The notes under the pieces: model-generated
Database searches by the model: none
Seen by the model: only the letters and a program-made list of their open reading frames with translations
Told to the model about the DNA's origin: nothing
Source: Clostridiales bacterium GWF2_38_85
GTDB taxonomy: Bacteria; Bacillota; Clostridia; Oscillospirales; CAG-382
Length of the DNA stretch: 64,000 nucleotides
Reading direction: 5' to 3'
NCBI GenBank assembly: GCA_001797275.1
Contig: MGOY01000032.1
Location: forward strand, 62,001 to 126,000
Part shown: piece by piece, positions 1-64,000 of the stretch
How positions within the stretch are numbered: position 1 is the first letter of the stretch
How the letters are laid out: every line of letters starts with the position of its first letter
Program-made: the position numbers and the translations under genes

Positions 1-902
1 TGCAAAAATGCAGTATATTTTTTTATTATCCATTCAGATATACCACTTTTATAAGCAATATTCTTCGTGCTGATATTGCAATCCATACCGGCTTTTATGA
101 TTAACATATCAGATAGCAGCTTTGATATTGTACCGAGAATTATTGTCGGTTCAGTTTTATATAATTGCAAGTTTCCGAATATTTTAAGAGCCTTATTGTA
201 ATCCTTTTCAATCATAGCACGGGTAAGATCGAATGCTTGGTAGGTTACATTCGGACAGCATACCAACTCAATGTCTTTTTTTGATACAGATTTATTTTCG
301 CAATAATTGCATAGCTTGTCTATCTCACCCGAGAGAGTATATAAATCCGAACCGCAATATTCAATAAGATAATTTGCAATATTATTATCTATAAAGATAC
401 CTTCGTTTTTAAAATGTCGAATTACCCAGGAGAGCAGCTTACTGGTTTCCGGTGTTTTGAATTCGACAATAATACCGTTTTTTTTAATAGCTGAAAATAA
501 ATCAGATATGCCTTTATTCTTAGATTTACCAGATGTTTGTTTGTATTCTAACTCACCAATACGATATAACATAAGCAGAGTGCAATATTCAGGTATACTT
601 GAAATGACTTCAGCATATTCAATAGCTTCTTTTTCAGATAGCTTTGGAATATCCAGTTTTTTTAACTCAATCAATTTATTTTCTGACATAAAAGGAAATG
701 TATTAAATGTAGCGCTGAGTTCATTTACAGAATCATTTTTTGCATCAAGAATTATATGATTGAACTCAGGAAGAACTGCTGTCGTCAGCTTCTTGATTTG
801 AGTGGAATAATAATCTTTTGTATATTCATCATCACCGCAAAAAAGAAAAGCACCGTTGATGTTATTCTCTTTTAATTTAATTTTTAGAACATCAATGCTC
901 AA
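1..902 (-). CDS. holA: DNA polymerase III subunit delta (holA), 3' end cut by window edge
   Basis: Delta subunit of the clamp loader, which opens the beta sliding clamp during replication. The first 300 residues are visible; the C-terminus runs off the left edge. The N-terminal AAA-like fold begins with a GDDEY segment at residues 23-27, which replaces a true Walker A motif, as is usual for delta. The middle part (SGSDLYTLSGEIDKL) and the helical clamp-loader region after it match the family. I chose the TTG start at 902 because AAGGAGG lies just upstream and no ATG fits. It follows comEC by 16 nt, the common comEC-holA order in Firmicutes, so the two are probably cotranscribed. Identification rests on motif pattern and gene order. 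Confidence 0.88.
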   Translation of the reverse strand, partial: MSIDVLKIKLKENNINGAFLFCGDDEYTKDYYSTQIKKLTTAVLPEFNHIILDAKNDSVNELSATFNTFPFMSENKLIELKKLDIPKLSEKEAIEYAEVISSIPEYCTLLMLYRIGELEYKQTSGKSKNKGISDLFSAIKKNGIIVEFKTPETSKLLSWVIRHFKNEGIFIDNNIANYLIEYCGSDLYTLSGEIDKLCNYCENKSVSKKDIELVCCPNVTYQAFDLTRAMIEKDYNKALKIFGNLQLYKTEPTIILGTISKLLSDMLIIKAGMDCNISTKNIAYKSGISEWIIKKYTAFL

Positions 903-918
903 AGTGGTTTCCTCCTTT

Positions 919-3213
919 TCAGTCAATAAAACTAATGTGTCCGTTTTTGTCTATCATAATTGTGTATGCATTATCCGCGCTGATATAATTCGGCGTTCTG
1001 ACATTGATATTGCTTTTTTGATATGCTTTATTTAAACCATTTATAAAAGTAGTTGAATTGAAGGCACATATGTATGTAATATCATTTAAATCCGGGAGTA
1101 CAGGGAAATTAGGCTTTTCAAAAAATCTGTCTGAGAAGAGTAATGCATCGCAATATTGAAAAGACAGATATTCACTTGGTGATTCTCTTAACGGACCAAT
1201 AAACATAGCACTGTTTTTATTTAAATCAGCAAGAATGGCAAATCCCTTTGTTGAATCATCAGATGAGAATATTTTTACTTTATTCTTTCCTAATAAAAAT
1301 GATTCAGTATTACTATAAAATTCGATATTAAAATGATTACTCTCAGATATTTTATAAAGTTCCTCGATATATTTATTATCTTCTGCATCAGGGAAAGGTA
1401 GGTATACTGTTTTGACAATGTTTCGTGATGACATTAAGTTAATATTTCTGACCGTATCATCGGAATAATCGGTGAAGAAACATAATTCGAAATCTAAATA
1501 ACCATTATCGGATAATTCGTTATAGTCAATATAGTTACTTGAAAAGTCGAAGAAAATCAAATTACCGTTTGATGATATAATAAGATGATTCGAATAATAT
1601 GTATTAAATACAGTCAATTTACTAATCTTTGAATTATAATCATTATTTATTATAACACAAACAAAAAAAACGGCAAGAGCAACAGCAAGTGTGTATAAAG
1701 TATATCTTCGAATTTTAATATTTTTTGCAAGCAGAAAAGCAATTAAAACTGCTAATAACATAATAAGAGGTATAATTAAATTTTGAGTATTTGATATTGT
1801 AAATATACTTTTAGAATTTATATATGATGTAATTTTAAACATCAAGCTTAATCCTTTTCCTGCAATATATGCAAAAGGGACTCCCAATGGCGGAAAGATT
1901 AATCCTAAAACCGCACTGATAAATAAAAGAATTAATATAATACTTAAAATTGGGCTGAATATCAAATTAAAAATTGGTGAGATGGCCGGTATCTCATTAA
2001 ATATCAAAGAAACAACCGGTAAAGTGAATAAAAACGCAAAAATAGATATGGAAACAGGCAATAATAAGTATTTTTTAATTACAGCTTGGGTATTATTTTT
2101 ACTTTTGATAATCAGTTTCTTCATATAATGCATTGCTGTTATTATACCAATGACACTTAGAAATGAAAGCTGTAAACCAATATCAGTAATAGAATATGGA
2201 TTAATAAAAAGAATTACAAGCAATGCGAAGAAAAGGGAAGTGTAGCTGTCACTTTTATCGGTAATGACTCTCGCAATCAATGTAATTGCAAGCATTATTA
2301 ATGCTCTTGTTATTGAAGGAGTGAAACCTATTAATGCGGCATATAAAATTGTGAATGGCAGACACAAGAGATATCTGATACGTATATTAACTTTCAAAAA
2401 TCTTAAAAGTGTCAAAAATCCACCTGTTATGATTGTCAAATGAAAACCGGAAATCGCAAGAAAGTGAACTATACCGGAACGTCTAAAATCATTTGTAATC
2501 TTCAGGTTCATATCGGATGAATAGTTGATTATAACTGCCTTAGCAAGACCGGATATATCTTTATCCCAAAAAGAAATCGAATCAAAATAGTCAGCTGTTT
2601 TATTTCTGAAAGCATCAAGTATATTATTTATTCCCGAACTGTCTTTCTTTATCACTGAGATTGGTTCAATGTCTGCATATAAGTCAATCCCATTCGCAAG
2701 AGAACGAACAGAAACATTAGAATTTAAAGTTGCATATAAATCAATAATGTCATATTTATCAGGGTATTCAGTTGATATATTTTCAAACATTCTTTCATCA
2801 ATAAATGCACTGATAATAGTGCCTTCAGGTATGATATTACCTTCTGATGAAATAACCTTGATCCTTGCATTTGTTGTATTATAATATTCTGAAAAACGGA
2901 TTTCTTCGACAGTACCGGAAATATAAATACTTTCATCAGGTATTATTTCCGGTGAAATTTTATTAATTGATGTAAAAATAATAATATAACAAATACCGAT
3001 TAAAATATATAGCGGTATTTTAAAAAATACAACAAAAAGTGTTTTTTTATTAACAAAGAGAAACAGGCAAGCAAGACATATGTAAATGCTTGCTATACCT
3101 GCTGAAATAATTGCAATAATAAGTTTGTGCTCAGAGAAATAAACACCAAAAGCTATCCCTGCTGTAAACAAGGCAACGAATGTAGCAAGGTGTCTGTTCG
3201 CAAACACAATCAT
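919..3213 (-). CDS. comEC: ComEC/Rec2-family DNA uptake channel with degenerate C-terminal domain
   Basis: Integral membrane protein of 764 residues that in this family carries single-stranded DNA across the membrane during transformation. An N-terminal hydrophobic and OB-like DUF4131 region (about 1-190) is followed by the multi-helix Competence domain (about 225-520) with the signature HFLAISGFHL at 250-259. The last ~230 residues are where a metallo-beta-lactamase-like domain normally sits. Here the metal-binding THxHxDH signature is not recognisable (FFTDYSDDTVRN stands near that place), so this domain is probably catalytically dead. The gene sits between a phosphoribosyltransferase (10 nt upstream) and holA. 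Other late-competence genes are not in the window. Confidence 0.9.
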   Translation of the reverse strand: MIVFANRHLATFVALFTAGIAFGVYFSEHKLIIAIISAGIASIYICLACLFLFVNKKTLFVVFFKIPLYILIGICYIIIFTSINKISPEIIPDESIYISGTVEEIRFSEYYNTTNARIKVISSEGNIIPEGTIISAFIDERMFENISTEYPDKYDIIDLYATLNSNVSVRSLANGIDLYADIEPISVIKKDSSGINNILDAFRNKTADYFDSISFWDKDISGLAKAVIINYSSDMNLKITNDFRRSGIVHFLAISGFHLTIITGGFLTLLRFLKVNIRIRYLLCLPFTILYAALIGFTPSITRALIMLAITLIARVITDKSDSYTSLFFALLVILFINPYSITDIGLQLSFLSVIGIITAMHYMKKLIIKSKNNTQAVIKKYLLLPVSISIFAFLFTLPVVSLIFNEIPAISPIFNLIFSPILSIILILLFISAVLGLIFPPLGVPFAYIAGKGLSLMFKITSYINSKSIFTISNTQNLIIPLIMLLAVLIAFLLAKNIKIRRYTLYTLAVALAVFFVCVIINNDYNSKISKLTVFNTYYSNHLIISSNGNLIFFDFSSNYIDYNELSDNGYLDFELCFFTDYSDDTVRNINLMSSRNIVKTVYLPFPDAEDNKYIEELYKISESNHFNIEFYSNTESFLLGKNKVKIFSSDDSTKGFAILADLNKNSAMFIGPLRESPSEYLSFQYCDALLFSDRFFEKPNFPVLPDLNDITYICAFNSTTFINGLNKAYQKSNINVRTPNYISADNAYTIMIDKNGHISFID

Positions 3214-3223
3214 ACTCCTTCAA

Positions 3224-3805
3224 TTATTGTTTGTTGTCCGGGATAAAAAGAGGCAGTTCCTGAAGAGCAATAATATCTTTTCTATCCGCTGCGTCTCCTT
3301 CGACTAAAATAGCCATCTTGGCAACTATGTTACCGCCGGATTGAATAATAAGTTTTTCAATTGCGCTGAGACTTTCACCGGTGCTGATAACATCATCAGC
3401 TATAACTACTCTCTTTCCTTTAATATAATCCATATCGGATTTGTCGAGGTAGAGGGTCTGCGTGTGAGCTGTTGTAATTGAATGAAGGTGAACCGCAACA
3501 GGTGTTTTCATATAAAGCTTTGCTGTTTTACGAGCTATAATATAGTTGTCAAGTCCAAGCTGTCTTGCAATTTCATATGCAAGCGGTATACCCTTGGATT
3601 CAGCAGTAACAAGAACATCAAACTCAGGCATTTTTTTAATTAATTCAGTAGCGCAGGCTTTGGTCAATTCGACATCACCAAATATAACAAAAGCTGCTAT
3701 ATACAAATCATCATTAACCTTGCAAATAGGTAGATTGCGTTTTAATCCGGCAACTTCGAGAGGGTAGTATTGATAATTATCAACATTAATTCTCAATGAT
3801 AACAT
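3224..3805 (-). CDS. Type I phosphoribosyltransferase (adenine PRTase-like)
   Basis: A 193-residue phosphoribosyltransferase. The PRPP-binding loop VVIADDVISTGES at residues 133-145 is the canonical hydrophobic-DD-TG pattern, and an ESKGIPLAYEIA segment near 69-80 forms the other side of the active site. Proteins of this subgroup are usually annotated as adenine phosphoribosyltransferase, but the sequence is not classical Apt and could use another purine base, so I give no symbol. The N-terminal ~50 residues form a hood-like extension. It lies in a tight run with the HIT gene (10 nt upstream) and comEC (10 nt downstream). The family is certain; the substrate is inferred. Confidence 0.8.
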   Translation of the reverse strand: MLSLRINVDNYQYYPLEVAGLKRNLPICKVNDDLYIAAFVIFGDVELTKACATELIKKMPEFDVLVTAESKGIPLAYEIARQLGLDNYIIARKTAKLYMKTPVAVHLHSITTAHTQTLYLDKSDMDYIKGKRVVIADDVISTGESLSAIEKLIIQSGGNIVAKMAILVEGDAADRKDIIALQELPLFIPDNKQ

Positions 3806-3815
3806 TTTTAATCTC

Positions 3816-4157
3816 CTATATTAATTTTTCTTTCATTGTTTTTCCGCCAAGGATATGAAAATGCAGATGCTTCACTGTCTGACAGGCATCAGGACCGCAA
3901 TTGGATATAATTCTATAACCGTTTGTTATACCTGCAAGCTTAGCAATTTTCGGAATAACTTCGAAGATTCGAGAAATAATCGAGGAATTATCAATATTTA
4001 TCTCGTCGGCAGAACCGATATGGCTTTTAGGTATAACAAGGACATGAATAGGTGCATGAGGTGCAATATCATAGAATGCAAAAACACTTTCATCCTCATA
4101 AACTTTTTTCGAAGGGATAACGCCGTCAACTATTTTACAAAAAATGCAGTCATTCAT
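3816..4157 (-). CDS. hinT: HIT family (HINT-like) nucleotide hydrolase
   Basis: A 113-residue histidine triad protein. The catalytic HxHxH triad is at residues 97-101 (KHLHFHILGG), and the N-terminus carries a CxxC pair (C4, C7) that binds zinc in many bacterial HINT proteins. HINT enzymes hydrolyse purine nucleoside phosphoramidates and aminoacyl-adenylates. Its position 15 nt after alaS is suggestive, because clearing aminoacyl-AMP released by synthetases is a proposed HINT role; that link is inference. Length and domain layout are normal for the family. Confidence 0.9.
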   Translation of the reverse strand: MNDCIFCKIVDGVIPSKKVYEDESVFAFYDIAPHAPIHVLVIPKSHIGSADEINIDNSSIISRIFEVIPKIAKLAGITNGYRIISNCGPDACQTVKHLHFHILGGKTMKEKLI

Positions 4158-4172
4158 TTGAATATGCCTTTC

Positions 4173-6815
4173 TTATTTATTTTGTTGATTTAATATTATT
4201 GTTTCAGCAGCAGTCATGGCTTCATCAAGTTTTGATGTATCCTTGCCACCGCTGCTTGCGCTGTCAGGCCTTCCACCGCCGCCGCCGCCGACAATTTGAG
4301 ATAGTTCCTTGAGTAGCATACCTGCATGAGCTTTGGCTGCTACAGCGGCTTTACCGCAGCCTGATGCTAATAATAATTTGCCATCATTTACTGTTGTAAA
4401 CAAAGCAACAATTTTAGGATTTTTATCCTTGATATTATCAATAGCATTTCTTAGGGCTTCAATATCAGTGTTCTCAAACTTTGCTCTGATAAGCTTGACT
4501 TTACCTATCGTAACAGCATTATTAACTTCATGTTCAATAGTGACCATAGCAAGCTTTAGATTCGCATTATCAAGAGCCTTTTTAAGTGTTTTACTTTCAG
4601 CTTGAATAGCGCAACTCTTAGCTGCAATTTCGTTTATATTATTTAACTTTAATTCTTTTGCAGTTTCATGGATTAAATTATTAATAAAATTATACAATTC
4701 AATAAAATTGGTTCCTGTAACTGCTTCGATTCTGCGTATGCCAGCAGCAACCGAGGTTTCGGATATAATTTTAAACAAACCAACCTTTGCAGTATTATCA
4801 AGATGCGTACCGCCGCAAAGCTCGGTAGAGAAGTCACCCATCCTTACGACTCTGACAGCTTCGCCGTATTTTTCACCGAATAATGCCATAGCACCGCTTG
4901 TTTTTGCTTCATCAATTGACATTAGCTTCGTTGTTATTGATGAACCGGTAAGAATTTGTTCGTTTACAAGGTTCTCAACAGCAGTTATTTCATCGGATTC
5001 CATTGCAGTGAAATGAGTAAAGTCAAATCTCATTCTCTTATCATCAACATATGAACCTGCCTGCTCAACATGAGTTCCGAGAACTTTACGCAGTGCAGCT
5101 TGCAATAAATGCGCAGATGAATGGTTGCGTTTTATTGAATTACGACGAGCAACATCAACTTCTGCTTTTGCTTTATCAACTATGTTTATAACACCACTGA
5201 TAACTTTGCCGATATGAACTGTTTGTCCGTCATGAGTTTTCTTTGTATTGATTACTTCGAATACTCCATTAGAAGTGTAGATTTTACCAGTATCTCCGAC
5301 TTGTCCACCACTTTCAGCGTAAAAAGGAGTTTTATCAAGTAAAATCAAGCCTGAATCACCCTCAAGTCTGCCAATAGATTCATTATTGCTGAGCATAGCA
5401 ATAATATTGGCTGAGCATTCAATTTCGGTGTAACCGACAAATTCTGTTTTTAATGATTTATCTATATTTGATAAACTATCGTCATTCCAACCGAAATCAC
5501 CAAAAGTAGTTCTTGCGGCTCTTGCTCTTTCTTTTTGTTGTTTCATAAGCTCGGTAAATGTTTTTTCATCAATCTGGAGTTCGTTTTCAATAGAAATTTC
5601 TCTCGTGAGATCAAGAGGGAAACCGAATGTATCATGAAGTTTAAATAGATCATCACCACTGATTGTGGAAATATTATTTGTTTTACAGTCACTTATTATC
5701 TGGTTAAGGATAGTCAACCCGGCATCAATGGTTTGATTAAAGCGTTCTTCTTCAACCTTAACAGTTTTCTTGATATAATCACGCTTTTTAATAAGTTCAG
5801 GATAAGCATTTCCGCTTTCGTTTATGACAGTATCACAAAGCTCATACAAAAATGTGTGATTAATACCGAGCAGTTTGCCATGTCTTGCAGCTCGTCTCAA
5901 TAAACGGCGTAAAATATAACCTCTGCCTTCGTTTGATGGAACTACGCCATCACTTATGAGGAAAACCGTACCTCTGATGTGATCTGTAATGACACGTAAC
6001 GAAACATCTTTATTCACAAGCGAAGCGTCATAATCAACACCTGCAATTCTGCAGACATGATCCATAATATTTCTGATTGTATCTACTTCAAAAAGATTGT
6101 TTACATCCTGCATTACACAGCCGAGTCTCTCAAGTCCCATACCTGTATCAATGTTCGGACGTGCCAGGCGAATATAATTTCCATTACTGTCACTGTTGAA
6201 TTGAGTAAATACAATATTCCAAATTTCTATATATCGGTCACAGTTGCATCCTACTTTGCAGTCGGGTTTCCCGCAGCCATATTTTTCACCGCGATCGAAA
6301 TAAATTTCAGAGCATGGACCGCAAGGAAAGTTTTCAATTTCCCAAAAGTTATCATCTCTACCCATACGGGTTATTCTTTCTATAGGAACACCTGTCTTTA
6401 GCCAAATTGCCTCAGCTTCGTCATCATCTTCAAAAACTGAAACATGAAGTAAATTTTCCGGTATTTCAAGCACCTTGGTCAGAAATTCCCACGCCCATGG
6501 AATTGCTTGTTCCTTAAAATAATCCCCAAATGAAAAATTACCCAGCATTTCAAAAAATGTACCATGTCTTGCGGTTTTTCCGACATTTTCAATATCAAGT
6601 GTACGCACACATTTTTGGCATGTAGTAACTCTCGAATTCGGTGGTTTTTGTTCTCCGGTAAAATATAATTTAAATGGAGCCATACCTGCATTTATAAGTA
6701 ACAGGGAATTGTCATTTATCGGAACAAGCGGAAAGCTTGGCAGACGCAAATGATCTTTGCTTTCAAAAAAAGAAAGATATTTTTCTCTAAGTTCATTTAT
6801 ACCTAATTTCTTCAT
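4173..6815 (-). CDS. alaS: Alanyl-tRNA synthetase (alaS)
   Basis: Charges tRNA-Ala in the cytoplasm. It has 880 residues from the chosen start, the normal length. In order: class II catalytic core (NAGMAPFK, RVTTCQKCVR), tRNA-recognition region, editing domain with the zinc ligands HSSAH and CGGTH, and a C-terminal DHHA1 domain ending in a glycine run (the CCG-rich tract near 4270-4290). A TTG codon at 6830 would extend the frame by five residues, but AAGAGG lies inside that extension and serves the ATG at 6815. A consensus promoter lies about 35-60 nt upstream. Transcription starts only about 30 nt before the gene, leaving no room for a T-box. It heads the alaS-HIT-PRTase-comEC-holA run. Confidence 0.97.
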   Translation of the reverse strand: MKKLGINELREKYLSFFESKDHLRLPSFPLVPINDNSLLLINAGMAPFKLYFTGEQKPPNSRVTTCQKCVRTLDIENVGKTARHGTFFEMLGNFSFGDYFKEQAIPWAWEFLTKVLEIPENLLHVSVFEDDDEAEAIWLKTGVPIERITRMGRDDNFWEIENFPCGPCSEIYFDRGEKYGCGKPDCKVGCNCDRYIEIWNIVFTQFNSDSNGNYIRLARPNIDTGMGLERLGCVMQDVNNLFEVDTIRNIMDHVCRIAGVDYDASLVNKDVSLRVITDHIRGTVFLISDGVVPSNEGRGYILRRLLRRAARHGKLLGINHTFLYELCDTVINESGNAYPELIKKRDYIKKTVKVEEERFNQTIDAGLTILNQIISDCKTNNISTISGDDLFKLHDTFGFPLDLTREISIENELQIDEKTFTELMKQQKERARAARTTFGDFGWNDDSLSNIDKSLKTEFVGYTEIECSANIIAMLSNNESIGRLEGDSGLILLDKTPFYAESGGQVGDTGKIYTSNGVFEVINTKKTHDGQTVHIGKVISGVINIVDKAKAEVDVARRNSIKRNHSSAHLLQAALRKVLGTHVEQAGSYVDDKRMRFDFTHFTAMESDEITAVENLVNEQILTGSSITTKLMSIDEAKTSGAMALFGEKYGEAVRVVRMGDFSTELCGGTHLDNTAKVGLFKIISETSVAAGIRRIEAVTGTNFIELYNFINNLIHETAKELKLNNINEIAAKSCAIQAESKTLKKALDNANLKLAMVTIEHEVNNAVTIGKVKLIRAKFENTDIEALRNAIDNIKDKNPKIVALFTTVNDGKLLLASGCGKAAVAAKAHAGMLLKELSQIVGGGGGGRPDSASSGGKDTSKLDEAMTAAETIILNQQNK

Positions 6816-6849
6816 CATATACCTCTTCAAAATAAAATATCACTATATA

Positions 6850-6878
6850 ATTATAAGAGCGAATTATGCTTTTGTCAA
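6850..6878 (-). promoter_or_regulatory. Consensus sigma-A promoter for alaS
   Basis: On the minus strand TTGACA (6878-6873) is followed after exactly 17 nt by TATAAT (6855-6850), a perfect match to the housekeeping consensus. The start site would fall near 6843, giving a leader of about 28 nt for alaS. Confidence 0.85.
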
Positions 6879-6897
6879 TATATATTCCAAAAGAATA

Positions 6898-6926
6898 TTG
6901 ACACAATAATGACAATGTGATATATT
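6898..6926 (+). promoter_or_regulatory. Consensus sigma-A promoter for gltX
   Basis: TTGACA (6898-6903), 17-nt spacer, TATATT (6921-6926). It is divergent from the alaS promoter, with only 19 nt between the two -35 boxes. The predicted start near 6933 gives gltX a leader of about 165 nt that contains the palindrome at 6964-7067. Confidence 0.82.
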
Positions 6927-6963
6927 TTTATTATATGCAAATGATAATTATTGCTGAGTATGT

Positions 6964-7067
6964 ATATTAAACTAACAAATGAATTGTGATATTATTAATT
7001 TTGAAAAAGCCATACGGTATAGATTTTTTCAAAATTGTTGAGGTAATTCATTTGTTAGTTTAATATG
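6964..7067 (+). repeat. Nested perfect palindrome in the gltX leader
   Basis: An outer 22-bp perfect inverted repeat (6964-6985 against 7046-7067) encloses a second, 12-bp perfect inverted repeat (6997-7008 against 7026-7037) with a 17-nt apical loop. In RNA this gives a long two-tier hairpin ending about 30 nt before the gltX start codon, outside the ribosome binding site (GGGAG near 7085). It may be a regulatory leader structure or a small palindromic (MITE-like) element. No clear target-site duplication is visible in the flanks. Confidence 0.75.
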
Positions 7068-7096
7068 GTAATAGTTATATAATATGGGAGATTGAA

Positions 7097-8734
7097 ATGG
7101 ATTATAGATATCTTGCTGAACTATTATATCCGGATGTAAAACATGATTATGAATATTACGAAAGCCTTTACCCTGTTCGCAATCTGCCTGAAGGAGCAAA
7201 GGTTACAAGAATTGCACCAAGCCCTACAGGATATGTTCACTTTGGAAGTATCTTTCCTGCTCTCGTCAGTGAAAGGCTTGCACGTCAAAGCGGGGGTGTA
7301 TTTTATCTTCGTATTGAGGATACCGATGAGAAAAGAAAGGTTAAAGGTGCAATTGAAGATATTATCAAATCATTTGATTATTTCGGAATAAATTTTGATG
7401 AAGGTGTTACGCTGAAAGAACAGAAGGGTAATTACGAACCTTATATACAGAGTCAAAGAGTCGAAATATATCATACTTTTGCAAAAAAGCTGGTTTCGGA
7501 GGGTAAAGCGTTCCCCTGCTTCTGCTCTGAAGAGACTATTGAGAATGATAAACAGCTGCAAGCGAAAAATAAAGAGATGATAGGATATTACGGTAAATAC
7601 GCGCATTGTATAAATTTGACTTGCAATGAGATTGAGAAGAAGATAAAAGACGGTAAAAAATTTGTTTTGCGTTTTCTTCCTGATGAAGTCACAAAAAATA
7701 ATGTTACGGTAACTGACCTTATCAGAGGCGCAGTTACAATAACTGATGATAATACAGGAAGAATACTTATAAAAAGCGACGGTGTTCCGACATATCATTT
7801 CGCCCATGCTGTTGACGATCATCTTATGAGGACAACACATGTTGTCAGAGGTGAGGAATGGCTTTCAAGTGTTATATTTAATATGCAGTTATTTTTAGCT
7901 CTTGGATTTAAACCACCCAAGTACATGCATATTTCAACACTTATGACTATTGATGGTGTAAGAAAAAAGAAGCTGTCAAAGAGAGATAAAGGTTCAGGAC
8001 TGAAAGAATATATCAAAAATGGTTATGCAGCAGAATCGGTTGTTGAATATGTTCTGACCTTACTCAACTCAAATTATGAAGACTGGCGTCGTGCTAATCC
8101 TGAATTACATTGGTCAGAATTTTCATTTTCAATCAAAAAGATGGGTTCAAGCGGCTCGCTGTTTGATTTCGCAAAGCTAAATGATGTAAGTAAAAATGTA
8201 ATATCAAACATGACAGCTTTGGATGTTTATAACAGATTAATTGCTTGGGCATCGAAGTTTGATAAAGAATTTTATGAGAAACTATCTTATGACAAAGAAT
8301 ATGCAATAGTAGTACTTTCAATCGGCAGAGGCGGTCCGAAATCAAGAAAAGATTTTGCTGTCTGGAGCGAACTCAGACATTATATGAGCTTCTTCTATGA
8401 CAATTGGTTTGAAATTACCGACAAAATCAACGAAAAATTCTCTTCAGCTGATATAATCGCTGCATTGAAGAAATTTGCTTCATGCTATAATGAAAATGAT
8501 ACGCAAGATATCTGGTTCGGTAAAATCAAGGACATTGCTGCATCATTGAATTATTGCCCCGACATGAAGTTATATAAGCAAAATCCTGAAGCTTATCAAG
8601 GGAATGTTGGTGACATTAGTATGTTTATCAGAGTAGCTGTAACCGGCCGTATAAATTCACCCGATTTATATACAGTAATGCAGGTATTAGGTAAGGAAAG
8701 AGTTATAGTAAGACTAAAAAGTTATTGTATATAA
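7097..8734 (+). CDS. gltX: Glutamyl-tRNA synthetase (gltX)
   Basis: Class I synthetase of 545 residues that charges tRNA-Glu. The HIGH-type motif is PSPTGYVHFGS at 41-51 and the KMSKS-type motif is KLSKRDKG starting at about residue 292. Both belong to the Glu branch of the family. The protein is longer than the ~480-residue textbook enzyme, as in a clostridial subgroup. A GGGAG ribosome binding site precedes the ATG. Its own promoter and a structured leader lie upstream. Since glnS is the next gene, this enzyme need not misacylate tRNA-Gln; specificity cannot be read from the sequence alone. Confidence 0.95.
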   Translation: MDYRYLAELLYPDVKHDYEYYESLYPVRNLPEGAKVTRIAPSPTGYVHFGSIFPALVSERLARQSGGVFYLRIEDTDEKRKVKGAIEDIIKSFDYFGINFDEGVTLKEQKGNYEPYIQSQRVEIYHTFAKKLVSEGKAFPCFCSEETIENDKQLQAKNKEMIGYYGKYAHCINLTCNEIEKKIKDGKKFVLRFLPDEVTKNNVTVTDLIRGAVTITDDNTGRILIKSDGVPTYHFAHAVDDHLMRTTHVVRGEEWLSSVIFNMQLFLALGFKPPKYMHISTLMTIDGVRKKKLSKRDKGSGLKEYIKNGYAAESVVEYVLTLLNSNYEDWRRANPELHWSEFSFSIKKMGSSGSLFDFAKLNDVSKNVISNMTALDVYNRLIAWASKFDKEFYEKLSYDKEYAIVVLSIGRGGPKSRKDFAVWSELRHYMSFFYDNWFEITDKINEKFSSADIIAALKKFASCYNENDTQDIWFGKIKDIAASLNYCPDMKLYKQNPEAYQGNVGDISMFIRVAVTGRINSPDLYTVMQVLGKERVIVRLKSYCI

Positions 8735-8762
8735 CTGGGCAGTAATTACGTATAATAGAAAG

Positions 8763-8857
8763 GTTAGCATAAAAAATACAAGAGATAGAGGTACGTCGGC
8801 GCGTACCTCCACTAATTTTACATAAATATTTGTGCCCGGAAGGGCGTGGAGGTTATC
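8763..8857 (+). ncRNA. glnS leader with two mutually exclusive helices (candidate translational switch)
   Basis: Helix A pairs GAGGTACG (8788-8795) with CGTACCTC (8802-8809), a perfect 8-bp hairpin. Helix B would pair ACCTCCAC (8805-8812) with GTGGAGGT (8846-8853), also 8 perfect pairs, and that second strand contains the glnS Shine-Dalgarno sequence. The two helices share bases 8805-8809 and cannot both form. A GCCC-GGAA-GGGC mini-hairpin (8834-8845) abuts helix B and could stack on it. There is no U-tract after helix A, so it is not a standard terminator. A TATAAT at 8751-8756 may mark a local promoter, but its -35 is poor. The regulatory role is inferred from the geometry. Confidence 0.6.
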
Positions 8858-10507
8858 ATGGAAGAAACAAATAATTTTTTATATGAAATAATAGATTCCG
8901 ATCTTGAAAAAGACAGGGTAGTTGAAATTCACACACGTTTTCCGCCTGAACCTAATGGTTATCTTCATATCGGAAGCGCAAAAGCTATATATATAAACTA
9001 CACTGCCGCAAAAAAATACGGCGGTAAATTCAATCTAAGATATGATGATACTAACCCGAGTAAAGAAGATGATGAGTATGTAAATTCTATTTACGAAGAT
9101 ATTATGTGGCTTGGCGCCGAACCAAACGGTGGTATTTTTTATGGATCTGATTATTTCGACAAATGTTACGAGTATGCGATTCTGCTTATAAATAAAGGCT
9201 TAGCATATGTCTGCAACCTCGATGCTGATCAGCTTCGCGAATACCGCGGTACACTTACTGAACCAGGTAAAGACAGCCCCTACCGCAGCAGAAGCATAGA
9301 AGAAAACCTTAAATTATTTGAACGTATGAAAAACGGCGAATTACCGAATGGTTATTGCACTTTACGTGCAAAAATAGATATGACACATCCGAATATGAAT
9401 ATGCGTGATCCTGCGATATATAGGATATTGCATATGCCGCATCATAGACAGGGCAGCAAGTGGTGTATATATCCCCTGTACGATTATGCACACCCGATTC
9501 AGGATGCTCTTGAAGGAATCACCCATTCGATGTGTTCTATTGAATTTGAGAATCATAGACCCTTATATGACTGGGTTGTTAATAACATAGATTTTGAAAA
9601 AAAGCCGCATCAATATGAGTTTGCAAGACTTAATGTAACAAATACAGTAATGTCAAAAAGATATTTAAGAAAGTTGGTTGAAACCAAGATTGTTGACGGA
9701 TGGGATGATCCAAGAATGCCTACAATCTGTGGGTTGAGACGCAGAGGCTACACTTCGGCATCAATATTTAAATTTGTTGAGCTTGCGGGTATTGCAAAAA
9801 ATTATAGTATTGTGGACATTTCATTGCTTGAGCATTGTATAAGAGATGAAATGAACATGTCAGCGGAAAGGCGAATTGCTGTAATTGATCCTGTAAAGGT
9901 TATAATCGAGAATTATCCTGAAGACAATGTTGAATATTTTAATATATCAAACAACCCAAATAATCCTGAAGCAGGCGAAAGACAGGTAGCGTTTACCCGT
10001 GAAATATATATTGACCGTAGTGACTTTTCAGATAGTCCTCCACCAAAATATTTCAGGTTAAAACCTGATGGTGAAGTCAGACTGATGGGAGCTTATATAA
10101 TTAAATATAAAGACACGAAGCATGATGATGCCGGAAATCTGGCTGAGATAATATGTACTGCCGATCTTGAAAGCGGTAATAAGAATCCTGTTGATGGTCG
10201 GAAAGTAAAGGGTACAATTCATTGGGTTTCAACATCAATTAACACAAAAGCGAATATTGTTATGTATGATAAACTTTTTAGTATCGATAATACTAACGAT
10301 ATCGAAGAAGACAAGTCATACGATGATTATTTAAATCCCGATTCTGTAAAGAAATTTAATAATTGTTATCTTGAAAAATCATTAGAAGATGCGAAACCGG
10401 GTGATAAGTTCCAGCTTGTCAGAGTGGGTTATTTCTGCAAAGATATAAAAATGTTTAACACCTTTAACCTTACTGTTGAACTGAGGGATTCAAAACCGAC
10501 AAAATAA
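8858..10507 (+). CDS. glnS: Glutaminyl-tRNA synthetase (glnS)
   Basis: Charges tRNA-Gln directly. The HIGH-type motif is PPEPNGYLHIGS (about 29-40) and the KMSKS-type loop reads VMSKR at about residue 263, the usual GlnS form. The C-terminal half is the beta-barrel anticodon-binding region. I chose ATG at 8858 (549 residues) over an in-frame GTG at 8846, because GGAGG lies between the two and serves the ATG. Direct glutaminylation by GlnS coexists in many Clostridia with the amidotransferase route; GatCAB is not in this window. The leader can sequester the ribosome binding site (see 8763-8857). Confidence 0.95.
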   Translation: MEETNNFLYEIIDSDLEKDRVVEIHTRFPPEPNGYLHIGSAKAIYINYTAAKKYGGKFNLRYDDTNPSKEDDEYVNSIYEDIMWLGAEPNGGIFYGSDYFDKCYEYAILLINKGLAYVCNLDADQLREYRGTLTEPGKDSPYRSRSIEENLKLFERMKNGELPNGYCTLRAKIDMTHPNMNMRDPAIYRILHMPHHRQGSKWCIYPLYDYAHPIQDALEGITHSMCSIEFENHRPLYDWVVNNIDFEKKPHQYEFARLNVTNTVMSKRYLRKLVETKIVDGWDDPRMPTICGLRRRGYTSASIFKFVELAGIAKNYSIVDISLLEHCIRDEMNMSAERRIAVIDPVKVIIENYPEDNVEYFNISNNPNNPEAGERQVAFTREIYIDRSDFSDSPPPKYFRLKPDGEVRLMGAYIIKYKDTKHDDAGNLAEIICTADLESGNKNPVDGRKVKGTIHWVSTSINTKANIVMYDKLFSIDNTNDIEEDKSYDDYLNPDSVKKFNNCYLEKSLEDAKPGDKFQLVRVGYFCKDIKMFNTFNLTVELRDSKPTK

Positions 10508-10545
10508 TATAAAAATAGCAGGATTATTTATCTTGCTATTTTTAT
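10507..10545 (+). terminator. Possible terminator after glnS
   Basis: A hairpin with arms near 10509-10520 and 10534-10545 (AAAATAGCA against TGCTATTTT) sits just after the glnS stop. The stem is AT-rich and the U-run is part of the stem, so termination may be weak. Confidence 0.4.
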
Positions 10546-10547
10546 AT

Positions 10548-10576
10548 TTGACAAAAGCTATACTTATGTATATAAT
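10548..10576 (+). promoter_or_regulatory. Consensus promoter for the GGEEF gene
   Basis: TTGACA (10548-10553), 17 nt, TATAAT (10571-10576): a perfect consensus match. It lies inside the longest possible reading frame of the next gene, so that gene must start downstream, at about 10608. Confidence 0.85.
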
Positions 10577-10607
10577 ATTTATATTAAATTTGAAAGAAAG
10601 AAATATA

Positions 10608-11765
10608 GTGATAAAAGAATTTTTCATCCCTTATATAGAAAATGATTATGAAAATGCTTTTCAAATCGAAACATTAAAAGAAAATATTTTCAGAATAAAG
10701 ATACTCGCAAACTTAGTCATTTCTTTTGAAATAATTTTAGCATTGGTCGATATTGTTACAGCATACTTAAAAGCTGATAACAGGTTCAGGTTTGATCAAT
10801 ATCTCATTGCATATCTCATTATGATAATTATGAATTTAACTTTATTACTTTTTTTCAAAAAGTATAATCAAAAAATGACGATAAATTCACATATAATCAG
10901 AAAATTTAATTTTATAATATTGTCTTATATCACATTTATGTTATGCTGGGGAAGTGTCGTATCATTATTAGACCAAAAGTTATATGGACATTTAATGACA
11001 TATATGGTAAATCTGATAATTGTTTCAGTTTTGTTCTACTTAGAACTGAAAAAATATATTATACCATATGCTATATCAGCTTTAATATTATTAATAGGAT
11101 TGCCTTTTTATCAACAATCGTTTGACGTGTTAATCGGTCATTATATAAATTTAATTATTTTTTCTTTATTAGCATTTGTTTGCTCAAGAATAATTTATTT
11201 TAAATCTTGCGAAGATTTTAAGAATAAAATATTACTTGAAACAACAAGAGCAGAATTGGAACGATTATCCTATTCTGACGAATTAACTTTATTGCCGAAC
11301 AGAAGAAGCTATAATTTATATATAGAAAAAAATTATGTTACAAATTTAGAACATGGAATTACTATAACGGCTATGATGATTGATATCGATTATTTCAAGC
11401 AATATAATGATAATTATGGTCATTTCAATGGTGATACAGTATTACAGTCTGTGGCAACGCAATTAAATATTATTGTAGAGAAATACGGCGGTTTTGCTTC
11501 AAGAATCGGAGGAGAAGAATTTATATATATATTAGAGAACAGTAATAATAAGAAAGCGTATGAAATAGCCGAAGCATTAAGAAAGGCTATTTATAATTTA
11601 AAAATTTCGCATTGTTACAGCACATATATATATCTTACTATCAGTATAGGTGTTTCAATAATGCAGCTTACGGGAAAAGATGATATTATAAAATGTATTG
11701 AAATATCTGATAAAGCTTTATATAATGCAAAAGGCAGTGGTAGAAATAATACGGTTATTATATAA
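10608..11765 (+). CDS. Membrane-bound diguanylate cyclase (GGDEF domain)
   Basis: Predicted to make cyclic di-GMP from two GTP at the membrane. About 200 N-terminal residues form several hydrophobic segments with no recognised sensor domain; a short linker leads to the GGDEF domain. The active-site signature is GGEEF at about 301-305, and the DxD-type metal/substrate segment MIDIDYFKQYND is intact. The product-inhibition I-site (RxxD) expected a few residues before GGEEF is absent. The start is GTG at 10608, because a perfect promoter occupies the upstream part of the frame and the first ATG codons lie before its transcription start. It is transcribed alone. Confidence 0.85.
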   Translation: MIKEFFIPYIENDYENAFQIETLKENIFRIKILANLVISFEIILALVDIVTAYLKADNRFRFDQYLIAYLIMIIMNLTLLLFFKKYNQKMTINSHIIRKFNFIILSYITFMLCWGSVVSLLDQKLYGHLMTYMVNLIIVSVLFYLELKKYIIPYAISALILLIGLPFYQQSFDVLIGHYINLIIFSLLAFVCSRIIYFKSCEDFKNKILLETTRAELERLSYSDELTLLPNRRSYNLYIEKNYVTNLEHGITITAMMIDIDYFKQYNDNYGHFNGDTVLQSVATQLNIIVEKYGGFASRIGGEEFIYILENSNNKKAYEIAEALRKAIYNLKISHCYSTYIYLTISIGVSIMQLTGKDDIIKCIEISDKALYNAKGSGRNNTVII

Positions 11766-11775
11766 CTACATAAAG

Positions 11776-11804
11776 AAAGAGCTGCATATAAACAGCTCTT
11801 TTTC
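11776..11804 (+). terminator. Bidirectional terminator between GGEEF gene and ppdK
   Basis: Perfect 8-bp stem AAGAGCTG (11777-11784) and CAGCTCTT (11793-11800), flanked by A-rich and T-rich tracts on both sides. It can end transcription from both convergent genes. Confidence 0.85.
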
Positions 11805-11819
11805 ATGGAAATTATAATT

Positions 11820-14444
11820 TTATTTTACACTCTTAATAGAAGCTTGTGCTGCTGCAAGACGTGCTATCGGAACTCTGAACGGTGAACAGGATACATAGTT
11901 CAATCCAACCTCATGACAGAACTCAACTGATGAAGGATCACCGCCATGCTCACCGCATATACCAAGCTTGATATTAGGTCTTGCTGCTTTACCTGAAGCA
12001 GCAGCCATTTTTATTAACTTGCCAACACCGTTTCTGTCAAGCCTTGCAAACGGATCGCTTTCAAAAATCTTCTTTTCGTAATAGTCGTTCAGGAACTTAC
12101 CAGCATCATCACGAGAGAAACCGAATGTCATTTGTGTTAAATCGTTTGTACCGAAAGAAAAGAATTCTGCTTCTGTTGCAATTTCATCAGCACAAAGCGC
12201 AGCTCTTGGTATTTCAATCATCGTGCCGATCTTGTATTCAAGTTTCACGTTATTTTGATCAATAACGGTATCAGCGGTGTTCTTGATTATTGATTTTACA
12301 TACTTTAATTCATTTATATCACAAACCAGCGGTATCATTATTTCAGGGATTATATTCATACCTTGCTTGTTTACATTTATAGCAGCTTCGATAATTGCGC
12401 GAGTCTGCATTTCAGCAATTTCGGGATATGATACTGCAAGTCTGCATCCTCTGTGTCCCATCATTGGGTTGAACTCATGCAGATATGCTATTGTATCTTT
12501 CAGATGTACCAGATCGATATTCATTTCCTTTGCCAAAGCAGCGATGTCATCTTCTTCTGTTGGAAGAAATTCATGAAGCGGTGGGTCAAGAAGTCGAATT
12601 GTAACAGGGAAACCTTTCATCTCGCGGAACAGACCTTCGAAATCACCTCTTTGTATGGGAAGCAATTTATTGAGAGCGGTAATTCTTTGTTCCCTCGTTT
12701 CTGAAACAATCATTTCTCTCACTGCAGCAATTCTGTCTGCTTCAAAGAACATATGCTCAGTGCGGCAAAGTCCGATGCCTTCTGCACCAAATTTTATTGC
12801 TTGAATTGCATCCTTTGGTGAATCAGCATTAGCTCTGACTTTAAGCTTACGCTTATCATCAGCCCATTTCATAAACCTTTCGAAATAGCCTGAAATAACG
12901 GCATCAACTGTTTTGACCTGTCCAAGATAAACAAGTCCGGTTGAACCATCAAGAGATATATAATCACCTTCGTTTATTTTCAAGTCATCTATCATACAGC
13001 ATTTTGTTTCATCATGCATAGTTATATCTCCGCAGCCTGCAACACAGCATCTGCCCATACCGCGTGCAACAACAGCAGCATGCGAAGTCATACCACCGCG
13101 TACAGTAAGAATACCTTCCGAAACGAACATTCCTTCAATATCCTCCGGTGAGGTTTCAAGTCTGACAAGAATAACCTTTTCATCTCTTGAAACTGCTTTC
13201 TTCGCATCTTCAGCAGTAAAATAAACTTTTCCGCAAGCAGCTCCGGGAGAAGCATTTAGACCTTTGGCAATGGATTTTGCAGATACAAGAGCGGATTTTT
13301 CAAATTGAGGATGTAATAAAGAGTCAAGTTGTTTTGGTTCAACTTTCATAATTGCCTGATCAATTGTAAGTCTTCCTTCGTCAACAAGATCTACTGCGAT
13401 TTTCAAAGCAGCAGCAGCTGTTCTCTTGCCGTTTCTTGTCTGCAACATATATAGCTTGCTGTTTTCAATAGTAAATTCCATATCCTGCATATCATGATAA
13501 TGCTGTTCAAGATTGTTCGAAATTTTAACGAATTGATTGTATGCTTCCGGCATTATTTTTGCAAGTTCTGAAATAGGTTGAGGAGTTCTTATTCCGGCAA
13601 CAACATCCTCGCCTTGGGCATTCATAAGAAATTCCCCATATAATTTTTTCTCTCCGGTCGATGGATCACGAGTAAATGCAACACCAGTACCGCTTGTATT
13701 GCCCATATTGCCGAAAACCATGGATTGTACACTAACTGCAGTGCCCCATGTCGACGGAATATCGTTCATTCTTCTGTATATAATAGCGCGTGGATTGTTC
13801 CATGAACGGAATACAGCTTTTATTGATTCAAAAAGTTGAGCTTCAGGATCAGAAGGGAAATCAAAGCCTTTTTGATCTTTAAAATAATTTTTAAATTTAA
13901 CTACAAGCTCTTTCATATCAACTGCGGATAAGTCCAAGTCAAGCTTTATTCCTTTTTTTTCTTTGATTTCATCAATGATTTTTTCGAAGTTGCTTTTTGG
14001 CAGTTCCATAACAACATCGGAAAACATTTGAATAAATCTGCGATATGAATCATATGCAAAGCGTTCGTTGTTAACCAATTTTGCGAGACCTTCAACAACT
14101 TCATCATTTAAACCTAAATTTAGGATGGTATCCATCATACCGGGCATAGATGCTCTTGCTCCCGAACGAACCGAAACTAATAACGGATTATTCGTATCAC
14201 CGAACTTCTTACCTGTGATTTCTTCCATCCTGATAACATATTTCTTTATTTCTTCAATTATTTTATCAGTAATTACTTCACCATCATCATAATATTTTAT
14301 GCAAGCTTCTGTGGTTATAGTGAATCCTTGCGGTACCGGCATGCCTAATACAGTCATTTCTGCTAAATTGGCACCTTTTCCGCCGAGAAGCTCACGCATG
14401 CTTCCATTACCCTCGAAAAAAAGATAAACATATTTTTTGTTCAT
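11820..14444 (-). CDS. ppdK: Pyruvate, phosphate dikinase (ppdK)
   Basis: Interconverts pyruvate, ATP and phosphate with PEP, AMP and pyrophosphate; common in anaerobic Clostridia, where it can work in glycolysis or PEP formation. At 874 residues it is full length. It has an N-terminal nucleotide-binding domain beginning with GGKGANLAEM, a central swivelling domain with the phosphorylated histidine in GGMTSHAAVVARGMG (about 454), and a C-terminal PEP/pyruvate barrel with CGEHGGDPSSVEFC. An AGGAGG ribosome binding site precedes the ATG. It is monocistronic between a shared terminator and its own upstream region. No regulatory dikinase-kinase gene is visible nearby. Confidence 0.97.
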   Translation of the reverse strand: MNKKYVYLFFEGNGSMRELLGGKGANLAEMTVLGMPVPQGFTITTEACIKYYDDGEVITDKIIEEIKKYVIRMEEITGKKFGDTNNPLLVSVRSGARASMPGMMDTILNLGLNDEVVEGLAKLVNNERFAYDSYRRFIQMFSDVVMELPKSNFEKIIDEIKEKKGIKLDLDLSAVDMKELVVKFKNYFKDQKGFDFPSDPEAQLFESIKAVFRSWNNPRAIIYRRMNDIPSTWGTAVSVQSMVFGNMGNTSGTGVAFTRDPSTGEKKLYGEFLMNAQGEDVVAGIRTPQPISELAKIMPEAYNQFVKISNNLEQHYHDMQDMEFTIENSKLYMLQTRNGKRTAAAALKIAVDLVDEGRLTIDQAIMKVEPKQLDSLLHPQFEKSALVSAKSIAKGLNASPGAACGKVYFTAEDAKKAVSRDEKVILVRLETSPEDIEGMFVSEGILTVRGGMTSHAAVVARGMGRCCVAGCGDITMHDETKCCMIDDLKINEGDYISLDGSTGLVYLGQVKTVDAVISGYFERFMKWADDKRKLKVRANADSPKDAIQAIKFGAEGIGLCRTEHMFFEADRIAAVREMIVSETREQRITALNKLLPIQRGDFEGLFREMKGFPVTIRLLDPPLHEFLPTEEDDIAALAKEMNIDLVHLKDTIAYLHEFNPMMGHRGCRLAVSYPEIAEMQTRAIIEAAINVNKQGMNIIPEIMIPLVCDINELKYVKSIIKNTADTVIDQNNVKLEYKIGTMIEIPRAALCADEIATEAEFFSFGTNDLTQMTFGFSRDDAGKFLNDYYEKKIFESDPFARLDRNGVGKLIKMAAASGKAARPNIKLGICGEHGGDPSSVEFCHEVGLNYVSCSPFRVPIARLAAAQASIKSVK

Positions 14445-14481
14445 ATTTAACCTCCTGAAATATTTTTTATTAATTTTCTTA

Positions 14482-14511
14482 TTTATAGTACACTATAACA
14501 TATTTAATCAA
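14482..14511 (-). promoter_or_regulatory. Candidate promoter for ppdK
   Basis: On the minus strand TTGATT (14511-14506), 18 nt, TATAAA (14487-14482). A 16-nt perfect palindrome (AAAAACTATAGTTTTT, 14513-14528) lies directly upstream of the -35 box and might be an operator; that is speculation. Confidence 0.5.
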
Positions 14512-14593
14512 AAAAAACTATAGTTTTTAGTATAAATTTATTATATATAATATGTTAAATATTAGTTTGCAAGTCATATATGCAGAAAATCAA

Positions 14594-14622
14594 TTGACAT
14601 TTATTTTTTTTTGTGTTAAAAT
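14594..14622 (+). promoter_or_regulatory. Promoter for pth-mfd
   Basis: TTGACA (14594-14599), 17 nt, TAAAAT (14617-14622), located 75 nt before pth. Confidence 0.7.
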
Positions 14623-14696
14623 AAAAAAAATATTTTCTTATTTTAAAATTTAAATAATTGAGATATATTGCTTATTGCGGAAGGCTTTTGATATAA

Positions 14697-15302
14697 ATGA
14701 GTATTTTAAATAACAGTGTAGATTTTATTGTTGCCGGTCTCGGTAACCAAGGAATTCAATATAATAACACACGACACAATGTTGGATTTATGTTTATAAA
14801 TTATATTGAAAAGAAAATAAATATAAAAGTAAATAGAATAAAACATTTTTCCTTGTCTGCAAAAGTAAATATAAATGATAAAAAAATAATTATATTAAAA
14901 CCACAGACTTATATGAATGATTCTGGACGCGCAATTCTTGATGCTTCACATTATTACAAGATCCCAATTAACAAGATATTAATTATATATGATGATATAA
15001 CCTTACCAGTGGGAAGTATTCGAATAAGAAAAAAAGGCTCTTCAGGTGGTCATAAAGGTATAAAATCTATAATTGAATATATTGGCTCTGATGAATTTCC
15101 AAGAATAAAAATTGGAGTTGGAAGTCCAAACAATCCCGAACATGAACTTGCAAACTATGTCGTAAGTAGTATATCAGATAAAGAACATAAAATGATTGAA
15201 GCAACATTCGCTGATATATACGATGCAGTTCAAATGATTTTCGATGGTAACATTGAGACGGCAATGAATAAGTATAATAAAAGAGGAATTGGTTCTGATT
15301 AA
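14697..15302 (+). CDS. pth: Peptidyl-tRNA hydrolase (pth)
   Basis: Releases tRNA from prematurely dropped peptidyl-tRNA. The 201 residues carry the family signature VAGLGNQGIQYNNTRHNVGF near the N-terminus, including the catalytic His, then KPQTYMNDSG and a GSSGGHKGIKSI segment. It lies 30 nt before mfd, the standard pth-mfd order of Firmicutes. The ribosome binding site is weak (GGAAGG about 14 nt before the ATG). Confidence 0.95.
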   Translation: MSILNNSVDFIVAGLGNQGIQYNNTRHNVGFMFINYIEKKINIKVNRIKHFSLSAKVNINDKKIIILKPQTYMNDSGRAILDASHYYKIPINKILIIYDDITLPVGSIRIRKKGSSGGHKGIKSIIEYIGSDEFPRIKIGVGSPNNPEHELANYVVSSISDKEHKMIEATFADIYDAVQMIFDGNIETAMNKYNKRGIGSD

Positions 15303-15332
15303 AAATAAATATAACTCACCAAGGAACAAAAA

Positions 15333-18300
15333 ATGAATATTATTACTGAAGCTTTTAAAAACGTAGCCGAGTTCAACTCGGCTGTTTTAGCGTGTAAAAA
15401 AAACATAGCAATTCAAGTTACCGGTGTATGCGGCTTTGCACATACTGCATTTTGTGCTGCTCTTTACGAAGAGACATACAAGAAACAGCTGATAATTTTA
15501 GAAAATGAAAAAGATGCATATAAAATAGCGGAAGAATTTACATTTTATAGCAAAATAGCATTAGTTTTTCCAGCACGTGATTTTATCCTCGATAATATTA
15601 TGGGTTATTCAAGAGAGTGGGAATATACAAGACTGAATATCCTGATGCAGATATTGAATAATAAATACGATATTATTATCACTGTTCCTGATGCGGTTAT
15701 GCAATATACAATACCTAAAGAAATTCTTATTTCCAATACTTTAGAATTGAAAAAAGGTGAAAAAATCCCGTTGAATAGTGTTGTTCAGCGTCTTGTTAAT
15801 ATGGGTTATAATAGAGCAGAACTGGTTGAAGGGCGCGGACAATTTTCTGTCAGAGGAGGTATCATTGATATATATTCACCTCAGAATGATTACCCGGTAC
15901 GTATAGATTTTTGGGGTGATGAAATTGACTCAATTGGGAGTTTTGATCCAATAAATCAAAGAAGATTCGAAAAGCTTTCCGATACTTTATGTATACCTTC
16001 TTCCGAAGTTATAATAGATGAAAATTCACGAAACAAAATTACATTAGAAATAGACAGAATGCAAAAACATTTGACTGATGAAAAAGTAAAAAATTTATTG
16101 AACAAAGAAAAAGAAAGTTTATTAACTGAAAACAAATTTCATACAGCTGATAAGTATTTTAGCATCATATATAATAAAAAAGAAACAATTCTTGATTATC
16201 TGGATAATTTTCAGATGATAATAATAGATTCAAAACGAGTTGCTGACCGTGCAGCAGCATTCTCATGGAAATTTGAAAAAAGTCGCGAGAGTTATGCAAC
16301 CACCGGTATTCTCGATTATAAAAACTCAGACTTACAATATACTGACAGTATGTTAATACAGAAGCTCGGTAGTGCTGTATTATGTCTCGATATGTTTATT
16401 TCTTCGACTAATGTTTATAATTTTACAGAGCAATTCATGTTAAATGTACATCAGATGAATTCGTTTTCAAGTGGTATTGAAGTAATATCTGATGACATAA
16501 AAAATTATCTCAAAAATAATTATAAAATATTGATGCTGTGCGCAACTGATTACGCAGCTTCTAATCTGGTGAATATATTACTTGACATGGATTTACCGGC
16601 ATATATATTTGCAAAAAATTTATATGAAGGGAAAATTGCTGTCGCAGCATCAAACAGTACAACTCCAATTGGCGGCTTTGAACTACCTGCATCAAATTTT
16701 ATTCTTTTAACAGATGCCCAGAGTGTTAAAGGAAGATTAAAATCAAGTACACTGAGAAATATCAAAAATTCTAATACAGAAAAAATTGTCTCTTATTCAG
16801 ATTTAGCTGTTGGTGATCTTGTTGTTCATATTAATCATGGTATTGGTAAATATGAAGGTATAACAAACTTAACAGTTGCCGGTGTTTCCAAAGACTATAT
16901 CAAATTACAATATCGCGGGACAGATGTTTTGTATGTACCCTGTAATCAGCTTGATATGATCAGCAAGTTTATAGGTGGAAGCAAGGAAACACAGCCTCTT
17001 TCGAAGCTTGGTGGCATCGAATGGCAGAATGCGAAAGCAAGAGTTAAGAAAGCTGCAAAAGATATTGCAAAAGATCTTATACAATTATATGCTGAAAGAA
17101 ACCGGCAGGTGGGGTTTTCATTTTCAAAAGATGACGAATTACAGAATGAATTTGAATCGGTTTTTGAGTATATCGAGACAGACGGACAATTAAGAGCAGC
17201 AAACGAAATAAAGAAAGACATGGAAAAAAGTATTCCGATGGACAGACTTTTATGCGGCGATGTAGGTTTTGGTAAGACCGAAGTTGCATTCAGAGCAGTT
17301 TTTAAATGTGTTCGAGACAGTAAACAGTGCGCTATTCTTGTTCCGACAACTATACTTGCCTGGCAGCACTATCAAACTATGCTCGCTCGTTTCAGAGCAT
17401 TTCCGATAAAAGTCGATGTTATATCAAGATTCAAGACAAAGCAAGCACAGACTGATACATTAATCCGATTGAAAAAAGGTGAGATCGATGTTATTGTTGG
17501 TACTCACAGGTTAATTCAAAGGGATGTTATATTTAAAAATTTAGGCTTATTGATTGTAGATGAAGAACAAAGATTCGGAGTTGCTCATAAAGAGAAACTT
17601 AAGCAGCTTGCAAAGAATGTGGATGTCCTGACCTTGACAGCAACTCCCATTCCGCGAACCTTGAATATGGCTTTATCCGGAATAAGAGATATGTCTTTAC
17701 TTGAAGAAGCACCGATGGATCGTCAACCTGTCCAGACCTTCGTTCTTGAACATGATGATGTGATAATAAGCGAAGCTATTAAATCAGAACTTCGTCGCGG
17801 CGGACAGGTTTTTTACCTTCATAATAACATCGAAAGCATTTACGGTTGTGCGTCAAAACTTCAGCAAGTATTTCCAGATGCAAATATCGGAGTTGCTCAC
17901 GGTCAGATGAAAAAAGATGAGTTATCGGATATATGGGAGAGTCTTGTAGAAGGTGAAACAGATGTACTTGTTTGCACAACGATTATAGAAACCGGTGTTG
18001 ATGTACCTAATGCAAACACATTAATTATTGAAGACGCAAACAATTTCGGCTTATCACAATTGCATCAGATTCGCGGCAGAGTAGGAAGATCATATCGTAA
18101 ATCCTATGCTTATTTTACTTTCAAGCCAAATAAAATAATGACTGAAATTGCTGAAAAACGACTTGAAGCAATAAGAGAATTCACTGAATTTGGTTCCGGA
18201 TATAAAATAGCAATGCGTGATCTTGAGCTTCGGGGAGCAGGAAATATACTTGGAGTTGAGCAACATGGCAATATGGAAGCAGTGGGTTATGATCTTTATG

Positions 18301-18803
18301 TTCAGATACTTGAAGAAGCTGTACTGGAAGAGAAAGGCGAAACTATACCTGAGAAAAGAAATGCTCAAATTGATATAGCTGTTGATGCTTACATTCCGGA
18401 AAAATATATTTTTTCACCGCAGATAAGAATTGATATATATAAAAAAATTGCTTCAATAGAAAATGAAAATGATAGCGAAGATCTGAGAAATGAATTAATT
18501 GACAGATTCGGTAAAATTCCGAAGAGTGTGAGTAATTTGATTGATATTTCTCAAATCAGAAATACAGCGATAAATTTAAAATTTACTTCTATAGAACAAA
18601 CCGGGAATAAAATATTTTTATATTCTGAAAATCTTATGCAAGATGAAACTTTAGCAATAATTAAAGATAAAGATATGCGTGGTAAAATTATGCTTTCTAA
18701 TGGTACAAGAAAATATATCGCTTATAAATTAAATTCCGGTGAATCTGCTCTTGAAGCTATAAAAAGACTTTTTTTACTTTACACAAAAATATCACATAAT
18801 TAA
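15333..18803 (+). CDS. mfd: Transcription-repair coupling factor (mfd)
   Basis: ATP-dependent translocase that removes stalled RNA polymerase and recruits UvrA. It has 1156 residues, full length. Order: UvrB-like N-terminal module, RNA-polymerase-interaction domain beginning VVHINHGIGKYEGI (near 500), RecG-like motor with Walker A GDVGFGKTE (about 642), DEEQ box (about 742), motif VI QIRGRVGRS, and a C-terminal UvrA-binding regulatory domain. The start is supported by AAGGAA 8 nt upstream. A terminator-like hairpin lies within its first 20 codons (see 15365-15388). Confidence 0.97.
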   Translation: MNIITEAFKNVAEFNSAVLACKKNIAIQVTGVCGFAHTAFCAALYEETYKKQLIILENEKDAYKIAEEFTFYSKIALVFPARDFILDNIMGYSREWEYTRLNILMQILNNKYDIIITVPDAVMQYTIPKEILISNTLELKKGEKIPLNSVVQRLVNMGYNRAELVEGRGQFSVRGGIIDIYSPQNDYPVRIDFWGDEIDSIGSFDPINQRRFEKLSDTLCIPSSEVIIDENSRNKITLEIDRMQKHLTDEKVKNLLNKEKESLLTENKFHTADKYFSIIYNKKETILDYLDNFQMIIIDSKRVADRAAAFSWKFEKSRESYATTGILDYKNSDLQYTDSMLIQKLGSAVLCLDMFISSTNVYNFTEQFMLNVHQMNSFSSGIEVISDDIKNYLKNNYKILMLCATDYAASNLVNILLDMDLPAYIFAKNLYEGKIAVAASNSTTPIGGFELPASNFILLTDAQSVKGRLKSSTLRNIKNSNTEKIVSYSDLAVGDLVVHINHGIGKYEGITNLTVAGVSKDYIKLQYRGTDVLYVPCNQLDMISKFIGGSKETQPLSKLGGIEWQNAKARVKKAAKDIAKDLIQLYAERNRQVGFSFSKDDELQNEFESVFEYIETDGQLRAANEIKKDMEKSIPMDRLLCGDVGFGKTEVAFRAVFKCVRDSKQCAILVPTTILAWQHYQTMLARFRAFPIKVDVISRFKTKQAQTDTLIRLKKGEIDVIVGTHRLIQRDVIFKNLGLLIVDEEQRFGVAHKEKLKQLAKNVDVLTLTATPIPRTLNMALSGIRDMSLLEEAPMDRQPVQTFVLEHDDVIISEAIKSELRRGGQVFYLHNNIESIYGCASKLQQVFPDANIGVAHGQMKKDELSDIWESLVEGETDVLVCTTIIETGVDVPNANTLIIEDANNFGLSQLHQIRGRVGRSYRKSYAYFTFKPNKIMTEIAEKRLEAIREFTEFGSGYKIAMRDLELRGAGNILGVEQHGNMEAVGYDLYVQILEEAVLEEKGETIPEKRNAQIDIAVDAYIPEKYIFSPQIRIDIYKKIASIENENDSEDLRNELIDRFGKIPKSVSNLIDISQIRNTAINLKFTSIEQTGNKIFLYSENLMQDETLAIIKDKDMRGKIMLSNGTRKYIAYKLNSGESALEAIKRLFLLYTKISHN
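15365..15388 (+). terminator. Terminator-like hairpin inside the first codons of mfd
   Basis: AGCCGAG (15365-15371), a 5-nt loop, CTCGGCT (15377-15383), then GTTTT. It is a GC-rich perfect stem in AT-rich sequence, about 32 nt into the mfd coding region. It could attenuate pth-to-mfd transcription or affect early translation. The coding frame is uninterrupted, so any function is inferred. Confidence 0.4.
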
Positions 18804-18805
18804 TA

Positions 18806-18834
18806 TTTACAAATGACTATTTTTAGTGTATAAT
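18806..18834 (+). promoter_or_regulatory. Promoter for the parvulin-like lipoprotein gene
   Basis: TTTACA (18806-18811), 17 nt, TATAAT (18829-18834). It lies inside the longest open frame of the next gene, which therefore starts at 18901. Confidence 0.75.
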
Positions 18835-18900
18835 ACTCATGATACTTTTTTAGATGAAAATGAAAACTTTGAGTTATTCTCAATGTTTATGGAGGAAATA

Positions 18901-19965
18901 ATGAAGAATTTCAAAAAAATGGCTGTTTGCATGTTAATATTTTCGTTATTAATTACTGCAACAGGTTGTGCAAAAAAAGCTACAGTTTTAGAATATAGCG
19001 GTTCAAAAATGGATTCCGGGATGTTTTCATATGCACTTTCGGAAAACAAGTCATACCAATTATATAACATAACAGGTGCAAATACTGATAATCCAGAATT
19101 ATGGGTGTATGAAATTTCGGATGGTAAAACCTATGCTGAATACTTTATGGAATCTTTTATAGAAAATTGCAAGCTTATGCTTATATCTGATGCTGAATGT
19201 AAAAGATTGGGTATAGAAATTTCTGAAGAGCAGGCAGCAAATGTTCAGGAAATAATTGATGCAGGAATCGAAGAACAAAGTTCACTCGCAAAATTAAATG
19301 TATATCTTGCATCGTATGGAATAAATACTGATGTTTTTAAAGAATATTTAAATTTAACAACAAGATTTAGCGATCTCGTTGATTATTATTATGGTGAAAG
19401 CGGAATAGAGAAATTCTCCGAACAGGATTATATTGATTATCTGAAAGACAATTATACATTAGTTCAACATATTTTATATATGACCACTAAAACAGTTGAT
19501 GATGAATCCGGAGCCGAATCAGAAGTAGATATGACTGATGAAGAAAAAACAGCATTACATGACGAAATACAAGCAAAAGTTGATTTAATTAATAGTGGGG
19601 AAAAAACCTATGAAGATTACATTGATGAAAATCAAGATTCAAATGTTGATTATCTTGTTAATGAAAGCTCAAGCTTTGTTCAAGAGTTTTTAGATGCTGC
19701 ACTTGATATGGAAATCGGTGAAGTCAGAATCGTTGAGACAACATATGGTTATCATGTAATGAGAAAGATTGATATAACAAGTGAGAAGTATGCAGAATTA
19801 TATAGTGATGTTTTAGGATATAATTATTCAATAGTTTCCACAAACCGCACATATTTAGAACAAGAGTCATTATATAATAAATTATCTGAGCATCTTGATG
19901 ATGTAATTGTAAACGATGATGAAATAGCTAAATTCGATGTTATTACAGCACCGATAGTTGAGTAA
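18901..19965 (+). CDS. PrsA/SurA-like peptidyl-prolyl isomerase lipoprotein
   Basis: Predicted extracytoplasmic folding chaperone. The 354-residue protein begins with a lipoprotein signal peptide whose lipobox ends ITATGCA, so it should be anchored by lipidated Cys on the outer face of the membrane. The N-terminal part is helical and SurA-like; residues about 187-300 are a divergent parvulin domain (QHILYM... GYHVMRKID), with the middle of the domain rather degenerate. The start at 18901 has GGAGG 6 nt upstream and lies after a good promoter. It precedes tyrS by 51 nt. Confidence 0.8.
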   Translation: MKNFKKMAVCMLIFSLLITATGCAKKATVLEYSGSKMDSGMFSYALSENKSYQLYNITGANTDNPELWVYEISDGKTYAEYFMESFIENCKLMLISDAECKRLGIEISEEQAANVQEIIDAGIEEQSSLAKLNVYLASYGINTDVFKEYLNLTTRFSDLVDYYYGESGIEKFSEQDYIDYLKDNYTLVQHILYMTTKTVDDESGAESEVDMTDEEKTALHDEIQAKVDLINSGEKTYEDYIDENQDSNVDYLVNESSSFVQEFLDAALDMEIGEVRIVETTYGYHVMRKIDITSEKYAELYSDVLGYNYSIVSTNRTYLEQESLYNKLSEHLDDVIVNDDEIAKFDVITAPIVE

Positions 19966-19966
19966 A

Positions 19967-20016
19967 ATATCAGGGAGATATCAGCATATCATAATAAATA
20001 TGCTAATAATATAATA
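19967..20016 (+). promoter_or_regulatory. tyrS translation start region with intervening hairpin
   Basis: The only Shine-Dalgarno-like sequence (AGGGAG, 19972-19977) is about 40 nt from the tyrS ATG and lies in the loop and 3' side of a 5-bp hairpin (19967-19971 with 19977-19981). A 7-bp hairpin AGCATAT/ATATGCT (19983-19989, 19998-20004) stands between it and the start codon. This could bring the two together, or the ATG may be read without a Shine-Dalgarno. Confidence 0.4.
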
Positions 20017-21186
20017 ATGGATATTAATACAGTATATAATAATATTTCAAGAGATGCAGTATCTATCTTTTCTGAAGAAGGATTCAAAGAAAAGCTTAAC
20101 AGCGGGAAAAAGCTTCGTATTAAAATGGGTGCAGATCCAAGTCGCCCTGACCTTCATTTGGGACATTCTGTTGTCCTCAGAAAACTAAGAATGCTCCAGG
20201 AGCTCGGACATGAAATTGTATTTGTAATTGGTGATTTTACCGGTATGATCGGCGATCCCTCAGGACGTTCAAAAACTCGTATTCCGCTAACATTTGAGCA
20301 GACCAGAGAAAATGCAAAAAGTTATCTTGAACAGGTAGTAAAAATCCTCGACAAAGATAAAACAATAATAATGTATAACTCTGAATGGCTGTCATCGATG
20401 AACTTTGCTGATGTCCTTCAGCTTGCAGGCAGATATACACTTGCAAGGATTCTTGAAAGAGATGATTTCGCAAAAAGATATGCCGAAAATAAGCCTATCG
20501 GGTTACATGAAATTTTCTATCCTTTAATGCAAGGGTACGATTCTGTAGCATTGAAAGCAGATATCGAAGTCGGTGGGACTGACCAGACATTCAACCTTCT
20601 TGTTGGCAGAGAATTACAGAGAGATTATAATCAGACTCCTCAGGAAGTTATTACTTTCCCGCTTCTGCCTGGTCTTGACGGCGTCGAAAAGATGTCGAAG
20701 TCACTGGATAACTATATAGGAATAAGTGAGCCATCAGAAATAATGTATGAAAAATGTATGAAGGTTCCAGATAATTTGCTTGAAACATACTTTAAGCTTA
20801 CAACAGATCTTGTTGAATCTACTTTTATGCCTTACATTTCTAAAGATATTCGAGAAGCTCATGTGCTTTATGCGAAAACCATAGTAACAATGTATCATGA
20901 TGCACAGTCTGCAGATGCAGTTGAGGAAAGATATAGAAGTGTCGCAAGTGGTGGTATTCCTGATCAAATAGAAGAAATCAATATAAATAACAGCACTTCA
21001 CTTGCTGATATTTTGAAGGATAGCAATCTTGCACCATCGAAAAGCGAAGCAAGGCGGCTAATTACCGGCGGAGCAGTAAAAATATCCGGTGAAAAAATAT
21101 CTGATGTCAACTATATATTTGATATTGTTGGAGAATATATAATTCAAAAAGGAAAGAACAAATTTATAAAAATAAATGTAATATAA
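20017..21186 (+). CDS. tyrS: Tyrosyl-tRNA synthetase (tyrS)
   Basis: Charges tRNA-Tyr. The 389 residues include the HIGH-type motif DLHLGHS (45-51), the KMSKS motif at about 226-230, and a C-terminal S4 RNA-binding domain (about 325-385). The sequence type (MGADPSRPDLHLGH) is that of the second TyrRS clade often called TyrZ/TyrS2. No T-box precedes it; only 51 nt separate it from the lipoprotein gene, with an unusual start region. A strong terminator follows. Confidence 0.95.
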   Translation: MDINTVYNNISRDAVSIFSEEGFKEKLNSGKKLRIKMGADPSRPDLHLGHSVVLRKLRMLQELGHEIVFVIGDFTGMIGDPSGRSKTRIPLTFEQTRENAKSYLEQVVKILDKDKTIIMYNSEWLSSMNFADVLQLAGRYTLARILERDDFAKRYAENKPIGLHEIFYPLMQGYDSVALKADIEVGGTDQTFNLLVGRELQRDYNQTPQEVITFPLLPGLDGVEKMSKSLDNYIGISEPSEIMYEKCMKVPDNLLETYFKLTTDLVESTFMPYISKDIREAHVLYAKTIVTMYHDAQSADAVEERYRSVASGGIPDQIEEININNSTSLADILKDSNLAPSKSEARRLITGGAVKISGEKISDVNYIFDIVGEYIIQKGKNKFIKINVI

Positions 21187-21190
21187 ATAG

Positions 21191-21224
21191 AAACACACCG
21201 AAGACAAAATTCGGTGTGTTTTTC
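21191..21224 (+). terminator. Strong terminator after tyrS, probably bidirectional
   Basis: A perfect 12-bp stem AAACACACCGAA (21191-21202) and TTCGGTGTGTTT (21210-21221) with a 7-nt loop and following T-tract. It lies between convergent tyrS and pspC and can serve both strands. Confidence 0.92.
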
Positions 21225-21241
21225 TCTAGTGAACGACTTGA

Positions 21242-21439
21242 TTAATTGTTTGGCTTCTCAGGAAGTAATAATGCTGCTATAATATAAACGACAAATCCCA
21301 TTCCACCTGCAAATGCTCCTACGATAAAGGCTAATCTAACGATATTTACATCAAGACTGTAATACTCAGCGATACCTGTGCAAACTCCGGCAATAAGCTT
21401 ATTTTGCATTACTCTGTATAGCTTTTTTGTTTCATTCAT
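21242..21439 (-). CDS. PspC-domain small membrane protein
   Basis: A 65-residue protein consisting of a PspC domain: the basic N-terminal segment KLYRVMQNKLIAGVCTGIAEYY followed by a hydrophobic stretch ending in LLLPEKP. PspC proteins are associated with envelope-stress responses, though these short stand-alone forms are of unknown role. It is the last gene of the phoH-to-pspC operon, 4 nt after tcdA. Confidence 0.85.
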   Translation of the reverse strand: MNETKKLYRVMQNKLIAGVCTGIAEYYSLDVNIVRLAFIVGAFAGGMGFVVYIIAALLLPEKPNN

Positions 21440-21443
21440 AATT

Positions 21444-22148
21444 CTATTCTCCCTTTTTATAAATATTTTTTAATAATTCTGATGTTACATGATAGGAAAT
21501 ATATAATCCGGCTGTAGATGGAACATAAGAAACTGAACCAAGCTTTTCGCTTTTAATGGGTAATTCAATTGAATATACTACCATTAGATGCTTTACAGCT
21601 TTTTCTTTTAATAACTTTCTCATTACTTTCGCAAGTGGACAAACGCCGGTTTCATAGATATCAGCAATCTTGAACTTAGTTGGATCTAGTTTATTTGCAG
21701 TACCCATTGATGAAATAATTTTTAATTGTTGATCTTCAGCAAAAATCGCAAGTTCAACCTTAGCAGTAATATTATCGATAGCATCAACAATAAAATCAAG
21801 CCCTTGATTTATAATTTGCTCAAAAACAACAGGAATATTATCCTTGTTAAGAAATATTTCATATGTTTCAACAATTGCTCCAGGATTAATTTTTAAAATT
21901 CTTTCTTTAACAACCTGTACTTTTGTCATTCCGATTGTGTCAGTTGTTGCATGAAGTTGGCGATTCAAATTGGTTTTATCATAAATATCATTATCTATGA
22001 GATAAAACTTGCCAATACCAACACGGCATAAAGCTTCTGTAACATAAGAACCTACACCACCAAGCCCGCATATTGCAACAGATGATTTTTTTAATATTTC
22101 AATTGCAGAACTGCCAAGTAGATGTTCAGTTCTATTATACCATTCCAT
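21444..22148 (-). CDS. tcdA: tRNA threonylcarbamoyladenosine dehydratase (TcdA-like, ThiF/E1 fold)
   Basis: ATP-dependent enzyme that cyclises t6A37 of tRNAs to ct6A. The 234-residue protein has the nucleotide-binding GLGGVGSY motif at about 28-35 and the adenylation-site pattern DNDIYDKTNLNRQ. A CPLAKVMRK segment near 172 is typical of TcdA rather than MoeB or ThiF. It lies 11 nt after mutS2 in an otherwise translation- and repair-related operon. Assignment within the E1-like family is probable rather than certain. Confidence 0.85.
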   Translation of the reverse strand: MEWYNRTEHLLGSSAIEILKKSSVAICGLGGVGSYVTEALCRVGIGKFYLIDNDIYDKTNLNRQLHATTDTIGMTKVQVVKERILKINPGAIVETYEIFLNKDNIPVVFEQIINQGLDFIVDAIDNITAKVELAIFAEDQQLKIISSMGTANKLDPTKFKIADIYETGVCPLAKVMRKLLKEKAVKHLMVVYSIELPIKSEKLGSVSYVPSTAGLYISYHVTSELLKNIYKKGE

Positions 22149-22159
22149 AAATGAATCCT

Positions 22160-24526
22160 TTATTTTAATTCAACAATTGTAACTCCCAAATCGCCTTCTC
22201 CATAAGTTCCACTTCGATAACTCTTAATACGTGAATCACCCTTTAACAGCTGCCATAATCCATTTCTTAATGCACCGGTGCCCTTACCATGAATGAGTGT
22301 AACTGATTCAAATCCTTCATATATAGCACTATCAAGATAGTTATCAATCATAAACCATGCATCGTCAACAGTTTGACCTCTGAGATTTATTTCGCGTTTT
22401 AAATCAAAATTACGGAAAGGAGTTTTAACATATGATTTTGACTTCTTTGTTGTTTTTACATTATTAATAAGCTTTAACTTATCAGCACTGATTTTTATAG
22501 TTGAGTTTCCGATTTTTACAGATACAGTTTTATTATCAATTGTTATTATAGTTCCGGTGCCACCCATATTGAGAATCGACACTTTATCGCCAATTTTAAG
22601 CCCTCTTGGTAAAATATAATTTTCATCTTCATCAATTACAGTAATATTAGATTTATCGGATATATTTTTTATTGAAGAAGAAATATTTTTTCTGGTTTCG
22701 TCAAGAAGGGCAGCAAAATTTTCTTTTTCTTTTTGTTTTTTTAATTCTTCAAGACTATTAAGAACAGATTCGCTTAGTGCTTTCGCTCCAAGAATAAGTT
22801 GAGATGCCTGAGCTTTCGCTCTTTCAATTTCTTTATTTGCTTTATCTATAATTTGTTTGCTTTCTGATTCTGCTTTCTTTACGAGGATTTCAGCAGTAAT
22901 TCTTGATTTTTCAGCTTTTTCACGTTCAAGTCGTAAATTAAACTCCGATTCTTCAAGTTTAGCTAAAACATCTTCGAAATGCAGGTTTTCATCTTTACTT
23001 ATCTTTTTTGCATGTTCGATAATCGATGAATTTATGCCTAATCTTTCAGCAATAGCAAATGCATTTGATTTGCCGGGTAGACCGGTTATCAGTCTGTATG
23101 TTGGTCGCAGTGTATTAACATCAAATTCGCACGATGCATTAAGGACACCTTCTGTTTCTAATGCAAATATTTTTAGTTCAGCATAATGAGTTGTTGCTGC
23201 GCAGAAGGCGTTGACAGATATAATTTTTTCAAGAATTGCAATAGCGAGTGCTGCACCCTCTCCGGGATCGGTTCCGGCACCAAGCTCATCAAACAACACA
23301 AGCGAATTACTTTTTGCGTTTGATATTATGTCAACTATATTTGATATGTGAGATGAAAATGTAGAAAGTGATTGTTCAATGCTTTGTTCGTCACCGATAT
23401 CGGGAAGTATGGCATCGAATAATGGTAAAACAGTTTCTTCGGAGCAGGGAATATGAAGACCTGTTTGTGCCATCATAGATAGTAGACCTATTGTTTTCAA
23501 AGTTACGGTTTTACCGCCGGTGTTTGGCCCGGTGATAACTAAAGTTTTGATGTTTTTATTCATTTCAATAGTTATAGGAACAACTGTATCCTTATTAAGT
23601 AAAGGATGACGCGCTTTAATTAGCCTGTATTCATTTCTTGTTTCGGTTATTGACGGTCTTTCGCAAACAAGTTTGTATGATAATTCTGCTCGTGCAAAAA
23701 TAATAGCAAGTTCGGTAATAGCATCATAACTTACTAATATCGATTTTGAAAACTGTGATACTTTTTCAGATAAATCGTAAAGTATCTTTTCAATTTCATC
23801 AATTTCTGCTGATTTGTATTCGTGGAGTGCATTATTAGCTTCAAGTACCGCAATTGGTTCAATAAATAGTGTTGCGCCTGAAGCTGAAGTGTCATGTAAC
23901 AATCCTTTAATTTCATTTCTATATTCGGATTTTACAGGAATAACGTATCTGCCGTTACGAACAGTTACTATATTTTCCTGAAGAAATTTTGATTGCTGTC
24001 CTGTAGTATATTTTGCGAGCAAATCACGGATATTGTTTTCTGTTCTTTTGATGTTTTTGCGAATAATATATAAATTATCGCTTGCATTATCAGAAATCAT
24101 ATCTTCTGCAATAATGCATCTTGAAATTTCGTTTTCAAGAAAACTATTAGGTGTTAGATTGTCAAAGTAAACAGATAAAACTGTTTCTGTGATCTTATCA
24201 CCCTGATATTTAATCAACGATGCAATTACGCGTAAAACGCTTGCTATATCAAGCAATTCTCTTGTAGATAAAGTTGCGGATTTTTTTGCTCTGTCAATTG
24301 AATCTAAAATGTTTTTGACTCTTCCAAAGGGTGGATTGCCTTTTGTAACAGTCATTTTTTTTGCAACTGTTGTTTCGTCAAGTAATCGATTGATTATATT
24401 TATATCTGTCTGCGGTTCAATCTGAAGTATTTTTTCAGCTGCTCCTTCAGTGGGAGCACAATCCGCAAGCTTTTGTATTATTTTATCAAATTCGAGAATT
24501 CTTCTCGATTTTTTTAAACCTGTCAT
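22160..24526 (-). CDS. mutS2: Endonuclease MutS2
   Basis: MutS-family ATPase without mismatch-recognition domains; in Firmicutes it limits recombination and rescues collided ribosomes. The 788 residues include core and clamp helices, an ATPase with Walker A GPNTGGKT (about 333) and FDELGAGTDP, a long coiled coil (about 500-620), a KOW-like segment, and a C-terminal Smr domain (about 712-788) with LRGQTVDDA and HGKGTGALR. Full length. It lies between recO and tcdA with short gaps. Confidence 0.95.
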   Translation of the reverse strand: MTGLKKSRRILEFDKIIQKLADCAPTEGAAEKILQIEPQTDINIINRLLDETTVAKKMTVTKGNPPFGRVKNILDSIDRAKKSATLSTRELLDIASVLRVIASLIKYQGDKITETVLSVYFDNLTPNSFLENEISRCIIAEDMISDNASDNLYIIRKNIKRTENNIRDLLAKYTTGQQSKFLQENIVTVRNGRYVIPVKSEYRNEIKGLLHDTSASGATLFIEPIAVLEANNALHEYKSAEIDEIEKILYDLSEKVSQFSKSILVSYDAITELAIIFARAELSYKLVCERPSITETRNEYRLIKARHPLLNKDTVVPITIEMNKNIKTLVITGPNTGGKTVTLKTIGLLSMMAQTGLHIPCSEETVLPLFDAILPDIGDEQSIEQSLSTFSSHISNIVDIISNAKSNSLVLFDELGAGTDPGEGAALAIAILEKIISVNAFCAATTHYAELKIFALETEGVLNASCEFDVNTLRPTYRLITGLPGKSNAFAIAERLGINSSIIEHAKKISKDENLHFEDVLAKLEESEFNLRLEREKAEKSRITAEILVKKAESESKQIIDKANKEIERAKAQASQLILGAKALSESVLNSLEELKKQKEKENFAALLDETRKNISSSIKNISDKSNITVIDEDENYILPRGLKIGDKVSILNMGGTGTIITIDNKTVSVKIGNSTIKISADKLKLINNVKTTKKSKSYVKTPFRNFDLKREINLRGQTVDDAWFMIDNYLDSAIYEGFESVTLIHGKGTGALRNGLWQLLKGDSRIKSYRSGTYGEGDLGVTIVELK

Positions 24527-24541
24527 TATATATCCTTCTTA

Positions 24542-25279
24542 TTATAAAATTGATTTGTAATAGTTTAATGAATTGTGGCAATTTTCTATTCTGTAACAAA
24601 GATACTTCTCAGCTAAAGTAGATAATTGTTTTAAAATATCATCTGTGACAGTGAAAGAGTATAGTTTTTTTAAATCACTAATAGCTATATGTTTTAAAGT
24701 GCGAACAATTTCTTTGTTTAATGTCCCAAAACAGTAAGTATTTTGGGGTATGCAATTGTTACAAAACATTTCTCCGCTCTCACCGTTGAAATATCCTTCA
24801 AATATCTCATTACCGCATTCCGAACAATTGAATTCGGGAAGGTAACCGATACCGAACATAATACGTAATTCAAATACTGCTTTTATAAAAATGCTTAGTT
24901 CAGGTTTTGATTGTAATAACCATAGGGTGTTCAGTAGTAGACGGTATTGTTCTGTTTCTTCGTCTGTAACAGTAGAAACTGCAGCAGCAACATCACAAAA
25001 ATAGCAAGCAAGTGAAAGTATAGCTGCATCATTTCTTAGATTATAAAAGTTTTCAATTAACTTACCATCGGTAAGGGTATAGGTTGGTCCATTACCATAT
25101 AAAGTAATATCGGAACAAGCAAACAGCTGTGAAAGAGCAAAGCTCTTTGATGATAGTTTACGAACACCTTTTGCAGTAACATAAAGTACTCCTCTATGCT
25201 GAGTTAATACAGTAAGGTGTTTTGAGCTTTCACTGAATGCTTTTTCTTTAATTACAATGCCTTGTACATTGAAATACAT
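24542..25279 (-). CDS. recO: DNA repair protein RecO
   Basis: Recombination mediator that loads RecA on SSB-coated DNA with RecR. The 245 residues comprise an N-terminal OB fold (VQGIVIKEKAFSESSK) and a helical C-terminal part with a four-cysteine zinc site at about 151-176 (CSECG... CNNC). Its ATG overlaps the era stop by one base (TAATG), which indicates translational coupling. Confidence 0.93.
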   Translation of the reverse strand: MYFNVQGIVIKEKAFSESSKHLTVLTQHRGVLYVTAKGVRKLSSKSFALSQLFACSDITLYGNGPTYTLTDGKLIENFYNLRNDAAILSLACYFCDVAAAVSTVTDEETEQYRLLLNTLWLLQSKPELSIFIKAVFELRIMFGIGYLPEFNCSECGNEIFEGYFNGESGEMFCNNCIPQNTYCFGTLNKEIVRTLKHIAISDLKKLYSFTVTDDILKQLSTLAEKYLCYRIENCHNSLNYYKSIL

Positions 25280-26181
25280 TATTTTTCATCCTTAAATCCG
25301 AAATCTGATAATAAAGTACGTCTGTCACGCCAGTTTTCTTTTACCTTTACCCATAAATCCAGAAATATTTTAATATCGAAAAATTTTTCTGCATCTTCGC
25401 GTGCATAAGTACCAATTTTCTTAAGCATATCACCGTTTTTACCAATAATTATGCGTTTGTGAGATTCTTTTTCGCAATATATTTCAGCTCTGATTGATAA
25501 TAGCTTTTTTGTTTCTTTGAATTCCTCAATGTTGACGGCAATCCCATGCGGAATCTCTTCATCAAGTAATCTAAGGATTTTCTCTCTGATAATTTCAGCA
25601 ACTAATTGCTTTTCAGGAATATCCGTAAGCATATCTTCTGGGAAAAAGTGAGGTGATTCCTGTAATAACGGTTCAAGCTCATCAAAAATTATATCGATAC
25701 CATCTTTATTTAATGCGGATATAGGAATAATAGAATGAAAATTATATAATTTTGAAATAGCAGAGATAGATTCTGCAACCTTGACTTTATTGACAATATC
25801 AACTTTGTTAATTATCAGAATAGTTTTACCGCCAATAGCTGATAATTTTTCAAGGGCTGCTTTTTCAGCTATGTTTAAGTGTGCATCAACTTCTATTACA
25901 AATAATGTAACATCGTTGTCAGTCATGGCACTCCCGACTGCTTTCATCATATATTCACCAAGTAGATTTTTAGGTTTATGAAGCCCGGGTGTATCTATAA
26001 ATACATATTGATTCAAACCTTTTGTCAGTACTCCTGTGATTCTTGTTCTTGTTGTCTGCGGTTTATTTGATACAATAGCGATCTTCTCACCGAGTAAAGT
26101 GTTGAGAAGCGTAGATTTACCTACATTCGGTCTGCCTATTATAGTCACAAATGCGCTTTTAGTTTTATTTTGTGCGTTCAT
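25279..26181 (-). CDS. era: GTPase Era
   Basis: Ribosome-assembly GTPase that binds the 3' end of 16S rRNA. The 300 residues show G1 GRPNVGKST (16-24), G3 DTPGLHKPKNLLGEYM, G4 NKVD and a C-terminal KH domain (about 200-290). It sits directly between ybeY and recO; dgkA and cdd, which often lie between ybeY and era in Firmicutes, are missing here. Confidence 0.97.
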   Translation of the reverse strand: MNAQNKTKSAFVTIIGRPNVGKSTLLNTLLGEKIAIVSNKPQTTRTRITGVLTKGLNQYVFIDTPGLHKPKNLLGEYMMKAVGSAMTDNDVTLFVIEVDAHLNIAEKAALEKLSAIGGKTILIINKVDIVNKVKVAESISAISKLYNFHSIIPISALNKDGIDIIFDELEPLLQESPHFFPEDMLTDIPEKQLVAEIIREKILRLLDEEIPHGIAVNIEEFKETKKLLSIRAEIYCEKESHKRIIIGKNGDMLKKIGTYAREDAEKFFDIKIFLDLWVKVKENWRDRRTLLSDFGFKDEK

Positions 26182-26230
26182 TAAATTATAAAAGTCTCCT
26201 GTTCTATTTTAAGTTACATGCTTTCTTTTG

Positions 26231-26719
26231 TTATCTGGTTATATCAAGATAACTCATTATTTCCTTCTGCCTATTTTCCATTTTTATTCTGTCATTTTCA
26301 TTGACATGATCGTATCCTAATAGATGTAAAATAGAATGAACTGACAAAAAAACTATTTCTCTGAGTAGTGAATGTTCATATTCTGTTGCTTGTCTGATTG
26401 CTGTATCTACAGAAATTATTATGTCCCCAAGAATAATATAATCTCCGTCGTATTCATATGGTGTTTCAGATATCATTGGTACAACAAAATTATATTGCGG
26501 GAAAGATAATACGTCGGTTGAATGGTCAATACCACGGAACTCTTTATTTAATTTATGAATGCTTTTATCGTTGGTAATAGTCAGTGATAACGAAAAACAT
26601 TCATTACTAATTAAATAACGCAATGCTTTATTAATACAATAAATTGTTTTATCAAAGATTTCATTCATAACACTGTTATTAGATACTTCAAAATAAAGCT
26701 CAACAATATTATCTTTCAT
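26231..26719 (-). CDS. ybeY: Endoribonuclease YbeY
   Basis: Zinc-dependent endoribonuclease in 16S rRNA maturation and ribosome quality control. The 162 residues carry the metal triad H128, H132, H138 in HSILHLLGYDH and the upstream FRGIDHSTDVLSFP motif. It starts 3 nt after phoH and is surely cotranscribed with it. Confidence 0.95.
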   Translation of the reverse strand: MKDNIVELYFEVSNNSVMNEIFDKTIYCINKALRYLISNECFSLSLTITNDKSIHKLNKEFRGIDHSTDVLSFPQYNFVVPMISETPYEYDGDYIILGDIIISVDTAIRQATEYEHSLLREIVFLSVHSILHLLGYDHVNENDRIKMENRQKEIMSYLDITR

Positions 26720-26722
26720 CAG

Positions 26723-27724
26723 TCAATCCTCTTTACACCGTGGTGTAAAACGATGTTGTTTTTCGGGTGTACTTTTTTCAAAATCTTCATATGCAACTAT
26801 GATTTTCTGAACTAACGGGTGACGTACAACATCTCTTCGTGAGAATTTAAAAATTTGTATACCTTCAATATTATCGAGAATTCTAATTGCTTCTATCATT
26901 CCACTTTTTTTAAGATAGGGAAGATCAATCTGAGTGATATCACCGGTAACAATTGCTTTAGAATTGTTACCAAGACGAGTAAGAAACATCTTCATCTGTT
27001 CAGGGGTGGTATTCTGAGCTTCATCAAGAATTATAAAAGCATCGTCAAGTGTACGTCCTCTCATATATGCTAAAGGAGCAATTTCAATTATGCCTTTTTC
27101 AAGATAGCTTTTAAAGGTTTCAGTTCCGAGCATTTCACCGAGTGCATCATATAAAGGACGAAGGTACGGATCAATTTTACTCTGCAAATCGCCCGGTAAA
27201 AATCCAAGCCGTTCACCTGCTTCAACTGCAGGTCTTGTCAGTACGATCCTTGACATTTGCTTTGATTTTAAAGCAGTTACCGCCATTGCGACCGCAAGAA
27301 AGGTTTTTCCGGTACCTGCAGGGCCAACTCCGAAAACAATAGTATTTTTTTTGATAGCATCCACATACTTTTTTTGCCCAACAGTTCTCGATTTAACAGG
27401 TCTACCTTTATTCGTCAGGCAAATACAATCGTCATACAAATGCGCAAGCTCATCTGCCTTATCCTCTTTTATCATATTAAGAACATAATTAAGACAATTT
27501 TCTTCAATACAATCTGAAAGCTTGGTTACTTTCTGAAGCTGTACAACTGCATTTGAAGCCATTTGTACCGTTTTATCATCTTCGCCTAAAACAACTATTT
27601 TATATTCACGGTTGATTATCCGAACACCAAATGCTTTTTCAAGACTAATAATATTCGTATCAAGATTTCCAAAAAGTTTAGTTATAAAATCCGGATTTAA
27701 TTCTGATAACGCTTTTTCATACAT
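26723..27724 (-). CDS. phoH: PhoH family ATPase
   Basis: Predicted RNA-associated ATPase/helicase linked to ribosome and RNA metabolism through its constant pairing with ybeY. It has an N-terminal KH-like segment (1-85) and a PhoH P-loop domain with Walker A GPAGTGKT at 134-141 and Walker B ILDEAQN. I chose ATG 27724 (333 residues), with GGAG about 10 nt upstream; a TTG at 27748 would add eight residues that overlap this site. First gene of the seven-gene minus-strand operon. Confidence 0.92.
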   Translation of the reverse strand: MYEKALSELNPDFITKLFGNLDTNIISLEKAFGVRIINREYKIVVLGEDDKTVQMASNAVVQLQKVTKLSDCIEENCLNYVLNMIKEDKADELAHLYDDCICLTNKGRPVKSRTVGQKKYVDAIKKNTIVFGVGPAGTGKTFLAVAMAVTALKSKQMSRIVLTRPAVEAGERLGFLPGDLQSKIDPYLRPLYDALGEMLGTETFKSYLEKGIIEIAPLAYMRGRTLDDAFIILDEAQNTTPEQMKMFLTRLGNNSKAIVTGDITQIDLPYLKKSGMIEAIRILDNIEGIQIFKFSRRDVVRHPLVQKIIVAYEDFEKSTPEKQHRFTPRCKED

Positions 27725-27773
27725 ATTTAAAGTATCTCCAGAGAACAATATTTAATCATAATAATACAAAATA

Positions 27774-27802
27774 ATTATAACACAATAAATTCCGAATGTA
27801 CA
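27774..27802 (-). promoter_or_regulatory. Promoter for the phoH-ybeY-era operon
   Basis: On the minus strand TGTACA (27802-27797), 17 nt, TATAAT (27779-27774), with a TG just before the -10 (extended -10). Confidence 0.6.
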
Positions 27803-27837
27803 GAATAATTTTTACTTCATAATAAAATCTTACATAT

Positions 27838-27868
27838 AGAAGCTGAGATTTTTAATTCTCAGCTTCTT
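27838..27868 (-). terminator. Hairpin overlapping the histidine kinase stop codon
   Basis: Perfect 10-bp stem GAAGCTGAGA (27839-27848) and TCTCAGCTTC (27857-27866). Its 5' arm on the minus strand includes the last codons of the kinase gene. The following bases are only moderately T-rich, so it may terminate or stabilise the 3' end. Confidence 0.55.
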
Positions 27869-29288
27869 TAATATTTATTATATTCAAATCAAAATAAAAT
27901 GTTGTTCCTTTTCCGAGAGTACTGAATACACCGAATGAAGCATTATGTGCAGTTAAAATGTTTTTAACAATTGATAAACCAAGACCGGTTCCGATTTGTG
28001 ATCTTTTATGGCTTTCGCTTGTTCTGTAATAACGTTCCCATATATCAGGAAGTTCGTCCTTTGGAATACCGACTCCATGATCTGTTATTTCAACTCTGCA
28101 AGAATCATTATTAATATCAAACAGTTTTACAATAACAGTTTTATCTTCTCCGATATGAGCAACTGCATTACTAATAAGGTTATATAATACTTGCATAATA
28201 CGGAATCTATCAGCAGAGACAATATAATAATCCGTGTAATTAAAATCGAACACATAGTTTTCTTTTTCACAAAGTAAATCCAATTTACTTAATGTTTCCT
28301 GAATACAGTCAACAATACTAATATTCGATATGTTAAGTTCATGTTTGCCGGATTCAAGCTTCGATAGTTCAAGTAAATCTCCGACAAGCAGCGATAATCT
28401 ATCTGATTCATTTATTATTACATTCAAATGCTCTTCACGTTTTTGAGGATTGTCACCGGATAAATCTCTTACCATCTCAGCATAAGCTTTAATCATGGTC
28501 AGTGGAGTCCTTAGGTCATGAGAAGTGTTAGCGATAAGTTCCCGACGAAGATTTTGTACTTGCGATATCTCCTTGTTTGCATAACTTAGCGCTTGAGAAA
28601 GTTGATTTAACTCAGAAAATCCACCTGTTTCGATTTTTTCAAAATCATAATTCCCATATGCAATATTTTTTGCAGATGATGCTATATTATCAATTGGTTT
28701 TGATAGTTTTCTTGAAAAAATAAATGATAATAGTGTTGCAAGCACAAGAATTATTACAGTTACAAAAATTAATTGTCTTGTTAATATAATAGTTGTTGAA
28801 TCAATCGGATCAAAGGATGTAAATAATAATAATACATATTTACCATCATTTAGTACATCGCTGTAGATATACATTTCAATATCCAAATCCTCAAATTGAA
28901 TAGGATAGATTTTTGGATCATCCTGATTTAATTGAGTTTCATCAATAGCAAGAGGTACTTTGTTAATATATATTGAGGTTAAAAATGAAACAGAACTATA
29001 TAAATACCTTTCATTCTTCGTTTCATATATCAATACTTCAGTCTTGTTTTCAAAAGAAAGCTTATCTATTGTTCTTTTTATAGAATCAACAGTATAGTCC
29101 TCGTTGTTAATTAATGATTCGATATTTTGTGCGATGCTTATTAAACTTGCCTTTTTACTGTTCCTATAATTCGGACCTAATATTGCAATCTGCAGAATCC
29201 ATAACAGTAACATAATAATAACTGCAAATCCCGTAAAATAGATAAAAAGTCGAGTCTTTATACTTTGATTATAAAACAACTTTTTCAC
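27852..29288 (-). CDS. Two-component sensor histidine kinase
   Basis: Membrane sensor of 478 residues. TM1 at about 13-35, an extracytoplasmic sensor loop of about 135 residues, TM2 at about 172-192, HAMP linker, then the HisKA domain with phosphorylated H257 in ANTSHDLRTPL and a HATPase domain with N-box NLISNAVAH, DHGVGIP and GTGLGLS. All catalytic boxes are intact. It follows its response regulator by 14 nt. The signal is unknown; the divergent neighbour encodes a secreted glycosidase-like protein, which hints at envelope or polysaccharide sensing (inference). Confidence 0.93.
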   Translation of the reverse strand: MKKLFYNQSIKTRLFIYFTGFAVIIMLLLWILQIAILGPNYRNSKKASLISIAQNIESLINNEDYTVDSIKRTIDKLSFENKTEVLIYETKNERYLYSSVSFLTSIYINKVPLAIDETQLNQDDPKIYPIQFEDLDIEMYIYSDVLNDGKYVLLLFTSFDPIDSTTIILTRQLIFVTVIILVLATLLSFIFSRKLSKPIDNIASSAKNIAYGNYDFEKIETGGFSELNQLSQALSYANKEISQVQNLRRELIANTSHDLRTPLTMIKAYAEMVRDLSGDNPQKREEHLNVIINESDRLSLLVGDLLELSKLESGKHELNISNISIVDCIQETLSKLDLLCEKENYVFDFNYTDYYIVSADRFRIMQVLYNLISNAVAHIGEDKTVIVKLFDINNDSCRVEITDHGVGIPKDELPDIWERYYRTSESHKRSQIGTGLGLSIVKNILTAHNASFGVFSTLGKGTTFYFDLNIINIKEAEN

Positions 29289-29302
29289 TTATATTCTCCG
29301 GC

Positions 29303-29980
29303 TTAATTTATTGGATATTCAAATTTATAACCCATGCCTCGTAATGTAACTACAAATTTTCTGTATTCGCCAAGTGAGCTTCTCAGCATTTTAATATGTG
29401 TATCAACTGTACGATCATCACCAAAAAAGTCATAACCCCAAATTGCACTAAGTAATTTTTCTCTTGATAATGCTATGTTTTTATTTTTTATCATATAGAA
29501 AAGCAGATCATATTCTTTTGGAGTCATAACAACTTTTTTAGTGTCTACATAAACACTTCTGCCTTGCATATCTACTGTCAAACCATCAAAATCGTATTTT
29601 GGAACATCAACTTCATTCGGCTGCGAACGTAAAATAATTGCTTCAGCTCTTGCCATTAGTTCTTTGGGGCTGAATGGCTTAACTACATAATCATCAATAC
29701 CCAATTCAAACCCGAAAAGTTTGTCATATTCTTCTCCTCTTGCTGATAACATTATTACCGGAATATTTTTGATTTTCTTTATTTCCTTGCATGTAGTAAA
29801 GCCGTCAAGTTTTGGCATCATTATATCAAGTATTATCAAGTCATAATCATTCTTCTTTACTTTATCTATTGCATCCATACCATTAGCAGCTTCGTCTGCC
29901 TGAAATCCTTTAAATTCCGAATATTCGCGAATAACTTCTCTGATTTTTGCTTCATCATCAACAATTAGAATTTTACGCAT
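29303..29980 (-). CDS. OmpR-family response regulator
   Basis: A 225-residue DNA-binding regulator. The receiver domain has the acidic pair D8/D9, phospho-acceptor D52 (ILDIMMPKLDG) and K101 (VVKPFSP). The C-terminal winged helix (about 130-222) ends with the typical VVTLRGMGYKFE. Regulators of this class bind direct repeats spaced by one helical turn; such a tandem 11-bp repeat lies upstream at 30320-30341. Confidence 0.95.
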   Translation of the reverse strand: MRKILIVDDEAKIREVIREYSEFKGFQADEAANGMDAIDKVKKNDYDLIILDIMMPKLDGFTTCKEIKKIKNIPVIMLSARGEEYDKLFGFELGIDDYVVKPFSPKELMARAEAIILRSQPNEVDVPKYDFDGLTVDMQGRSVYVDTKKVVMTPKEYDLLFYMIKNKNIALSREKLLSAIWGYDFFGDDRTVDTHIKMLRSSLGEYRKFVVTLRGMGYKFEYPIN

Positions 29981-30032
29981 ATCTCAAAACCATCCTTCTG
30001 CTTTTTCATGCTCATAATCTATCTATATATGA

Positions 30033-30060
30033 ATTATAACTCATTTTATATGAAAAGCAA
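30033..30060 (-). promoter_or_regulatory. Promoter for the response regulator/kinase operon
   Basis: On the minus strand TTGCTT (30060-30055), 16 nt, TATAAT (30038-30033), 53 nt before the regulator start. Confidence 0.6.
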
Positions 30061-30225
30061 GTATATAATAAATATTTGTTTGTTTACTAATTTTATATTC
30101 TCATATTCTTGTGTTTAAGAAGTGTAAATATACTGAATATTTAGAAAACTAAAACAAATAAATATTACACATATGATATTAATATATTCAAATGTAATTT
30201 TTGTTTTAAATATTACTCTAAAGCA

Positions 30226-30254
30226 TTGACAAAATGTAAAAAATACTTTATATT
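30226..30254 (+). promoter_or_regulatory. Promoter toward the glycosidase-like lipoprotein gene
   Basis: TTGACA (30226-30231), 17 nt, TATATT (30249-30254). It would give a leader of about 200 nt before 30459, containing the tandem repeat at 30320-30341. Confidence 0.65.
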
Positions 30255-30319
30255 TGTCGTATACGGTATAAAAATTAATTTTGATAATGTACCCAATTAC
30301 TCATGCATTGTTGACGCGA

Positions 30320-30341
30320 TTTGTATTCCATTTGTATTCCA
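30320..30341. repeat. Tandem 11-bp direct repeat, candidate regulator box
   Basis: TTTGTATTCCA occurs twice, head to tail without spacing (30320-30330 and 30331-30341). The period of 11 bp equals one DNA turn, the arrangement bound by OmpR/PhoB-type regulators. Such a regulator is encoded 340 bp away. Binding is inferred. Confidence 0.5.
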
Positions 30342-30385
30342 AAGGATGCTCAGAACAAAGCTGATTTAATATATGTGTATTAATT

Positions 30386-30469
30386 ATGGGATTCAGCATA
30401 GTTGCAATTACCGTTATTTCCTTTGTTATTTATAAAAAAGTTCAGAAGAAAAGAAGGGATGAAGCCTAA
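30386..30469 (+). CDS. Possible 27-residue membrane peptide overlapping the next gene
   Basis: A short frame MGFSIVAITVISFVIY followed by a strongly basic tail (KKVQKKRRDEA) reads as a single membrane helix with a cytoplasmic positive end. Its stop codon overlaps the start of the glycosidase-like gene (11-nt overlap), a layout used for translational coupling. No ribosome binding site is visible before its ATG, so it may be chance. Confidence 0.3.
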   Translation: MGFSIVAITVISFVIYKKVQKKRRDEA

Positions 30470-33400
30470 ATTGAAATTTAAAATAAATCAGAAACATTTT
30501 AAAATAAAGTGTTTTATTATCACAATTGCAATTTTATTACCGATGTTGGCGGGATGTTTCGGAAATAAAAATAACGAATCAGAAGTAAATGATCCAAATG
30601 CTTTCAATGCAATTATAGACAGTGTTGAATTTAAAATAAATTCACTTAATAATGGAAGTGGAAGTGATTCTATAACGGCATATGACCGAAATTATAAGGC
30701 AAATGACACTTTTTCTTATAAAATAGGAGGAGATCATTCAGATAGAATTATCCTTGTTATCGAAGAGAAAAAATCATTCGGAGTAAGTAAATATCAACTT
30801 ACCAACATACTTATTGATGAAAATCCAAAGAATGATACATTGATTCCGGTCAATGGTATTGTTATAAGTATATCAAAATCAGCTCTTAGCGCTGATAAAT
30901 TGAATGCTATAAACGCTTTTAATGAATATAGTGATGTCAGTATAAATAATTATAATCAGAAACCTGTTATGGAAGACTTAACAAGATGCATTTTATCAGT
31001 TTCTTCAGTTGAACGTAAAATAAATCTAAAAAATCCTGATACAAATGTTATTCCTGATAATTCAATTATTTATATAAACAACGAATATTCAAAAAGCTTT
31101 ATTATACCTGAAAATACTTATGCAATGAAAATTGAGAAGGTGGTTAGCACAACATTCAAATTTGTTGAAACTGTCACCGGTCAAACAGAGCCGGGCAATA
31201 TATATCTGATTTTTTATGGTAATTATAACATTGAATTCGGGAAACAGCTTTGTAGTGGAGATGAGAAATTAGCTGTGAATAATTTAAACATGGTTTCCTC
31301 AACAACCGATCAAGCAAGTATTGTAATTGATGAAAATGAATATTCTTTAGTAAATGGAGATGTAGATCAAGAATCTATATCCGGCGATGGCATTTACCTT
31401 TTTGATGCAAATAATTCTTCACGCGTTTCTCCCGAAACAAATTTAGATTTTATTGAGATGGTAGTTATCGATAACGAAGTGTTATACATCGGTGATGCCA
31501 ATGAAAAGGTTATGATACCTAACAACAATGGTTTTGCGATTTCTTTTGTAGGTTCTGCAATAGAAAAAGCCTCCCAAATTACACTTGGAGATACAATAAA
31601 AACTCAGCTTCTTGATATACCGGATTATCCTGAGAAGTATGTTAGAATAGGTAAAAGTATCTTTTCTTCTGTTGGTTATAATCAGGCAAGAGACAATTCA
31701 ACTCTTGTCGTTTATACTTCTGAGTTTGGAGAAGCTACAGGCACCGATGATACAGGAACAGAGGTTATTGTTGTAAATAATAAAGTAACTGAAATAAAAC
31801 GTCAGAGTGGAAATAATCAAATTCCTGAAAACGGATATGTTATCAGTATTGGTTCATCACATGACAGATATTCTTTTATATTCAGAGCAGCAGTCGGCGA
31901 AGCTGTTTATACATCACTAATATCCATTACTTATAACATGGCTAAATTACCTTACAATTCTATAAACGGTGTAAGAAATACAAACTATCTTGTTGTATAT
32001 GATGGAAGCGATGGAAAAAAAACGACCGAAACAAATGAATGGGGAATTGAAGTTATAGTAAATGCCAACGGTCAGATTGTTGGGTTTGGCGAAGCAGGTA
32101 ATACAGCAATACCCGAAGGAGGACTTATTTTATCAGGACACGAGGATATGAAGAATGAACTAATTGAAAATTATATTCTTGGAGCAAAAGTTATAATTGA
32201 TAAAGCAAATAAAAATGTAATAATATTTGATGCGCCTGAAACAAAAGCAGATACATCCTTCTTATTACTTGAAGGTATACAAAATAAGTTTGATAATGCA
32301 AAAGAAAATCTGCTCGACTTGAATTATAATGAAGTTGAAGGTTATATCGACGAGATAAAAAATCTTATTAATCAAGCTAAGCAACTGTATACTGATGGTA
32401 AATTCGAACAATCGATAATGACTTCAGAAACTGCAAATACAATGCTTGTAAAAGCTAATTATATGCTTAACGAGTCATTTATGATTGAAAACAGAGCAGC
32501 CTGGTACAGACCAGTTGAAAAAACAGAAGCGGATGTTGAAGCAACAGTTAAGAAAGCTAAGGAATTAAATTTAACTGCCATATATGTTGAGACCTGGTAT
32601 GACGGTTACACTATTTTTGATAAAATTGATAGCGAATATGTAATTAAAAATCCTATGTATGGCGATTTAGATGTGCTCGAAGCATTTCTAAAATTCGGGA
32701 AGCAATACGGTATTGAAATTCACTGTTGGGTTGAATCGTATTTTGTTGGTGTTCAAGGCTCAAATAATCCTACTCTATTAAATATGCTTGATTTAAGAGT
32801 ATTATCAAAATCAGGTTTAAATTATTATCCGGTAATTGGTGATGACGGAAAAGAACAAAAGTATATTTTCTTTGATCCGTATAATACAAAAGCTCAACAA
32901 ATTGTACTTGATGTTTACGAATCATTAATCAACAATTATGATATCGATGGGTTAAATCATGATTATATCAGATTTCCGGATGTTGTAAACGGTACAGATG
33001 ACTATGGTTATAATGATGACATTATTGCTGGGTTCCAAGCCGAATATAATACTGACAAAGATCCTAAAACCTTTATTAAAGGTTCTCAGGATTGGAAGAA
33101 CTGGTGTCAGTTCAGAGAAAATATTATAAACGATTTTGTTTATAAAATTGATCAGGTAATTAAAGATTCAGGGAAAGATATCAGTGTTTCCTGCGCATTG
33201 TTCCCGAATGTTGAAGAAGCAAAAACAACAATATTCCAGAATGCAAAAGCATGGGTTGATGCAGGATTAATAGACGAAGCATTTACTATGTCGTATTTTC
33301 TTGATGTTCCGAGTGTTGAAGCAAATGCAAAAACAGTAAGTAAATTAGTCGGAGAAGAAGCATTCTTTACAATCGGTATTGCAGCTTTTATTAAGGTTGA

Positions 33401-33896
33401 AACAAATACCTTCTGTGATCAAATTACCGCTATCAGAAAATATAGTGGCACAGGTGTCGCAATATTCTCATTGAATGCTTTGCTCGGTAGTCAGTATGTT
33501 GAGCCATTGACAGCAGGGCAGTTCAGCAGAGAATCTGTCCCCGGTTATAAATATGATCAAGTGATAATTCGCGGTTCAGAAGACTTTATAAGAAGAATAG
33601 TTGAAGTATATTCTGTATTAAAGCCTGAATCAAAAACAAAGCTTGACGAATTATCTGTTATGTTATCAGATTTACAAAGTATAGGCGAAGACTTCGTTTC
33701 AAGCAAGGAGACATCTATCGATAAACAGATTGAAGCAATTAACAGCTGGATTGCATCGCTTGATGATATGACAGAGTTTATAAAAAGTGCAGGCTTTGAT
33801 GATTCACTTAAAAAAGCTTTTAATGAAGATATCGACCAGCTTCATATTTATCTAAGTAGATCGGTTCAAAGATTAACAATTAAATCCGGAGATTAA
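30459..33896 (+). CDS. GHL10-type family 10 glycosyl hydrolase-like lipoprotein with N-terminal repeats
   Basis: Large secreted lipoprotein (1145 residues from the chosen ATG), with a signal peptide ending in the lipobox LAGC (C33). Residues about 35-620 hold several divergent copies of a beta-rich module with the pattern IVV-N-x-IP-NG-VIS; two clear copies span about 31680-31860 and 31960-32140 and resemble modules at the N-terminus of phosphodiester-glycosidase-like proteins. A short helical linker leads to the GHL10/DUF187 TIM barrel (about 677-1015: RAAWYRPVE, IYVETWYDG, DGLNHDYIRFPD), and a helical C-terminus follows. GHL10 proteins are predicted carbohydrate-active enzymes; the substrate is unknown. 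An in-frame start upstream at 30402 exists, but the lipoprotein signal supports 30459. Confidence 0.8.
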   Translation: MKPKLKFKINQKHFKIKCFIITIAILLPMLAGCFGNKNNESEVNDPNAFNAIIDSVEFKINSLNNGSGSDSITAYDRNYKANDTFSYKIGGDHSDRIILVIEEKKSFGVSKYQLTNILIDENPKNDTLIPVNGIVISISKSALSADKLNAINAFNEYSDVSINNYNQKPVMEDLTRCILSVSSVERKINLKNPDTNVIPDNSIIYINNEYSKSFIIPENTYAMKIEKVVSTTFKFVETVTGQTEPGNIYLIFYGNYNIEFGKQLCSGDEKLAVNNLNMVSSTTDQASIVIDENEYSLVNGDVDQESISGDGIYLFDANNSSRVSPETNLDFIEMVVIDNEVLYIGDANEKVMIPNNNGFAISFVGSAIEKASQITLGDTIKTQLLDIPDYPEKYVRIGKSIFSSVGYNQARDNSTLVVYTSEFGEATGTDDTGTEVIVVNNKVTEIKRQSGNNQIPENGYVISIGSSHDRYSFIFRAAVGEAVYTSLISITYNMAKLPYNSINGVRNTNYLVVYDGSDGKKTTETNEWGIEVIVNANGQIVGFGEAGNTAIPEGGLILSGHEDMKNELIENYILGAKVIIDKANKNVIIFDAPETKADTSFLLLEGIQNKFDNAKENLLDLNYNEVEGYIDEIKNLINQAKQLYTDGKFEQSIMTSETANTMLVKANYMLNESFMIENRAAWYRPVEKTEADVEATVKKAKELNLTAIYVETWYDGYTIFDKIDSEYVIKNPMYGDLDVLEAFLKFGKQYGIEIHCWVESYFVGVQGSNNPTLLNMLDLRVLSKSGLNYYPVIGDDGKEQKYIFFDPYNTKAQQIVLDVYESLINNYDIDGLNHDYIRFPDVVNGTDDYGYNDDIIAGFQAEYNTDKDPKTFIKGSQDWKNWCQFRENIINDFVYKIDQVIKDSGKDISVSCALFPNVEEAKTTIFQNAKAWVDAGLIDEAFTMSYFLDVPSVEANAKTVSKLVGEEAFFTIGIAAFIKVETNTFCDQITAIRKYSGTGVAIFSLNALLGSQYVEPLTAGQFSRESVPGYKYDQVIIRGSEDFIRRIVEVYSVLKPESKTKLDELSVMLSDLQSIGEDFVSSKETSIDKQIEAINSWIASLDDMTEFIKSAGFDDSLKKAFNEDIDQLHIYLSRSVQRLTIKSGD

Positions 33897-34013
33897 AGTC
33901 TGAAAGTAAACTATCAGACAATGAGTTCAGTGCCTGACAATATGGCGTAAATTTTTCTTTGCAAAACCGACACAAAACTCTGCTCTCAAGCGAAAGTAAT
34001 GTATATAAATATG

Positions 34014-34049
34014 AGACCGTTCGGGAAAATAACCGAACGGTCTTTTTTA
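34014..34049 (+). terminator. Strong terminator after the GHL10 gene
   Basis: Perfect 10-bp stem GACCGTTCGG (34015-34024) and CCGAACGGTC (34033-34042) followed by a run of six T. The 117 nt between the gene and the stem hold only weak hairpins. Confidence 0.9.
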
Positions 34050-34075
34050 TTGTCATATAAAATTTAAATAAAATA

Positions 34076-35749
34076 TTATTTCTTCTTTTTACATGAAAGC
34101 ATACCGATGAATTTTACTATTCCAAAACCAATTGCAGCTACGCCAGCAACAGCAATAGCAGCTATCCCTATTGTTGCAAACGGATTGTTGTTATCAGGTA
34201 TATTATCTTGAACAGAAACTTCGGTTGATTCATTATTAGAGACCTCTGATTCTTCTTCAGATTCTTCAACCGGTCCTTTATATACCGAATCAAGTTTTAC
34301 ATTGTTAGGCACACTTCCTTTTTCAACTGTAAAGCTAACTTTTTCAGAAATATTTCCTGCACAATCTATAACCTCAAACTCATATATTGTTGATTCTGCA
34401 TCAAAATCAAATTCGTAATCGGTAAAATTATTTGGATAAGGAGCAGTTTTTGAGGTGCTTTCAGATATGGCTGCGTTACGGTAAGTAAGGAATTCACCAT
34501 TTTTATAAATATTGACTCTGTGTATACCGAAATTATCATACATACCAGACCAATAAATACTAAGCCCTTCTTTACCGTTGACGACAGTTTTCAATGTACG
34601 GAATTTATCCATTGGCGTAGGAGCAATCGATTCAAGTACACCGTTTTCGAGATAATCAAGGTATGAATTATAATATCCCGGAGCGACTGTGTAAGGACTT
34701 AAATAATGCGGGAAGGCAAATACGAAAATTCGCTCAACATATTTTGATACAATTTCGAGTTGTTGCGACATTCTACCGACATCAGCTGAGCACCAATAAT
34801 TATATCCGTCATATGATTCATAATACTTATCTTTTGGTTGCTCGAATATTTCACAATTACTCCAGAGCTTAACTGATTTTCCGCAACTTTCAACTGCGTT
34901 TTTATAAGCATGGGTCCAAGCATCAAGATTTGCAAGACCCATACCACCTGCTCCAACACTGTCTTGAGGACAGAAAACATCGCCATCTCTGAAGTGTGCT
35001 GTAGCAAAAAGCTCTTTCCAGAAGGCTTCAATACTATTTGGATCCTTAGTTACCCAGCTTCCACCAAATATATTGACATATGGGCTGAAAATAAAGGGTA
35101 AATCAGGATTCAATGAATTAATCTTGTCAAGTACAATATTCAGACCAGTTGAAAAACCGTTAACATATTTTGTTCTGTTAGCTTGACTGTCAAAATGATT
35201 GCTGTTATATAGCTCAGGAACAAAATAGAATCCGGCAAATATTTCTTTATAATCTTCGTAATAAATGTTATAAATATCTTCGGCAATTGTAGCAAAAGCA
35301 GTGGCAACCTTTTGAAATTTATCAACACTCGCAGCATTGGTAAAGTCAAGATAATCCCAGCCACCGACTGTATTTCCCATACCTATATATAATTTAATAT
35401 CATATTGCTTACATTTTTGATAAAGCTTTGTTAAATTATCTGTGCCTTTTGTTGCGCCTTCGATATTCGTCGGGTAATCCGCTTTTATTGAATAATTATT
35501 CGAAGCATCAACCATGGCTGTATCACCGACTATCAGATATTCGATACCCATCTGCTGCCATATTTGCATTTCGCTATCCCAACGTGCGTCAGACCAACTT
35601 CCATACAGCCATGGCTGTATAAAGGTGCCTGATATAGGTGATATACCATTACTCAACATTACTTTGGGATCAGGAGACGCTGCGGTCAAAAACATTGTGG
35701 CAACAACTGTTAAAATACTGACTAAAGCTATTTTTTTACTTTTCTTCAT
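34076..35749 (-). CDS. Secreted DUF4434-like TIM-barrel protein with C-terminal membrane anchor
   Basis: A 557-residue exported protein. Signal peptide 1-24; a TIM-barrel-like domain (about 30-360) with the DUF4434 pattern (GTFIQPWLYG, QMGIEYLIVGD, GFYFVPELYN, PFIFSPYVNIFGG), in which acidic residues at strand ends suggest a glycosidase; an Ig/fibronectin-like beta domain (about 365-470); an acidic serine-rich linker; and a C-terminal hydrophobic helix (about 525-550) followed by CKKKK, which would anchor it in the membrane facing out. GGAGAG precedes the ATG. It is convergent with the GHL10 lipoprotein, and the two may act on the same polymer (inference). Confidence 0.72.
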   Translation of the reverse strand: MKKSKKIALVSILTVVATMFLTAASPDPKVMLSNGISPISGTFIQPWLYGSWSDARWDSEMQIWQQMGIEYLIVGDTAMVDASNNYSIKADYPTNIEGATKGTDNLTKLYQKCKQYDIKLYIGMGNTVGGWDYLDFTNAASVDKFQKVATAFATIAEDIYNIYYEDYKEIFAGFYFVPELYNSNHFDSQANRTKYVNGFSTGLNIVLDKINSLNPDLPFIFSPYVNIFGGSWVTKDPNSIEAFWKELFATAHFRDGDVFCPQDSVGAGGMGLANLDAWTHAYKNAVESCGKSVKLWSNCEIFEQPKDKYYESYDGYNYWCSADVGRMSQQLEIVSKYVERIFVFAFPHYLSPYTVAPGYYNSYLDYLENGVLESIAPTPMDKFRTLKTVVNGKEGLSIYWSGMYDNFGIHRVNIYKNGEFLTYRNAAISESTSKTAPYPNNFTDYEFDFDAESTIYEFEVIDCAGNISEKVSFTVEKGSVPNNVKLDSVYKGPVEESEEESEVSNNESTEVSVQDNIPDNNNPFATIGIAAIAVAGVAAIGFGIVKFIGMLSCKKKK

Positions 35750-35811
35750 ATACTATACTCTCCTTGATTAATTATATATTTTATTACAAATATTTATTAT
35801 GTATATACTAA

Positions 35812-35845
35812 AGCAGGGGGATTAAATCCCCCTGTAATTTTTTAT
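35812..35845. terminator. GC-rich hairpin between decayed ORF and DUF4434-like gene
   Basis: Perfect 7-bp stem CAGGGGG (35814-35820) and CCCCCTG (35828-35834). The better T-tract lies on the plus-strand side (35836-35845), although all neighbouring genes are on the minus strand, so its direction is unclear. Confidence 0.6.
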
Positions 35846-35851
35846 TATAAC

Positions 35852-35980
35852 TTATTTTGAAAATTTTAATTTTAAACCTTCAAGCTCCTCAAGAAGCTTG
35901 TTGGGCATTCTGTCACCAAATCTAGTATAGAATATTCCAATACTCTGATCATTTTCAAACCATTTTATGTTTTATTATGA
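35852..35980 (-). pseudogene. Decayed small ORF with an intact ribosome binding site
   Basis: An in-frame peptide of about 38 codons ending in a stop at 35852 reads like real protein (FYTRFGDRMPNKLLEELEG and a lysine-rich end). It lacks any ATG, GTG or TTG start in frame; an in-frame TAA lies just upstream at 35972-35974. A perfect AGGAGG (35991-35986) stands at the right distance from an ATA triplet in another frame. Loss of one A in the run at 35963-35966, plus an ATG-to-ATA change, would join the ribosome site to the peptide. I read it as a broken small gene downstream of rsmA. The family is not recognised. Confidence 0.45.
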
Positions 35981-36007
35981 GATATCCTCCTGTACGATTA
36001 AATTATA

Positions 36008-36826
36008 TTATATGCCGTTGAAGTGATCAGCTATAATACAAAAGTCATTTATACTAAGTGTTTCACCTCTTGTATTGGTTGAAAACCCGAGTTTTACAAT
36101 TACATTTGTTATTTCTTCTTTGTTAAGTTTTCCGTTGAAGAAGCTATAAAGGTTATTTACTAGGGTTTTTCGACGCTGTTCGAAAACAGATTTGATTATT
36201 CCAAACATAAGAGTTTCATTTTTAGGGGCTACAGCTTTATTTTTTAGAATTTTTAAGTTTATTACTGTGGAATCAACTTTAGGCCGAGGTGAAAAGCATC
36301 CTGACGGAACATTGAAAAGTTTTTTTATTTCTGAATGATAATTCACAGCAACAGTTATTGCACTATAAGTTGATGTACCGGGTTTTGAACATAACCTCTC
36401 AGCAACTTCCTTTTGTACCATTATTGTAATACTATCAATATTAGCTTGCGATTCAAGCAAATATATTAATATCGGAGTAGTTATATAATAGGGAAGATTT
36501 GCACAAACATATATGTTCATATTGGGAAGCTGTTTCTCTATAAATTCATTTATATCGATTTTTAATATATCCTGATATACAATATCTATATTCCGGTTAG
36601 CTAATTGTATTTCATTTAAATAAGGTTTCAATTCTGTATCTATTTCAACAGCGCAAACTTTATTAGCTATTTTTGCAAGCTCAACAGTTAATATTCCTTT
36701 TCCCGGTCCAATTTCTATTATACCGCTTTGTTTATCTGCACCACAGGCAGCAGCAATTTTTCTTGGGATATCCGGTGACGTTAAAAAATTCTGACCATAT
36801 TTTTTCTTTTTAATGAATTCATTCAT
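36008..36826 (-). CDS. rsmA: 16S rRNA dimethyladenosine transferase RsmA/KsgA
   Basis: Dimethylates A1518/A1519 in 16S rRNA late in small-subunit assembly. About 272 residues, with the N-terminal KKYGQNFL, SAM motif EIGPGKGILT, and the catalytic NLPYYITTP. I chose ATG 36826, which overlaps the uxuA stop by 8 nt. A TTG at 36838 (four residues longer) has a slightly better ribosome site (GGAAG), so the start is uncertain. Coupling rsmA to uxuA is unusual and probably accidental. Confidence 0.93.
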   Translation of the reverse strand: MNEFIKKKKYGQNFLTSPDIPRKIAAACGADKQSGIIEIGPGKGILTVELAKIANKVCAVEIDTELKPYLNEIQLANRNIDIVYQDILKIDINEFIEKQLPNMNIYVCANLPYYITTPILIYLLESQANIDSITIMVQKEVAERLCSKPGTSTYSAITVAVNYHSEIKKLFNVPSGCFSPRPKVDSTVINLKILKNKAVAPKNETLMFGIIKSVFEQRRKTLVNNLYSFFNGKLNKEEITNVIVKLGFSTNTRGETLSINDFCIIADHFNGI

Positions 36827-37865
36827 CTGACTTAACAATAGCTTCCCATAAACCGTTTATATATGCTGCGCCAAGCGCTCTATCATACAGTCCATAACCC
36901 GGTTTACCTTTTTCTCCCCATATCATTCTTCCGTGATCAGGACGTATGTAACCATCAAAACCGTTGATATATAACTCTTTGAGTATTGAGTAGATATCAA
37001 GCGAACCATATTCAGATGGGTGCGCTGTCTCATTAAAGCATCTGTTACCGGTAATCAGTACATTGCGTGCATGCACGAAGTGTACTCTGCCTTGCTTTGC
37101 ATATTTTGCAGCAAGCATAGATATATTATTTTGGGGGTTTACCCCAAGCGATCCGGTGCATAGTGTCAATCCGTTATATTTTGATGTATTGATAGATAAC
37201 AATTTATCAAGATGTATTTCATCTGTAATTATTCTCGGTAACCCGAATATACCCCAGGGCGGATCATCCGGATGAATTGCCATCTTGACATCACATTTTT
37301 CGCAAACAGGAATTATCCTGTTCAAGAAGTAAGCGAGATTATCCCATAATTCTGTTTCGTCTATATTTTTATAATTATTAAGAAGTTCTCTTAATCCGTC
37401 TTTTGTATAACTTTCATCCCAGCCGGGTAGTGATAACTCACCGGTTTTAGGATCCATAGCCAAAACTTCATCATTACGATAAATCAGAGATGTTGAGTTA
37501 TCGTCATTTTGATAATTCAATTCGGAACGCAACCAATCAAAGACAGGCATAAAATTATAACAAATAACTTTGACACCGATTGCTGCAAGTCTTCTTATAG
37601 TCTCAATATATGCATCAATAAAAACATCTCGGTTTGAGTTACCGAGCTTTATATCTTCATGAACGGGAACACTCTCAACAACCTCAAATTCAAGACCGTG
37701 TTGTTTGGCAGCACTTCTGATCTTAGCAATACTTTCATTGCTCCAAACTTTTCCGACGGGAACATCATAAACAGCGGAAACAATACCGCTCATAGACGGA
37801 ATCTGTTTTATATATTGAAGGGGGATAGAATCGTTTTCGCCGTACCATCTAAAAGTTATTTTCAT
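36819..37865 (-). CDS. uxuA: Mannonate dehydratase (uxuA)
   Basis: Converts D-mannonate to 2-keto-3-deoxygluconate in glucuronate breakdown. At 348 residues it is full length, with the N-terminal MKITFRWYGENDSIPLQYI, the metal-binding HPDDPPWGIFGLPRI region and a late RPDHGRMIWGE segment. It has its own promoter. The partner genes uxaC, uxuB, kdgK and kdgA are not nearby, so the pathway must be completed from elsewhere. Confidence 0.95.
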   Translation of the reverse strand: MKITFRWYGENDSIPLQYIKQIPSMSGIVSAVYDVPVGKVWSNESIAKIRSAAKQHGLEFEVVESVPVHEDIKLGNSNRDVFIDAYIETIRRLAAIGVKVICYNFMPVFDWLRSELNYQNDDNSTSLIYRNDEVLAMDPKTGELSLPGWDESYTKDGLRELLNNYKNIDETELWDNLAYFLNRIIPVCEKCDVKMAIHPDDPPWGIFGLPRIITDEIHLDKLLSINTSKYNGLTLCTGSLGVNPQNNISMLAAKYAKQGRVHFVHARNVLITGNRCFNETAHPSEYGSLDIYSILKELYINGFDGYIRPDHGRMIWGEKGKPGYGLYDRALGAAYINGLWEAIVKSDE

Positions 37866-37902
37866 TTAATCCTCTTTATATATTTGTAATTTAGTCAAAA
37901 TT

Positions 37903-37931
37903 ATAATATCATGTTTTGCATATTTCGTCAA
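37903..37931 (-). promoter_or_regulatory. Promoter for uxuA-rsmA
   Basis: On the minus strand TTGACG (37931-37926), 17 nt, TATTAT (37908-37903), about 38 nt before uxuA. Confidence 0.75.
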
Positions 37932-37967
37932 TAGCAATTGCGTTTTCTTGACCTTATTTTAATAATT

Positions 37968-38795
37968 TTATTTATCTGCTTCTTCAAAAAATTTAAGATT
38001 ATCAAGGATTGTTTTTCGATCTTTCCAAGCAAAAGCGCGCTCCTTAAATTCGTCATCAGACATATTTTCTACGATTTCAGAAGTTAATTTATTTATAATA
38101 TTCATTTTGAAAAAAGGAATATCAGAATATTCTGAGTTTTGATTATATGTGCAACAATTTTGGCAAATATCACAACCCCATAAAATATTATTGTCAATAA
38201 GAAGTTGATTTTCCTCTTCAGTTTTGTTTTTTTTCTGGCTGATATATGACAAACATTTGGTGTAATCTCTGCTTTCGACAACGCCAACAGGGCAAGCAGC
38301 CTTGCATTTCCCGCAGTGAAGACATTTCTGATATTTACTTTCATTATTTTTTGAGTCTTTTGATAAATGTAAATCAAGGGTAGAGATAATTTCACCTATA
38401 AAAATGTAACTACCATATTTCTTATTTATTATTAATCCGTTATCGCCATAAAAACCAAGATTACTTTTTGATAATGCAAGTCTTTCGTTGAATGGTGAAA
38501 CATCGGCAAATCCTTTAAACACCTCACCCGGGAAGCAAACCTCTAATTCTGGTATAATGTTATTATATAAATTATTAAAATATAAATGATAATCTCTTGA
38601 AACAGCATATTTGGAAATATAAACAGGATTGTTCTCTGGTGTATTGTAGGGTACAATAAATAAAATGCAAGTTTTATAATCCGCATTATTCAACAAATGT
38701 GGTTTCAAAATTTCGAGTTCTGCTATGTTCAGAAAATCGACTTCATATAATTTTTGTAATCCAAATATTTTTTTTATTATTTCTTTATTATTCAT
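37968..38795 (-). CDS. Short QueG-like protein with two [4Fe-4S] cluster motifs
   Basis: A 275-residue relative of epoxyqueuosine reductase QueG, the cobalamin-dependent last step of queuosine synthesis. The DUF1730-like N-terminal half keeps the segment DVSPFNERLA (D98 at the likely general-acid position) and NLGFYGDNG. The iron-sulphur ligands are C158, C161, C164, C168 and C208, C211, C215 plus C181. It lacks the extra C-terminal region of long QueG proteins. It lies after the rpsR terminator in the same direction. It may be a true QueG or a paralogue of other function, so I give no symbol. Confidence 0.7.
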   Translation of the reverse strand: MNNKEIIKKIFGLQKLYEVDFLNIAELEILKPHLLNNADYKTCILFIVPYNTPENNPVYISKYAVSRDYHLYFNNLYNNIIPELEVCFPGEVFKGFADVSPFNERLALSKSNLGFYGDNGLIINKKYGSYIFIGEIISTLDLHLSKDSKNNESKYQKCLHCGKCKAACPVGVVESRDYTKCLSYISQKKNKTEEENQLLIDNNILWGCDICQNCCTYNQNSEYSDIPFFKMNIINKLTSEIVENMSDDEFKERAFAWKDRKTILDNLKFFEEADK

Positions 38796-38816
38796 AATGA
38801 TACCACTTTTTAAAAG

Positions 38817-38845
38817 AATACCGCCGTGTTTTACACGGCGGGTAT
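38817..38845 (-). terminator. Terminator after rpsR
   Basis: Perfect 8-bp GC-rich stem CCGCCGTG (38821-38828) and CACGGCGG (38834-38841), followed on the minus strand by a T-rich stretch. Confidence 0.85.
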
Positions 38846-38848
38846 ATT

Positions 38849-39100
38849 TTAGTCTGATGTATAGGGAATTAATGCGATGTGACGAGCACGTTTAACTGCC
38901 TCAGTGAGCTGTCTTTGATGCACAGCACATGCGCCGCTGACTCTGCGGGGAAGAATCTTAGCTCTTTCCGAAATATGCTTTCTGAGTCTTGTAACATCTT
39001 TATAGTCAATATGCTCTATCTTTTCTGCGCAAAAAGCACAAACCTTCTTCTTTTTACGAGGGCGAAAAGGACGCTGACCGTCTCTTATATCTTTATCCAA
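38849..39100 (-). CDS. rpsR: 30S ribosomal protein S18 (rpsR)
   Basis: Small-subunit protein of 83 residues that binds S6 on the 16S platform. The family core [23 protein letters not shown] is intact, preceded by CAFC, a cysteine pair found in zinc-type S18 variants. AGGAGG-like ribosome site upstream. Last gene of rpsF-ssb-rpsR. Confidence 0.97.
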
Positions 39101-39166
39101 AATAATAACCTCCTTAAATGTAATTTTTGTTGCTGCAGTAATTACTGCTAATCAGTTTAAACTGCT

Positions 39167-39589
39167 TTAAAAGGGCAAATCATCATCGGTTGTCAGTTCT
39201 TCGAAAGCTGAATCAACCCGCGGTGTACTGTAAGAGGGTGTATCCGATTGACCGGATTGGTCATAATCTGTCTTTCGACCGACAAATGAAACTTCGTCAG
39301 CAACAACTTCCGTAGCATATCTTTTGTTATTATCTTTGTCTGTCCACGTACGTGTCTGCAAAGAACCGCAAACAAGAATAGGTTTCCCCTTAGTAAAGAA
39401 GCGGGTAACAAATTCCGCAGAATTGCGCCATGCTACTATATCAATAAAATCTGTCTGTTGTACATCCTTAGAAAATTTTCTTCCAACGGCGATTCTGAAT
39501 GAAGTGACAGGAATACCATTCGTTGTTTGCTTCAATTCCGGATCGGCGACAAGATTACCAATCAAAATTACTTTATTAAAACCGGACAT
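39167..39589 (-). CDS. ssb: Single-stranded DNA-binding protein (ssb)
   Basis: Coats single-stranded DNA in replication and repair. 140 residues: an OB fold (MSGFNKVILIGNLVADPEL... to about 105), an acidic flexible tail and the conserved C-terminal tip DDDLPF that recruits partner proteins. ATG 39589 is chosen over GTG 39601 because GGAGG lies between them. Confidence 0.96.
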   Translation of the reverse strand: MSGFNKVILIGNLVADPELKQTTNGIPVTSFRIAVGRKFSKDVQQTDFIDIVAWRNSAEFVTRFFTKGKPILVCGSLQTRTWTDKDNNKRYATEVVADEVSFVGRKTDYDQSGQSDTPSYSTPRVDSAFEELTTDDDLPF

Positions 39590-39606
39590 AATAACCTCCA
39601 CATCTT

Positions 39607-39903
39607 CTATTTGCCACTTTTGACTGTCATCGAACGAAGAATACCGTCAGTAATATTAAAAATACGATCTAATTCAGCAGGGAAATCATGAGCGCTCTTA
39701 AAGTTCACAAGGACATAATATCCTTCAGTATAATCCTGAATCGGATAAGCGAGTCTTCTGTTTCCCCATTCGTTAACACTCTCAATTGTTCCGTTTGTTT
39801 CTATTAAAGATACAAATTTCGCAATGATGGCTTTGACGATTTCTTCACCAAGTGAGTTATTTACGATGAAGATTGTTTCATAGGACGATTGAATTTTTTC
39901 CAT
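39607..39903 (-). CDS. rpsF: 30S ribosomal protein S6 (rpsF)
   Basis: Small-subunit protein of 98 residues (YETIFIVNNSLGEE... RRLAYPIQDYTEGYYVLVNF), partner of S18. ATG 39903 has AGGAGG 7 nt upstream; the GTG at 39912 lies on the edge of that site. First gene of the operon, with an excellent promoter and a structured leader. Confidence 0.96.
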   Translation of the reverse strand: MEKIQSSYETIFIVNNSLGEEIVKAIIAKFVSLIETNGTIESVNEWGNRRLAYPIQDYTEGYYVLVNFKSAHDFPAELDRIFNITDGILRSMTVKSGK

Positions 39904-39990
39904 TTTAAGCACCTCCTTCTGGACTTTGACCTCACCAATCGATGTTGATGAGATAAGGATTAATTCACGGGTAATATTTATTCCCGTACT
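39904..39990 (-). ncRNA. rpsF leader, possible S6:S18 autoregulatory element
   Basis: The 5' leader of about 87 nt can form a 5-bp stem (ACGGG/CCCGT, 39969-39985 region) and an 8-bp stem CTCATCAA/TTGGTGAG (about 39930-39951) with loop CATCGA. Many bacteria use an rpsF leader element bound by S6:S18 to repress the operon. I cannot confirm the conserved CCG bulge of that motif, so this is only a candidate. Confidence 0.35.
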
Positions 39991-39995
39991 TGTGT

Positions 39996-40024
39996 AGTAT
40001 AACAGTCGGATAATGAAATGTCAA
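39996..40024 (-). promoter_or_regulatory. Promoter for rpsF-ssb-rpsR
   Basis: On the minus strand TTGACA (40024-40019), 17 nt, TATACT (40001-39996), near-perfect consensus. Confidence 0.85.
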
Positions 40025-40025
40025 T

Positions 40026-40090
40026 AGATTTTATTGATATTTTGATAGAATATCAATAAAATCGGGTGCTGTATTTTCAGCACCCGATAG
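40026..40090 (-). terminator. Tandem terminator after the beta-propeller gene
   Basis: The first stem is CGGGTGCTG (40063-40071) with CAGCACCCG (40078-40086), 9 perfect pairs, followed on the minus strand by ATTTTATT. A second, AT-rich hairpin (TTTTATTGATA against TATCAATAAAA, about 40030-40060) follows immediately, just before the rpsF promoter. Together they insulate the two operons. Confidence 0.85.
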
Positions 40091-40114
40091 ATATTAATCA
40101 AAAACCGATTTATG

Positions 40115-42367
40115 TTAATCTGTAAATGTTACATTATCAACACTCTGATAAGTTGTGAGTGAAAATGATGAAATTGTATTACTGCTAACTACATAGAAAT
40201 AATCTCCGATAAATAATCCGCGAACATTATACCCGTAAAAATTCATTGAGTCACTAAAGTTGAATTCAGCAAGCTTAACAAAGCCCTCTTGATCATCATA
40301 AGTGAAAAGATTATAACTGTTTGTAAATCCCTTATATTCGTAATTATCATATTCATAGGTATATGAAGCAAAGCCAATCAATTTTTTTGCCGGGTTTACC
40401 AGAATTGCTTTATGGTTGTACAAAGCTTCTGAATATGAATAACCGGGAAGTACGAGCGTTGCTTCTTCGTTTACATTAAGCTTATCAGCAACGTCAAACA
40501 TTGAAAGCTTAAGTCCGGTTTGCATTCCGTTTTCATCAGCTGCGACACCAAAACCAAATAAAAGATTCTCATCATATACATGCATATATGTCGAATAGCC
40601 TGGAATCTTCAATTCACTTAAAAGCTCAGGTGAAGCAGGATTCGATAAATCTACAGCAAACAACGGATCGACCTGACGGTAAGTTACTATATATCCGATA
40701 TCTCCGTCGAATCTTGCAGAATAAATTCTTTCGCCTTCAGCGAGGTTTTCTATTTTGCCTGTTACGGTAAGCTTATCATCTTCTTGTTTGAGTACATAGA
40801 CATTATTCTGTGAATTGCCTGTATTACCCCAATAGTAAATTGCTCTCGAACCGGTAACCTGCATATCCTGATCATATATATCAATACTCTGACCCGAAGG
40901 ATACAAAGTGTAATCATAGGACGTAGTAGCTACTCTAAAATATCCGTTGTATTCATCCATTGAGAATTGATTTTGAATATAGCCTTTTATCATGCCTGAA
41001 GCTTCAAATTCAATATTGCCGTCATTCAAGCTGAGTTTAATAATTATTGTACCGATATTACTTTCCATAGTATTAATTGTAGATTCATCGGGCTGGTTTT
41101 CAAACATAACAGTTCTGTAATCGTACATTGAATATGATGAAAAGTACATATTCTCAAGACTTACATAAGCGCTGCTGCTGCAACCCAAAACAGCTTTTTG
41201 AGATGTCAGAGTAACATCGCCTGAAACATCGATTGCAGAAACGATGCTGTAAATGCTTGTCGATATATCAGCTGGCATTATAATATTGTCGGGAAGAATG
41301 GGTTTTGTTTCGCCTTCGGCGTAGGTATAGGGAATATATGATCTTAGAGAATCCTCGCTGACTGAATAATCAGCATACTTTGTTGAAAGGATATATAACT
41401 GATTATCAATCATCCTTGTTGTTGAATAATTACCGTCAACAACGATTGTATCAACAAGCTCCGGATTTGCTCTGTCTTCAATATTATATATCAGCGCGCC
41501 GACAGCTGAATTGTTATATAAACCGTTAATCTGAGGGTTCTGTATTATAACAAGTATATCTTTATAAACATACATTTCAATGATATTATTATAATAATAG
41601 TATTCAACAGAATTTGTTTCAACACCGGATTCATCAATTCTCGATTCGTCCGGTTCAGCATAAGCTGCACTTGTATCAGCTAAACCTGTTGAAGGTTTTG
41701 TTTCACCGATTGAACTGTCAACATAAACTTCAGAAGTAACACCGTCGTCATATACAATAGATTCCGTAGATTCCGTCGGTTTCATATCGGGATACAATTG
41801 ATCATATTCTCCCTTGATAACAGAAACCTTTGTCAGTTTCCCGTCTTCTGCTTTATAAATATATACTGACGAATTAAACACTGCATAAATATAATTTCCG
41901 TCTGTTTTAACAATGTCTGCTTCCTGAACACCTTCAACTTGAATGTTTGTGTCAGAATAGTCAGGTGTATCGTTACCAGTATTCCATGAATCCTTATCGT
42001 CGCCGATTTGATCGGTTGGAGTCCCCTCATTATTGGTCGGAGCTTCAGCTCCAACATCATCTCTGCCTCCTAAATCAACGCTTTCTTTAGCCGCTTTCAG
42101 TTTATTATATATATCAGCATAGGTTAAATGTTTTTCAATGCTGAAATTTGATGTATCCTGAACCAGCGGATCATTTTTGTTCATTAAAACAGCAGTAAAT
42201 GAACCAGCCATAATAACAATTACCAGAGTCATTGCCATAATTATTCTTGGATAAGCTTTTAATTTACGACTATACTGATCATTTCGTAAATTTTTCTTAA
42301 GTGCTGCCATTGATTCATCGCTTGGCTTAATATCATTGATTTCCTTGTGGTATTTGTCCTTAAACAT
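40115..42367 (-). CDS. Membrane-anchored beta-propeller protein (COG4880-like), putative partner of the ECF sigma factor
   Basis: A 750-residue protein with a short cytoplasmic N-terminus (1-40: NDIKPSDESMAALKKNLRN), one membrane helix (41-61) and a large extracellular part. The outer part belongs to the family of secreted proteins with a C-terminal beta-propeller distantly related to WD-40 repeats; VEGVQEADIVKTDGNYIYAV-type segments mark its start near 175. Its ATG overlaps the sigma factor stop (TAATG), so it is cotranslated. The topology matches that of transmembrane anti-sigma factors, with the cytoplasmic tail as the possible sigma-binding part. That role is inferred; the propeller ligand is unknown. 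Confidence 0.75.
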   Translation of the reverse strand: MFKDKYHKEINDIKPSDESMAALKKNLRNDQYSRKLKAYPRIIMAMTLVIVIMAGSFTAVLMNKNDPLVQDTSNFSIEKHLTYADIYNKLKAAKESVDLGGRDDVGAEAPTNNEGTPTDQIGDDKDSWNTGNDTPDYSDTNIQVEGVQEADIVKTDGNYIYAVFNSSVYIYKAEDGKLTKVSVIKGEYDQLYPDMKPTESTESIVYDDGVTSEVYVDSSIGETKPSTGLADTSAAYAEPDESRIDESGVETNSVEYYYYNNIIEMYVYKDILVIIQNPQINGLYNNSAVGALIYNIEDRANPELVDTIVVDGNYSTTRMIDNQLYILSTKYADYSVSEDSLRSYIPYTYAEGETKPILPDNIIMPADISTSIYSIVSAIDVSGDVTLTSQKAVLGCSSSAYVSLENMYFSSYSMYDYRTVMFENQPDESTINTMESNIGTIIIKLSLNDGNIEFEASGMIKGYIQNQFSMDEYNGYFRVATTSYDYTLYPSGQSIDIYDQDMQVTGSRAIYYWGNTGNSQNNVYVLKQEDDKLTVTGKIENLAEGERIYSARFDGDIGYIVTYRQVDPLFAVDLSNPASPELLSELKIPGYSTYMHVYDENLLFGFGVAADENGMQTGLKLSMFDVADKLNVNEEATLVLPGYSYSEALYNHKAILVNPAKKLIGFASYTYEYDNYEYKGFTNSYNLFTYDDQEGFVKLAEFNFSDSMNFYGYNVRGLFIGDYFYVVSSNTISSFSLTTYQSVDNVTFTD

Positions 42368-42861
42368 TATAAATCCTCCTCTTCGAATTTTTTCTTGAGT
42401 AAGCCTCTTGCTCTGAAGAGTTGAGTTTTTACAGCGGATTCGCTTTTACCAAGAATTTCAGCTATTTTTTTTACAGAATACTCCTCGTAATAAAACAAAT
42501 AAATCATTGATCGCATATTTTTAGGCAATTCAGAGACAGCTGATACAACTGAACTGTTGTCATCTGATGGTGCGATTTGACTTCCGGCTGCATCACTGAA
42601 GGATGTTGTGTTCTTAAACCAGGAAGTAGTAAAAAAGCTGTTTGAACAATTGATTGTTGTTCTGATAAACCACGCTTTTCTGTGTTCCTCACTCTCAAAA
42701 TGTCTTTCCTTGCGGATATATCTCATGAAGACATTTTGCATTACATCGTCAGCATCATATTTATTCTTTGTTCGGGAATAAGCAATTCTGAAAACCATGC
42801 TTGAATAATTCTTAATAATTTCGTCAACCGAATCTGTCGTACGCAGAGATTGGTTGTCCAC
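42367..42861 (-). CDS. ECF-type RNA polymerase sigma factor
   Basis: A 164-residue sigma-70 family factor with only regions 2 and 4. Region 2.2 is DADDVMQNVFMRYIR (36-50), region 4 is ELPKNMRSMIYLFYYEEYSVKKIAEILGKSE in two helices (about 110-145). The start is GTG, with GGGAG upstream. It should direct RNA polymerase to a small regulon, probably including its own operon. It is coupled to the beta-propeller gene. Confidence 0.92.
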   Translation of the reverse strand: MDNQSLRTTDSVDEIIKNYSSMVFRIAYSRTKNKYDADDVMQNVFMRYIRKERHFESEEHRKAWFIRTTINCSNSFFTTSWFKNTTSFSDAAGSQIAPSDDNSSVVSAVSELPKNMRSMIYLFYYEEYSVKKIAEILGKSESAVKTQLFRARGLLKKKFEEEDL

Positions 42862-42997
42862 CGGGTTTCAACTCCCTTCATAAGTAATACTTCGAATACT
42901 AAGGTTTGGTTACATAAAATAAATTATTTTTCAAAAAAAATTTGAACTGAAAACTTTATTGATCTGTGATATTACTATATATAATATTCTAATACAA

Positions 42998-43036
42998 AAA
43001 ACGCCAGACTGCAATAGTTATTTTTAAAGTCTGACA
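42998..43036 (-). terminator. Terminator after prs
   Basis: Stem CAGACT (43005-43010) and AGTCTG (43028-43033) with a 17-nt loop; on the minus strand it is followed by GCGTTTTTTG. The stem is short but the T-run is good. Confidence 0.55.
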
Positions 43037-43047
43037 TTTTAATGTTA

Positions 43048-44163
43048 TTATTGATTCATTGTGTTTTGAATTAACTGACGGATTCTTGCTGTTGCATCAA
43101 GCAGATGTGATATTGAGTGGTCGAAGCTCAGAGTATTAACAATTTTTGCAATAAACTTTGACAGATCTACTTCGACGAACCAAGGCTTAGCTTTGACTTC
43201 CTCAGGAATATAAGAAAGGTTAGTTGTATAAAGCTTTATAAGCTTGCCTTCTTCATACAATTTATCAAATTTTTCGACTCCCTCGGTAAAGAAAGCAAAT
43301 GTTGTCGCAACATAAGCATTTTTAATATTTTTATCTGATATTTCATTTATAATGTCGACAATAGATTCACCTGAAGCTATCATATCATCAACAATAAGAA
43401 CATTCTTGCCAGCTAAATCCCCGCCGATGTATTCATGTTGAACAATCGGATTCTTGCCGTTAACAACACGTGTATGGTCACGGCGCTTATAAAACATACC
43501 AACATCAAGTCCCAGTACATTAGCATAATAAATAGCTCTGTCCATTGCACCTGTGTCTGGACTAATAACTGTCATATTATTTTTAATCGCATCAAGACCT
43601 TCTGTCTGGATCATTTTCTTAATCATTGTATAAGTAGGATAAATATTTTCAAAGGAAGTATTAGGTATTGCATTATGAATTGTGGGATCGTGTACATCAA
43701 AAGTGATTATAGTCGCAACATCCATATTCTGCAGTTCGTTGAGTGCCATCGCACAGTCAAGCGACTCTCTGCCTTTTCTTTTATGTTGTCGTGAAGCATA
43801 TAATAAAGGCATTATAACAGTGACTCTGTTTGCTTTACCGCCTATTGCAGATAAAGTTCTCTTGATATCCTGAAAATGCTCATCAGGTCCCATTCGGTTA
43901 AGGGTACCAAACATTTTATAGGTCGAACTGTAATTTCCGACATCGGCAAGGATGTAAATATCTTTTCCTCGAACTGAATCAAGGAGTTTGACTTTACCTT
44001 CACCATTTGCAAAGCGTACCTGCTCTATCGGGATAAGATACGATTGAATCTCGTGCTCAGGACCTCTCATTTCGATAATGTGCTTGTCCACCATATCACC
44101 GAGTGCTTCACTGCTCTGAAGAGCAATAATACCGAGTTCTCCGTGATTCATTGCATCGCTCAT
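43048..44163 (-). CDS. prs: Ribose-phosphate pyrophosphokinase, long form (prs)
   Basis: Makes PRPP from ribose 5-phosphate and ATP. The 371 residues keep FANGE-KVKLLDSVRGKDIYI, PLLYASRQHKRKGRES, FDVHDPTI and the PRPP loop VLIVDDMIASGES (about 258-270). It is about 55 residues longer than classical Prs (~315), with an N-terminal extension and an altered flexible loop, as in a clostridial/spirochaetal subgroup. GGAGG precedes the ATG. Monocistronic. Confidence 0.9.
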   Translation of the reverse strand: MSDAMNHGELGIIALQSSEALGDMVDKHIIEMRGPEHEIQSYLIPIEQVRFANGEGKVKLLDSVRGKDIYILADVGNYSSTYKMFGTLNRMGPDEHFQDIKRTLSAIGGKANRVTVIMPLLYASRQHKRKGRESLDCAMALNELQNMDVATIITFDVHDPTIHNAIPNTSFENIYPTYTMIKKMIQTEGLDAIKNNMTVISPDTGAMDRAIYYANVLGLDVGMFYKRRDHTRVVNGKNPIVQHEYIGGDLAGKNVLIVDDMIASGESIVDIINEISDKNIKNAYVATTFAFFTEGVEKFDKLYEEGKLIKLYTTNLSYIPEEVKAKPWFVEVDLSKFIAKIVNTLSFDHSISHLLDATARIRQLIQNTMNQ

Positions 44164-44522
44164 AAAATAAATCCTCCATAAATTTGATTTGTTTTAAATC
44201 TATTTTCTTCACATTATTATTGTATATTAATATTGTAAACAAGTAAATATACAATTTGAATAAAATATAATATATTAATTTAACTTTTTAGTGAAATGTT
44301 AAGTATATGATAAATGCAAGTTCAATTAACGTTAATTTATGAGAGAAGAATAAATAATAGATAAAAAAATTACTTGTAAAGCATTTATTATTATGTTATA
44401 ATTAACGGATGAATAAGCAAAAATACTATAAATAATAATTATTTTTATTTCCGGTATTGATTAATAAATTATGTTTTATACACATATAGAAAGGACTATT
44501 GCCACATAAATGGTGAAACAAT
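44164..44522. other. Divergent intergenic region prs / aminotransferase
   Basis: 359 nt of very AT-rich DNA. It contains the plus-strand promoter at 44374-44402 and presumably the prs promoter near 44195-44245 (a weak TTGTTT-17-TAATAA match on the minus strand). No coding frame or RNA gene is evident. Confidence 0.65.
44374..44402 (+). promoter_or_regulatory. Promoter for the aminotransferase-trpS operon
   Basis: TTGTAA (44374-44379), 17 nt, TATAAT (44397-44402), 121 nt before the coding start. Confidence 0.65.
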
Positions 44523-45704
44523 ATGTACATTTTTTCAGATAAAGTAAAAGATATGAAGCCCTCGGCTATAAGAGAAATTTTTAAATCGATGAATGATCCG
44601 GATATGATATCGTTGGCTGCAGGAAATCCTTCTGCCGAATCATTTCCATATGATAAGATGGCGTCAATTTCGCAGGAAATATTCGAGCAAACCCCTGTAC
44701 TTGCGCTTCAGTACAGTATAACAGAAGGTTATCCAAAATTAATATCTCATGTTACCAACAGGCTGAAGAATAAATTTAATATAGACACAGAAAATGATGA
44801 GATAATAATCACCTCAGGCGGACAGCAGGGAATTGATCTCAGTGCAAAGGTTTTATGCAACGAAGGTGATACGGTTATATGTGAGAAGCCATCTTTTATT
44901 GGTGCTCTTAATGCTTTTCGCTCATACAATACAAAATTGGTTGGAATTAATATTGATTCTGATGGAATAAATATCGAAGAACTTGAAGATGCTTTAAAAA
45001 CTACTCCCAATGTAAAGCTGATATATGTTATTCCTACCTTCCAGAATCCAACAGGCATTTGTATGTCACTTGATAAAAGAAAAAAGGTTCTTGAGCTTGC
45101 CGAAAAATATAATGTAATGATTCTTGAAGATAATCCTTACGGTGAATTAAGATTCGATGGCGAAGATATATCAACAATAAAAAGTTTTGATAAAAGTGGC
45201 AGAGTTATATATTGCTCAACCTTTTCAAAAATTCTATCTGCCGGTATGCGTGTCGGATATGTCTGCGGACCAAAAGAAATAATACAAAAAATTGTTGTTG
45301 TAAAACAAGTAAATGATGTTCATACAAACATTTTCTTTCAAATACTCTGTTCGAGATTTATGAATGAGTACGATATTGATCAACATATAATAGGCATCAA
45401 ACAGATATACAGACGCAAATGCGGGCTGATGCTGTCTGAGCTTGATAAGCATCTATCTGATATGCTCGATTATACAAGACCTCAGGGTGGTTTATTTCTA
45501 TGGGCAACCGCAAAGAACGGCGAATCGGGGATAGAGATTGCAAAGAGAGCAGCAGAAAATAAAGTCGCTGTTGTGCCGGGTAATACCTTCTTAACAAATG
45601 TAAATGAATTCTGTCCTTCATTCAGATTGAATTATTCGACGCCAAGCGATGAACAGATAATCAGAGGAATTGAAAGATTAGAAAAAACTCTTCGAACCAA
45701 ATAG
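44523..45704 (+). CDS. PLP-dependent aminotransferase, class I (2-aminoadipate/MocR-like type)
   Basis: A 393-residue fold-type I aminotransferase. The N-terminus MKPSAIREIFKSMNDPDMISLAAGNPSAESFP, ITSGGQQGIDL, IPTFQNPTG and the PLP lysine in STFSKILSAGMRVGY (about residue 236) match the LysN/2-aminoadipate and MocR-like catalytic group, which accept aromatic or alpha-aminoadipate-type substrates. No DNA-binding domain is fused. The start is preceded only by a weak GGTG. It leads an operon with trpS (14 nt). The substrate is unknown. Confidence 0.85.
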   Translation: MYIFSDKVKDMKPSAIREIFKSMNDPDMISLAAGNPSAESFPYDKMASISQEIFEQTPVLALQYSITEGYPKLISHVTNRLKNKFNIDTENDEIIITSGGQQGIDLSAKVLCNEGDTVICEKPSFIGALNAFRSYNTKLVGINIDSDGINIEELEDALKTTPNVKLIYVIPTFQNPTGICMSLDKRKKVLELAEKYNVMILEDNPYGELRFDGEDISTIKSFDKSGRVIYCSTFSKILSAGMRVGYVCGPKEIIQKIVVVKQVNDVHTNIFFQILCSRFMNEYDIDQHIIGIKQIYRRKCGLMLSELDKHLSDMLDYTRPQGGLFLWATAKNGESGIEIAKRAAENKVAVVPGNTFLTNVNEFCPSFRLNYSTPSDEQIIRGIERLEKTLRTK

Positions 45705-45718
45705 GATAAGGTGAAAAT

Positions 45719-46717
45719 ATGTTAAACGATAAAAAGACAATATTCAGCGGAATTCAACCAAGCGGTAATCTAACAATAGGCAATTATCTTGGTTCATTAA
45801 AAAACTGGGTTACGCTGCAGGATGAATATAACTCACTTTTTTGCATCGTTGACTTGCACGCAATAACTGTTAGGCAGATACCTGCCGATTTACGAAAACG
45901 CACTCTGGAGGTACTCGCGTTATATATGGCGTGTGGTCTTGATCCCGAGAAATCAATAATATTTGTTCAGAGCCATGTTCCTGCCCATGCTGAATTATCC
46001 TGGGTTTTAGGCTGTTATACGATGTTTGGTGAACTTTCAAGGATGACTCAGTTCAAAGATAAATCAGAAAAAAACTCCCAGAATGTAAATGCCGGACTGT
46101 TCACATATCCAGTTCTTATGGCTGCTGATATACTTTTGTATCAAGCAGATCTTGTGCCTGTTGGTGAAGACCAGAAACAGCATCTTGAGATAACAAGAGA
46201 TATTGCTGAACGGTTTAACGGTGTTTACGGTGATACATTTACAATACCCGAGCCTTTCATCAGAAAGGTCGGCGGCAAGATAATGTCAATATCTGAACCA
46301 ACAAAAAAGATGTCGAAGTCTGATTCGGGTGACGGAAGCGTTTGTATACTTGATGATAGAGATACAATAATCCGCAAGTTCAAGAGGGCAGTTACTGACA
46401 GCGATTGCGAAATCAAATTTTCCGAAGGTAAAGACGGCATAAACAATCTTATAATGATTTATTCTGCCTTCAGCGGTAAAACCACAGATGAAATCGAAGC
46501 TGAATTCATGGGTAACGGATATGGTAATTTTAAGATTGCTGTTGGAGAATGTTGTGCAGACGCTTTGGGTAAAATAAAAGATAAGTATAATTTATATATC
46601 TCAGATAAAGCACAACTCGAAGCTGTCATGCGTACTGGTTCAGATAAAGCATCTTATCTTGCGCGTAAAACGCTTTCTAAGGTATATCGCAAGGTCGGTT
46701 TTGTAACAAAACCATAA
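45719..46717 (+). CDS. trpS: Tryptophanyl-tRNA synthetase (trpS)
   Basis: Charges tRNA-Trp. The 332 residues show [17 protein letters not shown] (11-27, HIGH-type GNYLG), the DLHAITV segment, and KMSKSD at about 198-203. Ribosome site AAGGTG. With only 14 nt to the preceding gene, it has no T-box or leader of its own. Confidence 0.97.
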
Positions 46718-46721
46718 CCTT

Positions 46722-47795
46722 ATGAATATAAAATTATTTTTTCTTTTATTGTCAATATTGCTTTTAATAGGGTTGTTATCTTTTTTATTAACATTATTAG
46801 TAATACCATTAGCAAAGCATTTCAAAGCATATGATAAAGATGATAAACGGCATTCAGTTAATGGCATTAAGTTGCGTATGGGCGGATTATCAATATTCAT
46901 CTCTTTTTCCATCTTTATCATTATTATCGGAGGCTTTTCACCGCTTATTAATAGCATACTTATAGGAGGGTTATCGATAATAGTAATAGGTATGATTGAT
47001 GATATTTACGGTATTACGCCGTATATAAAACTTACTTTATTATTAGGTTCTTCAATCATTCCCGTTCTTTTCGGAGTCAGAATCGAATGGTTCAACTTAT
47101 TCGGAAATTACATAACCTTCGGAATATGGTCAATACCGATAACAATTATTTGGGTTCTCATTCTGACAAACGCAATGAATCTTATTGACGGACTTGACGG
47201 ATTGGCATGCGGAATTTCTGTAATTTCTGCATTGACTTTAACGGTGATTGCATTTATTATGAATGTAACAGATATTGCTTTGATAACATTATGTCTTTGT
47301 GGTGCAAGTCTTGGCTTTTATCCGCTTAATAAAGTTCCTGCAAAAATAACACTCGGAGATACAGGTGCACTTTTTCTTGGATATACTTTTGCTGTTATTT
47401 CAATTGAAGGACTTTTTAAAACGAGTGCAATTGTTTCTTATCTGATACCGGTGATCATTTTTTCGCTTCCGATTTTTGATGTATTTTTTTCGATACTTAG
47501 ACGAAGCATAAGGAAATCCAGTATTGTGTTGGCTGATAGAGATCATCTGCATTATCGCATGATTGATTTTGGCATTAAGCAAAGTAAAACTGTTGAAATT
47601 CTGCACATTTTTTCAATTGTTAATTCCATCGGAGCGGTTCTTCTTGCTCTTGGTAAATATGTATCAGGTTTATTGATAATATTTATTTCATCTGCTTCGC
47701 TAATAATAATATATGTATTCTTAAGAAAGGAGCGAATTGATGCAAAAGCTGATGTTTGTTTACGGAACTCGTCCGGAAGCAATAAAACTGGCTAA
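46722..47795 (+). CDS. Undecaprenyl-phosphate GlcNAc-1-phosphate transferase (TagO/WecA-like)
   Basis: Polytopic membrane enzyme of 357 residues that starts synthesis of teichoic acid or other envelope glycans by moving a sugar-1-phosphate onto undecaprenyl phosphate. About ten hydrophobic segments; catalytic landmarks are KAYDKDDKRH near 40, MRMGGLSIF, NLIDGLDGLA and the late DRDHLHYR loop. The next gene overlaps its end by 56 nt and makes a matching nucleotide sugar, which supports an envelope-glycan role. Confidence 0.88.
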   Translation: MNIKLFFLLLSILLLIGLLSFLLTLLVIPLAKHFKAYDKDDKRHSVNGIKLRMGGLSIFISFSIFIIIIGGFSPLINSILIGGLSIIVIGMIDDIYGITPYIKLTLLLGSSIIPVLFGVRIEWFNLFGNYITFGIWSIPITIIWVLILTNAMNLIDGLDGLACGISVISALTLTVIAFIMNVTDIALITLCLCGASLGFYPLNKVPAKITLGDTGALFLGYTFAVISIEGLFKTSAIVSYLIPVIIFSLPIFDVFFSILRRSIRKSSIVLADRDHLHYRMIDFGIKQSKTVEILHIFSIVNSIGAVLLALGKYVSGLLIIFISSASLIIIYVFLRKERIDAKADVCLRNSSGSNKTG

Positions 47796-48846
47796 GCTCA
47801 TAAAACTGACAAAACAGAATACAAATTTTGATGTTGTTATTTGTTCAACAGGTCAGCAAAAGGACTTAATCAATAATGTCAATTCTGCACTCGGAATTTA
47901 TCCGGATATTGATCTGAATCTTATGAGAAGTAATGAACCTTTTGAAAAACAACATATGCGTTATTCTACAGCTTTGTTCGGTGTATTCAAACAAGAAACT
48001 CCTAATGCTATCGTTATTCACGGTGATACTGCTACAGCGTTATCATCTGCAAATGCTGCCAACGAACTTAACATTCCTGTTTTCCATGTTGAAGCTGGGT
48101 TGAGAAGCGGTAACATTGCTTCTCCATATCCCGAAGAATATATACGTACGAAAATAGCTCAGATTGCAACATTACATTTTGCTCCGACCGAATCAGCAAA
48201 ACAAAACCTTATATATGAGAAGGTAAACGGAGAAATATATGTAACTGGAAATACTGAAATTGATGCTTTGAAATCAACTCTTGAAATATCGATTGATTTG
48301 AATGATATCTATCCGTTTTTAGATTTACAAAAGAACATTATTTTTGTTACTGTGCATAGAACTGAAAACCGAAATGATAAGCTTAAAAATATATTTAATG
48401 CATTGATTGAAATCTCAAAGCGAGATGACGTGCAAATTATATATTCGATGCATCCAAATAAAATAATACAAAAAGCATCTCATATGCTGAAGAAACGACC
48501 GAATATTTTTATAATTTCACCGCCATCTCCTATTATAACGCACAATCTGTTAAACCATGCCTTTCTGATCATATCCGACTCAGGTGGTCTTCAAGAAGAT
48601 GCTGCATATCTTCAAAAACCGATTCTTGTATTACGCAATGAAACAGAACGTGTTGAATTGATAACTTATAATGTCGGTATACTCGTTGGCTCAGACACTG
48701 CTTTGATAGTTGAAAATGCAAATAAACTTTTTAATAACAATTCAACATATGAAAAAATGTGCAGCGGACATTTATTATATGGCGATGGTACAGCATCAGA
48801 ACAAATTCTTGATTGTATTATTAAATATTTCAACACAAATAATTAA
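47740..48846 (+). CDS. UDP-N-acetylglucosamine 2-epimerase (mnaA/wecB-like)
   Basis: Makes UDP-ManNAc from UDP-GlcNAc for wall teichoic acid linkage units or capsules. The 368 residues include GTRPEAIK (7-14), VHGDTATAL, FHVEAGLRSGN, VTVHRTENR and SDSGGLQEDA. ATG 47740 is chosen over the preceding TTG because AAAGGAG lies 7 nt upstream. It begins inside the last 56 nt of the TagO-like gene. Together these two support ManNAc-containing polymer synthesis. Confidence 0.92.
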   Translation: MQKLMFVYGTRPEAIKLAKLIKLTKQNTNFDVVICSTGQQKDLINNVNSALGIYPDIDLNLMRSNEPFEKQHMRYSTALFGVFKQETPNAIVIHGDTATALSSANAANELNIPVFHVEAGLRSGNIASPYPEEYIRTKIAQIATLHFAPTESAKQNLIYEKVNGEIYVTGNTEIDALKSTLEISIDLNDIYPFLDLQKNIIFVTVHRTENRNDKLKNIFNALIEISKRDDVQIIYSMHPNKIIQKASHMLKKRPNIFIISPPSPIITHNLLNHAFLIISDSGGLQEDAAYLQKPILVLRNETERVELITYNVGILVGSDTALIVENANKLFNNNSTYEKMCSGHLLYGDGTASEQILDCIIKYFNTNN

Positions 48847-48886
48847 GAAAGGAATCAGATTCAACACTTAATTTGGTTGAATTAAA
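48844..48886 (+). promoter_or_regulatory. parE start region with hairpin between Shine-Dalgarno and ATG
   Basis: AGAAAGGA (48845-48852) is about 35 nt from the start codon. The interval contains the 7-bp hairpin ATTCAAC (48859-48865) with GTTGAAT (48876-48882). Folding would shorten the gap to a normal spacing. The layout repeats that of tyrS. Confidence 0.4.
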
Positions 48887-50875
48887 ATGCTAATGTCAAA
48901 AGCAAGTAAATACGATAGCCAAAGCATATCATCCTTAAAAGGCGCTGACCGTGTAAGAAAACGCCCTGCAGTTATATTCGGTTCAGACGGACTTGAAGGA
49001 TGCGAGCATTCCTTTTTTGAAATACTTTCAAATTCAATTGATGAAGCGAGAGAGGGCTACGGAAATGTTATAAATGTAACTGTTTATAACGATCACTCTC
49101 TCGCAGTAGAAGACTTCGGCAGAGGTGTACCGCTCGATTGGAACGAGAACGAACAAAAATATAATTGGGAGCTTGTATATTGTGAGCTTTATGCAGGCGG
49201 TAAATATAAAAACACTTCCGGCGGCGCATATGAGTATTCTCTCGGGCTCAACGGGCTCGGCGCTTGCGCAACACAATATTCATCTGAGCAAATGGATGTA
49301 ATTTCATATTACGATGGGTTAAAGCATTCGATTTCCTTTAAAAAAGGAGAACCGTTAGGTGAATTACAGACCGAACCTTGCCTTAAAAACAAGACAGGCA
49401 CATATGTCATATGGAAACCCGACAGGGATGTTTTCACTGATATCAATATTTCTAAGGAATATTTTCAACAATTGCTTCTCAAGCAAGCTGTTGTTAACGC
49501 AGGTTTAAAGCTGACTCTAAAATATCAAAATATAGATAGAACATTCTCCGATTTCGAATATATATATCCAAATGGTATAGTCGATTATATGTCCGAACGA
49601 GTTGGGGAAACAGCCTTAATGCCTGTCACTGAGTATTCTGCTGAACGCGTAGGCAGAGACAGAGATGACAAAGAGGATTATAAATTAAAAATCAGCTTTG
49701 CTTTTTCTTTTTCCAATGAAGTTAATTTTATTGAATATTATCATAACTCCAGTTTCTTGGAGCATGGCGGTTCACCTGAAAAAGCAACAAAAAGCGCATT
49801 TGTTTTTGCTATTGATAAATATTTGAAATCAAATAATAAATATACAAAGAATGAAGCAAAAATAACTTTCAACGATATCGAAGATTCTCTTGTTCTTGTA
49901 ACAAATTCATTATCTGCACAGGCATCATATGCGAATCAAACAAAGAAATCAATAACAAACACATTTATAGCAGATGCAATGACCGATTTTTTCAGACACT
50001 GTCTCGAAGTATATTTTGCTGAAAATCCTCAGAACGCTGAAAAAATTTGTATGCAGATTCTAATAAACAAACGCAGCAGAGAATCAGCTGAAACAATGCG
50101 TTTAAATGTTAAAAAAAAGTTGATCGGCACAATAGATATTAATAATTCGGTTGAAAAGTTTGTAAACTGCCGAAGCAAGGATCCGAACAGACGAGAACTT
50201 TATATAGTTGAAGGAGATTCAGCTTTAACCTCCTGTAAACTTGCACGAGATGCAGAATTTCAAGCTATTATTCCGGTCAGAGGTAAAACACTTAACTGCC
50301 TGAAATCAACATATGAAAAAATATTTAAAAGCGATATAATTATAGATTTACTTAAGGTTATAGGCTGCGGTGTCGAAATCAGATCCAAGTTAAATAAAGA
50401 CCTTGCCGCTTTTAATCTATCCATGCTTAAATGGGATAAAATCATAATATGTACCGATGCAGATGAAGATGGTTATCAGATAAGGACGCTGATACTGACA
50501 ATGCTGTACAGATTGCTACCAACTTTAATTATTGAAGGTAGAATATATATAGCACAAACACCTTTATATGAAATCAACACAAAAGATAATATCTATTTTG
50601 CATACGATGACAAAGAAAAATCCGAAATTCTTAAAAAAATCGGGGATAAAAAATATTCTATACAGCGTTCAAAAGGACTTGGCGAAAATGAGCCGGAAAT
50701 GATGTCTCTGACAACAATGAGCCCTGCCACAAGAAGACTACTCAGAATTACACCTGAAGACGAAAAAAGTACTGCTGAAATGTTTGACATTCTTCTGGGG
50801 GATAACATCGTCGGAAGAAAGCAGTTTATTGCTGAAAATGGTGCAAAATATCTTGATATGGCAGATATATTCTAA
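48887..50875 (+). CDS. parE: DNA topoisomerase IV-like subunit B (ParE/GyrB family)
   Basis: ATPase subunit of a type II topoisomerase, 662 residues. N-terminal GHKL ATPase with EILSNSIDEAREGYG, EDFGRGVPLDW and GLNGLGACATQ; transducer domain; Toprim domain with VEGDSA (near 438) and DADEDGYQI. It pairs with the parC-like gene 144 nt downstream. The sequence is a divergent subgroup found in Clostridia beside the canonical gyrase; assignment to topoisomerase IV rather than gyrase is by this context. The ATG at 48887 lacks a close ribosome site; a second ATG at 48893 is possible. Confidence 0.85.
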   Translation: MLMSKASKYDSQSISSLKGADRVRKRPAVIFGSDGLEGCEHSFFEILSNSIDEAREGYGNVINVTVYNDHSLAVEDFGRGVPLDWNENEQKYNWELVYCELYAGGKYKNTSGGAYEYSLGLNGLGACATQYSSEQMDVISYYDGLKHSISFKKGEPLGELQTEPCLKNKTGTYVIWKPDRDVFTDINISKEYFQQLLLKQAVVNAGLKLTLKYQNIDRTFSDFEYIYPNGIVDYMSERVGETALMPVTEYSAERVGRDRDDKEDYKLKISFAFSFSNEVNFIEYYHNSSFLEHGGSPEKATKSAFVFAIDKYLKSNNKYTKNEAKITFNDIEDSLVLVTNSLSAQASYANQTKKSITNTFIADAMTDFFRHCLEVYFAENPQNAEKICMQILINKRSRESAETMRLNVKKKLIGTIDINNSVEKFVNCRSKDPNRRELYIVEGDSALTSCKLARDAEFQAIIPVRGKTLNCLKSTYEKIFKSDIIIDLLKVIGCGVEIRSKLNKDLAAFNLSMLKWDKIIICTDADEDGYQIRTLILTMLYRLLPTLIIEGRIYIAQTPLYEINTKDNIYFAYDDKEKSEILKKIGDKKYSIQRSKGLGENEPEMMSLTTMSPATRRLLRITPEDEKSTAEMFDILLGDNIVGRKQFIAENGAKYLDMADIF

Positions 50876-50896
50876 TTACTCTTTCGTTTTATATTA

Positions 50897-50936
50897 GTTG
50901 AACAAAATAAAGCAGAACTTTTAATTGTCGTTCAAC
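50897..50936 (+). repeat. Inverted repeat GTTGAAC/GTTCAAC in the parE-parC gap
   Basis: GTTGAAC (50897-50903) and GTTCAAC (50930-50936) form a 7-bp stem with a 26-nt loop just after parE. The parE leader hairpin uses the same core (TTCAAC/GTTGAA), so this may be a shared control element. It is not a terminator. Confidence 0.4.
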
Positions 50937-51019
50937 CTACATATTGTTAAATTCTTTTGAGCTAACATGAAATTAGAAAACCTCAACCATATAAACACCT
51001 AAGGAAGGCATGTATTTTT

Positions 51020-53245
51020 ATGGCAAAAAGTAAGAAAACAATTGAAAAATCAGATATAACAGTTAAAGTTGACAATCAAGGAATTACAAGTTTTCTCGAA
51101 ACGAATTACATGCCATACACGATGAGCGTTATAGTTTCCCGTGCTATTCCGGCAATAGACGGATTCAAACCTTCTCATAGGAAACTTCTTTATACAATGT
51201 ATAAAATGGGACTTCTGGGTAGTTCCCGAACAAAATCAGCAAATGTTGTTGGCCAGACAATGAAGTTAAACCCACACGGTGATGCTTCTATCTATGAAAC
51301 AATGGTTCGTCTGACAGCTGGCAAAGAAGCCTTATTACATCCGTTTGTCGATTCAAAAGGTACCTTTGGCAAGCAATATTCGGATATGGCTTATGCTGCT
51401 TCAAGATATACAGAAGTCAAACTAAGCAAAATATGTGAAGAAATTTTTACAGGGATCGATAAAGATAGTGTTGATTTCGTCGATAACTATGACAGTACTA
51501 CAAAGGAACCTTGGTTGTTGCCGACATCTTTCCCAAACGTGCTTGTATCGCCAAATATTGGTATTGCTGTCGGAATGGCAAGTAACATTTGTTCATTTAA
51601 CCTTGCCGAAGTCTGTGATGCAACAATTGAATTTTTAAAGAAGCCTAAAATGTCCGAAGAAGAGCTTCTGGATATTCTTATCGCACCGGATTTTTCCACA
51701 GGAGGTTCTATTTTATATGATCGTAAGCAATTACTTGAAATATATAAAACCGGGCGCGGTAGCTTTAAAGTTCGAGGCAAATGGAGATATGATCAAAAGA
51801 ATAATTGCATTGAAATAATTGAAGTTCCATATACAACCACAATAGAAAAAATTAAAAGTGTAATAATCGATATGGTCAAGTCCGGAAAGCTGAAGGATAT
51901 TTCCGATGTACGTGATGAAATTGATATTGGCGGTAATAAGCTTACAATTGATCTGAAAAGATCAGCAGACTATGAAAAAATAATTGCAAAGCTCCTTAAA
52001 GGTACAAGTCTGGAAGACGACTTTGGTTGCAACTTTAATATACTTACCGGTGGCACACCTTCAACACTCGGCATAATTGGTATTCTTGATGAATGGACTG
52101 CCTTCAGAGTTGAATGTCTCAGACGTGAATATATGTTTGACCTCGGAAAGAAACAAGAAAAGCTGCATCTTTTAAAAGGCCTAAAAAAGTTGCTTCTTGA
52201 CATTGATAAAGCTATTAAAATAATTAGAAACACAGAAAATGAAGTTGAAGTTGTTCCCAATTTGATGAAGGGCTTTTCAATTGATGAAATCCAAGCCGAA
52301 TATGTTGCAGATATTAAACTTAGAAACTTGAACAGGGAATACATTATCAACAGAATCAGTGATATCGAAGGACTTGAAAAAGATATAGATGAATTGAATA
52401 TTGTACTTTCGGATGATCAAAAAATAAAAAAAATTATTCAAAAGCAATTAACAGAAATCAAGAAAAAATATTCTAAACCGAGAAAAACGCTTCTTCTTGA
52501 TGCGGAAAATGCAGTTTCTGTTGATATAGCCGATGAAATTGAAGATTATCCGGTAATGATATTTGTTACCGCCGAGGGTTATTTTAAAAAATGCACAATA
52601 CAGTCGCTTCGCGGTAGTGATGTACAAAAAGTCAAAGACAGCGATACTGTTATATATAAGCAGGAAACAACAAACAGAGCCGAAATTATGTTTTTTACTA
52701 CAAATGCTCAGGTTTATAAAGCAAAACTTGATGATTTTGATCAATCTAAAGCATCCGCGCTCGGTGATTATATACCTGCAAAGTTGGGTTTTGATGCAGA
52801 TGAAAATCTTGTATCAGCAATCTCAACGTTCGATTATTCGGAAGAAGTCGTATTGTTTTTTGAGAATGGTAAAGCTGTTGCCATTCCTTCCGAAGTTTAT
52901 CAGACAAAGACCAATCGTAAAAAGCTTACCAATGCATTTTTTGATAACTCACGCTTAATTGCTGCTTATAGAAGTAATGAAGCAAAAGAATATTTATTAC
53001 TTTCCAAGGATAATAAAGCTTTGTTAATCAACGAAAAGCAGATTAACAGAAAAACGACACGTACATCTTCCGGCTCAAATATATTTACATTAAAGAAGAA
53101 TGATGTTATTATAAAAGCAACACCTTATTATGACGATTCTCCGAAGCTTGAAAAAGAAAGTAAATATCGTAAACGCAATCTGCCAGCTACCGGAGTTATT
53201 TTTGAAGATTATGATATTAATCTTACACAACAGACTCTTGTGTAA
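51020..53245 (+). CDS. parC: DNA topoisomerase IV-like subunit A (ParC/GyrA family)
   Basis: DNA breakage-reunion subunit, 741 residues. Winged helix with the catalytic tyrosine in AASRYTE (about Y130), the quinolone-region equivalent VVGQTMKLNPHGDASIYE, tower and coiled-coil gate (about 370-490), and a C-terminal beta-pinwheel that ends early and without a clear GyrA-box, as expected for a decatenase. The ribosome site is AAGGAAGG 11 nt upstream. Partner of parE. Confidence 0.87.
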   Translation: MAKSKKTIEKSDITVKVDNQGITSFLETNYMPYTMSVIVSRAIPAIDGFKPSHRKLLYTMYKMGLLGSSRTKSANVVGQTMKLNPHGDASIYETMVRLTAGKEALLHPFVDSKGTFGKQYSDMAYAASRYTEVKLSKICEEIFTGIDKDSVDFVDNYDSTTKEPWLLPTSFPNVLVSPNIGIAVGMASNICSFNLAEVCDATIEFLKKPKMSEEELLDILIAPDFSTGGSILYDRKQLLEIYKTGRGSFKVRGKWRYDQKNNCIEIIEVPYTTTIEKIKSVIIDMVKSGKLKDISDVRDEIDIGGNKLTIDLKRSADYEKIIAKLLKGTSLEDDFGCNFNILTGGTPSTLGIIGILDEWTAFRVECLRREYMFDLGKKQEKLHLLKGLKKLLLDIDKAIKIIRNTENEVEVVPNLMKGFSIDEIQAEYVADIKLRNLNREYIINRISDIEGLEKDIDELNIVLSDDQKIKKIIQKQLTEIKKKYSKPRKTLLLDAENAVSVDIADEIEDYPVMIFVTAEGYFKKCTIQSLRGSDVQKVKDSDTVIYKQETTNRAEIMFFTTNAQVYKAKLDDFDQSKASALGDYIPAKLGFDADENLVSAISTFDYSEEVVLFFENGKAVAIPSEVYQTKTNRKKLTNAFFDNSRLIAAYRSNEAKEYLLLSKDNKALLINEKQINRKTTRTSSGSNIFTLKKNDVIIKATPYYDDSPKLEKESKYRKRNLPATGVIFEDYDINLTQQTLV

Positions 53246-53307
53246 GAATATTCACCATACAATCTTAAATTAAGCATATTATAATGATATAATAAATACA
53301 AATTAAC

Positions 53308-53337
53308 CTTCAAAAAACACGAAGAGTTTTTTTGAAA
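53308..53337 (+). terminator. AT-only hairpin after parC
   Basis: A 9-bp stem TTCAAAAAA/TTTTTTGAA (53309-53317 with 53328-53336). It has almost no GC pairs, so it is a weak candidate terminator. Confidence 0.3.
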
Positions 53338-53437
53338 ACAAGCTTATTGATCGAGGAACACTTGATAAATTTTAATGTTGGTTTTATGCTAAAATTAATT
53401 TTTTATAATTCATATGTTATAGGGGTAAGAGAATTTT

Positions 53438-54448
53438 ATGGATTCAAATATCAATGCTACAGAAACATCGGATATAAAGAGACCGTCAATCGGTATTTAT
53501 ATATTTTTCAATATAATAATATTACTTGTAGGAGCATTATCTTCAGCAGTGTCATTAGACATAATTATAATAGCTGCAATAATAAATTCGGTTTTATATA
53601 GCATTTGCGTTTTACTAAACCCTAATTTATGGTTACTGATTACGCCAATTTTAGTAGTTGCTACGGTATTCTTTATAACTGGCGATCCAATCAGTATCAT
53701 GGCATCATTATATTTTGCTCCGGTTGGGTTATTGATAGGGTATTCAATATTAAAAAAATACACCCGAGTACAGACAATAATTCGTTCAGGGTTCGCTCTA
53801 ATTATTATGATTATTCTTACTCTGGCGATTTTTATAATCACTGCGGAGGGTACTGTATCATATGAAGCAATCGACTCAATAATTAAGCAGTTAACACATA
53901 TGTATTTTGACCCAATTCGTGAATTATTAGCTTCGACAATTGAAAGTGAAGATCAGCTCACTGGATTGTTTGAGACATTAGTTTTTTCTATGAAAGCAAT
54001 GTCGCTTGCAATGGTTATAACAATAAGTTTCGCATTTACCTTTATTGTTTCTTATCTGGTAAAAAAGATAGTCGAATTTATGCACATTAAAGAAGTATTT
54101 TTTAAATATGACAATATATGGCAGATCGAACTTTCGAAAATTGCAGCAATTGTCTTTGTTATATCAACTATACTTATGTTTATATTTTCAGAAAGCGATA
54201 ACATAGGATTAAAGTTTGGAATATTTACTTTTTATTTTCCTATTTCAGCAGGTCTTGCTGTCGTAGGGTTCCGACATCTTATAGAAAAAGTTAAAAAAAA
54301 TTATATAATTCTGATCCTATTTTTTGTTTTATTCTTTATATTAAATTATATGATATTTTATTTTGCTTTTATTTTATTAACAACCTTTGGCTTATTTAGA
54401 ACACTTTTTAAAAAACCATTCGACTTTATGTCTAATTATAAGCAGTAG
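53438..54448 (+). CDS. DUF2232 membrane protein (YybS-like)
   Basis: Polytopic membrane protein of 336 residues with about eight hydrophobic segments, matching the DUF2232/YybS family in layout and position. yybS-gdpP-rplI-dnaB is a conserved Firmicutes order. Function is not established; some members resemble substrate-binding components of transporters. The ATG is preceded by AGGGGTAAGAG. No clear consensus promoter is seen in the 192-nt gap before it. Confidence 0.75.
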   Translation: MDSNINATETSDIKRPSIGIYIFFNIIILLVGALSSAVSLDIIIIAAIINSVLYSICVLLNPNLWLLITPILVVATVFFITGDPISIMASLYFAPVGLLIGYSILKKYTRVQTIIRSGFALIIMIILTLAIFIITAEGTVSYEAIDSIIKQLTHMYFDPIRELLASTIESEDQLTGLFETLVFSMKAMSLAMVITISFAFTFIVSYLVKKIVEFMHIKEVFFKYDNIWQIELSKIAAIVFVISTILMFIFSESDNIGLKFGIFTFYFPISAGLAVVGFRHLIEKVKKNYIILILFFVLFFILNYMIFYFAFILLTTFGLFRTLFKKPFDFMSNYKQ

Positions 54449-54481
54449 AAATATAACAGATAATCACTTGAGGAGGGTATA

Positions 54482-56476
54482 ATGAAAAAGCTTTTAAATT
54501 CAATAAAAGATAAAAGAAATGTTTTTGCGGCAATCGCAGTTTTGTTATCTCTAATTATCATTTCATCCTTCTCAGAAAACAATACCTTGTTTATCGTTTC
54601 AACATTGATGACATTAATATATATTGTATATACAATTGCAATTACTTTATTTGAGCTTAACGGAAAAATACCCGAAAGCAGCGGCTCGCTGCTTTCGAAT
54701 TTGACAGTTGACTTTTTTATGAAACTTGATATGCCTGTTTTAATAATTAATGATGAGAACATGATTATTTGGTATAACAAAGCTTTCGGTCAGTATGACT
54801 CCGATCGAAAAATACTATATGGAAAGTCAATTAACACTGCTACAGACAATGAATTGAGCTTTGAAAAGGTTGCAAAAAACAAGAACAACACAAATATGCT
54901 CACAAACATTTCTGTTTTTGGTATTTCATTTGAAATACGAGCATATCAGATTATTTCAAAGGGGAAAAATTACTACTTAACAATATGGTATGATAACAGT
55001 AAATTGATATGGACTCAGAAAGCTTTTGAAGCATCAAATCCTTTAATTGCATATATTGTCGTCGATAATTTAAGTGAAATCATTCAAAATATACAGGAGG
55101 ATTATAGAACCGCCTCAGCAAATGTTGCAAGGGTTCTTAATGAATGGGCTGTTTCAATTGGAGCTATATTAAAAGAATATGAGCGGGATAAGTTCATAAT
55201 GTTGTTCAGTCAGAAGTATCTTGAAACAATGATAAATAATAAATTTGAAGTCCTCGATAAAATAAAAGAGCAGACCGAAACTCAACTTGGCATACCGCTT
55301 ACTGTAACTATCGGTATTTCAAATATTATTGGTAGCTTCTCTGAAAAAGAAAATATTGCCAGACAGGCGCTTGAATATGGTCTGCAGCGTGGCGGTGATC
55401 AGGCAGTGGTAAAAAGCCAAAATGACACACAAATTTTTGGCGGCAAAACTCGAACTGTTCAAAAACGAACAAAAATTCGTTCAAGAATTATAGCTCATGA
55501 CTTGATTGCGTTAATTAATAGCAGCAGCAATGTTCTTATTATGGGACATAAATACGCTGATTATGACTCACTCGGTGCCGCAGTTGGTATTTCAAGATTG
55601 TGTTTGCAAAACGGAAAAGTGGTTAACATAATATCTAATTCAAATGATATAAATCTAAAACAAACACAGCAAAAGTTGGATAAAGTTATAGCTTATCATA
55701 ATATATTTGTGGATAAAATTACAGGTCAGGATCTCATAAATTCAGATACATTGTTGATAATCGTTGATGTAAATAACAGAAATCTTTTTGAATCATTCGA
55801 GGTATTTGATAATGTTCGACATAGAGTCATTATAGATCATCATCGTAAAACCGAAGAATACAACCAACCGATAGATATTACCTATATTGAGCCTTCAGCC
55901 TCATCAGCAAGTGAGCTTGTATGCGAAATTTTAGAACAGGTTTTACCAGCAAACTCACTTGAGAAAGAAGAAGCCGAACTTCTATTTGCCGGTCTTATGC
56001 TTGACACCAAGCAGTTTTCTCGTAATTCCGGCATTCGAACTTTTGGTGCAGCTGTTTTTCTACGCGGAGAAGGAGCAAACCCAACAGACGCACAGATGCT
56101 TTTCAAGACTAATTCTACAGATTTCATCAAGCAAGCTAAATTTGAAAGTAATACAATAATCTATCGCAATATTTTTGCAATCTCTGCAATAAATGATGAA
56201 CTAACTGAAGAAGACAAGATAGCAGCAGCGAAAGCTGCAGACAGAATGCTGTCGATGGACGGAGTTTTGGCGTCCTTTGTACTTTGTCAGATAGGAAATG
56301 TTATAAATATCTCTGCCAGATCTTCAGGCACAATTAATGTTCAATTGATACTTGAAAATATCGGCGGCGGTGGAAGATATGATGTTGCCGGTGCTCAGCT
56401 TGAAAGCATGGATATGGAGAAAGCACTTGTTCTGTTAAAGGAATCGATAGACAAATATTCAGAAAGAAAAACTTAA
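54482..56476 (+). CDS. gdpP: Cyclic-di-AMP phosphodiesterase GdpP
   Basis: Membrane-bound enzyme that hydrolyses c-di-AMP to pApA. 664 residues: two N-terminal helices (about 15-55), a PAS-like domain (about 75-165), a degenerate GGDEF domain (about 170-320) and the DHH-DHHA1 catalytic part with [13 protein letters not shown] (about 357), VIIDHHRK and [20 protein letters not shown] lies 6 nt upstream. GdpP tunes wall stress and potassium homeostasis, which fits its place beside envelope genes. A strong hairpin lies within the coding region at 54673-54697. Confidence 0.93.
54673..54697 (+). other. 11-bp perfect hairpin inside gdpP
   Basis: CGAAAGCAGCG (54673-54683), 3-nt loop, CGCTGCTTTCG (54687-54697). 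It encodes the linker between the membrane helices and the PAS-like domain. It is the longest GC-rich perfect stem I find in coding sequence here and could slow ribosomes or affect mRNA processing. Confidence 0.5.
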
Positions 56477-56492
56477 AGCAAGGAGTCAATTT

Positions 56493-56933
56493 ATGAAAGT
56501 AGTATTATTATCTGATGTAAAAAGCCAGGGGAAAAAAGGTGATATCATTGATGTTTCTGATGGATACGCAAGAAACTTTCTTTTCCCAAAGAATCTTGCA
56601 AAGATTGCGGATAATCAAATTCTCGCTGAAATAAAAGCAAAAAACGAAGCATTGGCACATAAAAAGTTAGAGGGAAAGAAAATCGCTGAACAACAAAAAG
56701 AACAGCTATCGAAACTCAGTTTGATAATAAAAGCAGATGGAAACAATGGTAAGCTGTACGGAGCTATAACAAGCAAGGATATATGTGAGCTTCTTGAAAA
56801 ACAGTACAAAATTATTATCGATAAAAGAAAAATCAGCATCGAATCCATCAAGGCTTATGGTGATTATATAGCATTAATTAAGCTTCACACTGAGATAAAT
56901 GCCGAAGTGAGAATTAAAGTTGTAGCTGAATAA
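56493..56933 (+). CDS. rplI: 50S ribosomal protein L9 (rplI)
   Basis: Large-subunit protein of 146 residues with two globular domains joined by a long helix. The N-domain has [24 protein letters not shown]; the C-domain ends [15 protein letters not shown] upstream. Between gdpP and dnaB as usual in Firmicutes. Confidence 0.97.
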
Positions 56934-56966
56934 AATCTGATTGCCATTAAGAAAGGTATATACTTT

Positions 56967-58310
56967 ATGGCTGACTTCGACTCAATAAAACAAATGCCAT
57001 ATTCTCTTGAAGCCGAACAAGCAGTATTGGGCGGAATTCTTGTTGACAGCGAAAAAATGAATGAAATTGCCGAGCTGATCAAAAGCGAAGATTTTTATCT
57101 TGATCAACATAAAGCAATTTATACAGCGATGCAGGAAATGTTTATGCAAAGTCGCAGAATAGATTTCGTTACTCTTCTTGATACCCTCGAGAGAAAAGGA
57201 ATGTATTCAAAAAAAGATGGAGCGCAATACATAAAAATGCTTGCCGATACTGTACCATCTATTGCTAACATACGTGAATATGCGAATATTGTCAGAGATA
57301 ATTCACTGCTTCGTGCACTTATAAACGGTGCTAAGGAAATAGCAGACAGTGCTTTTTCAGCACAGGGTAATGTCAGTGAAATCGTAGATTCAGCCGAACA
57401 AAAAATATTTTCAATTGCACAGAATAAATACCATGGTGATTTTACACATATTCGTGATGTCATTGTGGAAAATTATAATCTGATGCAAAAAATGATAGAT
57501 GATCCCGAAGGCTCAACCGGTACTAAAACAGGATTTGAAGCAATCGACAGGATGCTTATTGGGATGGGTAGCGGAGACTTAGTGCTTGTAGGTGCGAGAC
57601 CCGGCGTGGGAAAGACAAGCTTTGCATTGAATATCGCCGAAAATGTTGCACGAAAAACCAAGAAAGCTGTCGCAATTTTCTCACTCGAAATGTCAAAGTC
57701 TCAACTTGTTTCAAGAATGTTATCAAGTGCAACTATGATTGATAATTATAAACTCAGAACAGGTAATCTCACAACCGAAGACTGGGCAACGCTCGCAAAA
57801 GCTGCATCATCACTTTCAAAATGTGATATACTCATAGATGATTCTGCAGGTATAACCGTAACCGGAATGAAAGCGAAGCTCAGGCGTGTTAAAAATCTTG
57901 GATTTGTTGTAATCGATTACCTTCAACTTATGCAGTCAGATCGAAGAACCGAAAATCGTGTTCAGGAGGTATCAGATATATCAAGACATTTGAAGTTGCT
58001 CGCCAAGGACCTCGGAGTTCCTGTATTGACTTGTGCTCAGCTGTCAAGAGCACCTGAAACCCGAGGTGCAGGAGGTAAAAAGCCCATGCTTTCTGATCTT
58101 CGCGATAGCGGCGCCATTGAACAGGATGCCGACATAATCATGTTCCTTTATCGCGATTATTATGGCGATGATGCAGAAAAACAGAATATCGCAGAGCTGA
58201 TTATTTCTAAAAACCGCCACGGAGCAACCGGCAAGATAGATTTGGGTTGGTACGGTCAATTCTTCAAGTTCATAAGTATTGAACAGAAATACGATGATAC
58301 AGGTAACTAA
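56967..58310 (+). CDS. dnaB: Replicative DNA helicase DnaB
   Basis: Hexameric helicase of the replication fork, 447 residues. N-terminal helical domain (MPYSLEAEQAVLGG), linker, and RecA-like motor with Walker A GARPGVGKT (about 208-216), FSLEMSK, VIDYLQLM and the late KNRHG. AGAAAGG upstream. Full length with no intein. Confidence 0.97.
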   Translation: MADFDSIKQMPYSLEAEQAVLGGILVDSEKMNEIAELIKSEDFYLDQHKAIYTAMQEMFMQSRRIDFVTLLDTLERKGMYSKKDGAQYIKMLADTVPSIANIREYANIVRDNSLLRALINGAKEIADSAFSAQGNVSEIVDSAEQKIFSIAQNKYHGDFTHIRDVIVENYNLMQKMIDDPEGSTGTKTGFEAIDRMLIGMGSGDLVLVGARPGVGKTSFALNIAENVARKTKKAVAIFSLEMSKSQLVSRMLSSATMIDNYKLRTGNLTTEDWATLAKAASSLSKCDILIDDSAGITVTGMKAKLRRVKNLGFVVIDYLQLMQSDRRTENRVQEVSDISRHLKLLAKDLGVPVLTCAQLSRAPETRGAGGKKPMLSDLRDSGAIEQDADIIMFLYRDYYGDDAEKQNIAELIISKNRHGATGKIDLGWYGQFFKFISIEQKYDDTGN

Positions 58311-58316
58311 ACAATT

Positions 58317-59669
58317 ATGCTGAAGAACAAAACAAAGTTTTTTTTCGAAAAGAAGTTGTATGAAAATATAACAAATTGCAATCTTATAGAACCTGATCAG
58401 ACAGTTATTTTTGGTCTTTCCGGTGGAGTAGATTCGGTTTCACTGTTATATGCATTGAACGAAATTTCTAAGAAGTATCCATTCAAAATTATTGCATTGC
58501 ATGTTAACCATGGAATACGTGAAAATGCAGTAAGAGACGAAGAGTTTTCGAGGTCTTTTGCTCAATCGCTTGGAGTCAAATTTATTTCCGAAAAAATTTA
58601 TATACCGAAAGCTGCAGAAGAACTGAAGCAGGGAATAGAAGAAACCGCAAGGCAATTCAGATATATACTCTTTGAGCAGGCTGCCGAAAAGTACAATGCT
58701 GACAAAATAATTACTGCACATAATAAAAACGATAATGCTGAAACTGTCTTGTTGAATATAATCAGAGGAGCTGGACTGAACGGTATCTGCGGAATTGCAC
58801 TTACAAGAGGAAAGATAATACGCCCGATGCTTATATACACAAGAGCTGAAATTGAAGAGTATGCGCATTTCTGCGATCTTTCATATGTAGTTGATGAGAC
58901 AAATTTGGATATTGAGTACACAAGAAATTATATACGTCATGAAATAATTCCATTGCTTGAAAAGCAGAATTCGAATACAATCGAAAATATCTGTAACCTT
59001 TCGAAACTCGCAAAGAGAGATATTGATCTTCTTAACGGAATTTCTCACAGTGATGTTATAATAAACGATAAACTACCGCCATCTATTTTATCACGCAGAA
59101 TTATTACACAATTTTCGAAGCATTCTGATAGAACATTGTCAAACAAGCATATTGAAGCAATAATGAATACAATATATTCCGCCAAAAGTGCTATAATTTC
59201 TTTACCCGATAATCTACAGGCTGTTATTGATAAAATTTCTTTTTTGATTACTGGTGAAATTCAGCAAATTGAAGAACCGTGGAGTTTTGTTTTAAAGCAA
59301 GGCGAAAACAGGTATAATAATATAGAAATAATTTTATCAACAGATAAAATTAAAATAACTGAAATTATTTACAATTTATCAATACAATTCGTTCTTGATT
59401 TTGATAAAATCAAGGGTACCATTTTTGCAAGATCAAGACATTCAGGTGATTCATTCGTATGTCATTCGATAAACAGAAATGTAAAAAAATGCTTTATTAA
59501 TAAAAAGATAAAAAAAGAAGTCAGAGATCAAATTCCTGTTATCTGTGATAGTGAAGGAATAATTTGCGTTCCATATATCGGTGTTGCAGACAGGGTTTAT
59601 AATAAAAATGCTGAAAGATCAATCTATTTATATATAAGCAGAAATGAGGTAACTGATGAAGAACGGTAG
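58317..59669 (+). CDS. tilS: tRNA(Ile)-lysidine synthase (tilS)
   Basis: Adds lysine to C34 of tRNA-Ile(CAU) so that it reads AUA. The 450 residues contain the PP-loop [11 protein letters not shown] (about 31-41), a helical substrate-binding domain and a C-terminal TilS-C domain. No clear ribosome site; the ATG is 6 nt after the dnaB stop. Its end overlaps ftsH by 14 nt. AUA codons are common in this DNA, consistent with need for the enzyme. Confidence 0.94.
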
Positions 59670-61677
59670 AACATCAATTTTTTGGCTGTTAATGCTGGTT
59701 ATTGTTTTTATACTCGGAGCATTGATACTTACTCAAGAAGGCACAAAAATAACAACAATGAGCGAGATTAAAACATATTTTATTAAGGAAGAAGTTAAGT
59801 CATTTGTTGTTGATGAACAGAATGAATTAACTCTCTCATTAAAAGACGGATCAGAAGTTTCTTATAAATTAAGAAGTCTTGATTTGTTTATTGAAGAATG
59901 CGGAGAGCTTATCGATGAACAGGTTAAAAATGTAGACTCACCCTTAACATATAATTATTTAACTCCTGCTGTTTTCCCATGGTATGTTTCCTTATTACCT
60001 TATATACTTGTTATTGTTGCAATATTTGTAATCTATTATAATTTTATAAAGAAGCAAAATTCCGCAGGGAATACCACAAATAAAGATAACAGCTCCGGAG
60101 GCTTCGGTGGTTTCGGCAGCAGAATGAACTCCTTCAGCCGTGCAAGAACAAAGTTAGGTTCTGATGAAAAACACAAGGTAAAATTCAGTGATGTTGCCGG
60201 TGCCGATGAAGAAAAAGAAGAACTTGAGGAAATTGTCGAATTCCTCAAAAATCCACAGAAGTTCGTAGACCTCGGAGCAAAGATTCCAAAAGGCGTATTG
60301 CTTGTCGGTGCTCCCGGAACAGGTAAAACCCTGCTTGCCAAAGCAGTTGCAGGCGAAAGCGGAGTTCCTTTCTATTCGATTTCCGGTTCAGATTTCGTTG
60401 AAATGTATGTTGGTGTTGGTGCTTCGCGTGTAAGAGACCTTTTCGAAACAGCAAAGAAAACCGCTCCGAGCATTGTATTTATAGATGAGATTGATGCAGT
60501 CGGTCGTCATAGAGGCGCAGGTTGGGGTGGCGGGCATGATGAACGCGAACAGACTCTCAACCAGTTACTCGTAGAAATGGACGGTTTCGGAGGTAACGAG
60601 GGTGTTATAGTCATTGCTGCTACAAACAGACCTGACATACTTGATCCAGCGCTTCTAAGACCGGGACGTTTTGACCGCCAGGTAACAGTAAATTATCCTG
60701 ACTTAAAAGGCAGAATTGCAATACTTGAAGTTCATTCGAAAAATAAACCTCTTGAAGAATCTGTCGATTTGTCAGTATTAGCAAAGACTACCGTCGGCTT
60801 TACCGGAGCAGACCTTGCAAATGTCCTCAACGAAGCAGCTTTACTTGCTGCAAGAAAAGGGAAATCGCTTATTGGTATGAATGATATTGAGGAAGCAACA
60901 ATGAAGGTTATTGTTGGCCCTCAGAAAAGATCGATGGTTATTAATTCTGAAGAAAAGCGTAAAACAGCTTACCATGAAGCAGGACATGCTATCGTAGGCC
61001 ATCTTTGTAAAACCCAAGATCCTGTTCACCATATTTCGATAATTCCCAGTGGACATGCCTTAGGCTATACTCTTGCTCTTCCAAAAGAAGATAAGTATAG
61101 TGTATATAAGGGCGAACTTGAAGAAAAAATAGCAATGCTGCTCGGTGGCAGAGTTGCTGAAAAAATAATACTTGATGACATCTCAGGTGGAGCTTCGGAT
61201 GATATAAAACGCGCAACTGATATCGCAAGAAAAATGGTTACAAGATACGGTATGAGTGAGGTTCTCGGACCTATTGTATTTGGTAGTGACAATGATGAAG
61301 TCTTCCTTGGCAAGGATTATATGCAATCACGCAATTATTCCGAAGCAGTTGCTGCAAGAATAGATGAAGAGATTCATAAAATTGTTGATAAGGCATTTAA
61401 AAAAGCAGAAACAATTCTTCGTGAAAACATTGATAAGCTTCACTTTGTTGCTGATTTCCTTGTAAACAACGAAATTATGGATAGCGATCAATTTGAGCTT
61501 GTTATGAATAGTAACCCTACTGCTGAAGAATTGATTAAACTCAAAGAAGAGAGAGCTGCAAAAAGCAAATCTGAAAACGAAAAGCAGCATGAACTAAATC
61601 AGGAAACCAAAAGTAAAAAGGATAAGAAAAAGTCAGAGAGTTCAGATTCAGAAGAAAAAGACGAACTGCATCATTAA
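59656..61677 (+). CDS. ftsH: ATP-dependent zinc metalloprotease FtsH
   Basis: Membrane protease for quality control of membrane proteins. 673 residues: two membrane helices (about 8-26 and 112-132) with a small external domain between, AAA module with Walker A GAPGTGKT (about 217), [12 protein letters not shown], second region of homology, and protease zinc site HEAGH (about 442-446). The C-terminus is lysine/glutamate rich. Ribosome site GAGG. tilS-ftsH is a conserved pair. Confidence 0.97.
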
Positions 61678-61683
61678 AAAGAT

Positions 61684-61722
61684 ACACCCCACCGAAACCG
61701 AATGTTCAGTGGGGTGTTTGTA
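61684..61722 (+). terminator. Terminator after ftsH
   Basis: Perfect 9-bp stem ACACCCCAC (61684-61692) and GTGGGGTGT (61709-61717) followed by TTGTAAT. It closes the yybS-to-ftsH run. Confidence 0.85.
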
Positions 61723-61806
61723 ATAACATACAATTAGCAATTTTTATTTGTACATATATTTTTTATGTTAAATAAAATTATACATAAAAAAATAGCTTTT
61801 TTGTGT

Positions 61807-61834
61807 TTGATTTTCTTTTTTTCTGCAGTATAAT
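61807..61834 (+). promoter_or_regulatory. Promoter for the DHHW-like gene
   Basis: TTGATT (61807-61812), 16 nt, TATAAT (61829-61834), 34 nt before the start codon. Confidence 0.6.
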
Positions 61835-61867
61835 AATATAATATTATTATTGAAAGGATTTACGAAT

Positions 61868-63115
61868 ATGGATGAGTTTGAAAATGATGAATATCTTGAA
61901 GAACATAAACGATCTCAATTAATTAAGTATGGTATTTCAATCGCAGCAGCATTGATAATCCTTCTTATAACTGTTTTCTTTGCGTTTTTTGTAAATGCAA
62001 AATATACCAATAATGATAACAGCAAGTCATCAGCTTCAGAAGTTTCGGAAAACTCTCAGACAGAGAGTATTTACGAAGATTCAGATAATACATCAGAAAT
62101 ATCTGAGATAAATAATTCCGAGATTTCTGATATATCCGATGTTGTTTCGGAAACTGTTGAATCCCAACCCGAAGAATCTATTGAAACATCCGAACCCGTT
62201 ATATACGGTCAGACAATCGATGGTGTATACTTGTTCGGTGATGTAGGTCTTCAGGTTTTCGGTTCAAGCTCACTTGCAGAAACAAAATATGCTGCTGCAC
62301 TTAATGCATATCGTGATGCGTTTTCATCAGATATAAAAATGTACAGCATTCTTGTTCCGACCTATGTTGAATTTTATAAGTTTACTGATAATCGTGTTAT
62401 CTGTCAATCACAAAAAGCAAGCATTGACAGCATATATTCAAAACTTGATAACGGAATAACAAGTGTTGACATATATACAACCTTAAAGGATCATATTTCT
62501 GAATACCTGTATTACAGAACTGATGTCAACTGGTCTCCGCTCGCTGCATATTATGCTTATTGTGAGTTTATCAAGGAAATCGGAGATATGCCAATTCCAC
62601 TCAGCACTTATGAGACAGGTAAAATTGACGAATTTCTTGGCATGAGCTATATCAGAACCAAAGCAAAACAACTTGAGGATGTTCCCGATAATATCGACTT
62701 TTACAGGGTTGACAGGAAATATCCTTCAAACGTAACTCACTATTTCACAGACGGTTCGGTTTATAAAAATTCACAGCTTGTATTTAAAAATGTAGCGGGC
62801 ATTACCAATGGTTATCTGATTTTTGGTGCAGAGACACAATACACAAGTATTATAACCGCCAATACTACCGGTAGAAAGCTCCTTGTCCTTCGCGAATCAA
62901 GCGCAACAGCGTTTTTACCTTTCCTTGTCCCGCATTTTGATGAAATTCATGCAGTCGACATCAGATATTTCGATGAATATACAAAAGAATCAATTGCTGA
63001 CTTTGCAGAGGAAAAGGGAATTACTGATATATTATTTATCAATTATATAAATTCCGCAAATACCGGTTACAGAATCGATGATATTAATAAATTACTTGGA
63101 GACAGAATTGAATAA
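61868..63115 (+). CDS. DHHW-like (AlgX/SGNH-related) membrane-anchored protein with altered motif
   Basis: A 415-residue exported protein with a cytoplasmic N-terminus, one membrane helix (about 18-42), a Ser/Glu-rich linker (about 48-115) and an extracellular SGNH-type domain. The family signature DHHW reads DVNW here (YRTDVNWSPLAAYYAY), and the usual catalytic DSY-like segment near the end reads LRESSATAFLPFLVPHFDEI. The fold is recognisable, but both active-site places are changed, so it may bind rather than hydrolyse. Relatives are linked to modification of envelope polysaccharides. ATG 61868 with GAAAGGA is preferred over TTG 61850. Confidence 0.65.
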   Translation: MDEFENDEYLEEHKRSQLIKYGISIAAALIILLITVFFAFFVNAKYTNNDNSKSSASEVSENSQTESIYEDSDNTSEISEINNSEISDISDVVSETVESQPEESIETSEPVIYGQTIDGVYLFGDVGLQVFGSSSLAETKYAAALNAYRDAFSSDIKMYSILVPTYVEFYKFTDNRVICQSQKASIDSIYSKLDNGITSVDIYTTLKDHISEYLYYRTDVNWSPLAAYYAYCEFIKEIGDMPIPLSTYETGKIDEFLGMSYIRTKAKQLEDVPDNIDFYRVDRKYPSNVTHYFTDGSVYKNSQLVFKNVAGITNGYLIFGAETQYTSIITANTTGRKLLVLRESSATAFLPFLVPHFDEIHAVDIRYFDEYTKESIADFAEEKGITDILFINYINSANTGYRIDDINKLLGDRIE

Positions 63116-63872
63116 AATAATTTTAAGCGGATTTCTGGCTGTATATGGCGCGTTGATCGGAAACAACCGTGATATTAACAAGGTAATTATCGAGAGTGCA
63201 AGATATAATAAAGTAATGGAAAGCAAGCTTCGTATACCTGAACAACGCCAATATTCTAAAATATTAAATATATGCAAAAAAAGAAACATTAAGGTTGAGT
63301 TTTCAAAAAGTCCCATTTTTGATGAACTTAAAACAAGCGGCGGCATTGCAGCGGAAGTTTTTGAACGCCGCTTTACCCCTGCTGAAGAATTGTTGAACAT
63401 TCAAAATCCATTTCTTGCATTTGTTGAAGGCATAGAGGATCCGTATAATTTTGGTTATGTGCTACGTTCGCTTCATCTGTCAGGTGTTGATGCGGTATTG
63501 CTTCCCGAACGTAACTTTTTTTCATCCTCAGACATTGTTGCAAAATCATCAGCAGGGCTCAGTGAGACAATGACTCTTGTGATCTGTAAAGAACCCGAAG
63601 CTTTCTGTAATCAGTTGAAAGCAAATGGAGTTAAAATTGTTTGTACTGCAGTTGAAAACTCGGTCAGCATGTATCAGTGCAATTTGAAGAAACCGCTGCT
63701 GCTTGTTATAGGCGGCGAAAAGAGAGGTATCTCAAAAACAATTCTCAACTTTGCCGACAGTACAATCTGCATCAATTATGCAAAGGACACAAATATAGCG
63801 CTCTCTGCTGTATCGGCAGCATCAGTGCTTGCCTTTGAAGTATACAGACAAAATAATATTAATCTCCTTTGA
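63108..63872 (+). CDS. SpoU/TrmH-family RNA 2'-O-methyltransferase
   Basis: SAM-dependent ribose methyltransferase of 254 residues with a knotted fold. An N-terminal substrate-binding domain (1-95), then motif 1 FVEGIEDPYNFGYVLRS, motif 2 VIGGEKRGIS and a motif 3 region TNIALSAVSAASVLAFEVY. The target (rRNA or tRNA) cannot be told. TTG 63108 is chosen because GGAG lies 7 nt upstream; an ATG at 63078 has none. It overlaps the end of the DHHW-like gene by 8 nt and that of yunB, converging, by 14 nt. Confidence 0.82.
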   Translation: MNKIILSGFLAVYGALIGNNRDINKVIIESARYNKVMESKLRIPEQRQYSKILNICKKRNIKVEFSKSPIFDELKTSGGIAAEVFERRFTPAEELLNIQNPFLAFVEGIEDPYNFGYVLRSLHLSGVDAVLLPERNFFSSSDIVAKSSAGLSETMTLVICKEPEAFCNQLKANGVKIVCTAVENSVSMYQCNLKKPLLLVIGGEKRGISKTILNFADSTICINYAKDTNIALSAVSAASVLAFEVYRQNNINLL

Positions 63873-64000
63873 AATATTTTATGTAATCGTTCCCGGTATC
63901 ATCTTTTATCTGAATATACGTATTCGGCACATCACCCAGCAATACGGTTTCAGATATACAAATCCTGTCCGTAACAGATATCGATGCTTTTGAAAAAGGA
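63859..64000 (-). CDS. yunB: Sporulation protein YunB, C-terminal fragment at window edge
   Basis: The last ~46 codons of a minus-strand gene enter from the right edge. The segment ISVTDRICISETVLLGDVPN followed by TYIQIKDD matches the C-terminal pattern of YunB (ISETVIVGDVP-TY), a protein needed for spore formation in Bacillus and Clostridia. The stop is at 63859. Only the end is visible, so assignment is by this motif alone. Its presence suggests a spore-forming host or recent ancestor. Confidence 0.65.
   Translation of the reverse strand, partial: PFSKASISVTDRICISETVLLGDVPNTYIQIKDDTGNDYIKYFKGD

Follow-up and report, generated by a model that had tools for sequence, protein, structure and literature searches.

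What is the leader that precedes glnS in Clostridiales bacterium GWF2_38_85? In the window, the stretch of 64,000 nucleotides of contig MGOY01000032.1 that was analysed, the Shine-Dalgarno sequence (SD) of this gene can be masked by one of two mutually exclusive helices, and the initial annotation took this for a translational switch belonging to glnS. It appears probable to us that the leader is instead a copy of a small mobile repeat of Clostridia, about 90 bp long, which was inserted between the native SD with its spacer and the start codon of glnS. The features to which the text refers are the following.

7097-8734, + strand: gltX, upstream of glnS and on the same strand (TIGR00464, 322.8 bits, above cut-off)
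8758-8763, + strand: GAAAGG, presumed original glnS SD, left of the repeat (from comparison with the congener G001)
8766-8855, + strand: repeat copy (AGC...GGAGGTTA), boundaries to about 2 bases, from alignments of copies
8769-8771, + strand: place of the repeat's own start codon, here ATA (NTG in roughly half the copies)
8788-8809, + strand: left hairpin (8788-8795 with 8802-8809), competitor of the SD helix; strong here, weak or absent in most copies
8805-8812, + strand: left arm of the conserved helix, ACCTCCAC, paired and covarying across copies
8834-8845, + strand: inner GC hairpin beside the helix (73% of cells paired in 37 copies)
8846-8853, + strand: right arm, GTGGAGGT, the apparent glnS SD; 5 nt separate its GGAGG from the ATG
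8858-10507, + strand: glnS (TIGR00440, 682.7 bits, above cut-off)

The complementarities on which the annotation rested are all present. In the glnS leader, ACCTCCAC (8805-8812) and GTGGAGGT (8846-8853) are perfect complements, GAGGTACG (8788-8795) pairs perfectly with CGTACCTC (8802-8809) to form the left hairpin, and the inner hairpin at 8834-8845 is closed by GCCC/GGGC. The left hairpin and the SD helix are mutually exclusive since they have residues 8805-8809 in common. The minimum free energy fold of the leader (RNAfold, -25.2 kcal/mol) includes the left hairpin and the GC hairpin. The computed energies are -22.1 kcal/mol for this pair and -18.6 kcal/mol for the SD helix with the GC hairpin; the predicted fold of this copy favours the left hairpin, which would leave the glnS SD free. 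As modelled, the fold of the whole leader seems mildly unusual with respect to shuffled sequences (z = -1.73; 11 of 200 shuffles fold equally well or better). The complementarity to the SD is unlikely to be fortuitous, because an 8-nt perfect complement located 12-65 nt upstream was found for 2 of the 316 SD-like 5-mers on the two strands of the window. The statement that no known riboswitch or T-box is present also stands: Rfam gave no match at gathering score in the window, and none at E <= 1 for five loci.

The genome of this bacterium (2.83 Mb in 47 contigs, 96% complete) contains a dispersed repeat of about 90 bp in some 25 copies, and the glnS leader is one of them. A DNA search of this genome with positions 8735-8900 led to nine places. 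A covariance model built from six copies (R1) gave 25 matches at E <= 0.01, and a second model (R2) 24 at E <= 0.001. The aligned copies have conserved ends, AGC-NTG-AAA on the left and GGAG(G/A)TTA on the right, and those of the window's genome fall by sequence into two subfamilies, ACCTCCAC...GTGGAGGTTA and ATCTCCAT...ATGGAGATTATTATG. The genes behind them include glnS, secA, ferritin, yabP, spoIIIAB and that of a TatD-linked radical SAM protein. NCBIfam cut-offs are exceeded for glnS, gltX and tatD_link_rSAM; for ferritin, YabP, SpoIIIAB and SecA (a 200-residue fragment) those families are the best matches, under the cut-offs.

A regulatory RNA specific to glnS, as initially proposed, is contradicted by this list of unrelated genes in one genome. 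Relatives argue in the same direction. A survey of 60 genomes gave glnS-like matches in 55, and the best 30 loci, own included, were searched with a third model (R3). The repeat was found in the own locus and in none of the 29 from relatives, the upstream side of glnS being located in 27 of these 29. Among the 30 loci searched, the repeat at glnS is private to the window's genome. The sensing of tRNA-Gln, glutamine or GlnS itself is likewise unsupported, as the repeat also precedes secA, ferritin, yabP and others. A riboswitch or T-box leader of an aminoacyl-tRNA synthetase gene was rejected on two counts, the lack of an Rfam match and the unrelated nature of the genes downstream.

Outside this genome the repeat is scattered sporadically across families, and most of the sampled genomes have no copies. 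The pattern GCGTAYCTCCAYN{30,38}RTGGAGRTTA, scanned over a contig collection that may exclude the window's own genome, matched 15 stretches; one belongs to a Eubacterium MAG, the 14 others to Ruminiclostridium sufflavum DSM 19573. With model R2, 71 copies were detected in R. sufflavum, one in the Eubacterium MAG (G061), two in G025 and none in G001, the sole sampled congener. Of 60 genomes related to R. sufflavum, 5 contain the repeat; G408 has 60 copies, G403 and G410 have one each. Broader searches, run with stricter filters that may miss weak copies, found it in 3 of 394 genomes of the order, in 6 of 391 genomes at the class level (among them the own genome and, by identical coordinates, R. 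sufflavum and G408; G543 has 10 copies) and, in a phylum draw, in 1 of 398, which is the own genome. Such a sporadic distribution is as expected of a mobile element, and horizontal spread is its best reading. A two-copy R. sufflavum query had no match in plasmids or phages. The single pattern match in IMG/VR is devoid of the left end and loop of the repeat and was taken as chance.

Single copies from four other genomes (L068, L161, L163 and L189) are mutually close, for example AGCGTGAACGAATTAAAATACTGTAGTAATTTGACCGCGTACCTCCACGATAATTTCATTACTATTTGTGCC in L161, and may stand close to the ancestral form. Their translations from a common position give similar peptides (NELKYCSNLTAYLHDNF, KESKYSSNLTAYLHDNF); L163 and L189 are without NTG there. 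In G176, a different palindromic repeat (ATATACTTCTCGCAAAACCCGCTCTGTGGGTTTTGCGGGAAAGTATAT) interrupts one copy of the element (L156), and a palindromic repeat similar to it lies beside the remains of another (L158).

Sites without the repeat can be read in G001. In this congener, GAAAGGTTGATTAAATAAT stands directly before ATGGAAGAAC at glnS, where the window has GAAAGGTT followed by the repeat. The look-up covered glnS and nine further genes, three of which (thioredoxin-like, galM and CDF transporter) had starts that were not matched. The six others (spoIIIAB, ferritin, radical SAM, VTC, secA and yabP) have no repeat in G001 and display a native succession of SD, spacer and start codon. The clearest case is spoIIIAB, which reads GAAAGGATATGAGATC-ATGGAGCTTGT in G001 and GAAAGGATTTGATTC-repeat-TTGGAACTTGT in the window's genome, the repeat being preceded by the native SD with almost the entire spacer and followed by the start codon. 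More generally, an SD-like match of at least 4 nt lies just to the left of 48 of 74 non-array copies; among the 740 windows used as controls the proportion was 24%. Left out of this count were 53 copies belonging to arrays and three matches beside N. The comparison of species suggests that the repeat moved, presumably by targeted insertion.

Placement was scored on 130 aligned matches from 98 fetched loci, a set that takes in 40 R. sufflavum and 20 G408 regions and not every known copy. An ORF of at least 45 codons follows in 82 of them, and its start codon lies exactly 5 nt past the right arm in 77 of these 82; the alignment model R3 was built from copies containing an ATG and may favour such copies. 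Three of the 77 (L139, L144 and L170) are probably array junctions, judging from the translations. The same 5-nt spacing was seen in the own-genome copies found earlier with R1. Another copy follows in 15 of the 130, and neither an ORF nor a copy in 33, several of these belonging to arrays that the script left unjoined. The proteins encoded behind the R. sufflavum copies look, from their sequences, like LexA, cysteine synthase, the RNase P protein, D-Tyr-tRNA deacylase and CdsA. The genes behind the repeat are altogether unrelated and have no common theme or pathway. One of them, cdsA as read from translations, is found behind copies at L120 of R. sufflavum and also at L167 of G408, which suggests that some insertions are old and have been kept.

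Tandem copies share the junction GGAGGTT-AGC-NTG and follow each other with a period near 92 bp. There are four copies at L069, three at L072 and, according to the model, nine in the largest array (G408:C1:639192-640019, L166). The last copy of an array adjoins the ATG of the gene. On the simplest reading, the right end of one copy is the landing site for the next, and the existence of tandem arrays is explained by this further landing place.

The helix that masks the SD is conserved among the copies. Among 37 copies, the outer helix is paired at 98% and the inner helix in 73% of cells. In the two helices together, both sides have changed in 8 of 12 pairs and the observed score was reached by 0 of 500 shuffles, it being understood that the copies counted are related to one another, so that the events are not independent. 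When the partners are slid out of register, pairing falls from 90% to 41-50%. One of five covariation measures (further pair types) was not above shuffles (124 of 500). In the 130 matches, with an alignment that was itself fitted to the structure, the outer helix is paired in 990 of 1035 cells, and 89 copies form all eight of its pairs. The view that the SD-masking helix is not a chance pairing is thus upheld, by the compensatory changes on both sides as well as by the 2 of 316 sites mentioned above. Covariation had been proposed as a check on both of the competing helices. The SD helix and the inner helix do covary among copies of the repeat. The left segment is strongly folded in 7 of the 37 copies (at most 2 of 200 shuffles equal it), with none of the 13 R. 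sufflavum rows among them, and the anti-sequestor helix was therefore abandoned as a general feature of the family.

Two genomes have divergent stems, AAGCCCAT/ATGGGCTT in G176 and AGGACCAT/ATGGTCTT, with one G-U, in G543. Their right arm reads GGGCTT or GGTCTT, which is not an SD, and the 5-nt distance to the start codon is nonetheless kept in all 5 of their aligned copies. It follows that the helix and the 5-nt abutment are the invariant properties, and that the SD is found in most subfamilies, not all. The preservation of the helix where the right arm is not an SD counts against SD masking as the original function of the element.

By script, NTG occurs at the left end in 66 of the 130 copies and is absent from 64. 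The ORF that begins at this NTG stays open past the left arm in 50 of the 66. Of 62 distinct left ends with NTG, 48 keep this frame open beyond the left arm, and 24 do so in the +2 frame. Owing to the relatedness of the copies these cases are not independent; the +1 frame is closed by construction, since NTGA contains TGA. The peptides of the upstream ORFs differ among genomes. A relay in which translation of the upstream ORF opens the hairpin would fit this anatomy. When the left arm was covered in computed folding of 16 copies, the SD became freer in 9, less free in 6 and was about unchanged in L040; it is because of this disagreement between copies that the relay is put forward tentatively. 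In the window, the copy has ATA in place of NTG. It therefore has no start for an upstream ORF, and the relay would not work at glnS.

Taken together, these data can be arranged in the following scheme. The repeat would insert, singly or in tandem, between the native SD plus spacer of a gene and its start codon. In about half of the copies, the left end AGC-NTG-AAA brings the repeat's own start codon behind the native SD. The right end, which is the 3' arm of the conserved hairpin, presents GGAGG-TTANN in most subfamilies at 5 nt from the start codon of the gene. This GGAGG would serve the gene as a new SD and the next copy as a landing place, and translation of the gene presumably now uses it. 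Where an upstream start codon exists, translation of the upstream ORF would open the hairpin.

No mobilising enzyme was identified in a search limited to the Y1 transposase and reverse transcriptase families. The Y1 transposase (PF01797) is present in R. sufflavum, G408, G025 and G176, and was not found in the window's genome (G000, 96% complete) or in G543, a result that leaves an IS200/IS605-derived palindromic element, or a Y1 mobiliser, unsupported. Several partial Y1 matches lie at the very ends of R. sufflavum (G060) contigs, so that this draft seems to be broken at an IS200/IS605-type element. Neither G025 nor G176 (47% complete) gave a match to reverse transcriptase (PF00078), which is for this reason unsupported as a common mobiliser. 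The only PF00078 match of the window's genome is at G000:C32:51663-52322, about 10 kb to the left of window position 1. Integron attC sites carry the R boxes RYYYAAC and GTTRRRY; the GCGTACC and GTTAGCN of the alignment depart by eye from both, and this candidate was rejected. Inspection of the alignments by eye revealed no terminal inverted repeats at the ends of the element. The inverted arms are situated one about 40 nt inside the left end and the other at the right end, and the left end, AGCNTGAAA, is not complementary to the right end. TTAG-like letters flank some copies; by eye, comparison with the G001 sites gives no constant target duplication. Nor was a composite copy, of the kind expected from a related autonomous element, seen by eye among the own-genome matches.

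How else might the placement be explained? An ordinary MITE, mobilised by a common transposase, could have left copies at start codons as the remainder after selection on random insertion. We regard this as unlikely, although it is the most serious of the alternatives: the repeat is small, dispersed and sporadic between genomes, and known small interspersed repeats have been judged parasitic (PMC3049150). Selection should however have allowed other intergenic positions and varied SD spacings, whereas 77 of 82 copies stand at exactly 5 nt; in addition, by eye, there are neither terminal inverted repeats nor a constant target duplication, and the Y1 transposase, the one transposase family searched for, was not found in G000. 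Shared translational control, that is, a regulon of 5' UTR switches answering to one trans factor or condition and spread by useful duplication, is more doubtful still. Exact placement before start codons, the conserved SD-masking helix and the occurrence of cdsA behind copies in both L120 and L167 are in its favour. It has to contend with the lack of a common theme among the downstream genes, with a repeat not found in the sole sampled congener and present in 3 of 394 genomes of the order, with arrays of four to nine copies and with the SD-less stems of G176 and G543.

The two remaining alternatives concern the glnS locus itself. The window copy does have two exclusive helices of similar stability, as a glnS-specific riboswitch or autoregulatory leader would, but the element also stands before unrelated genes and 29 of 29 glnS loci from relatives are without a match, which makes this explanation highly improbable. 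Least credible of all is a chance complementarity between an ordinary leader and its own SD. The z of just -1.73 for the whole-leader fold speaks for it, and against it are a repeat family with covariation and the rarity of such complements, present at 2 of 316 SD-like sites only. We favour a mobile repeat inserted at the start of glnS. Dispersed, abutting start codons, missing from the same sites in a relative, stacked, covarying and sporadically distributed, it may represent, at a likelihood that we place slightly short of even, a class of elements that target translation starts: they would insert between SD and start codon, use the native SD for their own ORF, provide a hairpin-guarded SD for the gene, recreate their target and stack.

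Most small repeats are intergenic and cause little damage there. In contrast, this one is placed where a gene is most sensitive, between SD and start codon, even at housekeeping genes such as glnS and secA, and carries a replacement. If its exact spacing reflects targeting, then bacteria possess a mechanism of insertion able to recognise the starts of translation, and how a start codon would be recognised, on DNA or via the mRNA or the ribosome, becomes a new problem. The search for riboswitches should also take warning from this case, as an attractive SD-masking "switch" before a synthetase gene may prove to be a mobile element.

Translational attenuators of the ermC type combine a leader peptide with a hairpin that sequesters the SD, and are leaders of single genes. 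The clostridial repeat resembles them by its short upstream ORF and its SD-hiding hairpin; it differs in being multicopy and dispersed, and a stalling peptide would be hypothetical here.

No description of the repeat was found among open-licence PMC papers, as judged from titles and abstract openings, and an element that comes between an SD and its start codon and provides a new SD is undescribed in the available portions of PMC3049150, PMC4679880 and PMC10969869. Three known systems nevertheless come close. According to PMC3049150, the BOX, RUP and SPRITE repeats of Streptococcus pneumoniae are short, folded and dispersed, and most other streptococci have almost none of them; ORFs occur in some large BOX elements, and the authors judge the three families parasitic. 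The clostridial repeat is similarly short, folded, dispersed and sporadic. However, the pneumococcal repeats are over-represented between convergent genes, and the exact abutment on start codons with replacement of the SD is, as far as the available text goes, unreported for them (PMC3049150). The TAACTGA direct repeats of Beggiatoaceae, as described in PMC4679880, lie mostly within several nucleotides upstream of start codons, with no pattern of gene function and with some presumably essential genes behind them, and in the author's view their distribution suggests horizontal transfer. The clostridial repeat is likewise start-proximal and associated with genes of no common function. Unlike the TAACTGA unit, which is 7 nt long, has little SD character and precedes ORFs that are for the most part without an obvious ribosome site, it brings a ribosome site with it (PMC4679880). 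Finally, the Rickettsia palindromic elements are presented in PMC10969869 as inserts of about 150 bp with a short ORF, integrated in frame within the ORFs of unrelated genes. The clostridial repeat shares with them the short ORF and the company of unrelated genes, but it is inserted directly 5' to the start codon and not within the ORF (PMC10969869).
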